From Cliona cf. orientalis (Eukaryota > Porifera > Demospongiae > Clionaida > Clionaidae), in contig OZ005696.1 in NCBI GenBank assembly GCA_963930775.1, forward strand, positions 3,410,001-3,474,000: DNA of 64,000 bases, read 5' to 3'. A program made the position numbers and the translations under genes. The notes beneath the pieces were generated by a model. The model was not told where the DNA came from and searched no databases. It saw nothing but the letters and a program-made list of their open reading frames with translations. Shown here piece after piece: positions 1 through 64,000 of this stretch. Each line of letters opens with the position of its first letter. Positions within the stretch are counted from its first letter, which is position 1.

Positions 1-3000
1 AGGATTTTTGAATAGGATAAAAGAATCAATGTAGCTAGAGTTGCCACTGGGTCCCTCTTTCCAATGAGATTTGAAAACTTCATGGAATGTGAACTGATTA
101 TTATAATTGAAATCACAAGGAGAATGACATAGGCAGGAAAAGCCAATTGTAGCCACATTTTAGCATTAGCGTCCATTCCTGGAAAGTAGCAAGTATCAAT
201 TCCAAGCCCGAGGTTGAGCCATGAAACAAATGTAGTAATTGCATTAGCCTCTTGAAAAGGAAGTAGAATGCTCCTGTTTGCATGCACAATATTGACATAG
301 AATATCAGCCCATTTAATGCTCCAACTGCAACTGTCATGTTGAGTAGCAAAAGGAGCGCTACTAGTGCTATACCTGCTAGAATTGCAGCTAAAGTAATGA
401 CTATTAGTATAAAAGGCCAGTATCTAGCACACTGAAGGCAGCGGGAGCTACCAAGAGAGAGGCTTAGACCAGGTTTACAATGTCCACACAACAGAGATGA
501 TCGATTGAATGCACACTGCACATCAGTTCCATTTGACTGACTAAGAATTATTGGCACAGATCGTGAGTTACAGTAGTCTAAAGGGCAATTTTTGAAGACT
601 ACATAGCCACTTATGTTGGTGTCATTGATGTAAGAAATCCAAGCTCTGGATTGAGATTTCTTGATAATAAATCCAGTATTGCTATCACAATATTCCATGT
701 ATTGAACAATATTGATGTGGCAATCACATGAGCAATTTATTTCAGTCTTTCCGGAGACTTGAAAGCCAATTGGACAGCTACAGGGAAGAAAGTGTACTTT
801 GATCCGTCTCCTGGATAGATCTGCATCCTTGCAGGGACCATCAATTGCGTATAGAGTCAATTCTTCATCTTCATGTGGAGAGACAATGTTAAAAGTCAGG
901 GTAGTACATTTTCCACCTATTTCTGCTGTAAGTTGGCCTTCAGAAAGGCCGCTTTGAGTAGATTTAAAGGGCAGTTTGGATAGTTGCTCTAACTGGTTGT
1001 TCTAGTTGATCAACAGCAACAAGAGAAACATTAAATGGTGCTCCTTTTTTCACCTTAACGTGAGCTTGAAGTTGATGGAAGCATTTGTATTCACTTGCAT
1101 TACAAAGACACACTTTGACTGGGCGGGATGATATTGTGGCAAAGAAGTCCGCCAGTCCATCACCATCTGGGAGTAGAGAAATTCCCTTTAAGTAAGCAAC
1201 TCCACCATAAGGATCTAGATCTTTCGAATAAACTTCAGCAAACTGACTCGCAACACACCTATCCAACATTCCTCCATAGAGTGTGGATCCTGAAATATTT
1301 GCTTGGTTGTGAGAGAAATATAAATATTGTGTCTTCACATCAATGCGGTTTTGACTATGGAGAGCTAGAATTTGAAAGAAACACTCAGCTTTTGCAGTCG
1401 AATTAGGAGTGCACATGCTGCCCGAGTTGGAGTCATCATCCACATACACCGCACCTCCATACGTGTATGCACTATTGGCTGTGAAAGTAATAATTTTATC
1501 GACCGTGTTTTTAGTATTATATAAATACTTCAGTATAATGAGTTCTGCATTGGCTTCCAAAGAAAGTCCACCCCCCATATCTGCTAAATTTTTGTTGAAG
1601 TATAACGGTTCCCTTGCTCCAGTAGGACATGAACAGTGATTATCTGAGTCCCATGCCTCAATAGATGAGCTAATGGCATGGAGTCCACCTCCTTTATGCT
1701 CTGCGTAGTTACTACTAAAACCAAGAGTGCTTTTGTGTAGGCAATTCAGCTCACTGTTTGAGAGATATCCTCCTCCTCCATTTCTACTTGCCTTATTGTG
1801 TGCTATAATTAGATAACCGTGCACATAGAGTTTGCTCATTATTGATAGCAGTCCTCCACCATTTTCAGCATGATTGTACTGAATAGTACACTTTCCTTTA
1901 AAATGTGCATTGCTATGAAAAAGAGTGATAGCTCCTCCCTCCTGGAAAATAGCTGTAGAACTATTGGTCCAGCTGATTTCAGTTTCTGGATGGTTACTTA
2001 CAAATTGAACATAGCCTGTGAAATCAATATCACTTTTAAATGCCACTAGGGATCCAGTATTGTTAGAAAACATTACATTTCCAGAGGTATTAACATTCAG
2101 CACTGAGTCTCTTATTAAGTATATCACACCAAATGTAGCAGTATTGTTTACAAATGTAGTATTACTGGTACTTCCACCTATTATTGTAATCCTACAGCTA
2201 TAGGAATATATAACTGCTCCTCTAATGGCATTGTTACCATTAAACTGACTTGCTTTAATTGTAATATTATCATTAAAGGACTTCAGTGCTCCACCTCCAA
2301 CTCGTCTACCGTTTGTGGTGGCAGTGTTATTATCAAATACACTTACTTCTATTGTGATCATTGGGTTAGAGGCTGAATATAACACTCCACCTCCACCTCC
2401 ATATCCCTGAGTTATGGCAGTATTACCATTAAATATACTTGCTCTTATTGTGATATTATTGCTAAAGAATATCAGTACTCCACCTCCACAATGACTGCCG
2501 TTAGTGGTGGCAGAATTATTACTGAATTCGCTTCTTTCAATTGTGATAGTACATGTTTCAGAATACAGTACTCCACCTCCACTTGCATATCCCTGAGCTA
2601 TGGCAGTATTATCGTTAAATATACTTGCTCTTATTGTGATATGATTGTTAAAGAATTTCAGTACTCCACCTCCACACTCGGTGCCGTTAGTGGTGGCAGA
2701 ATTATTACTGAATTCACTTCTTTCAATTGTGATAGTACATGTTTCAGAATACAGTACTCCACCTCCACTTGCATATCCTCGAGTAATCACGGCAGTATTA
2801 CTGTTAAATTGGCTAGCTTTTATTGTGATACTACCCCTACGAGAATTCAGTACTCCGCCTCCACACTGACTCCCGTTGATGATAGCAGCATTACCATTAA
2901 ACATGCTAGCTACCATTGTGATAATACTTTGGTTGGAATAGAGTACTCCTCCACCTTCTCCAGTACTACCTGAGGTTACAGTGTTATAATTGAATTGACA

Positions 3001-3891
3001 CTCTTTGATCATGATATTGCTCCGTATGGATAGAAGTACCCCTCCCTTATTCTCGGCTGCATTGACCATGAATTCACTTGTTTCAATTGTAATCATGCCC
3101 TCCTTGGAAAACAATACTCCTCCTTCCATAGCCATATTGCCATCAAATTTGCTTGCTGTTATCTTGACAATGTTGCTCCTCCAAGAGTATAACACTCCTC
3201 CAGTGAAAAGGGCAGAATTATTGGTGAAAATACTGTTGTTTATTACAATGATACTATGTTGTTCAGCATATATAACTCCACCAAACTGTGCTCCATTATT
3301 CTCAAATTTACACTGGCTAATATTAATCTCACTAGCTGTTGCAATAATTAAACCACCTATCGTGAAATTAATATGTGAATAAAACTGAACATTTCCTCGT
3401 ACAAATTGCTCAAAGGTGCTATTAACAATCTGTATTGCCGTTTCAACAATCTCCAGTGCTGTATTGCTTGTATTTTGGCCTTTAAATACTGCATTTTGGA
3501 CTACAAATTCCTTTACTTGTTTCACACTATTTCCTCCACATCCAACAAACTCCAAGTTAGACATGAAGATATACCGAGAGTAATTGAAATGGATGTGTGA
3601 GTCTTCTCCACACACTATCTTTGCAGTAGTACTCTCAGAAATCATTGAAAATTTATCGATACTCGACACTGATATATTTACGGTAAGGTAATGTTTTCCA
3701 GGAAGAAAGACCAGTGTGGTGTTGGAGCGGAGATAGTCATTCAATCTGGTGGCAAATTCAGAGAGAGTGAGACATGGCGCAGTGCAAAGATCAGTTTGGG
3801 TTGAATTGGTTGCAATGTAGATATTGCTGGCTGCTTGGTTTAAAGCACACAGGAACAATACTAGTCGGAAGAAATGAACTTGAGCCATCAT
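1..3891 (-). CDS. Secreted/membrane beta-helix repeat protein with multi-pass C-terminal tail (partial, apparent frameshift)
   Basis: The start codon at 3891 opens a hydrophobic signal peptide (MMAQVHFFRLVLFLCALNQA). About 900 residues follow of short repeats of the form I-T-I-x-x-S-x-F-x-x-N-x-A-x-x-x-G-G-V-L-Y, the pattern of right-handed parallel beta-helix (Pmp/pectate-lyase-like) proteins. N-glycosylation sequons (NNS, NNT) are frequent, which fits an extracellular location. The frame stops at 964-966 (TAA), but the next frame stays open to the left edge of the window. That part encodes a Cys-rich segment (CGHCKPGLSLSLGSSRCLQC) and hydrophobic helices starting near WPFILIVITLAAILAG and YVILLVISIIII. 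I read this as one gene with a one-base slip near 964-970, or possibly an unrecognised splice. The C-terminus lies outside the window. I recognise the architecture as a large family in sponge genomes; its function is unknown, perhaps adhesion or recognition. Confidence 0.8.
2221..2778 (-). repeat. Three 186-bp in-frame repeats inside the beta-helix gene
   Basis: Three consecutive units of exactly 186 bp (62 codons), at about 2593-2778, 2407-2592 and 2221-2406, encode near-copies beginning GYASGGGVLYSE or GYGGGGGVLYSA. The first two units are close to identical over most of their length; the third has diverged. This looks like recent tandem amplification of a pair of beta-helix turns. The reading frame is kept, so the solenoid simply lengthens. 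Confidence 0.8.
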
Positions 3892-3962
3892 GTTCTTTTA
3901 TTTTCCTTACAGTATAATTAAACTTTTCTTTATATAGACATCATGCTTATGTAAACTAGCTA

Positions 3963-6190
3963 CATATTTCCATGTACGTTCCTTGATTCATTGACAATTC
4001 TATATCAAGTTCTAATTCCATTAAACTAGGCTAAGTATGATCTCCATTCCTATAATTATACAATTAAAAATTAATAGTACAGCTAGATTGTGGAATACAT
4101 GCACACAAACAGTGTTGTTGTAACACTTGATTGTATACTCATACTCAGTACAATTATTATTACTATATATTCTACTATTATGATAATATAATTATGTCGT
4201 GCATGTTTGTGGAGTGACACAGCACAAGCATTCAGATCTAGACTGAATGAATTCAATTTGGAGTGCTGAATGGCCATGAAGTTAAACATGAACTACAGCT
4301 TTGTTTGATGAATAAGACTTATTATATTAATTTTATCAAAATTTGTTTAAGAATCTGATAATACATCGATTATTACAATACTATTATTGTAGAGAGTTCT
4401 ATAGATCGCTAGAGGATTGAATAGGTATACTTGCAAGGGCCCAGCAATAATTAAATTTTAAAGTTCATCCCCAATCATCCAGGCCTACACTGCCAATAAA
4501 CCATAATAATAATATTATAAATCATAGTAAACTATATAATGTCTCCCTTTATCAGTCACTATGATCATAGCTCATTAGCTATAATAAGCAATATAGTCAG
4601 CTAACTATAACTAACTTTCTGGAACAGAATTTTATCATTATTGTTGCACGTGGTGTCTTAATTACTAGATCTGTGGTGCCTATAATATTGTTACAGTATC
4701 AACATGATTTGCATATATAGGCACTTAGTCTATTAAGAGCCTGTTGCTAAGGTAAAGGGTGCTGTATATAGTGACCTCTAGTTCTACAAGAAAGTATCTA
4801 GCTATTCAGTTTCCTGGTGGCACTTTCATTTTTTTCTGTCTAGTAATAATTATTCACATGCACATAATTATTATAGTCATGCATACTTAATTATTTTGCA
4901 GGTAGCTGCAGAATAAGCATCAAACCTTTATGATTGTGCCCTTGGTATTATAAAAGTAGACTAAGTCTAGTATAAATATAATAAGAGAACACAACTTGCT
5001 CCATGGGACCATAACATAACACAATAATAATTATGGAATAAAAATATTCAACACTGGCAGTGCCACGATGTGTACACAACTACTGCAATGTTCTCAGTAT
5101 AAAAAAAACTATGAAAGAAAAATTAATGTAAACTCGGAGATAGTGCACTAAGTTCACAGTATTATAATATTAATATAATATGTTAGAGAGAGAGCCAACT
5201 CATCTCTTCTCCAACAGTTCAGGGTATTTGTCTATGATGTTATAGTGAGTAGTCCTTCAATGTACATGTCATTGTGCAGTCTGGCATTGGTCTTTTCCGT
5301 TTCAAGTAGGGCCTTCACAACCTGTAGAGCAATAATATAACGTGGAGTTAATCGTAATGCTGATGGCTTGTGTACTAGGTGCGATGGGTGCATGGTGAGA
5401 GTGGTTCTTGGTTGGTCCAAGCATGCGTAATAGTACTGGGTGTGCCAAATAGGTAGGCATAATTGTATGGTGCACAAGGCCCTATATAGCTATTGACAGG
5501 TGTATCAGTGAGCAGGCTCCTTTGTCTGGTGTAATAGAGAAGGGGCTAGCTAGCCTTGCCATGCACCACACATAGTTGAACATTATATAAGGCTATACAC
5601 ATGCACACATCATGGATCAAGTGTAGAAATACACCACCCATGCATATCCTGATCAGAAATACTGGGAATGGGCCCAGAGAAGACATGCACACTTGATATG
5701 CACCAAGTTATATGCACAAGCTGATTGTAAAATGCAACAGTTGGATTTAGGCAGACATTGTATCCACCTCTGTTACACCATGTCATCATAGCGTATACAT
5801 GTATGTTATACTTCATCTTTATAGACGCTGTTCCCATCTCAGCTGCCAGTGACTGTGGTTTGCTTTGAGCTAGTAGTTCCTTTCCATGCTGGATGAACTG
5901 ACTCTCCAGCTCCTCATTCCGCTGCTTGGATGCCTCCAATGCAGTCCAATAAGTCCAATAAAAGATACTAGCTCAAATGACGACCTTTACCAGGTGCAAT
6001 ACACATACGCAAATTACCCTCTTTAATCTGTTTATCTCTCTGTCCATGTCGGATGCTGTAATGGAAGACTATTTCTTTTCTTGTTTGATATCCTCACACT
6101 CCATCTGAAGCTGGTGCAGCTGATGAGTCACACCCATCCACTTCCTGTACAATCAGCGGTATTAAATAATGCAAATCGTTCTCGCTAATC
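3963..6190. repeat. Left copy (A) of a tandem segmental duplication
   Basis: The sequence from about 3963 to 6190 is collinear with 6731 to about 12265. Landmarks shared in the same order are the ends at 3965 and 6731, a block around 4200-4300 matching about 6960-7060, a block at 4741-4830 matching 7515-7900 around an insertion, exon 13 at 5200 matching 10123, exon 12 at 5820 matching 11896, and exon 11 at 6016-6144 matching 12100-12225. Copy A is about 2.2 kb and copy B about 5.5 kb; most of the difference is transposon insertion into copy B. Apart from the pseudo-exons I see no coding sequence in copy A. Confidence 0.8.
5200..6144 (-). pseudogene. Duplicated, decayed exons 11-13 of the Rab11-FIP-like gene
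   Basis: Three blocks match the last exons of the intact gene at 10123-12225. The exon 11 copy (ends 6144) has an extra base after GAAGTGGATGGG and an in-frame TAG where the functional copy has CAG. The exon 12 copy (about 5820-5939) has lost the splice-acceptor AG and carries small insertions at its 3' end. The exon 13 copy (5200-5321) has a 6-base insertion (adding Asn-Asp) and a 2-base insertion that shifts the frame before the Rab-binding helix is complete. With these lesions, and lacking exons 1-10, it cannot encode the C-terminal domain. It lies downstream of the functional gene on the same strand, so it could still be transcribed as read-through 3' sequence. Confidence 0.8.
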
Positions 6191-6373
6191 ATTGTGGTAA
6201 CCATCTTAAGTAATAACGTTATCCAAGAGATGAGAAGCTACAGCCACGGAAAAAAACTCATGAGTGTCATTCTGTCTACTGTATTTATTATGATGATGTA
6301 TCAGTTTGTGTTGTGAATTTTATTTTCCATCTAACCATGACTGAGAACTTGAATAATAGTTGTGGTATAGTAT

Positions 6374-6520
6374 TATGTGATGGAGATGCAAATATATATA
6401 TGGGCCAAATATCGTAAGCTACCTGCTTTAGTATGTGATGGAGATTCAAATATATATATGGGCCAAACATTGTGGTATAACGGTAGCTATGTGATGGAGA
6501 TACATGTATGGGCCAAATTA
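6374..6520. repeat. Short minisatellite, about 3 imperfect units
   Basis: Three spaced copies of TGTGATGGAGAT followed by an A/T-rich stretch and GGGCCAAA occur at about 6375, 6434 and 6490. They lie in the sequence between the two duplication units. No coding content is evident. Confidence 0.6.
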
Positions 6521-7526
6521 GATACCGGTAGCTATGTATCACCAGGTGGGACTCACGAGTGGTAATAGTAGCTGCTATGCTTAATTTTATTATCCGATGT
6601 TTACTCAATATTAGTCTGCTGCGCAGCATGGGCGCTGGCAGCTAAGTTCAAAATCGCGTGGGTATAGGGTTAAATCGGGCAATATTGACCTTTGATCCCC
6701 AAAAGTACGCCCAAAATTTTTGAAATTCACCATATTTCCATGTACCGGTATGTTCCTTGATTCAGTTATTCTATAATTCCATTGATTCAGAACTAGGGTG
6801 AGTATGATTTCCATTCCTATGATTATATAATTACATAAATAATTATTAAATAGGGCAGCTAGATTGTGGAACACAATGTCATGCACACAAACAGTGTTGT
6901 TGTAACACTTGATTGTATACTCATACTCAGTACAACTATTCTACTATAATTATAATAATAATATTGTGTCGTGTTTGTGGAGTGACACAGCACAAGCATT
7001 CAGATCTAGACTGAATGAATTGGAGTGCTGAATGGCCATGAAGTTAAACATGAACTGCTTTGTTTGATGAATAAGACTTATTTACCAAAATTTGTTTGTT
7101 ATAATAATACTATGGTTTATAAGATAATACATCGATTATTGTTTATAAACAGCACTATTATTGTAGAGAGTTCTATAGAGGATTGAATAGGGGTACAAGG
7201 GCCCAGAGATAATAGACAATAATAAAAGTTCATCCCCGGGCCCAATTGCAATCATGCAGGCCTACACTGCCAGTAAACCATTAAGAAGTCTCATAGTAAA
7301 CTATATGTCTCTCCCGTTAGTCATTATGATCATGGTTTATTAGCTATGAATAAGCATAAGACTGAGTAGTCAGCTAGCTATAATTATGCTTTCTGGATCA
7401 TTATTGTTAACGTTGCCATGGTGCATGTCTTAATTACTAGATCTGTGGTGCCGATAATAATTATTGTATCAACATGATTTGCATATAGGCACTATAATTA
7501 TAATATTATTAAGAGCCTGTTGCTAA

Positions 7527-7806
7527 TGCACCTATCAATGTAATGCCCCACTACCCCCCTCCCGGGCACCATAGGGGGCAAGGTGGGGATTTGACTAATT
7601 AACTCGTCAACTTCCCATAGGAGGGGCCAGCCTGGTCCGTCAAATCCCTCCATCCACGGTGGGGAAACTATAGGGGATTTGACGAATATCAAATATATGC
7701 CTGTCAAATGCCCCTGTATGGGGCTTAGGTTTCTACGTCAATCCCCCTATGTTGGCCCCTATTGTGCCCGGGAGGGGGGTAGTGGGGCATTACATTGATA
7801 GGTGCA
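7527..7806. mobile_element. PIF/Harbinger-like MITE (TAA target duplication)
   Basis: A 280 bp element with long terminal inverted repeats of about 43 bp (7527-7569 and 7764-7806, starting TGCACCTATCAATGTAATGC) and TAA on both sides (7524-7526 and 7807-7809). The equivalent site in copy A (about 4741-4760) has a single TAA and no insert, confirming the insertion and the 3 bp duplication. A TAA target is typical of PIF/Harbinger elements. The element encodes no transposase, so it is non-autonomous. Confidence 0.8.
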
Positions 7807-7918
7807 TAAGGGTAAAGGGTGCTGTATAATATAGTGACCTCTAGTTCTACAAGAAAGTATCCCTCAGTTCCAGATAGTACTAAGTCTTTCATTTTTTTCT
7901 GTCTATATTATAGTCTAG

Positions 7919-8553
7919 TTGGGGCGAGCCTGAGCGAGCCCCACATAAACGGTACAGCTGTGCGCGAATTGTATATATATATATATATATATTATTATTA
8001 TTATTATTATGGTACGTCGGTCACGCGAAATATATATGCCCAGCGTGGCTCTATGCACATGCACGCGAAGTATTCTTGTGCGCATTTTCATCTCTGAGCC
8101 ATACGGGCCGTATATACGCCGTTCTAATTTAGCGAATTGCAAATTTACACTCGAGCTTGTGCATTGATCAAGCAAGCTACCGTACCCCTACTACCGAGCC
8201 GTACAGAAGCAAGCAGAAGGCTCCAAAGGAGGAGACTCTGAGCGAGATAGAACCTATCATTAGCTCAATAGCGCAAGGACCAGCTAAGAACACGATATTA
8301 AAAGATAGACTAGATGTGCTGCTCACTGATGACTGGTAAAACTTTGTATTGACTGTCGGCACTGAAGGATGGAAGGGGACTATCATGCAGCTGTAGACCT
8401 ACAGGCCTACACAGCACTATAAGACTGTCTGTCATTGTTTGCTTGGATCTGTACTAGTAGTCTTCAAGATTTATCGTGCTATGGCTTTATTAAAGTTTTT
8501 GAGTCACAGCTACTGACAGAGACTTTCAGAGGCTCAGCTCAGGCTCGCCCCAA
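7919..8553. mobile_element. Non-autonomous element of the GGGGCGAGCC family
   Basis: The ends are TTGGGGCGAGCCT and its inverse AGGCTCGCCCCAA. The element is absent from the matching site in copy A. It contains an (AT)n(ATT)n tract near 7970-8010 and a short open frame at 8157-8339 on the plus strand whose end reads like a real acidic/helical protein segment (EETLSEIEPIISSI, then KDRLDVLLTDDW). Related ends occur at 11268, 11864, 54672, 62512, 63070 and 63855. The superfamily is not clear, because I could not identify a clean target-site duplication. Confidence 0.55.
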
Positions 8554-8600
8554 ACAGGCCCTGCATGTCACTAGTAATAATTATTCACATGCACATAATT

Positions 8601-9823
8601 AACCCTCGCCGCAAAGCGTAGGCGGAGGGTTACTGCAATCGTTTGGCAATTTTTGTCTGTCCGTCCGTCCGTCCGTCCGTCCGTCTGTCCGTCCGTCGCA
8701 ACCCTCTTTTGCTAAATGGTAAGGGTCGTCATAGAGAAAGTACGCATTATAGGTATACGTGGCATAAAGGAAGAGATGTTAAGTCCTGCCCAGTTGGAGT
8801 AGTGTGTGCAGCTGTTGCCAGTCTGTGTTTACATGGCACCTACCTCAACTGCATGACTGATTGCCATTCTGTGCTTTGCTGGTCAGTTGTCAATACAGTG
8901 ACAGTGTAAACAGGGAGTGGCTCTCAAGTGCATAACTACCCCGCGCGCATGCGCAAGGGGGTAAAGTAATCGGTCGTGTCGTTGTTGTTGTTGTCGTTAG
9001 CACAAAAATCGCCATATCTCGAGATGTAGGCGTCTAAGCGACTCGTAAGTACAACGAACCAATCGAATTTGGCGAAAAACTGGCTTCAGTGTGCGTCAAA
9101 TCGAGGGATACGGTCCACGAGCGTCACAAATAGTGCTTTTTTTGTTGGCCACCGTAGCCACGCCTATCGACAGTGCCCATCAATGCATTATGCATGCCAT
9201 TGTGCTTTCTGCTCATGCGCACAACTAAGTGGCCATGGTAAAGATCGTCGATGTTCTAAATAATGCTCGTGACGTCTATAGTGACTGTCCCGAAATCTGA
9301 AGGCCCTATGGAACTATAAATCATAATGTAAGACAGCTATTTGATATTACAACAAAATTAATATGGGTAAAAGTGCATGTCTGGGTGCAGAGAGCGCTTT
9401 TCAAGTGTCACCCGGCGGGACCCCCAGCAACTAAGCAGCATTTCCACTATTTCTCTCAATTTAGGGCCATGCACCGAAAGTAAATCTATAAATTGCGCAA
9501 TGTGCGCGCGGGGTATGTGCTCTACAGAGCTCTAGTTCAGTTAAAGTAGTCACAGTGTACATAGTGGCGTAGCCTGGTGCCTTCCCCCAACTCTTAGATC
9601 ACTGACTCTAGTACCAGAACCCTGTTTAGGTGCAGGGTATGTAGTCAATAGTAGTATACCAGTACCCTGTTCAGGTGTAGGGTTATGTAGTTCAATACTC
9701 CTGATATTGAACATGCACTGTAGTAATGCATATAGCATGCATATAGCATGGCTCACTGAGTATACTCAGTGAGCCATGCTATATGCATGCATGTAGCGGT
9801 GAGGGTTCTGCACTCCTGTGCAT
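8601..9823. mobile_element. Compound repeat insertion in duplication copy B
   Basis: This stretch is missing from copy A (compare about 4861-4905). It begins with the short inverted pair CCCTCGCCGC/GGCGGAGGG, followed by a (GTCC)n microsatellite at about 8655-8698, and it contains GC-rich motifs including GCGCGCATGCGC and GGTAAAGATCGTC. It ends near a palindrome at 9735-9790. I see no transposase. It could be one degenerate element or several nested ones. Confidence 0.45.
9735..9790. repeat. Perfect 56-bp palindrome
   Basis: Bases 9735-9762 are the exact reverse complement of 9763-9790, centred on GAGTA/TACTC with no spacer. It lies inside the insertion specific to duplication copy B. It could form a cruciform and may be the remains of a foldback element. 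Confidence 0.85.
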
Positions 9824-10122
9824 TCATTATTATAGTCATGCAGGTAGCTGCAGAATATTATGAAACCGTTTATGATTGTGCCCTTGGTATTATAAAAGTA
9901 GTATAAATTAAATATTATAACAAGAGAACACAACTTGCTCCATGGGACCATGACATATTATATAACACAACAATAATTATGTGGAATAAAAATATTCAAC
10001 ACTGGCAGTGCCACGATGTGTACACAGCTAGCTCAGTTTATAAAAAAAAAACCTGTGGAAGAAAAATTTTATGTAAATTCGGAGATAGTGAAGTTCACAG
10101 TATTATGTTAGAGAGAGCCAGC

Positions 10123-21561
<11,439 letters not shown>

Positions 21562-22031
21562 CTTTTAATACAGCTGAACACTTCAATCGCGTTCAAAACC
21601 ACTAATCTCCGCCTTTTCGCAGCAGAGATCGTCACGCCCCTTGCAACATCTGGAACGGATCCTGACCAGGTCACAGGTTTTGCAATTCCCGTGTCGACAA
21701 TTATATGCGCATGCGCGAACGTGGGAGGGCGGCGGCTTCTGCATGTTGACATGTCGTGTTCCAACGGAAGCCGCCGCCCTCCCATATCCATGTTTGTGGA
21801 GTAAAGCATATTAAAAGTAGAAAGGGTGCTCAACGGAGTGTAGAGAGGCACATCGTGAACCACTGGGCTTAGTGTGTAGATCTACGCCTCGCCGTTCACA
21901 GGCTTATCACTCACGATACGGTGAGTTGATTAATATCGTCAAAGAGTGTGTATGATTGTGGTTCTTTCTCTGTCCTATATAGGATCACTACTGTTCAACC
22001 GGTACCCGATCACCGCCGTACGTAGATTAAA
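21562..22031. promoter_or_regulatory. Shared divergent promoter between FIP and the methyltransferase
   Basis: Only 470 bp separate the two start codons, which face away from each other. The region is richer in G+C and CpG than its surroundings. It contains an ATGCGCATGCGCGA motif (21704-21717) matching the NRF-1-type palindrome common in animal housekeeping promoters, and an 18 bp perfect inverted repeat at 21722-21739 and 21767-21784. No TATA box is obvious. Co-regulation of the two genes is an inference. Confidence 0.6.
21722..21784. repeat. GC-rich inverted repeat in the divergent promoter
   Basis: TGGGAGGGCGGCGGCTTC at 21722-21739 is the exact reverse complement of 21767-21784, with a 27 bp spacer. 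It is next to the NRF-1-like motif and could be a bipartite protein site or a short foldback element. Confidence 0.7.
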
Positions 22032-25000
22032 ATGTCGGGCCCTGTCCTAACGGGCAGATGCAACTACAGCCCCGATTGCAACAAGCACTTCATTTCAAGC
22101 GAGTACTTGAAAAGATACACTGATCCCGCAAGTAAGACGTTGTTAATCCCCCCAGAATTGCTATTCCACCGTACTGCCCCCCAGGACAGAACCTAGAGTC
22201 TAACCCTGCCATACAAACCGTTGAGATTTGCCCTGCTAACCTGATTTTGTACCCGAAACCCAGTCCCTGACCCCTCTCGTATATGGCGAGGTACCATGCA
22301 CAGTTTCTATGGATAGTTTTAGCGGGGACCACTTATAATAAATCGAAAATCTCTCTCTCCCTCAATACAAGAAGCCACAGTTAAGCATTGAATGACCTTT
22401 TGTGTATCCTTTGCCCTCTGCTGGGTATCAACTTCCTAATTATTCTTCCTGCCATGTGAAGTATTGTATGTACTCTGCTGGATTTCAACAACCTCCCTTA
22501 TTAGCAGTTAATCATGTGAGGTATTGCATGTACAATGACATCATACTGACTGACAGATTGTATACATGTCTGCAATAATACTTGTGATGATTACCCCACT
22601 CCAGATGATCCTATGAAGGTGCACAGCAAGTACCTTAAACACTGGCACAGCTTCTATAGCACCTATGGTGATGAGTTTGATCCCTCCAGTGCCACACTCT
22701 TGGAGCTGGGAGGAGGGCCTACCATTCACTCGCTGATTAGCGCCTGTCAGCACGTCTCCAAGATCACCTTCTCTGACTACGCTGACACTAACCGCAGGGA
22801 GATACAGCTGTGGAAGGACAACGACCCCAAATGTAAGAGAGTGTTAAAGTACTGTGTTTATAATTACGGTTTTAATTTTTGTGTGATTTTCTGGTAGAGG
22901 TCACCGTCGACATTAAGACACATAATATGAAAAGTTCTACAGTACAATGCAAATTTTCTTGTGTTTTAACTTAAACACAGTATGTGATGACTATTGATAA
23001 TAACATACATGTGTACATCATTATACATGTACATGTATGTAGGCATAAAATTAGTATTTCCTCTAGACTCCCAGTTGGTTTTGCTTTATTGACCCCACAA
23101 TAATAGTATTGTGTATGTCTGTGTGGGGGCTATGAATATGTAAACAGCTGCTCAATGATGAAAGTACGTAGTTCAGGCAGGGTTGCAGTGTGGCTACTTG
23201 CTCCATATTTGGGCATGGTGGCCTACAGAGATGATTAAGCGCAAGGTCAAGGGGCAGCAACTGTCAATACATGTTAAGTTTTGTTGTCTTATCTGAAATT
23301 ATTGCGACCTTTAAGTGAATAGCCAGTTGTTGTATGGAGTATCCACAATGTCCTTTCATGGCTTGGCTGTTCTTGTCTAAACAAACAACGTGGGTTGGTT
23401 GGTTTGGTTGGTCCCTTATGGAAAGGTAGCCATGATCATGTGATGATATGATGATCCTGAGATGGGTATACAAGTATACATGTAGCTGCAATTCACCATC
23501 AATCACATGGCCTAGCTCTAAGAATCCTTATATAGTGACTGATAGATTTCTGTGTGACCTCTGCTGCATTAGCTCTACCAGAACAATACCAACCTTATTG
23601 CCATACTCTCTCAGCTGCCTAATGATATTAAAGGTGCTCTGAAACGGAAGTCGAACGCCCCGCCTACGTTTTTGAATTCCTGACCCGTTTTTCAAAGCTC
23701 AAACCTGATTGGTCAATCCAACGTCATCGCGAAGGCGTGACAAAGACATATTATTTTCGCGCTCGCGCCGATTGAGAGGTGTGGCGCGCTATACGCGCGA
23801 GCGATCGACCACGAGGTGAAAGATGGCCCACGATCCTGCTGTAGCCAACATCAAGAGGGGTGGTAGGCGTCCAGGAGCTGGGAGAAAAAAACATCCAGAC
23901 AGAGGCAAGGATGTGCGCGTAAGAATATCGGAAACGCAGCACCTTCGTTGGAATGAGCTAAAAAATCTGAAAAAGCTTCCCAATGACGATGCCGTTGCCA
24001 AGTAGCTATCTTATGGATCTGGCTTCTGATGTTGAAGAGGATGAAAGCAGCGAAAAGTAAGCTACATACTAGTAGTATCACTGGAGTGAGTCATGACTGT
24101 AGTTTCCCGATTCCAGAGTGAACTTACCTACTGCATCAACCCCTGTCTCCAGAAGTAGCAGCAGAGGGAGGCATTTGCGAATCAGGGGTAGGATATCACA
24201 AGCGTGAGCTATGTATAATTTACCTTGTTTGATACACAATATTGATTTATTATAGCTAATAGAACCATCTTCATCAGATTATGATGTCAGTGCCATTGCC
24301 TCGTCACCATTAGTGGGAACTGCTGGGGACGAGGCCAGGATTGCTAGTGACCCTCGCACCTCTCTACTGCTCAGAAAGAGGTTTGGCTTAATGCCTACTT
24401 GATATTATTTATAATATTATAATAATTATGTTCCAAGTTTGCTGTCAGAGACTCTTCCATCTCTTCGTGGGGACCCATACACATCATCAGATGAAGACGA
24501 GACTTACCAACCTCCTGATGATAGTGAGAGCAATGATTCGGATGACAGCGATGATCTAGACAGAACACAGTAAGCTAAACTGACTTCCAGATATTACGCT
24601 TAACACTATCAAATTTGTATATAGCTTAGATGTTGCTCTGGCATATCTTAACAACAGTGGTAGTGAGCACGACTCTTCTGAAAGCGATTTTGAAAGGTAT
24701 ACGTGTACAATATTACTAATAGTATGACAACATGCATGTATGCTCCTGAATATCTAGACCAACGTCTGAAAGTGGTTCTGAGTCTGAACAAGATGACGAT
24801 TCCTCACATGCTTCAAGTTCAGGTTAGTCAGCACAATACAATGATATACAGTATTGTACATGCACATGCATATACATGTATTTTACTGTTTACCTCTATA
24901 GTTTTCTCAATGAACTCTCCCACTCTGGTTTCGATTCAGTGTGACAAGATCATTGTGAGCATGCCTCAGTTGCTACAGCTGGTACCGTCTACATGCCTAC

Positions 25001-28000
25001 ACCCTTCCTGTACCTCCAAACTATCTCATTCAACTCAGTTTAGGGGGTGTGGAGTGTATCTACACTTCAAATGTGATGTAGGACACACATACTCATGGTC
25101 GTCATCAGATGAGCATCTAGATAAGAGAGGGTATTCTATCCACTCAAACAATCTACTGCTTAGTGCTGCTTGTTTGCTGTCAGGAAATTGTTTCAGTAAG
25201 ATCTCACAGATGTTGGAATTCATGGGTATCAAAACTTTTTCAGAAAATATGTATTATAGGTGAGTGATTCTATGGTGTACTTAGCGTCGTCCCCAGGCCT
25301 TCTGAGGGGACGAGGCTGTAGTGTACTCTACATGCACATGACTTCACATCATTGCAGGTATCAGAGAGCTTACTTTTTCCAACCTATTGAATCTTACTGG
25401 AAGGATCGTCAAACTGAAATCCTGAATTCTCTTCAAGGAAAATCACTTATTTTATCCGGAGATGGCAGATGTGATTCACCTGGATTTTCAGCCATGTACT
25501 GTACGTACTCACTAATGGACACGGAAACGAAGTTGATACTCCACTCAGAAACTCTGAAGAGGTCTGAGGTAAATTTACATGTGGTTGTACATGGAGTATG
25601 TCTTAATTCCAATTGCAGCACATCCAAGTTTAGCTTATATGTACAGGGTGTAGGGTTTAGTTCAGGGGGATCACAGCTTGCCATATAATGTTATTATGGT
25701 TGTCCCCTCACTTTGAATCTGTAGTTTGCCTGCACCCTTGAAATTTGCTACTCTGAGGCATTTGCTAGCACTCCCTCTTGAGCGAAATCCTGAAATAAAC
25801 CCTATGTATGTATAGCTAGGGACATATCAGCTGTCAAAGTAGTGTTTACAGAAATGCTGGATATAGGATCATGTATTGAATGCAGGTTGAATACAAATCT
25901 ACAAACATGGAGGTTCTAGGACTGAAGCGGGCTTTGAACTTCTTGAAGGACAAAGTCAATATTTCTGAAATTGTGACTGATGCATCAACTACTGTCATAT
26001 CTTGCCTAGGTATATCACAATATCATACAATGAATTTTACATTTACAGCCGATAATGCTGGTATAAATTACAGCTAATGAGTTCCCAGAGTACCATCACA
26101 GCTTGGATGTCTGGCATAAGGCAAAGAAGCTCAAAAAGAGTGTATCTGAAGTTAGTTTTATGAAAGTATAGCATACAATGTCATGTATATATAATATATA
26201 ATATTACTATATTCCTCAGGCTGCCAAAGGTAAAGGGATGGGGATATTGGACATGTGGTCAAGCAAAATTATCAATCACTTCTGGTGGTCCTGCAGGACA
26301 TGTGATGATAATGTAGATGACCTAAAGGTACTATTTTTTTTTACCAAGTAAATCATTTTAATTATGTGAAATGGGGAATGAACTCCAGACATGTTGCTAC
26401 GGCAACGATGCCTGATTTTTTGGCTGTGCTGAGACAATTTAATTTGACATCCTCACCTATAGTAAATCATGCACACAATAACGCTCACATTACCTCCTAA
26501 TAATGTTATTTTGCAGACAAAATGGATAAGTGTACTTCATCACATATGCAATGAACACAAGTGGACTACAGGCCAGTGTGAGCATGAAGAATTGGAAGGG
26601 CCCCCTACTGAAAATGACAAAGTGATCCCATACTTCAAGAAGAATGAACCTCCTTTTCAGAATGTGCAAAAGATTGTTCTGAATCACAAGTGGCTTGAAA
26701 GTGTGAAGTATTATACACGTTTTAGGTGAGTTACCCCCTGACAAACGTATTCCTATTTGAAAATGTTTAAAATTAGACATACTGGGCTATTGGAAGTATT
26801 TCACAATTCTCTTCTGAGTTATGTGAGCAAGAGAGTTTCTCTAAGGTATGTGTGCACACACCAATAACTTTCACAGACTAAAAATATGCATTGATCTACT
26901 TGCATGTTTATTGACATGTGGGTAATTTATGAATAATAATTATTAAATTTATAGTGACCAGATTTATTTGCTGAGGATTATTCTTGCCATCATTGATCAC
27001 AATCACCATTAGTCTCGTCCCCAGACCCCACCCCCAAAAGGAGGAAAGGGTCTGGTACACATCGAGCGCTTTTTGGGTCTTGCTGACTTGGCATGTCTGA
27101 ATTCTGTCGCACCAATCAGATTCACGCCATGTGGCTTGCATGTGATTATCGTGTGACACCGCGCGCTAGCCGCCTATTGCTGCACGTGAGAGCCGCTGAT
27201 GCGTTGCCATGCCTATACGACGCGTTGTCATGACGATCACATGACATGCTGCATCCTGTGCGCCCCAAAAAGCGCTCGATGTGTACCAGACCCTTTCCTC
27301 CTTTTGGGGGTGGGGTCTGGGGACGAGACTAAATCACCATGTGAAAAGAGCGTATCGTCGAAGTGAGTCTGGCGAGATCCAGTACCACAGACTTTGGAGA
27401 AGACGGTCTAAGCACTGGGATGCTGTGCCAATGAAAGTGAAGAAAGACTATGCCTATGTTCCAGAGATATTGATGCTAATATTTCGATTCCGGGAGCGAT
27501 TAGACCAGCCTCTGCGTTCCATTGCAGGAAAGAAGAGAACTGGTTCTACCATCACACCAACCCCGCCTCCCAGTACATCCGAAATTATTAGAGCAAAGAA
27601 GTCTCGTTTTTCTGAATAACAGTCATTATCAAATTGTATGTAAATGAGCAACAGAATGACTATAAAATTTGATATGAGATAGTAAAATGTCAGGTCAGAG
27701 TTCATTTGAAAAAAATTTCAATACTCCCGAAATCCCATGTAAATTCCAGTTGGTGAAGGGTACCAGTGTCTGATGGCCCACACTACACATGATGGGATCA
27801 CTCTCCTGACTCCTCTCCCAAGGTACCCATAGTTCCATAGAATGTAGTGCCTGTATGCAATCTTGCGGTATTTAGCAGGTGAGTAATCGATTGGGTCAGC
27901 TCTAGTATCAGCATTATCCAAGATCCCAAGAGTAAGGACCATGTGGTTGACACACAGAGAGAAGAACTCCTCGTAGTTGGTTATGCATTTCACCTCCTGG

Positions 28001-31000
28001 CAGCAAACATTTTCTGTGGTGTTTCCCATCTCCTTACACTTCCCACAGACACACCACGAAGGACCACTTCCACGTGGATCATTGGGTCTTGGTTCATTCT
28101 CACCAGGCCCACTGACCAGCAAGCTCTTTGCTAGGCCAACCCCTCCATGTCCACACAACAGTCTATTACATAGTTGCTTTAGCTGTACCGGGTCTAAAGC
28201 GTCCACGTAGCTCTCCAGTTCAAGCTGCTGCTGCAGAAGAGACCTTTCTTCGGTGGGCAGGTGAGCGAGCTTATTCTTGCATGGTTTGTTCCTTGTTCCA
28301 CACTTGCACTGCTCTGTGCACTGAGTATTGACAGTACGGCAAGGACATTTTCTCTGGCAGCTGTTCTTACAGCCACAAGAAGTAGTCGATGGAGCTTGAG
28401 TTTCAGCCATGGGCCAGAGAAACACTGCTCGTGTTGTTGGCAGCTGTCCATGATCATAGCTCGATCGGCCTCGTGCTCGCGAACTTTTTACGCTACGATA
28501 ATATGTAACGCGCGCGCGCTTTAGCACTTTTACGCGTTGTTCGATTACGTAACGACTTCCGTTTCAGAGCACCTTTAAGTACCGTACATGTATGTACCTA
28601 ACCATACAGAAATCTGTTAGCAATTGTTGCAGTACTGGTAATCAAGTAACTAATGCAGCCAATTATGTGCAAGTCTACATGTACCTACAAGGGCCATATG
28701 CAATCTTTCTGCATATTATTATTATGCTTCACACATGATCGACATGCTTATATGAGGTCATGACCTTAGGTGCATTGGTTGATTTTGATTTCTGTGTTGT
28801 AGTAAAGAATGGTGTCCTAGTATCTTGGTATGGTAGAGATGGCTTTGAGTGATAATTGATCTCGTTCCCTGCCCTTGTCTTGTCTGCGAGAAAAGAATCT
28901 TGGATTCAATCAACAGTATTGACTCTTGCTTCAATTTATAGTCTAATTGAGCTCCATAGCTATGGTGATGCAGGGGCAAGCCCTCACATTATTTAATTGT
29001 GATCAGGTATTGTGTGTGTGAGATGATCATGTACCACCAATTATTGACTAAAAGATGAATAGTTGATATAAACGGAATGCTTGCATCATACATGTATACA
29101 TGCATACTGCCTCAATAAAGCCAGTTCACAAAGTGATGTAAGGCCTTAATTTGCGAAGTGATATTTAGCGATTTTTTACGACCTGATCAACGTAAGAATG
29201 CAGGAATGCCAGAATGGGATCCAAGTCTATTCTGGTGTTGCATTGCGCTCCTACAAGTGTCATTGTATTATGAAGTCAGATCAGAAACATAAAAATAAAC
29301 ACTCTTTGGTGACACTCGTAGGTCATGTGGGTGCAGGATTAATTCAGTACACCTGGTTGCTGCTGTGCATCATACATACATGTACATAATATACTATGTT
29401 TACGTGGACAGCATCACTACTGTAGCATAGTCACATGATTATATTGGTTAATTGGGGTGCATAAGATGGACAAACACTTCACTTGCCCCCCAGTTTGTGT
29501 ATTTCATCACAATAGTATTGTACATGTACAGTGTAACTACCCCCCTAGCTCCTCTCCCCCTCCTGGCCCCTTCCATCTCACTATCGTCAATTCAACTATT
29601 ACAGGTCACGACTGGACTCCCTACATCCGTCATGTTGTGTCGAACCTAGAGGGCAATTCCGACCCTGGTGCAGTGGACCAACGAACAACAGAACTAAGGA
29701 ACAAGATAGAGGAGATAGTTCTGTGCGACGTCAAGTCTGAAGACATGCTCGGTCCCTATCAGAAGCCATTCGACGTCGTGCACACCAACTTGTGCCTGGA
29801 GATAGTTTGCGAGACGGCTGCTGATTTTGTAGACGCTCTGTCTAACTTGAGAAAGCTTGTAAGACCAGGGGGATACCTGCTCTGTCTCACGGCCAAGGAG
29901 GGGTCGTGGTACACCTGCGCCGGGTTTGGTACCAAACTTCATCAGCTCTTCTTGAATGAGTCGGAGATTTTGAAAGCTTTCACGGATGCAGGTAAATGTG
30001 AAGTGGAATGTATACATGCCGTACGTACATGTATGTACATGTATCTATAACTTTCCAACATACATGTAAAGTATAGTGGGACATGGTTTGGTAGGAACTT
30101 GAGTTTATACATGTATTTAAGCTCTATACTTTATGATGAAAGGTACACATTGGGTAGAACGATGAGCGGAAAGTGATGGCATGCCATACGACTTTGCCTA
30201 CACTAGCTTTCAACAAACCGTAGAACTCGCTACACCTCAAAACTCCCACTATGCTTTTCTTTCCAATAAGCGCCCCCCTCAAATCTCGCCACATGGTAAA
30301 GGGTCAGCACCTATACAGAGTGCATGCAAATAGGCTCTTTATTGAGGCTGTGTGCTTGAACTGCATGGGCGAGCAAGGTCTGCATTGCAAAATTTAATAG
30401 TGGTGTCATCCCAGAGGAGGTTCGACAGGGTCAAAAGGTCACAATTAGCTAATTACACTATCTGATTTGAAATGTCAGCTGAAACCATGTAGACAAGGGC
30501 AGATCCTATTTAAAATCAAAATCTACATACAGGTATCTCAGAGTTGCATACAGGAATTTTTGCTGGGGGGGGGGGGGGAATCCCAGTGCACCCCCCCCCC
30601 CTTTTGTATGCAACCCTGTATCTCGTGTTGAAAGTCGGTTGTCGTTAGGCTTTTTATGCTGATTTCAACGTATGCGGATGTGATAGACTGGATATTTGTT
30701 TATGATAATTGATTTGTGCTATTCCCTAGCAGATGTGTGTCGATTATGTAATAGTGTTTGTACTTAGGCTAAAGTGTTAATAACTGATTTGTGCTTTGAT
30801 ATTATCATGTTTTGCTTAGGTAGATTGATTTGTACTTGAGCCAGCTAGGCAGAATAGCCTTTGTACTGTTAGGCTGGGGCCCTTTTTGACTCTTCAATGA
30901 TATGGGCCTCATCTTTGTGCTCAACTTTCTTTGTTTGTACCCTATAGCCTGAAATATTGGCGGAAATTAAATTTGGAGGTTGAGCCCAAAATCATTATTG

Positions 31001-34000
31001 CGGATTTAAATTTGGCGGTTTGGTACAGGATATATGCGAGTAGGAAAGTTTGGCAGATTTTTAATTTGGCGGTTGTAATATAGACCGCCAAACCGCCAAA
31101 TTTAATTCCCTGCCAAATTTTCCGGCTCTACGGTATTTTCTATTTAGATGTTCTGTACAATCTTTGTCTGTTCATTGACTACTCTCTTCAAACTATCATC
31201 ATTTAAACTCTCGGCTACCTATCCTTAATTGGCTACACGATCTTTCACAGCAGATTTTATTGAAAATGCTTTGTACAGAGGTTTTGGCGACGTACATGTA
31301 TGCTGACCACTTTTGCCTTCTTCGCTTCTTGACCAGCTCACAATGCACAAAAGAGACAACGATCGCTTCTTTTCAAGAAGACTAGTGTGTATGACTAATG
31401 ATAATTCTTATAACTCAACTGACTCGTCACTGATCACAGTAGGCTATCAACAACGCTTCTTTTAACTTTCTGCAAAAACTTCTGGTCAACCATACGCACA
31501 CCCATGCTGGATATTACATAATTGTGTGCAATTACATGTATATTAAGCACATAATTATATCCATTCTTGTGGTTACTCGACGCTCTTGCACAACATCATA
31601 ACACTGCTACATAGGATGGACTAGCCTTGTCCCCAGGCAACTCCCGATTTTTCAATGTTGCACGTATGCTGGACTAGGCCCATGCAACCCTTAAGGCTGG
31701 ATAGCTGCAAGCACACAGAGGATTTTGCACCATTGATAACGCTTCATTAATTTGAGCATCCACACATTGTCAAGCATGGAGTGCCCCCTACTGTGTCAGT
31801 CAGCCTCCAATAATTGATGATTACAATAAATGTATAGCAATATTAAAACCAGTGAATGAGGCTGTGACTAAACTATTATAACTCTTATAGTCTGGATCTG
31901 ATAATTATTTACTACTGTATATATGTGTCACTGACTTTTTAGCTTCTTATGGTTGAGTTCACCCCTTGTCTAGCATAGCCTGAGGCTCTCATTGAATGGG
32001 CTGATGAATTGTTTTATTATGCCAGACTGATGAGGAGGATATCCGTTTTTCATTGACACGATCTTTTCTCTGCTTTTTGTAGGATTACTGGTATAGGATG
32101 AGCTACTGGGATTCTATGTTGCTTCAGCCAATAGTCTTGATAGTCATTTATAAAATTTCTTGATCTGCAGACTCTATGTTCCAGCCTTGGCCTATTTTTT
32201 ATTCCTAATCTGTTGAAAATTCACTGATTAACAAGAATGATATGGCATACATGTAAATTTATCCACTTCTTCCTTGCTTGCTCTAAAACTTTTTGGGGGT
32301 CAGATAATCGTTTCAGATCCTGGGGCAGTTTCTTACTATCATCAAGATACTGACTGATAGATACAAACTTAATCTTTTCACACGCTTCAGGACGCACATG
32401 AGAACTGATTGCTTGCTCAAGCAGGCAAGCTGCCTGGCTTATCACCGACATATTATGTAGTTCAGAAATCCATCTGTTCTTGCAACTATGCAATCTCGTA
32501 CTTCTCCAACCTGACCTCCTCTGCTTTTAGATCCTTCTTCATGATAGATTTCTGGTATCCAAGGACTTTTTTGGTACATTCAAGTTGGCTACTTAGTGCC
32601 TATAAGATTCTCACTTAGTTCTTCGTTCTTTCCCATAAATTCTTTAAACTGACGTCCTTCAACTGATGCGGTGTTGGTGGCCTACCCTATCCCCTCTTCT
32701 CATGGGACATCACTTCACCAGACAAATCTCACGTTCAGTGAAAGTAATCATTATTAATAATAGCTCCAGTTGGGGATGAAACAGACGTAGGTATTCTCGT
32801 GGCTTCAGACCTAATAATAATACATGCAGTCATCATGCGCACCTCCTCTCTGGCTGTGACTACACTATTATAACTCGTATAGTCTGGATATGATTAGTTT
32901 TGACTATAATGACATTTTGCGCAATATCAAGCTTTTTGTGGTCAAGTTCACCCCTCATCTAGCATTGCTCTCATTGAATGGCTGATGAATTGTTCTATTA
33001 CATGTACATGTATATACGCCAGACTGATGAGGATGATATCTGTCTGTCATTGACACGATCTTTTCTCTGCTTTTTGTAGGAAGACTGGTATGGGGTGTGC
33101 TACTGGGATTCTGTGTTGCTTCAACCAGTAAAATTGATAGTCTTGATAGTCGTTTATAAAATTTCTTGATCTTCAGACTCTATGTTCCAGCCTTGGCCTA
33201 TTTTTTATTCCTAATCTGTTGAAAATTCACTTATTAACAAGAATGTTATGGCATAAATTTATCCACTTCTTCCTTACTTCCTCTAAAGCTCTTTTTGGAT
33301 CAGATAATGCTTTCAGATCCTGTGGCAGTTCCTTACTATCGTCAAGATACTGACTGATAGATACAAACTTAATGTTTTCACTTCAGGACGCACATGAGAA
33401 CTGATTGCTTGCTCAAGCAGGCAAGCTGCCTGGCTTATTACTAACATATCTACATGTAGTTCAGAAATCCATCTGTTCTTGCAAATATGCAGTCTCGTGC
33501 TTCTCCAACCTGACCTCCTCTGCTTTTAGATCCTTCTTCATGGTAGATTTCTGGTGTCCAAGGACTTTATTGGTATATTCAAGTTTGGCTACTTAGTGCC
33601 TGTAAGATTCTCATTTAGTTCTTCATTCTTTCCCATAAGTATCAACGGAGACTCATCTTGTCAACGTACAGCTGTTTGCTCATTATCAACGTGTCATTGT
33701 TACGCGATAAATGTTCTGCGAATCCTGAGGTTATTCCTGCGAATCAATTGATTGCGAGCCCTTCAAAACCTCGCAATTCGCATTTGATTGATACTCGCAA
33801 TATAAACCCGACCTACGGTATGATCATGACCCAAAAACTCAGGATCTCAGCAGAACTCTTTTTGAGACCTGAAAATTCACTGACGTCACAACCGATCTGT
33901 ATTCTGTGTGTTGTCGAGTTCGTCTCTGTGATTGAAGCATCCAGACTAGCTTATCACTATCGAGGTCGAGAATCGGTCTCGGATTCCATCAACTTCATCT

Positions 34001-35421
34001 CTGCAATCGAGGCATCGAGTATAGACTGTGTATGTACGATATTGACGAGTGTTTACCACATGCACCATTACAATTATGCAGTGCACAATAAGAACTAGAG
34101 CTCTGTAGAGCACATACCCCATGCAATCTGTAGCGTAGTACTCTGCTGCCTCCATACTCTGCAGCAGAGCTGTTTTATGACTTGACAACCCTTTCCAACA
34201 CTGAGCTTGCATGTGCAATTGCATCAGCATAATAATATTTTATTATGCCAATAGAGTGGGTGTGGTGGATAAACCACAGGCATGCTGAACAGAAAATGCA
34301 CGATTTATAGCACTAGTAAGCCTTTTTGAGCAATTTGAAGCACGTGTAAACTAGTTTTTCATCAATATCTAGCGATCGATTGCGCTTGTAGCACGCACCA
34401 TAGACTATATATCTATGCACGCACAGATGCCTAGGACGCGAGATCTGGCGATTTTCATGCCGATAACGACAGACAGACAAACTGATTGTTTTACCCCTTG
34501 CGCATGCACGCGGGGTAAATATCTTGGTAAATGTGTGAAGTGGGCCATTTATTCAAATCAGCTGACAAGTCACTCCTTTGCTATAATTAGATCTAAGTAT
34601 GTCACAATCATGCGAGTGTATATTATTGTAATATTATACATGTATGTGCAGTACAACAGCCCAAATAAAATTAATAGTTATGTTTGGGCTTTATCCACTT
34701 TTTGGAGGTAACTATTCAACGTCCAAACTGTGCATGCACTCTACTCCCATAAGGTTATCTACTGTATGTGTGATGATCTTTACCAAAAACTAGAATCTGA
34801 TGCTATACTGTATAGCAGGTAACCTTTGGCAAGCATTATTAATTTTGGTGAAATGGCTCTCCGTTGGCATTGGCAAACTTTAAATTTGGTGGTCTGAACG
34901 CTTACCGCCCTAGGCACATGCCCATTAAGTTTGTTTTTAATTTGGCGATCTGTACCAAATTAGCCTAATCACCAAAATTAATTAAAAACCTCACCAAAGT
35001 TTCTCGCTATACATTCTGTAAAAGGTATTGAATATTTATTACAAGGGTGCCAAGTTTTAAGAAGTACCGTATAGCGGGAAATTTTCGAGGGAGAAAACTT
35101 TCGCGGATCGGTAGGAAAGGAGCATTTCGCGGAGAAAACTTTCGCGGAATGTTAAAACTGGTCGCATAATGGGTGTGGCATGCCTAGAATTTCGTGGAGA
35201 AAACTTTCGCAGATGGCGGAAAAATCGCGAAATTCGTAAAAGTTTTCTCCCTCGAAAGTTTCCCGCTATACAGTACAATACTGTAGTAATTTTTATATAA
35301 TATTATCCTTGCTGGTGCAGGTTTCAGAGTGAGGGAGAGTCACAGCATTGACCCTCTACAGAACCCCCTGAGTGCCACCAGGGCCTTCCAATTCACTGTG
35401 GCACAGAATCCAACTCAATAA
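22032..35421 (+). CDS. NNMT/PNMT/TEMT-family SAM-dependent N-methyltransferase, 4 exons
   Basis: Exons 22032-22131, 22605-22832, 29605-29991 and 35321-35421 join in phase to give 271 residues, the normal size for the family. Exon 2 has the class I methyltransferase SAM motif (LLELGGGPTIHSL) after a Tyr-rich N-terminus (YLKHWHSFYSTYGDE). Exon 3 starts HDWTPYIRHVVSNLEG, matching the FDW-P segment of NNMT, and contains the acidic post-motif FDVVHTNLCLEIVC and KLVRPGGYLL. Exon 4 ends RAFQFTVAQNPTQ. Family members transfer a methyl group from SAM to nicotinamide, indolethylamines, phenylethanolamine or thioethers; the substrate here cannot be told. The second intron (22833-29604) hosts a 4.9 kb transposon. 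The third (29992-35320) holds a tandem duplication and small repeats. The gene looks intact because both are intronic. Confidence 0.85.
23823..27619 (+). pseudogene. Multi-exon DDE-type transposase of the TTAA element (two lesions)
   Basis: The first exon begins at 23823 and has a basic GRRPGAGRKK motif. Acidic Ser/Asp-rich exons follow (about 24117-24820). Then come a zinc-ribbon-like segment (CLHPSC...CDVGHTYSW) at 24902-25260, a catalytic-looking exon with DGRCDSPGFSAMYCTYS at 25359-25568, VTDAS at 25885-26010, HHSLDVWHKAKK at 26073-26150, and HTGLLEVFHN near 26777. The last exon (from about 26955) ends at 27619. These motifs fit the D, D and E regions of an RNase-H-fold transposase, but I assign the residues only tentatively. 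Lesions: an in-frame TAG at 24003-24005 where the next frame continues, and a MITE at 27010-27331 in the last exon. This copy is probably inactive. Superfamily assignment to Kolobok rests on TTAA and is not certain. Confidence 0.7.
27010..27331. mobile_element. Nested 322-bp MITE with 9-bp target duplication (MULE-like)
   Basis: It is flanked by AATCACCAT at 27001-27009 and 27332-27340. The ends are inverted repeats starting TAGTCTCGTCCCC that extend for about 70 bp. A 9 bp duplication is typical of Mutator-like elements. It interrupts the last transposase exon; removing it with one duplication copy keeps the surrounding reading frame open. Confidence 0.85.
27718..28410 (-). CDS. CXC-like Cys-rich plus P2X7 ballast-type domain protein, carried by the transposon
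   Basis: A single open frame. The ATG at 28410 gives 230 residues; an upstream in-frame ATG at 28527 would give 269. Near the N-terminus is a Cys cluster (CGCKNSCQRKCPC then CTEQCKCG) resembling CXC/CRC (TSO1/Tesmin) zinc-binding segments. The C-terminal half matches, by motif, the cytoplasmic ballast domain of the P2X7 receptor: WCVCGKCKEM, ENVCCQEVKC, RKIAYRHYILWNYGYLGRG, RRVIPSCVVWAIRHWYPS and GIYMGF. There are no transmembrane helices and no extracellular P2X domain, so it is not a channel. The ballast domain binds zinc and guanine nucleotide in vertebrate P2X7; here a nucleic-acid or regulatory role is a guess. The frame shows no disabling change. Confidence 0.8.
   Translation of the reverse strand: MAETQAPSTTSCGCKNSCQRKCPCRTVNTQCTEQCKCGTRNKPCKNKLAHLPTEERSLLQQQLELESYVDALDPVQLKQLCNRLLCGHGGVGLAKSLLVSGPGENEPRPNDPRGSGPSWCVCGKCKEMGNTTENVCCQEVKCITNYEEFFSLCVNHMVLTLGILDNADTRADPIDYSPAKYRKIAYRHYILWNYGYLGRGVRRVIPSCVVWAIRHWYPSPTGIYMGFREY
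30946..31138. repeat. Repeat rich in AAATTTGGCGG boxes
   Basis: Several direct and inverted copies of the AAATTTGGCGGTTT box surround 30960-31110, ending in a CTACGGTA motif. It is probably a small non-autonomous transposon related in style to those at 34796 and 19131. It lies in intron 3 of the methyltransferase gene. Confidence 0.4.
31848..33645. repeat. Tandem duplication of about 0.8 kb carrying decayed coding fragments
   Basis: Unit 1 (about 31848-32640) and unit 2 (about 32852-33645) align along their length with small indels; shared blocks include GGCTGTGACTA, TTTCTCTGCTTTTTGTAGGA and CAAGCAGGCAAGCTGCCTGG. On the minus strand both preserve stretches of protein-like sequence in broken frames, for example MKKDLKAEEVRLEK (coiled-coil-like) and SISQYLDDSK..LPQDLK. 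I do not recognise the source gene. Frameshifts and stops in both units make them pseudogene or transposon fragments. Confidence 0.6.
34425..34520. repeat. Dispersed repeat fragment (same family as 17600-17705)
   Basis: GATGCCTAGGACGCGAGATC, then GACAGACAGACAAACTGATT and GCGCATGCACGCGGGGTAA, in the order seen at 17600 and 42434. Confidence 0.5.
34796..35021. repeat. MITE-like repeat (CTGTATAG ends, TTTGGTGAAATGGCTC)
   Basis: It starts TACTGTATAGCAGGTAACC and ends near TCTCGCTATACATTCTGTA, so its ends are imperfect inverted repeats. It shares TTTTGGTGAAATGGCTCTC with 19131-19272. It lies upstream of methyltransferase exon 4, only 45 bp from the next small element. Confidence 0.5.
35067..35273. 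mobile_element. Tc1/mariner-like MITE, 207 bp
   Basis: Flanked by TA (35065-35066 and 35274-35275), with ends CCGTATAGCGGGAAA and its near inverse TTTCCCGCTATACAG. Inside are repeated GAGAAAACTTTCGCGGA boxes. It sits about 50 bp before the acceptor of the last methyltransferase exon. Confidence 0.75.
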
Positions 35422-35608
35422 CACTGAGAATCAGTCCAGGACACTGGTGGTTTATTAATCATTATTACCCCAACAATAATAATAATAATAATTATTATTA
35501 TTATGTTTCGTGTATGATTTCCCTCATGACTTTTAATCATGTTAATTGTTCCAATTGGTCTACCAAAATTAATCGTGTGTTACTCTCCGTCAACTGCAGT
35601 AATCGTTT

Positions 35609-35622
35609 TGCGCATGCGTACT
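35609..35622. promoter_or_regulatory. NRF-1-like palindrome upstream of the annexin gene
   Basis: TTTTGCGCATGCGTACT contains the GCGCATGCG core used by NRF-1 in animal promoters, about 200 bp before the annexin start codon. Related cores also occur inside repeats in this window, so a regulatory role is only suggestive. Confidence 0.35.
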
Positions 35623-35818
35623 ACACGGAGGGGCGTGGTGGTGTGCACATTATTATGACGTAACATACCATGCGCGTTGATTATAAAACCATAGATGATA
35701 CAACAGACAGACCCGCCTACCCTTGCGGATATCGAGAGAAGCTCGGTTGCTGTATTCTTTCTTTCCACGTACCTCACCCGCACCTGTTGAGAGCTCACTG
35801 ATCACACACTGACAAGCA

Positions 35819-38800
35819 ATGGCTAGTGTAAGTTGGTAAGAAACTGTAGATCCGGCCCGCATGATCAGACCAGGCCATTCGGGAGATTGCCTTTAATTGG
35901 GAGTGACAGGACCACAGCCTTGTTATCTCGAGCTGATTTCATGTCATAATATAAGCTTAATATAAGGCTCATTCAGGATGAAGAATAACAAATTATCTCT
36001 CCAAACTCACTGCATGAGGTCCCTAGAAGTTGCATGTGCAAAACTTTATGATCGTCCATTAAATTTTTCCTGATAAAGGTCGTATAGTAGAGTTAAATCA
36101 CTATAACAAGCATACAAAAAATTAGCGTAAATAGTATTTGCAAACGTACAACCATAATATTACAGTAGTCTGTGATGACGCCAGTGGCATGCATATCTAC
36201 ACTTTAAATCACAATACGTGACCCCAGGAATTTCCATAATAATAATTTATACTACTGACTGCAGGCAACCCAGGGAACCATTACTCCAGCCTCGCCCTTT
36301 GATCCTGAGGCCGACTGCAAGAAGCTGAGGAGTGCCATGAAGGGATTGGGTAAATCCGATTATCACAGCACACTTGTATAATATGTACATCACTTACGAT
36401 TAGCTGTACTGTGGGTATTTCATAAGGTACACAGTTTTAACAAAGATTCAAGTGTTTTTTGTGGGTTTAAAATTGAAGCCATCCTTGTTAAGGTAGTGAG
36501 GTAGTGGCCATAGTGACTGTGTGGCAATCATACTGGCCTGAGTATGTATCGTTGACTTTATGCCTCTACATCCGTAGCTGTAAAGTGGCAGAGTGCACTC
36601 TTAAAATGGTGACTAACTATGTCATGCCCTTTTTTGATGTGTGTTTTTCAGCCCATTTATTGATGCTTATAGTCACAACACTGCTCTTCTATAGTGACTT
36701 TCCTTTCGTTGCTACGTTCGATAAGAATGTTGTATGTTGATATTTCTGCCAAGAATGTGAAACAAACTTGTTAGCATGTGCTATAACCATAAACTTTGAG
36801 CTGCTTCCAGAACTGCATTAATTTTAGTATTTCTTTCAGGGGGGTGGGGGCAAAATGTTGTTTGGGGGTACTGCAGAGAGGCCCATAAATCTCAAGGGTA
36901 GGGGTTGATTCCCAGCCCTGGCTTCTTTTTACTTTCATACTGAGCCTGGCTTCCAAAGTACACACCATAAGCTTTATCCCTTGGGAGCACTTATACAATA
37001 GTACTAATTTGTATCAAATTAAATGTATACTCTGGCCCCAACCATCACTATGGTTCATTAGGTGAAAGTGTAGAGTCTGAGTGCCACAGGAATTAAAAAC
37101 TCACCAATTTAACTTGAAACACATGCATACCTATGGTGGTAAGTGTTCAGATTGCCATTAAGTTTCATCAATACCCAAGTGAGAGTCATTAAAATTAATT
37201 GCCAATTTTAATGCTCACTAAAGTTACATGCTGTAGTTGGTGTTATAATCATGACATGCAAGTGCTTTTTGGAACTGACACTAAAGTTGGTTTAGCTAGC
37301 CAAGCTAAGAATTACACTCAGCAGGAGTGCCAAGTAAAGCAGCCAGTAAAGGACATACTGTTTGACACACTTGTTTGGATTCTGTCAACCTTTTACATAA
37401 TGCCTGATCTATTCTGTATGCATGGTGATGAATACCTTACTGAAAAAAGTTCTAAGGGGTGAATTGTTATCTGATCCACCAGCAATGAATAACACTAATA
37501 ATGTGTGGTATGGCATGTACACAATGTCATAATATAAATCCATGGCATGGACTAGTTGAGCTTCTTGATGTTTCCATTCATGAGGTCCACTGTAGAAGGA
37601 TTGGGGATGATGAAAAATTATAAAACATTATGCAGCATTGAGCTATAACATTCTTAAGCTTGATTTATAACCTGGGCTATGGGTTGTACATACGACATTC
37701 TAATTTCGCAAATTGTAAATTTAGACTCTATATACCGTGGTAAGCTTAAGTTCCCCTTCATAACCGATTTCTTGCTACAAACTTGTTTTGTATACTTGAA
37801 TCAGTACATTAAGTGCATCTGTCACTTTGAAGATGACCATCACTTTCACTGTGTCAATCTCAAGCGATTAACAAGGAAGTAATGCATGCACACATACACA
37901 CAATGTCATGCACAAGCATATCACAACAAAATTATGCATAGCTACATGCATGCATATACCCACAGTGTACAAATTAAATGTGTTGCATGTATGCAAATAT
38001 TGTGTGTTCGGAATACACACATATGGCATGGTCTTCCTTCACTCTATACGTATACTGTACTTATGTATACACATAATATTGAGTGACGTGCATCCAGGTA
38101 CTGATGAGAAGGCACTGATTGAGGTGATCTGCTACCGCTCCAATGACCAGCGCCAGGAACTCAAGCTCAAGTACAAGAGCATGTACGGAAGGGTAAGATG
38201 AAACCATTCCAGTTATTGATATGAGTGGGACTAACAACTGGAACTATGCCATTTTGATACAAAAATAGGAACTAATTAAGGTCTAAATAGCCCTAGCTTT
38301 GAATGTGTACCTTGTGTGGGATGGCAGTTGCATCAACCATCCATTGGTGTAATGTAGAATGCAAATGTCAGTGGATTAAATGTACATGTACATATTTATG
38401 TAAGAATGCTGCAGCTTTGGGAAAGGTTAGTGTGACTGTTGATATTGTACAAAGTGGTATTAGTACAATCAAAACAACAATCATGTTATAGTAATATTTT
38501 AGTGTACATGTGCATGAATATTGTACAGAAAGGAAAGATGGAAGGGAGAGAAATGGAGAGCTAGGTGGAGAGAGAGAGAGTTGTGTGTGTGGGGGGGGGG
38601 GGAGAAGAGAGAAAATGGTTCAGAAAGAGAGTCTCTGTGTGTGCACGCATGTGTTGTAGCCTTATCATGTCCCTTTCAAAGTTGGTTGCTGTTATGGAGA
38701 TTGCAGCTGGCCATGTTACCCTATCCCTTTTATTCCATTGGCTTACTCTATCTGTTTGTAGTTACCAACATAATATGCATGTACACAAAGAGCTTCAGTA

Positions 38801-41800
38801 AGCTTTGTTAAGACTATTCAAAGAGATGACAGTGAACACTCGACTCCTCTGTTCCAGAGATCAACTGCATTTAGCACCCTTATACTTAGATTCCTATGTT
38901 ACATGTTCACCTTTTTGCTCAAACATCTAATTAATGAATGTTCTGTGGCTTTTGTTTGCATGTACACTTTTCTTTCAACTCTGCTAGTGATGTGGTTAGG
39001 CACAGAGCAATATTGCCCATGGCACATCATGAAACTTTACTACTCACATACAGCTCACCCTCACACTATAATCGATTTTACTGCCAGCAATTGGTTGGTA
39101 TTAACAGTTAGTTAAGAGTGTCCTGTCCATGCCAAGTGAATAGGGCATACATTAGCCTAAGGATGGCGTGTACGTGCACATGCATGAATCGCTTGAGGGT
39201 ACTATTTTAGCTGGTGATGATGTCTCCAAGCCAAGGGTAAAGGATTGACTTTGGTGGAACGTGGAACCACATCAAAGCGTTTGGCTCCACCCCATTCCCA
39301 TATCAAACAACACTTTCTACTGAAGGGCATACTTGGCTAGGTATGCTGGGGAGAGCATTGTGATCCAGGGTTCGAGTCTAGAATAGTTTTTTTACATTCC
39401 ACGAGTAATCAATATTAAATTTAAGACCTATCTCAGGCACACCGTCACACACTATCAGATAATCTATAGCTGTACAGGGTTAGCTAATTAGCTGATTAGA
39501 AAATTGATACTCTTGTACCCCGCTTTGTCCAAGGCTTCACTAGATTGGTAAAAAAAGGCCCAGTGCCCCTACCCAGCCCCCTACCCCCACCAAGAAAAGC
39601 TCTTCTTCCCTTCAATATCCTAATTCACATTATTGTGCCAAATTCTGCTCAAAATAGATTTTTAAACGCTTGAGCTCAAGCTTCTAGCCACTCCTGGTAT
39701 CTGTTTGCAACAGAAGTGTTTGTAGCCATGTGCTGTATAGATCTGAGTTAGGAAAATTTCACCCTAGAAGTTTTATGAACCCTTTACCTACCCACCACAC
39801 ATACGCACTGTGATCCACAGGATTTGGTAGATGACCTCAAGAGTGAGCTCAGTGGTGATTTTGAGAAGACGGTGCTTGCTCTGATGATGCTTCCAGCTCA
39901 GTTTCAGGCGACCGAGGTGAAGAGGGCCATCAAGGGACTGGGCACCGACGAGGCTGTGCTTGTGGAAATGCTCTGCACTAAGTCTAATGAGGAGATGACT
40001 GCACTCAAGGATGCATACAAGAAGTGTAAGTCACAGTATTCTGCTTGCGAGATGATTTTTATTTGCGAGTATGCTAGTTTTTATTATATACATTCGCCAT
40101 AATTGATAGATTTGCAAACACAAGCGTGCATAATAGTATGTTAAACTAGTGTACAGGGTCGCAATTGTGCACGTATGCATGTGTATGTGTGTGTTTGATT
40201 CCTAAATTGGAAGTTGAGACTGTGCCAGTGATGGGCTACAGTTTCACGCCAGCATAACTAACAATTAGCATTACCATTGAAACGTTTAAGTACTACGGTA
40301 TATTATTATGACATTGTACTAATATAAAAATTTCTTCGCACATATTGGGTAGTGTATAAGAAGGACTTGGAGAAGGATGTTGCCAGTGATACCTCTGGGG
40401 ACTTCAAGAGGCTACTTGTCTCATGCATCACGGTAAGATAATTACAAAATTAAATGTACAATGTCATGGTTTCTATGGTCTTGTATAATTACTTATTTAG
40501 GCTCACCGTGAACCAGAGGGTGCAGTCGATCAGGCTAAGGCAGCTAAAGATGCACAGGTACAACACAATAATAATAATAATAATATGATGTGCATGTGTA
40601 ATAGTGAAAGGAGAGGGGCATTCAATCTTTCCTTCATAATATGTAAGTCCTCGATCTCCACCCCCCCCCCCCCCCCCCCAAAAAAAAAGAAAAGTAGGAA
40701 CAAACGACTAAATTAGCTACAACTACATTTGTGATAATAATTATATAATTTATTATTATTGGACGCAGTATTATTATGCTGATATATGTATCTCTTATTA
40801 GGATCTTTACAAGGCTGGTGAAGGGAAATGGGGAACTGATGAATCTGCGTAAGACAAGCATGACTAGCTATATAGCTAGGTAGCTCTTTGAGTCATGACA
40901 TCATAGCCATAACTCCCATAATATACATCATAAACAACAATAAATTGTATTATCACAATGCACCACCACATGCATCACTCCAGATGTTGGCTACTGGATG
41001 GATGTCAGTGATACCTCATAGTCACTCAGTGACACTCCCACACTCGCATACACACACACACCATGCAGTGTTCTACCTAGCATACCTAAGGTATATAATT
41101 ATTGGCCCCACTTGCCTTCAGCATAGGCTTCCCTTTGATGTGGTGATAGGATACCCCAAATGCTTTGATGTGGCTACAGGCTCCACCCACAAAATATTAC
41201 GAGCATAAATACTCACATGTACACTATCTTCCATGCACACATATCAAAGTTTCAACATGGTAATGGCCGCTAGGAGCTTCTCCCACCTTCGTGCTGTCTT
41301 TGATGAGTACAGCAAGATTTCTAAGAATGATATTGAGAAGGCCATAAAGAAAGAAATGTCTGGAGATCTGGAGGCTGGCATGCTCGCTATTGGTAACTTA
41401 ATTAGCAAACAAAGGCAGGGGTTGTCCAATAAGCCCAAATGATGGTGTATGCCCAATACAGACTGCTGTTAGTGTGTCCACTACGAACTGGGATATACCG
41501 TAGTTAATTGAATACAACGCATGATCCAATTTAACGCAAGAAATTAGCATTAAATTTTTTCGAATTCTCATGACATTTATATATGGAGCGATTGACGACC
41601 TTTACCAGAAAAGCGCTTGTTTTTCAAAAAATATTTCCATGCGTTGTATTAGATTAAGTACGGTATTGTAATAGTACACAATTAAACAATAATGGGAGCT
41701 ATTACTGAATTGGTGTGGTATTCATTTCTTCCTATAGTAAAGTCTGTGCGTGATCGCCCCTCCTACTTTGCCGAGAAGCTTTACAAGTCGATGAAGGGAG

Positions 41801-42944
41801 CCGGGACTGATGAGCAGACCCTCACCCGCGTCATGGTAACCAGGTCGGAGATTGACATGGTTCAAATCAAACAGAGGTTCCAGGAGCACTACGGGAAGAC
41901 CCTCGCCTCCTTCATTAAGGTACAGTATTATACCAGTAATGTGTCAGATACGGTGGCCGAGAGGGACACTGCCGCGGCGGCCCAAGCCGCGTTGGGGCCG
42001 CCTATCGGCTGCGGCTGGCCGCCGCGGCTCAGCCGCACCCGCCAAAACTTTAAATCGTTATTCAGTTTACGAATGGTTAACTGCACAACGTTCAGTGTGG
42101 TCTAGATCTCCCCTCCGCATGTTTATCGGCCGAAAATAAACACTGCAGCGGTGGGAGTATCGAGAGAGAAAACGTTATATGACATATACCACCCTTTCTT
42201 TTTCAGTGGTGATCGTTCTCGTGCTTAGCAGAGATCGAAAGCATAATATGCTTAAACGCTGTGGTGGGCGTGGTCTGGTAAGTTAGTACTGCGCACGCAT
42301 AGGCAGAAAGCTCGCGGTTGATAGGCGTGACAAACAAGCATTTTAGCCCATGTAGCCAGTATTGATCGAATCCAAACGAGGCCGAGTCCGTTTCTTTGCT
42401 GTATTTGATCGCCATTATAACCCACGGTGCCCAGATGCCTATGCGTATCGTGTGGACGATGACAAAGACAGACCGACAAACTGACCCCTTGCGCATGCGT
42501 GCGGGATAATAGTCTAGTTAACCAGTCATAAGCTAGAGAATCAATTTTCAAACAGATTGGCGGGCGCAGCCGATGTACGGCCCTTTGGCGGCCAACGGCG
42601 GCTTTCGGGTGGCCCACAGCGGCTTTAGCCGCCGCGGCAGTGTCCTTCTCGGCCACCGTAGTCAGAAGTGTATGGTTAATTATTATGTGTAGCTATTGGT
42701 CCATGCCCAGTAGGGATAAACTTGAATGATCATTGGTCACAGCATAATTGAGGTGACACATGTATGACATAAAATTATCCCCACACGAAGAGCTATAATA
42801 TAATATGAGCAGGGTGTACTCATGATACTGTACCATAAGAATTATGATTATTGTAATATTCACATGGAAACGCATGCACACATACCATAGGGAGACACCA
42901 GTGGAGACTATGAGCGAGTGTTGCTTGGCATCTGTAGGCAATGA
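35819..42944 (+). CDS. Annexin, 10 exons
   Basis: Exons 35819-35827, 36265-36349, 38098-38192, 39821-40025, 40353-40432, 40501-40557, 40802-40848, 41250-41392, 41738-41919 and 42891-42944 join in phase to give 318 residues, the standard length of a four-repeat annexin core with a short N-terminus. Type II calcium-site motifs are clear in repeats 1 (MKGLGTDE), 2 (IKGLGTDE) and 4 (MKGAGTDE); repeat 3 has the divergent form ([10 protein letters not shown]). The acidic residue completing each site lies about 40 residues later (for example SGDFEK and SGDYER). Annexins bind acidic phospholipids in a calcium-dependent way at the cytosolic face of membranes. The first exon encodes only three residues (MAS). 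The subtype cannot be assigned. Introns hold several repeats, including a GC-rich MITE in intron 9; the long intron 3 (38193-39820) shows nothing else convincing. Confidence 0.93.
39324..39390 (+). repeat. Possible tRNA-derived SINE or degraded tRNA pseudogene
   Basis: TGGCTAGGTATGCTGGGGAG resembles a Pol III A box with D-arm, and GGGTTCGAGTCTAG resembles a B box with T-arm. The region where an anticodon arm should lie is too short, so it is not a functional tRNA. A T-run follows. Confidence 0.35.
41951..42658. mobile_element. GC-rich 708-bp inverted-repeat element in annexin intron 9
   Basis: Flanked by TA (41949-41950 and 42659-42660). The ends are inverted repeats beginning CGGTGGCCGAGA that continue into GGACACTGCCGCGGCGGC. 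The sub-ends are strongly GC-rich with GCCGC and GCGGC boxes, unlike the surrounding A/T-rich intron. Around 42434-42511 it contains the dispersed block also seen at 17600 and 34425. No transposase frame is evident. Confidence 0.7.
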
Positions 42945-43349
42945 AGAACTGGTCAAACATTTTTAACTGCTGTTAGATTAATATTAGTGAGAAAAGAGAA
43001 AATTAATACAATATATAACTTTATGTAATGTCATTATGGACTGAACAGTATTAGTTTTAGAAACTGCTCCCATAGTTACATTCATATTATAATACTTCGG
43101 TCAACCATATGCAAGTGGTAAAGGGTCGTTCCCTATGCATAATATGCGCATGCGTGTGTCATCAAAGACTGACGGTACAAGTACACGTATTAAAAAATGA
43201 CATGACCTTACATGGGTGCAATCACGAGTTATTTCCTATACTACCATTCAATTGGACTCGAGTGAGCCTTGCCGTTGGGTTAACGTTTGATTAATATTTT
43301 GTCCCCAAGTGTTAAGACAGAGGTGCGGTCATAAGCAGTGAGGAGCAGT
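42945..43349. other. Intergenic region between annexin and the NACHT-LRR gene
   Basis: About 400 bp, A/T-rich, with a GGTAAAGGGTCGTT motif at 43119 and a TGCGCATGCGTG palindrome at about 43147. A stop codon (TAA, 43332-43334) lies in frame just upstream of the NLR start at 43350. I see no further exon here. Confidence 0.5.
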
Positions 43350-46300
43350 ATGGAAAGAAGTGTGGCTACTATCAAGAAAAGGTACAGAGAGAGACTCATT
43401 AATCGCGAGAAACAGTGGCCGATATGCCACACTAATAAATTCTTTAGATTGAATTTGGTGATTAGAAAAAAGGGGGAAAGCTACTTTGGTAGCCAGCAGC
43501 GTGGTAGGGTGAGAACTGATTTGAAGCGCACACCGCTAGCATATGACGACCTTTTTGGAGGCCAAGACAGTCGGACAGAGCAGCCAGTTAGAATCATCCT
43601 TGTTGAAGGTGATGCTGGGATTGGTAAAACTACCCTATGCACGTCACTCTCAGAGGATTGGGCCAACGGAGAATTACTCACACAGTTTGAATTACTACTT
43701 TTTCTGCCATTGCGTCACAAAAGTGCATCTGTAGATTCTTTCCATGATCTGCTGCATTTATGGGGCCTAAATCAGGATGCATGTGCTTCTGTGGCTAGTT
43801 ACATTGAAGAAAAGGAAGGGGAGGGAGTGCTTGTAGTAGCTGATGGATGGGATGAACTTGATGAGTCAAAACGCAAGGAAGGGTCTTTCATGTATAGGTT
43901 CCTATTTGGAGAAGTGTATCCATATTTGTCTGTATTGCTGACATCAAGACCAGCATACTCTCCTCAAGGTCTTGACAGAATTCCCTACCATCGTGTTCAG
44001 GTGGTTGAAATACATGGTTTTAGTGAAGAAAATATCAAGCAGTACATTCGATCGGAATTTGCTGATAATGGAGAAATGGCTGAGAAATTATTAATTCATC
44101 TGGAAAACAATCCGTTGATAGAAAGTGTATGCAGCATTCCTCTCAACTGCGCTATTATTTGTTATTTATGGCAAATCCTTAAGGAGAACCTTCCCACCTC
44201 AATGACTGAGCTTTACACTAAGATAATCCTCAATATTTTGCTTCGTAGTCTTCATAAAATGGGTCGATATGAGAGTGTTCATAGCCTTACCAGCTTTGAT
44301 TCCATCCCAGAAGACTTACAGGATGCATGGTGGTATCAGTGTCAGTTTGCATTTCAGATGTTAAAACAAGGTCAAATTGTCTTTGCAGAACATGATTTTT
44401 CACGCATTTTCCCCCAAAGTTCAACTGTGCTTAGTGATATCCTCAGTTTTGGATTATTACAGCAAGCAGAGGTATACTTTGAAACCGGTCGAGAAATATC
44501 TTTCCACTACCTTCATCTCACTATTCAAGAGTATCTAGCTGCTTTACATCTCGCTAGGCAGCCAAGTAGTAGACAGCTTGAGATCCTTGATGCTTTGCAT
44601 TACGTGAAGACAAACTTGGATAGTCAGCTTGAACATTTCTTGTGGTCATCTGATACTTCAGGTGCGTCAAATGTGATTAAATCAAAGAAATTTGCCATTG
44701 TTTGGCGATTCTTCTTTGGTCTTTATTTTAATGTTTTAAAAAAAGTGGAGGATCGAGAACAACTAAATATTCAAAAGGCTATTGAGATATTTGACCCACA
44801 TACTGATGCACTTGTTCTTTGCCATTGTGCTTTTGAGGCAAAAAACCAGTCAGTTAGCCGTAAGATAATTAAACATTTTACTAAATTGAGTGATCTAAGT
44901 TTGACAAGTTCCATTGTACCAAAAACAGCTCACGATTGTGTTGCTGTGATTTATATTGTTGACAATATTCAAGAGTGTGACAATGTAGAAATCACTTTCT
45001 TTAATTGTCGTGTTACTGATGTTCTAATTATTGCTTTGGCAAATGTTTTGGAGAGAAAGTGTGGAAGACTTCAAATTACTAAATTAGATCTGCGTTTTAA
45101 CGAATTAACGGATAGGGGTATACAATACCTCTTTACCAGAGCATCAGCTGCTTTTCAGTCTCTTCGACGTCTTCATCTTTTAAGCAATAGGGTAGGAGGT
45201 GAAGGTGTTAAGTACGTCACAACTATATTGGCAAACAGTGGTTTATTACAGTTAGGTTTATCACTCAATCCGCTTAAGGAATCTGGGATGCAAGAGTTAG
45301 AAGGTGCGGTTCATAGCGATAAACTAGCTAACTTAAGGCAGCTGGATATAATTCATTCCCTTACTGGTGATGCAGAAATCAATGGAGCAATTCTAGCCAA
45401 GCTTATGGAGGCAATTTTAAATCATTGTCCGTATTTGAAAAGTCTTGATGTATCAGACAACGATCTTGGTGTGCCTGGAGCAGCAGCACTTGGCAGAAGT
45501 GTATCACAGTTTACTCAAAATAAGACTGGGTGTATTCTTTGTATGAATGAGGTTATGCTCGGTGATGAAGGTTTAATTGCATTTATTAACAGCTTACAAG
45601 GCCCTTGCAGCTTTCATGAACTGCAGATCAAGAAAAATGGTATCCATGGCATTGGGATATCACACCTAGCCAATAGTATGTGCTTACAAATGATTAACAT
45701 GGAGGAAAACACTATGAACAGTGTCTGATTAGTAAGTTCCAATTATGATTAGTGAATTTTATGCCAATTATCACACAAAACTGAGCAAAAAACAGCACCA
45801 GAAAAGTGCTTGTCTGAAAAAAACTACTATATGGTTAAAAAAATGAACAAGTGCAAATATTTGCTGAGGTAGTTCAAGATTTACTGTCCTGCTGCAGGAT
45901 TTTCTTCAGGATGTATTATATTTCTGACAGTCTATCCAGCAGAAGAAACAATCTAGATAAATAAAAAGCACAATGGTCATTTTGATGTAGTTTATTCAAT
46001 AAGTGTACAAATTTGTACAACCTGGAAGTGAATGTACAAATTTGTACACCCAGTCAAGGTTATAAGTGTGATGGGGTGTACAAATTTGTACACCTTCCAG
46101 AGCAGATGAATAATACTATAGCCAAAACAAACAGGGCATTCTGCCATTGTTGGTCATGCTGTTGATTCAGCAAACCTATAGCCACCCTACTTGGTGCTAC
46201 AATTTGGAACAGGGTCATTAAGCTTAGTCACACATATAGCTGGATCAGGGTGGATGCAAAAGTTCTCTGGGCCAGACCCATATCTTATCTCAAGGGTGTA

Positions 46301-49300
46301 ACCAAACGCTGACAAGAGTATTACTAAACAGCCAAGAACTTAATACATGCCAAATAAATGTTGTTATACTTACGATTATATCCTGGGTCCTGCTAAAGAG
46401 TGCATCACTGTGTGGCCTCCATTTTGAAGTTATCATCATCTTTCACTGATCATGAGTTGGTTGTCCCAATTATTCTTGGAGCAGCTGTGACTATCGGTTC
46501 CTGGTAGTAGACTCTCCGAGGCGGCTCCATGATTTTCTTTCCAACTTCTGTAAAATTTGAGAAACTATGTCTAGCAATATGTGCTTTTTAAATACTAGCT
46601 ATCAAATATAAATTATTATGATCCGAGTATTTACCATCTATTGTGGCTATTTACTTTTACGAGGACTTACTATGATCGTGCATCAGCAGGCCGTCCAGGC
46701 CTATGAGCCCTCTCCAAGTTTCACTGGCTGCAGCTGCTGCCTCAAATTTAAACTTGAAGGAGGTGTGGTCTGGCTATATATAGTATAGTACATGTATATG
46801 TAGCGCATGATAGTCACGTGATTGACTGAATTCAAATCCATATCCTCGAACAGCGCTAGCAGCAGCTGTGTGCAGCAATCCTGTCTTGATCGACCGTTGG
46901 TATCCAAGTTAATGGATGGTAAGCTTCCATATAATTTTAGCTGTTTATATAAAAGTATCCTGAGCTTTAATAGTAGCCAAAATATCCCAGCAGTTTGTTG
47001 AAAAATCTTACGCTAGCCCATTATATTTATCATAATTTGCATACAGATTTCATCACTGCCTGAAAACTTTAATGAGACCAAGAAGACATGCTTACACTGA
47101 CTGATTACCCACCCGTTAGCAATTCCAGTATGAATTATACAGACAAAAGATTGGGGGAGATATGGCATGTAGACTCGGACAACTGAGAGCTACTCAATCA
47201 ATCAGTGAAAGCCTAGTAAGTTTTGTGCTGATTAAATTATTTACAGTGACTAGGGAGCTGGCAGGCAAATGCTAACAGATGAGATTGGATTGGGTATATG
47301 GGCATGCAATGTTTCATTGGGGGGGGGGGGGGGGGGTGGTCTTGGACTTCCCAACCCTAGCTAGCTCAGCTATACTACAGGCTGGTATTACTTTTCTTAC
47401 CCTAGTGGCACTGGTCCCAGGATCGGAGATCCTCCATCTACTAATCTGAAGAACAATGATAATGCATGAAACTCCAAGAGGGCTGTATTTCTTACGTTTG
47501 ATATAACACCACCTGCCCTCCTTGAGATACGAACTATTCCGCTAGTGCGGATACACAAACAAACATTTTGCCTTCCCCCTCCATTAGGCCACAGCAATTT
47601 ATTTCTCATCCAATGCAATAACGCGGGCGGGTAGCATTATTTACAAACACAGTCGAAAAAACATAGCACATGATCTGCAGGGACATTGAATTGACGTTAT
47701 TTAGTAGTGCACTTTAATTAGAGTGATTAAGGTGTTCAAATTTGTGAGCTATTAATTTTGTATTTATAAGATCTTGACCAGACCAGGTCCTAGTCAGTAT
47801 ACAAATTTGTACAAATTTGTACACCTTGCCCTAGTCAGGATACAAATTTGTACACTTTGTACACTTTGTACACCTTGCCCTAGTCAGGATACAAATTTGT
47901 ACACCAGGTGTACAAATTTGTATCCTGACTAGGGCAAGGTGTACAAATTTGTACAATAGGACCTCTTCATTTGGAAGTATTTGTGATCTTGCATGCTATT
48001 TGACATTGCACTAATATGATATCGACACTATGTTTAAAATAGGGACTTTGGCTCAGCGTGAAGGACACTGAAAATACAAGATCCAGGAAACAGGAGAAAA
48101 ATCATCAAGCAGAGGCCTGCTACTCTGATTTCGTTGACCAATTCAACAAGCTACCGATCACTGCCTAGGAAAAAGGGCAATTGAGGATTTAGAATGGCAA
48201 TATGACTAAATTTAGAGTGCTCAGGCGAATTTTCAAAATTTGACAAACAAAAGAAACAAGCTTTCACCCCATTTTCATGCATACTTATGTGCCTATATTA
48301 ATCAAGAAAAGTGTGTACAATAGCAATTTGTATTTTTGCAATAATAATTTTATATTTCTGGCCAAAACTTGTAACTTTTTGCTCAAAATTCTGGAAAATA
48401 TTACTAATCATAATAGGAACTTACTAATCAGACACTGTTTATGAGTCATTTCTTTTTGGATGACAATCCGTTGGGACTCGATGGTTCTATTGAAGTTGCT
48501 ACGATGCTGAGCATAATATGTGAAAGTTGTCAAATGATTAGTCTTGAAAGGTGTCAACTAGCTGTTAGTACTATGGATAATGCAGCATATTCAGCAAGAG
48601 GTGTTGGATTACAACTTTGTACCATGCCTCGACTTAGTCAAAGTGAACTTCTATATATGAGTGGAAATAATTTTACTGGAGAGGGTATTTATATTCTTGC
48701 AGGATTCATGTGCATGTCTCCACTTGTAACGTGTCTCAAATGTGATCACTGTGGAATCACTTCAAGTGATTTCAAACGGCTTTTGGTTGTACTCTCTGAG
48801 TTTAATTTGTCCTTTTGTACGATCCATAATCACTTGAGACAGTGGGATCTTAAGGATAATGAAATTGATGATCAGGGTGTGATTGCTTTGATGGAGTATC
48901 TACCAACTCTATTTCCATGTTTGGGTCCTAATGCTCATAAAATTCAGCTAGATAATAACCTGGTCAGTGATGAAACTTTGGAATGTCTACAGGGAGAACA
49001 AAAGAAGCGAGAAAAGGTAGACCACTGAAGGTTCATTACATAAAATGCATCGGGTTTATTGCTTTGTATTAATTGACTACAGGAAAGAATAAGGAGAATT
49101 GATGAATCTAGGAAGCAGGTATCGGATAATAACCATACGCACTTCAACACCACCAATAATCCCCACATGAGCTACTTTGAGGCGGGTGTTTTTGTGAACT
49201 TATAGTGTACTGCCCACTGCATGACATTATAGGAAGTATATAGCTACCCTAATGATACTTTGTTTATGTTATGAGCAATGCTTCCATCAAGTTACCCTTT

Positions 49301-50572
49301 ATCCACCTATAGATGCAGCAAAGAGTGTCTCTTGCTAAAGCCGAAGGTGACACTTCTGTCAGTGATCAAGTGAGTTTCTTTCAATTTGTGTTGGTTTCTA
49401 TTATTATACTATAGTCTGTCTTTAGAGTGCATGCATGCGTATTTGTACTCTTAGACTATATAGCATACATGTGTATAACTATTATAATTCTGTGACCACA
49501 TGCATGCTGTACATGCTGTACACAGTGAAATCCAAGTTAGCTACTAATAGTAGTATAGGGCTACAGGTATTATGAATGTTCATGGCTTATTGCAGCCCAC
49601 TTGCCACTTACAAAATGGAAACTGTACTGGCAGTAGCTATATTATCGTGGTTAATTGCATGCATAGATAAACTATAAGTGTACTAGCACTTGCATGATAT
49701 TGTGATGTGCTTTACATGGAAAGTATAATTTGTGCAGGTAGAAGATGATCATAGAAATTTGAAGCAACTACGTTCTAGAGATGCTCTCTTTCAGTCAACA
49801 AGATGTGGATATTGGTGTTGTGGATTGTTCTTAAGCTTCCTAGCGGTGTTGATTGTATCGTTTCTCATTACAGTGCTTCTGAATCAGGTACATGCGCTAA
49901 ACATGTATGCAAGCAAATTTAAGACATTCATTATTCAGAATTATGTTTCTGTTCTACCCCATGTTTAGCTTCAAACAACTGGTAATGATATGAGTGATAT
50001 CGGACCAAAGCTACAGCTACCAGTAGAGCACTGCAAAAGAGATTATAGTGATCAAACTTCAGATATGCTATCATATAGGCCAGATTCTACAAACATTGTG
50101 GACCAATCACAAGTGTGTACACCTGTTGATTCATCACTACAATCTGCAACGTTTCCCAGTACAGAACAAAACACGATTCCATATCACAGTGTTCCCGATA
50201 CAACAGGTATTACTTCTAACTGAATTATAGTGTATCAGTATGGCATTATAATTCTGCTTTACAGATTGCCATCATTTAACAAAGGATGATATATCTGAAC
50301 TATCAGAAGTTATTACAAGTTTTGGCAGCTACAAGCAGTGGTGTGTTGATCTAAAGATTGATTCCAGCACTTGCAATAGGATAGAATACTCTGAAATGCA
50401 CTATGATGACAAGGTCCTTGATGTGGCGCAGGCATATACGAAAGAAATAATAGACTCGTCTTGGGAGGACATTATTGCGATATTGTGCAAGTATAGGAAA
50501 GCATTTAAGGCAGCTAAGGAGTTGGCCAAAAAGCATGGTGTTAACTATGAGTCTTTGTGCTCTCATCACTGA
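43350..50572 (+). CDS. NACHT-LRR receptor with C-terminal TM segment and Death-like domain, interrupted by a transposon
   Basis: Coding blocks are 43350-45718, 48446-49016, 49083-49118, 49313-49369, 49738-49887, 49969-50206 and 50265-50572. Counted without the element at 45719-48437 and one copy of its target duplication, they total 1242 codons in one frame. Residues 87-94 form Walker A (GDAGIGKT), residues 160-171 Walker B (GVLVVADGWDEL), and LLTSRPAYS is the sensor region, so this is a NACHT STAND NTPase. Leucine-rich repeats of the NLR type occupy about residues 560-960. A short charged segment leads to one strong transmembrane helix (GLFLSFLAVLIVSFLITVLL), a Ser/Thr-rich linker, and a C-terminal helical domain with Death-domain features (SYKQWCVDLKID, SSWEDIIAILCKY, AAKELAKKHGV). 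No effector domain precedes the NACHT. With the element in place, this allele would stop after about 790 residues unless the insert is spliced out. Confidence 0.8.
46005..46095. repeat. Left subterminal cluster of TACAAATTTGTA palindromes
   Basis: Three copies of the palindrome GTACAAATTTGTAC within about 90 bp, roughly 280 bp from the left end of the hAT-like element. They mirror the cluster at 47795-47960 and probably act as transposase-binding subterminal repeats. Confidence 0.75.
47795..47960. repeat. Right subterminal cluster of TACAAATTTGTA palindromes
   Basis: At least five copies of the TACAAATTTGTA box, joined to CACCTTGCCCTAGTCAG(G/T)AT segments in both orientations. The segment around 47860-47950 forms a larger inverted repeat centred near CACCAGGTG. 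Confidence 0.75.
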
Positions 50573-51905
50573 ATATCCAATCTGTTCCATCATAATAATT
50601 ATAATAATATTATGATTCCAGTACAGCATTCTACTCCTGGACCACAGAATCAATACGGCAAAATTCAAACCTTAATTTTATTATATCCATGGCAAGGGTG
50701 CATAATATTAACGTTTTATTCACTGCTAAAGTCAAATCTCTCAAATTAGATATTGAAATTAATTATCATTGGGCCAAACACCATTAATGTTCTGTAGTTT
50801 AAATTTGGAAATTATTGATGTGAAGAGTATAACATCAAATTCAAGCCAGATGTGAAACCACATGCAGTCTATACTTCCAAACGTTGGAAACAATGGACGT
50901 TAGCTATATATCTCTCAGGTAGACGAACCCACACCATGGTACAGTTGTACCAAAGAAGTAAGGTTTTTATCCGAATATGCATGGACCGTAAACCTCAATG
51001 AAAACGTACTTGGGAAGTCCGTGCACCCTTTAATTTTGCCTAAGGCCACACAGAATAAATAATTATTCAAATTTGTTTTATGACCACAATATACTATAGG
51101 GTCGGTCGGTCAGGCGGGCGATAATTTAACCAAACAAACTCTTAATTCTGAGTGACCTAAAGTAGATTAGGTATACGGGGCTCTCCCAATTTAATGGAGC
51201 CAAAATCTTCACAATGCCAACAGCAGCTCTTTAATATTATTTTGTCAAAATCCTCACACACTCTGACTACACCCAGCTGAGCACAGTCATTCTACGTATT
51301 TTATCCTGGAGCATGGGGACTCATTAAATTTTAGTTTCTTAGGTAGCTAGAAATGACTGGGGATTCATTTCTACCTAGGTTAAAATGATCGAAAGCTATT
51401 ATATAGGGCCCGGGGTCATTTGAGCCTAGCTATATAATTATAGGCCTATAGATATAATTATTATTATAGAATGACTGCAGAATTATTTTGAGGGGGAGTG
51501 CAGCTCAGTCATCTCCACCTATAATACCAGCATCGATACATTACTGTGAACCCACTATATTATTGACGACCTTTACCACATACACCACTACCACCGGTCA
51601 CCATGCAGCTACCGAGGACATGGTCAAATTTTCATAATCAAACAAATGCACACAATAATATATATCATACAAGAAGTGATCCACAAAATTGGTGCACTCA
51701 CACAAATTAAAAATGAATGACACTGTATAATGCTAAACTTAGTAATGAAAATTAATATAAAAACTGTGGTAGTATGTGGCGTGATAAGCAAAACCACTTA
51801 TTATTAATGTTATCAGCAGTATAACAATGTACACAAAATTCTGATAGCAAAGTGCTTATGCTTATGACAAGAAAATTTGCAAGAGTGAAAACGGACTACA
51901 TTTTT
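50573..51905. other. Convergent intergenic region between the NLR and Roc-COR genes
   Basis: About 1.3 kb between two stop codons that face each other. It is mostly A/T-rich sequence with the motif ATTGACGACCTTTACCAC at 51562 (reverse of a GGTAAAGGTCGTCAAT box found repeatedly in this window). No coding exon or clear transposon is seen. Confidence 0.5.
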
Positions 51906-54325
51906 CTAAGCAGGAAGTTGCTCAGCAAGGTGTGCATATCCGACCATGGGCGACTTGAGAGCTTTGGCCACAGCTGCCCACGAGGGCTTGGGCTTCCCAT
52001 TCCTCAACCAGTCCTTGATCATGGCAGTGAGACAGCTGTCTGGATTCTGATTTTTTGCCATGCTAATGGAGTCCAGTGTACCATCTGAGATTCCCAGTTT
52101 GAGGCCAATGTTGTACCACTTCGACCTTGCCTCCCACACCGCCTCCAGAACATCACCAAGATCCTTTGCCGTGAGATTACCTGCAAAAGAATAGTTTGAT
52201 AATCTTCAAGTCACTGCATAATGACTGTACAACACGTGAAACAGCTAGATCGCATACCAGTAGTACTTGAGCTTGCTGAAGCAGCAGGAGTCCCGAGCCA
52301 CAGTCTGTGCTGTTCAGTTACCTCACTGCACACGGTAGCAGGATGGGTAGTGCAGGTCAACAGCTTTTCATTGTCAGACATGGTCGCAGGATGAAGTGAC
52401 GTATCCTCGTGTCCTGAACATGGAAATGCTATGGAGGGAATTGAATTGTTATAGTTCAGTCTTTGAGATGCTTTGCGAATTCCAGTGAGAACCGTTTCAC
52501 GAATCAGTGGACACACCTCTTCACAGACCTCTTGAGCTCTTTCTTTACTGACAGAGGCAGGGAAGTCGATGCTGACATGAAGGTATGAGGAGAAGGAATC
52601 AGTAATCGTGATGCATCCTGGGTTCTTTCCTGGGACAGTAAATTGAGCACTGTTGCGTGAAACTTGTACAGGGTAGCCATCCTCTTCAAGAAGCTCCCAC
52701 TTGGCTTCAGTGATGAGAGAAGCAAGGAGAAAGCAGTAAACTCCAAGCTTGGGGCCGTCTCGACCAAAGTAGAAGAGAAGAGCAGTGATGACTAGCGATG
52801 AAACATTTGCTACAAGACGTGGAATGCCTTGTTTCCTCAGGAGGCAGGGCATGAGATACTCGCCTTTCCCAACCTCCGCCATGATCCTCAGGTGCTTGAG
52901 GACCAAGATCAGCTGCTTCTTCATGAAAAGCTTAGGGACATAATGAGATGAAAACTGTTCGAGTATCTCTGCTGTCACGATTCCACGTTTCACAAATTTC
53001 TTTAAAGCTCCAAGAAGATTATCGCTTGATTTAGCTTGCAATGATAGACTGTGCACCACAAGCTCAGTGATTTTATCGAGGATAGCCTGGGCATCGATGA
53101 ACACAACATTTGGTAGAATGTCTTCATAGTAGAAGATCAGCTTCAGCCCATGAAGGTACTTCAGTGCTGCCTCGAATGATTCTCGTGTAAAGTTGTAGGT
53201 AGCTGCTACTTCAAAGCATTCTTCTTTACTCATCACCGATTTTCGTTGCTCCTTGGCCATTCGCTGAAAGGCCATTTCCAGGGGAATATATCGAAGGGGC
53301 ATCTTTTTCGGCTTCAATTTACGCAACTCTGCAATCGCTTTCTCTCTCAACATGGATATCACTTTCTCATCTTCTTTTCCTGGTGTTTTTACGTTGACAG
53401 CAAGCAGCAGTGACTTTCCCTGGACGATGATATGATCCTCCATCTCCTGAGGTATTATGCTTCGAATCTTTTTCTCCTTCACTTCTCTACTCTCCTGTGA
53501 GCACTCGTCCTGGAGGTCTTTGTGCGTGCCCACAAATGCAATCTTTGGACAGGTGTTGCGGTCACAGGTTGATCGTATCACCCTCATACAATGGCGAAGC
53601 GTATCCAAGTGTGTAAAAGGTGAATCGAATGGCTCTCCAATGCGTTCTCCCTTGGTGTAGAACTCGACTTGTGGAAAGCTGTCTAAGCATTCATTGAGCT
53701 TCACCGTCACCACGCCTAACATGGTGTTTTGGATGAATACAGGGAGGACCTCGTGAAACGAAGGCTGGCCTCCTGTGTCATCGATGTCAAGCAAATCTTT
53801 GTCATTGAGGTCAGTTTTCTTCTTTGCTCCTGCCTGCATTCGACTCAGGTACTGCCTCTTCATAGCACGATGAACACACCATGTTTCCTCTCTTCGTGAA
53901 GATTCTACTTTGACAGCTGATGATGGCTGCCTCGTGGTTTCCTTCTGACTAGGAGATGAACTAGCTACACTGTTCAAGTCATCTTTAACCTCTGCTTGGG
54001 TAGAAGGTCTAGCAACAGCTTCATTATCAGTTGACTGTGGTAAGGCCTCAGCTGTTGTTATAAGCATGTCGGAATAGTGGTCATCCGTAATTCGTACAAA
54101 GTGGTCATCGCTCACTCCTGCCTTACAGTGAGCTACAGCTCTCACTGGCTTCTTTGCACATGGAGTGCTTTCTCGTATCGATGGAGGATCTTCCTTGAGG
54201 AAAGCTGCAAGGAAGTGTGTTTTTCCTGATCCTCCCACCCCTAAGAGTAAGGCGCTGCCATTTCGTAATGATACTTCACCCTCCATCATGGCTGCATCAA
54301 AGCACTGCTGGGTTTTCTCACTAAC
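51906..54325 (-). CDS. Roc-COR GTPase protein with C-terminal Death domain (5' end not found)
   Basis: Two exons: 54325-52258 (acceptor CCACAG before 54325) and 52180-51906. The first has a P-loop (GVGGSGKTHF), a long low-complexity Ser/Thr/Glu insert, the G3 motif DDTGGQ and the G4 motif VGTHKD, which together mark a Roc (Ras of complex proteins) domain. The COR-type region follows, with winged-helix-like segments and hydrophobic stretches (for example LVITALLFYFGRDGPKLGVY). The second exon is a Death domain: NLTAKDLGDVL, WYNIGLKLGIS, LDSIS, AMIKDWL and SWAAVAKAL. Roco proteins with Death domains are known relatives of DAPK1/MASL-type signalling proteins, here without a kinase. The visible part is about 780 residues. 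A start in MMEGEV is possible, but an upstream exon beyond 54325 is equally likely. Confidence 0.8.
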
Positions 54326-54639
54326 TGTGGAAATAGAATAAAACAGAAACATTACGTAAGTCTACAGGAGAGCTACATGTAGCTTATTCTAGCATACAGT
54401 TTTATGCGGAAGAGGCTCTCCATCTTTGCTCTTACAAAGCTTATAAGGTCATTGAAATTCCATACAAATATTATGGTGTTCTGCATGTAGAGCACATACA
54501 GTATAATCATATATCCCATGCGCACATTGTACAATCCATAAATGTACTTGTGTGTATGGTTGAAATTTAAGAAAGGTTATGGTAGGGTCTCCACATCAGA
54601 TCTTCACTCTATAGGAAGGTACGTGCTCAGGCTACCACC
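54326..54639. other. Sequence upstream of the visible Roc-COR exon
   Basis: About 300 bp of non-repetitive, A/T-rich sequence. It should contain intron and possibly the 5' end of the Roc-COR gene. I could not find a convincing further exon. Confidence 0.4.
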
Positions 54640-55620
54640 TACACTAGTGGTGATGAAATCATCTGTGCATGCGGGGCGAGCCTTCGTGAAAGTCACAAGA
54701 TTTCTTTGAAAGCACACAGACAACTAATACAAAAAGTTCCAGAGCCTAAAGAAGTAGACTACTCCAGCTCCTGCATGAACACCCGGGATTCGTGAGTTAA
54801 CCCCTACAAAATTATGTAGTAGCTAGTAACAATACTGACTGGAGATTCTGTTAATTTCCCTGAATGTGTAATTATGGTCATATATGCATGCTGCCCGTGT
54901 CCATGAGCCACTTAGGTGGGTAGGGAGAGTTTCCATGGAACAAAAGAGCTTTTCAACCTACCACCCCTAGTTCTCAAGGCTAGGCACCTATGTGGCTCTG
55001 CCTTTTGCTTAAATTAGGTTTGCCTGAGCAGGCAGTGAGATGGTTTTCCCCTTAGGTTTGGATTGGTAGTAGAAGATAAACCTACTGAATTTTCATGCAT
55101 GCGCACATGGGGCTGGTACCCCAATAGCTAGGCCTGAGAAGCTACATTGTACCACGATAGTGAATGTATCACAGATTGCTAGCTATAGTATAATAGCTAT
55201 AATCCAATAATGTCGATCACCTATACTATACTAAGTAGTCTACATGCCATGACCATGAGTCCAAGTACCTGTAGCCAGGCCCTGAGGGCATAAGCCTCCA
55301 CGCAGTCATCTTCATGCTCAGGAAAGTGGAGTCTACCAGTGATGTTAATCGTTGACCTGAGCCTTGCCAGAGTGGTACCAGCACTCACTTTTCCAGTCTT
55401 TTGCCTTGCCTACACTGTACAGGCCCGAGTTGTTTCTCAGATCGATGGTGCAGTGCGGGTGTATGCGCATGCGCATGACGACCATTACCTTATGCGTTCA
55501 AGATTTAACTCTCCTCACTGAAATGATCACCCCACAAACATACATGTACATATAAGTATATATTATCATTATACTAGGCAAATGCACAGCATTGTGGAGC
55601 GAGCCTGAGCGACAGTGAGC
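54640..55620. mobile_element. Degenerate GGGGCGAGCC-family element, left of the BEL/Pao element
   Basis: It begins AGTGGTGATGAAATCATCTG and GGGGCGAGCCTTCG, and ends near GAGCGAGCCTGAGCGA. It is collinear with the insertion at 62486-63073 in the 3' LTR, sharing CCCAATAGATAGGCCTGAGA-like and ACCATGAGTCCAAGTA blocks, but has about 360 bp of extra sequence around 54730-55090. No transposase is evident. Confidence 0.55.
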
Positions 55621-55802
55621 GTATTTATGTTGCACCACACCCAACTATAGGCTGCAGGATGCATGCTCGTAGACTGGCCTGTCTCTCTTCTGCCAACTCT
55701 ACATGTATGTAGCGATTCCAGACGATCGACCTAGGCGCATAAAAGCAGTCATAATTCAGCAACGGAGGGGATTGACAACAAAAAAAACAAAAATCACAAG
55801 AA

Positions 55803-55998
55803 TGTTGTGCATTGCATTGAGTTATGTATAGCGTAGTTGCCTTATATGGAAGTCATGCACGTGATTGTCATGTGATCTCTAAAATTTTGAATAAAATGTC
55901 TGCTTGCATGTGAGTGTCAGAGCTCTATCTTTGCTACTCTACTGATTGTCCCTGAGAGTACAAGCGCACCAAAACTGGAAAAAAAGTCATTTTGCACA
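55803..55998 (+). repeat. 5' LTR of the BEL/Pao element
   Basis: 196 bp, beginning TGTTGTGCATTGCATTGAG and ending TTTTGCACA, with the canonical TG...CA ends. Confidence 0.9.
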
Positions 55999-56016
55999 TG
56001 GTCCTTCAAGCCGGAT
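55999..56016 (+). promoter_or_regulatory. Primer-binding site complementary to tRNA-Tyr
   Basis: TGGTCCTTCAAGCCGGAT directly follows the LTR. By my recollection of the usual animal tRNA-Tyr 3' end, it is complementary at 16 of 18 positions, with the CCA end matched perfectly. Confidence 0.65.
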
Positions 56017-56145
56017 TGTGCCCTCTGGGATTAAAACCGTCGATTCATCTGGATCCATAAGGACACTACGAACACGTGCACGTTCATAATCTGATGATCT
56101 GATCGATTGAACTTGTGACTGCTAGCTACACACAGAGACTGCATC

Positions 56146-58140
56146 ATGGCAGAAGCTTTAGCAAAGAAAAAGAAGATTCGTGGTGGGCACCGAGCGTCGA
56201 CTACACGGATGGTGAACGCAGTCGGCGATAACAGCCTTCGAGGCCACGCCCACTTCGGAATTGGATGTTAAACGACTCCTGCAACTCAAACTCAGTCTGG
56301 AAGAAAAGCTAAGCACTATTAAACAGTTGGATGGTGAGATATTAGACTTAGTGGAAGATGAAGAGGGAGAGATTGAGCAGGCAGATGCCTTTAAGGCTAC
56401 CGTATATGCTGCTACAGTAACCATTGACAAGCATTGCACGCCTATGGCTGCAACAGGTGGCAGCGCAGCCCACTTTCGAACCAGTCCCGAGCCTGCCCGA
56501 CCTACCACTCCTCATTCGCCTCCGGTTGCTCGAGTGAAGCTACCCAAACTAGCCATACGTCCCTTTAATGGTGATGTCACTACGTGGACCACATTTTGGG
56601 ACTCCAAGCATATGGACATTCTCCTTAGTCTTGAGCCTGTGACCTCGCAACACAATCTACGTGGACTCCGGCACTTGTACGATTTGGTGGAATCACAGGT
56701 CAGGGGGTTGAAGTCTCTTGGGGTTGAGTCCAGCTCATATGGCAGCCTGTTGTTGTCGGTACTCCTTCAGAAATTGCCCTCTGAGCTATGTCTGGTTCTA
56801 AGTCGCGAAGTGAGCGAAGCTGATTGGAACCTGAATGAACTCTTGAAGCAACTAGAGCGAGAAATTGAAGCCAGGGAGCGAGCCGCCATGTCCACAAGTC
56901 AAACGGTGAAGAAGCAAGGGAGAGACCCTCCCACCAGTGCTAGCACTGCAGCTGCGCTCTTGTCCCCCAGTACCACACCCAATTGTTGTTATTGCCAGCA
57001 GTCCCATTTTTCTGGTGAGTGTGGAGTTGTTACAACACCCGATTTTGAGAAGATCTGGAAGGTGCTATATCTGTTTAAGGAAGTAGCGTAAGCCGCCATT
57101 TATCGGCATGCAAATTTTCCCGATTTGTAACTCCTGCCAGGAATGACGTATGAACTTGGTTCTTGCACTGAAAGGAAGCTCTTGACGTAGGCTTTCATTA
57201 ACTAGAATCCAGCGAGGTAGGCCCTATTAATCAATGAGCTATAAGCGCTAATGTGCAGACATGAAAATACCATTTATCGGCAACCGGTACGTATTATCGG
57301 CACACCTATTCTTTTCCATAATGGCGAATGCGCCATTTATTGGCACCTTGGCCTTCTCGAGCCTTTTACTGCTGCCTTACTTGCCAGAAAATTATAGAAA
57401 AAATACCCCCAGATACCTCAGAATGTCCTCTCACTATATCTCTCTTCTCATATCGATCGCTTGCATCGTCTTTGAACGGCAGCCGTGAATGTGTTGATAC
57501 TACACGTAAAATCGATACTGGAGCCGTTTCAACAGTATAATAAATTCGTGAAGGACTTGGATGTGTTCTAGGCATCAGCCTCCACCTTAAGAGCAACTAT
57601 GACGGAATAATAATCTTTCTAGCTCTTGCTAGGCCACGGTAAAGCCGCCATGAGCTGTTTCTCCCTGTAGACGCCAGATACTTCATCCGATTTTGATCGA
57701 ACTTGGTATAGAGCTTCTTCGCCACGCCTTCTTGCCAGTAATATCATCCTTTTCTTCCTGTTTACTTTCCTTGGTGTGCAATGGCCATTGAAAGTTTCAG
57801 GTCCGTAAACGCTTCAGCGATGTCCGTATAATCCCGTAAAATACGTCGTAAACTAGATGCCGATGATTGGCACGGGCGGTGCCGGTATTACGTACATGCC
57901 GATATATGGCGGCTTACGCTACCACGTCAGGAAAGACTGTCGTTCCTTGAATCGATGTCGTAAGTGTGGTGGTAGGCATCATTCCAGTATCTGTTCAAAG
58001 ATCGCACCGAGAAACCCGAGGAAAGACAACCCAACGATGAATGCTGCGAATCATCCTCCTGTGGCAGCAGCTCCGAATCTTTTGAATGCCTCACTACCGT
58101 CTGGACTTAATCCGCAAGCTAGCCATTTGCACTGGCAACT
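56146..58140 (+). pseudogene. BEL/Pao gag, broken
   Basis: A start at 56146 (MAEALAKKKK) is in the wrong frame for the main gag segment, so a frameshift lies near 56240. From about 56255 the frame encodes a typical Pao capsid region (helical, QLKLSLEEKLSTIKQLDGEI, and the RPFNGDVTTWTTFWDS segment at about 56560-56600). Zinc-knuckle remnants lie on both sides of a nested 834 bp MITE: CCYCQQSHFSGEC near 56980 and CRKCGGRHHSSIC near 57960. Sequence between them seems to be lost, since the frame does not rejoin after removing the MITE. A further one-base shift near 58110 separates gag from pol. Confidence 0.75.
57086..57919. mobile_element. TA-flanked MITE nested in the BEL/Pao gag
   Basis: 834 bp between TA dinucleotides (57084-57085 and 57920-57921), with inverted ends starting GCGTAAGCCGCCAT; the pairing extends about 24 bp with one mismatch. 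This is the Tc1/mariner pattern. Other CCATTTATCGGCA-type boxes recur inside it (57267 and 57329). No transposase is seen. Confidence 0.75.
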
Positions 58141-61100
58141 ACCACAACTTTGTGCTCCAATGATACGATGGCAGTTTTGCTCCAAACTGCTCGCACCTAT
58201 GTCTATAGCCCGACAAGCCCACAGTCAATGGTGGAGGTCAGAGTGCTCATGGATGGCAGAAGCCAACGCTCTTATGTCACGAACAGTGTTAAGAAGGCCT
58301 TATCTCTCCCCACAGTAAGGCAGCAAAAAATGCTGATCAAGACATTCGGATCGGAGCAAGAAGATGAGCAAGTGTGTGATGTTGTGCGAATTGGCATACA
58401 GACCGTTGCTGGAAACAACCTCGAATTGCCTTTCTTCTCAGTACCATTAATTTGTGAGCCTCTGTCTCATCAGCCTGTCGCCCTCTGCAAGACGACTTAC
58501 AGCCATTTGATACATTTGAACCTCGCGGATTGCCACGAGGGACACACAGAAGTGAAGGTCGACATGCTTATCGGTTTGGATCACTATTGGAAGATTGCCA
58601 CTGGTGAGGTAATGCGAGGAGAACGTGGCCCTACTGCCATTTCCACGCATCTAGGATGGGTGTTATCTGGACCAACACATTGCCTTGATAGTTGTACATC
58701 TGCAGTAAACGTCATCACTTCACACACATTGAAGATCGACTCACAAGAGGTGCAATCGCAAACTGATGAAGGAATGGATGTGACACTGCAACAATTCTGG
58801 GACTTGGAGTCTCTCGGTGTCAAGGGTGACGATCGTGGCACACTGGAAAATTTCGATGAGAATATCATCTTCAAGGATGGTCGTTACCAAGTGTGCCTAC
58901 CCTGGAAGGAGACACATCCTGCCCTCCCCGACAACTATCAACTCAGCAAGAAACGATTGCTTGGATTATTGCACCGTCTTAAGCAACGTCCGTCCACACT
59001 CCGAGATTATGATGCCACGATAAAAGAGCAATTGAGCAAAGGAATCGTTGAACAAGTTGACAAATCAGAGCCCTCAGTTCTTGGAGCAACCTACTACATC
59101 CCTCATCATGCAGTCATCCGCCAAGACAAACTGACTACCAAGTTGCATGTAGTTTACAATGCATCTGCAAAGGGAGACGGACCATCACTGGCTGCTGATA
59201 TAGAGAAAGCTTTTCTCATGGTGTCGATGGCAGAGAAGGACAGGGATGACCTTAGATTCTCGTGGATTGATGACATTGCCAAGGAAGAACCAGAAATCAT
59301 TGCTCTTCATTTCACGTGAGTCATGTTCGGAGTGTCATCGAGTCCTTTTTTGCTGAATGCCATGATACGACACCATCTAAAGCAATACTCGACTAAATTC
59401 CCAGAAACAGTGAAAGGGATTTCTCGATCGATTTACATTGATGACCTTGCTTACGGCGCTGACACCGAAAATCTCGCATACGAGTTGTACTGCGAGTCAA
59501 AATTCCTGCTAAGGGAAGGAGGCTTTAATTTGAGGAAGTTCGTCACGAATGCAACCCATCTACAGAGAAGGATAGACCAACATGAGAGCCAGTTGCAAGC
59601 CCAGTCTGAGGAGAATAGGAGCCTTGACGAAGAATCGTATACAAAGTCTACACTCGAAATTGCCCACCAAGTGGATGATGGTGAACAAAAGATCCTTGGA
59701 GTAAGGTGGAGTTATTCTAACGATTGTCTTGTATTTGACCTAAGTGACTTAGCCTCCCATGCGAGCAAGCTTGATCCCACAAAGAGGAGCATTGTTGGTG
59801 TTGCTAGCAGGGTTTACGACCCCGTGGGTCTTGTTTCCCCAGTAACCATTCGTTATAAAGTCTTATTTCAAGAGTTGTGTCAAGCAAAGCTTGACTGGGA
59901 TGAGCCCCTTACACCAGACTTGCTAAGCAAGTGGCAGACTTTAGTCTCTAGCCTACAAAAGGTTCAACCGATTTCCATTCCAAGATGTTACTTTGAAAAC
60001 TTCACCTTGCCAGTTTCCTCTTGTAGGCTTTTGGGGCTCTGTGATGCTTCTAAGTCAGCGTATGCCGCTGTAATATATCTCCTCATTGAATCAGGGTGTG
60101 GGTGTCTAGCCAGATTTGTTGCCTGCAAAACTTGAGTCTCACCTGTCAAGGGCCAGACGATCCCCCGCTTGGAGCTACTATCCGCCTTGCTTTTGAGCAA
60201 GCTAATGACTAGTGTTACACAAGCTTTGGAGCTACAAATTTCCCTGGGGGAGCCGAACTACTTCACTGACTCTATGGTTTCATTGTACTGGAACAAGGGA
60301 CAAGAAAGGGAATGGAAATCCTTCGTTCAAAATCATATCAATCAGATCCGAAGTGTAAGTCAACTCAGCCAATGGGCACACTGTGCAGGCAAGGAGAATC
60401 CCGCTGACATCCACTCTAGAGGGATCGACCCCAGTCAACTTACGACTAACTCACTCTGGCTCTACGGGCCCAAGTGGCTCCATGGGGAAATCCCTGCTGC
60501 AGAAGACATAAATGAGATGCCCGAGCAGTGCAAATCTGAGCAGAGAAAGATCAAGAAATCTAACGCCAGCCATACCCTGTTGAATGTCGATAGCCAGGTT
60601 AAACTCAGCTTGCTGATCAAGTGCGAGGATTTCAGCTCCAAGGAGCGACTATTTCGAGTCACAGCATACGTTCTGAGATTTTTCAAGAATATGAAGCAGC
60701 AGTCTGGACGTGCTAACAATTCAAAGCATATTACTCCTGCAGAGTTGCAGCAAGCCGAGACTTATTGGCTAAAGGAAGCACAAGCCTCGCTCGAAGGAAA
60801 GCCAATGTTCAAAACTTGGCAGCAGCAGTTTGGATTATTCCACGACGACTCGGGAATTTGGAGATGTGGGGGCAGACTAAATAATGCCGATCTTCCCTTT
60901 GTAACGAAGCATCCTGTGTTGTTGGATTCGCACCACCATCTGACTACACTGATCGTTACCGATGCTCATGCCAGAGTCCAGCACAAAGGCATTTGTGAGA
61001 TTTTGAACGAGTTGCGGGCCAAGTACTGGATCATTCGCGGCAGAAGCTTTGTAAGGAATGTATTACACAGGTGTGACACTTGACGTCGCTTTGAAGGGAA

Positions 61101-62298
61101 AGCTCACTATCCTCCACCTCCACCACCACTACCAGCATTCCTAGTCAAGGAAGCCCCAGCCTTTGCGTACACTGGCGTGGACTTTGCAGGTCCACTGTGT
61201 GTTAAAGGATCTAACGACTCAAAGGAAACCAAGGTGTGGATATGCCTATTTACTTGTTGCGTGGTGAGAGCCATACACTTGGAAATTGTACCAGACCTAA
61301 CAGCGCAGTCCTTCATATGATGCTTCAAACGTTTCACTGCCAGGAGAGGTTTCCCAACCCATATGATATCAGACTATGGAAAGACGTTCACCGTAGCTTC
61401 CAAGTTACTGCTAGACATAGTTAACCATCCAGAAGTTGAACATTGCTTATCTCAGGTCCGCATCCAGTGGAGTTTCAACTTGGAGAGAGCACCGTGGTGG
61501 GGCGGAATTTTCGAAAGAATGGTGAAGTCAGTGAAACGGTGCTTGCGTAAGACCATTGGTAGAGGATGGTTGACACTCGACGAATTGCAAACAGCCGTAA
61601 CTGAAGTTGAAATGATCGTGAATTCTCGACCTTTATCATACCTGTCGACAGACAGTGTTCAGGAATCGATCACACCATCACACTTACTGACCGGACATCG
61701 AGGGATGAGCCTACCAGATGGCCCCTACAACAATGAACTTGCTGATGATATCAGCGTAAAGGTCGCTGACATAACCAAACGAATGATCCATCTGAACAAG
61801 GTTTTAGAGCATTTTTGAAGAAGATGGAAGAAGGAATATCTTTTAGAGCTCCAAGAATCACATTGTCAAGCTAAGCATCCACCTAAAGGGAGCAAATGTG
61901 GTACATTCGCTGTCGGTGATGTAGTACTGGTCCATGAGGAAAGCAAGCCAAGAGGATTCTGGAAATTAGCCAAGGTGGAGAATCTGATAAAGGGAGCAGA
62001 TGGGCTAATACGAGGTGCTACTGTTAGACTTCATTCTGCAGATAAGCGATTTTCTCTGTTGAGACGTCCACTTCAACTCTTGTATCTGTTGGAAGTGCAT
62101 CATTGCTGTGATGGAGTGGATGACCAATCATCCGATTCCAGCCGTGGCTCCCAGCCAGCAAGTGAGGCCGACTTGAACAACTCGGCCAATGGTGAGCAGT
62201 CGAATAAAACTACTATCCCTGTATCTCGACATCAATCCAGACGTGTTGCCGCAAGTAATGCGAGAGCAATGATAGGAGTTCAAGCTGAAGATTCATAA
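58141..62298 (+). pseudogene. BEL/Pao pol: protease, reverse transcriptase, RNase H, integrase; nonsense-riddled
   Basis: One reading frame throughout, interrupted by TGA stops at 59320, 60133, 61081 and 61318 and by a stop at 61816, where relatives have Arg, Cys or Trp. In order: A17-type aspartic protease (VLMDGRSQRSY; the usual Gly after Asp-x is replaced), then reverse transcriptase. About 28 residues are missing between GPSL and DIEKAF (near 59196); the catalytic motif is IYIDDL at about 59437. RNase H (GLCDASKSAYAAV) and its IPRLELLSALLL segment follow, then the integrase zinc region (HARVQHKGI), the integrase core (YTGVDFAGPL and WWGGIFERMVKSVKRCL) and a C-terminal DUF5641-like segment (VGDVVLVHEESKPRGFWKLA). 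Together these identify BEL/Pao. Confidence 0.85.
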
Positions 62299-62383
62299 CA
62301 ATTTGGACTTAACTGGTATATTATACTGTTCTTAGTGATAACACTGTAGTGATTTATTATGTACTAGTTAGTTGATTTTACGG

Positions 62384-62399
62384 TCAACGAGGGGGAGGA
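62384..62399 (+). promoter_or_regulatory. Polypurine tract before the 3' LTR
   Basis: AACGAGGGGGAGGA runs directly into the first bases of the 3' LTR, as expected for the plus-strand primer of reverse transcription. Confidence 0.7.
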
Positions 62400-63183
62400 T
62401 GTTGTGCATTGCATTGAGTTATGTATAGCATAGTTGCCTTATATGGAAGTCATGCACGTGATTGTCATGTGATCTCTAAAATTTTTAAATAGTGGTGATG
62501 AAAATCATCTGTGCGGGGCGAGCCTTCGCAAAAGTCACAAGACTTCTTTGAAAGCACACAGGCATGCATGCACACATGGGGTTGGTACCCCAATAGATAG
62601 GCCTGAGAAGCTACCACTACAGTGAAAGTATCATAGACTGCTAGCATATAGTCCAATAATGTTGATCACCTATACTATATTTAGTAGTCTACATGCCATG
62701 ACCATGAGTCCAAGTAGCTGCCTGTAGCCAGGCCCTGAGGGGATAAGCCTCCATGCAGTTATCTTCATGCTCAAGAAATTGGAGTCTATCAGTGATGTTA
62801 ATCGTGGACCTGAGCCTTGCCAGTGTGGTACAGCACTCACCTTTCCCAGTTTTATGCCTTGCCTACACTTGAGTTGTCTCTCAGATCAATGGTGCAGTGC
62901 AGGCGTATGAGCATGCGCATGACGACCATTACCTTACGCGTTCAAAATTTAACTATCTCCTCACTGAAATGATCACCCCACAAACATACATACATACAAG
63001 TATAATATAATATATATACATATAAAACCACTTCCTGTACCTCGTGTATTTGGGGCTCGCTCAGGCTCGCCCCGAATAAAATGTCTGCTTGCATGTGAGT
63101 GTCAGAGCTCTATCGTTGCTACTCTACTGATAGTCCCTGAGAGTGCGAGTGCACCAAAACTGGAAAAGAAATCATTTTGCACA
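62400..63183 (+). repeat. 3' LTR of the BEL/Pao element, split by an insertion
   Basis: The two halves, 62400-62485 and 63074-63183, add to 196 bp, the same as the 5' LTR, and match it at 188 positions. The intervening 588 bp is a GGGGCGAGCC-family insertion. Confidence 0.88.
62486..63073. mobile_element. GGGGCGAGCC-family insertion in the 3' LTR
   Basis: 588 bp. The left part begins AGTGGTGATGAAAATCATC with GGGGCGAGCCTTCG; the right end is GGGGCTCGCTCAGGCTCGCCCC. It is collinear with 54640-55620. I see no clear target-site duplication. Confidence 0.65.
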
Positions 63184-64000
63184 AAGAATGCTTAGGAAAT
63201 TCTCTTTCATTTAAGCCTCAAAACAAGCGAATCAGTTGAGTACACGCCTTGCAGATTTGTTTTAGCTCTATGGAAAAATGTATGGAAAAACAATAATCGG
63301 TGCGTAAATCGGGCACTCTTCAACCCTTCAACAAAAAACACGTATCGTGGAAGCTATCGATACCTTAATCATGTAAATTGCTATTGCCACCAGCTTGCAC
63401 CATCGAGCTGAAACATTAGGCATCCGGAATTATTACTCTATGCCTTGTCTCTCGTGTTGACATGCACTCATTTCCAGTAGCCTAGACTCTACTGAATCAG
63501 GACAGCGATGAGTCCATCACGCCTTCATTGCAAGGATATAGCTGTCTCTGTTTCTGAACACTCTGAGCAGCACAGCTGTTGAGCTGAGGCTGCGATTGAC
63601 AACAATGAGTGTCTCATTAACAACGAACTCTGTCTTGCTCTTGCCTCCTCTGGAGCCTCAGTTCTCGCTGGTTTATGCTTTGTTCAGCGTTCATAGCCAA
63701 AGACACGAGTGTAAATTTGCAAGTTGCTGAATTAGAACAGCATACATACGGAATCCGGAATGACCGGCATTGGGCAGGGCGTAACTAAGGAAGGACCGAC
63801 GTACCATATATTATACATATATATCTCATTCACGTAGTTCATTCCCGTTTAGGTGGGGCTCGCTCATGCTCGCCCAACTAAGATTATAGTTGTGCGTCCG
63901 TGCGTACGAGTGGGAGGTGACCGGAAGTGATTTGACCAGAGCTAAAACGTTTCATTTCTAGGCATTGCTGGACTTGGGGCGATACAATAGATAGCCCACT
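63184..64000. other. Repeat-derived sequence at the right edge
   Basis: No gene is evident. At 63700-63760 a segment (GTGTAAATTTGCAAGTTGCTG) matches in reverse the interior of the 7919-8553 element, and 63855-63875 carries the GGGGCTCGCTCATGCTCGCCC end, so part of another GGGGCGAGCC-family copy lies here. Confidence 0.45.

Follow-up and report, generated by a model that had tools for sequence, protein, structure and literature searches.

A TTAA transposon of Cliona cf. orientalis, very probably a KolX-bearing Kolobok, carries a second gene with a P2X7-homologous ballast domain

Structure of the element and its two genes

The window, i.e. the whole 64,000-nucleotide stretch of DNA analysed here, corresponds to C8:3410001-3474000 in a genome of 216.8 Mb and 149 contigs, and had no match in Rfam. 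It contains an element flanked by TTAA target-site duplications (23628..23631 and 28575..28578) and ending in 22-bp terminal inverted repeats (TIRs); the left repeat (23632..23653, plus strand) starts 5'-AG and is identical to the right repeat (28553..28574, minus strand) in inverted orientation. The TTAA duplication and the repeats that a sequence-only reading had drawn around both genes of this element are thus real (23628-28578). The termini of the window copy read AG...CT, which is the 5'-RR...YY-3' form given as a feature of the Kolobok superfamily (Kojima & Bao 2022; PMC9587614).

The transposase gene lies on the plus strand and comprises multiple exons separated by GT-AG introns. Its probable first coding part (23823..24005), with a basic stretch after the ATG, was placed by its open frame and by a likeness, judged by eye, to the N-terminus of homologue P0042; acidic 5' exons lie up to 24901 and their joins are provisional. 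GT-AG borders and homologues define the exons at 24902..25259, at 25358..25568 with the first catalytic D (GDGRCDSP) and at 25886..26009 with the second (VTDAS). The exon at 26074..26150 carries the DxxH motif (DVWH), where H239, D242 and H245 are invariant across 21 rows; it is followed by the CxxC half (26220..26327) and the CxH half (26517..26725) of a zinc finger, by a candidate catalytic E (HTGLLEVFH; 26777..26845) and by the last exon (26955..27619), which was delimited by a GT-AG border and by comparison of copies.

The alignment behind the transposase model used 27 of 97 homologues. D154, D221 and D242xxH245 give the Kolobok arrangement of a DDD/E triad with C/DxxH after the second D; the E can be seen, outside the list of positions kept in 90% of rows, and some rows stop before it. 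The Kolobok zinc finger between DxxH and E is present at the level of the motif (CxxC...C313xH315): its third-position cysteine is described as the most conserved, and C313 and H315 are here kept in at least 90% of rows, with both cysteines of the CxxC half outside that list. For homologue P0040, structure prediction gave a fold that matches DDE transposases. Pfam assigned no significant family to the transposase (best MULE, E 0.022, short of the cut-off); PF20700 was precomputed for a number of transposase homologues and was left unused because hmmscan of P0042 found no family.

The last exon is interrupted in the window copy by a nested 322-bp inverted-repeat element with 69-bp perfect arms (27010..27331), absent from the C2 and C1 copies described below and flanked by the 9-bp duplication AATCACCAT (27001-27009 and 27332-27340). 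As this insertion brings an in-frame stop at 27010, the transposase of the window copy is broken; the multi-exon DDE transposase previously read from this DNA is borne out in its GT-AG exons and DDE motifs but not as an uninterrupted gene. The nested element has at least 41 near full-length copies in the genome at 97-100% identity, and was probably active recently on that account.

Convergent to the transposase is the single-exon gene for KolX, an accessory protein of 230 amino acids (27718..28410, minus strand). This frame had been read as intact and as encoding a P2X7-type ballast domain, and both points held (28410-27718): the domain (residues 115-230; 27721..28068, minus strand), placed by Pfam match and structure comparison, scored 88.5 bits in a profile search with P2RX7_C (PF20478; gathering score 23.5), and all seven zinc-binding cysteines of the P2X7 ballast align in KolX. 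The alignment for the KolX model used 36 of 39 relatives (P0027, P0038 and P0039 were dropped). The ballast domain of KolX and the cytoplasmic tail of vertebrate P2X7 are homologous, sharing these cysteines and the fold; KolX differs in having no P2X channel and in its guanosine contacts. Of the five contacts of rat P2X7 (R546, H547, R574, R578 and K583), R546 and R578 are kept and H547, R574 and K583 are replaced. The same two are kept in invertebrates according to Rump 2020 (PMC7016195), so this pattern is compatible with membership of PF20478. Judged from these residues, binding of guanine nucleotides by KolX seems unlikely, since three of the five contacts differ, although in the view of Rump 2020 GDP binding may persist in the sponge domain. 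A comparison of the ballast regions of C8 and C3 gave saturated synonymous sites and a dN of 0.24, as would be expected if selection has maintained the protein; the near copies C8/C1 and C17/C11 offered too few changes for such a comparison.

Residues 12-47 of KolX (28270..28377, minus strand) form a nine-cysteine, CXC-like cluster defined by alignment of relatives. The CXC-like cluster noted in the sequence-only reading is present, but no Pfam CXC model reached its cut-off: the window piece had no match to PF03638 or PF18264, and KolX relatives scored 7.4 and 15.4 bits where the cut-offs are 23.5 and 23.3. With every curated cut-off missed, membership of the CXC domain was rejected and the cluster is treated as a motif resemblance. 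No related solved structure was found with a single sequence or with a 10-row profile, PDB searches with the window cluster and with a relative returning one unrelated weak match each, and the cluster was modelled at a pLDDT of only 41-61. It resembles the CXC zinc clusters of Tesmin/TSO1, pre-SET CXC and CSRNP proteins in its nine cysteines, their similar order and the occasional presence of two units, and differs from them in falling below the curated cut-offs and in having no related solved structure. Two clusters precede the ballast domain in KolX at C1:1671900-1678100 (L052) and C1:33573500-33574500 (L045), in the latter case on neighbouring frames. Paired CXC units resemble Tesmin/LIN54-type proteins, and nine-cysteine CXC-like clusters are usually tied to DNA. 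The main text of Kojima & Bao 2022 uses none of the terms 'CXC', 'Tesmin' and 'cysteine-rich'.

Copies and association across the genome

The end pattern (TTAA plus 20 bases) occurred at 54 genome sites with up to three mismatches, by comparison with none for the reversed-pattern control. Pairing of sites no more than 8 kb apart gave 19 TIR pairs, three long and 16 short, and left 16 sites unpaired. The long copies, at C8 (4951 bp), C2 (4612 bp) and C1 (5075 bp), each enclose a P2RX7_C match. The short pairs, of 340-402 bp, lack the length for either gene and appear as non-autonomous copies; the one that was compared (C1:26454635-26455004) consists of sequence from both parental ends, at 80-82% identity. 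None of the 19 paired copies therefore lacks the minus-strand gene without lacking the transposase gene as well.

C8 and C2 differ at seven of 4612 aligned bases (99.85% identical), and the six flanking stretches of the long copies have 25 bp of repeat and nothing else in common; the long copies thus arose by separate insertions, recently so in the case of C8 and C2. The C1 copy is 97.5% identical and older, with both genes decayed: its KolX is found as two overlapping match pieces, one with a stop, and its transposase core also contains a stop.

A genome-wide search for ballast domains gave 35 candidates, all of which were scored, yielding 25 P2RX7_C matches; the transposase search gave 83 matches in 33 clusters. 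A transposase match adjoins 23 of the 25 ballast matches, at 111-1874 bp, and the order is convergent in all 23. The binomial chance of this under random placement is ~4e-68, which is not to be taken as a literal probability as the copies share ancestry. The two ballast matches with no transposase within 6 kb are C1:32702422 (L049), a decayed relative of the transposon-borne C17/C11 gene, and C1:34317077, which has five stops and a transposase match 6.4 kb away. Reciprocally, no P2RX7_C match lay within 6 kb of ten of the 33 transposase clusters; a more sensitive search recovered a KolX piece at one of these (C1:21.8 Mb), leaving nine.

At eight further loci (L039-L042 and L050-L053), TTAA-flanked inverted ends enclose both genes in six cases. 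All six end pairs begin AG, with zero (three pairs), one (one pair) or three (two pairs) mismatches in 14; no TIR was found at L041 and L053, and the control gave none at any of the eight. The reading of the ballast-domain gene as the second of two genes carried by a TTAA transposon is accordingly upheld: the two convergent genes form one mobile unit, together in all three long copies and at most related loci.

The loci read hold at least three types of KolX: a window-like type, a CC-x6-His type and a two-part type with an acidic N-terminus. CC-x6-His stands where P2X7 has CC-x6-Cys at L051, L053, L052, L045 and L008 (C17 and C1:1.68 Mb among the sites), possibly as a swap of ligand to judge from the residues; these ballast cysteines are called remarkably conserved by Rump 2020. 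At L039-L042 the N-terminus is acidic (EPYxYEP-like) and the ballast domain is split over two open stretches; three of these four loci have TTAA-AGGG ends, and the four represent a second KolX-bearing lineage within this genome. Many of the weaker matches span only ~50 residues and resemble a truncated KolX; they were considered as a 'half ballast' family, which was rejected because at all four such loci read the zinc half sits upstream in an open stretch of its own.

Class of the element and role of KolX

We assign the element, with high confidence, to the Kolobok superfamily of cut-and-paste transposons and to its KolX-bearing (Kol0) kind, with a KolX accessory gene and a P2X7-homologous ballast domain. 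It shares with Kol0 elements of the Kolobok-1_XT type (PMC9587614) the TTAA target, the 5'-RR ends, a DDE transposase with DxxH and zinc finger, and a second gene with the P2X7 ballast fold; it differs in belonging to new families, in which KolX either begins with an acidic stretch or holds a CXC-like cluster, single or doubled. The name Kol0 rests on the KolX gene and the motifs. A TTAA target is also found in piggyBac, and a few piggyBac families with a KolX-like C-terminus have been reported (Kojima & Bao 2022). That the element is one of these is contradicted by its AG ends, which are of Kolobok form, by the DxxH motif and by the lack of any piggyBac match in Pfam up to E 10; further, piggyBac KolX-like proteins mostly lack the cysteines, all seven of which are present here (PMC9587614), and we consider a piggyBac identity extremely improbable.

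The minus-strand frame might instead be a host ballast gene of the ZCD/nanor-like kind that lies by chance inside one transposon or was picked up by it. Rump 2020 favours this, describing animal ballast proteins at large as products of genes that have neighbours in common and viewing ZCD genes as ancient, with conserved neighbourhoods, also in a sponge; 'transpos' has no occurrence in the main text of that paper. ZCD/nanor-like proteins are, by the same account, similar to KolX in being short, with a C-terminal ballast domain in which R546 and R578 alone are kept, and differ in being regarded there as genes of the animals. However, TIRs enclose both genes in the three long copies, at unrelated sites, and at six of eight other loci; of the 25 matches across the genome, 23 have a transposase beside them, always in convergent order, and the unpaired L049 is itself a relative of a transposon-borne gene. 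On the enclosing TIRs and the association with transposase we reject the host-gene reading of this frame and rate it as very improbable.

For the Kolobok element, the DDE transposase would recognise the 22-bp ends and insert at TTAA by cut-and-paste, of which the anatomy is visible and the chemistry is what we infer. The nine-cysteine N-terminus of KolX most likely contacts DNA, and the partner of its zinc-stabilised C-terminal ballast is most likely the transposase or a protein of the host. KolX may assist transposition in a non-catalytic way, its cysteine cluster lying on DNA and its ballast serving as a docking surface, a proposal to which we give somewhat less than even credence. More tentatively, and rather doubtfully, KolX could be a bipartite zinc protein whose CXC-like end binds the transposon ends while the ballast docks the transposase, and most 'host' ballast/ZCD genes reported in invertebrates could be transposon genes. 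It is somewhat unlikely that KolX instead acts on the host cell in favour of the transposon (e.g. in silencing or defence) and is no DNA-binding cofactor: the protein-level functions to which P2X7 has put the ballast domain and the sub-threshold scores of the CXC-like cluster would fit such an action, whereas a nine-cysteine cluster, doubled at two loci, belongs to a class generally associated with DNA. With this element, the part that KolX plays in transposition becomes testable. If the bipartite proposal were true, the P2X7 tail would be a former docking domain of a transposition complex. KolX also gives a hint of a DNA-binding half with no counterpart in the P2X7 tail.

Relation to P2X7

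The sequence-only reading took the ballast domain as known mainly from P2X7 and its origin as a puzzle, a view that Rump 2020 and Kojima & Bao 2022 have made out of date. The P2X7 tail was most likely gained by capture of a KolX gene, an inference published by Kojima & Bao 2022, whose conclusion the route from transposon to P2X7 is; a search for KolX and Kolobok in the literature other than preprints returned nothing beyond that paper. The link between ballast domain and Kolobok, already in print, has thus been observed again independently, and the KolX families described here are new. They illustrate cleanly, and in multiple copies, the published proposal that a gene of a transposon gave rise to the P2X7 tail, in one genome that holds both a recent copy pair and several divergent KolX families.

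A tree of ballast domains was built from 30 chosen rows (ten from this genome, 14 of 39 database KolX and six mammalian P2X7), without vertebrate KolX, Nanor or non-mammalian P2X7, the named rows being mammals among the best 120 of 142. P2X7 formed one clade (100/99) on a long branch, with a placement support of 76/58, and the tree tool warned of long branches meeting; given the long branch and its weak placement, the tree gives no direction between KolX and P2X7.

The genome contained 24 P2X_receptor matches, on C10 and at C2:4.61 Mb. No fusion of a ballast domain to a P2X channel was present among the matches in the genome, and the nearest ballast match to P2X exons on the same contig lies ~455 kb away. 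The ballast domains detected are almost all domains of transposons, none being joined to a detected P2X channel. P2X receptor exons are clustered in tandem at C10:212595-227697, an arrangement that suggests several P2X gene copies in the animal.
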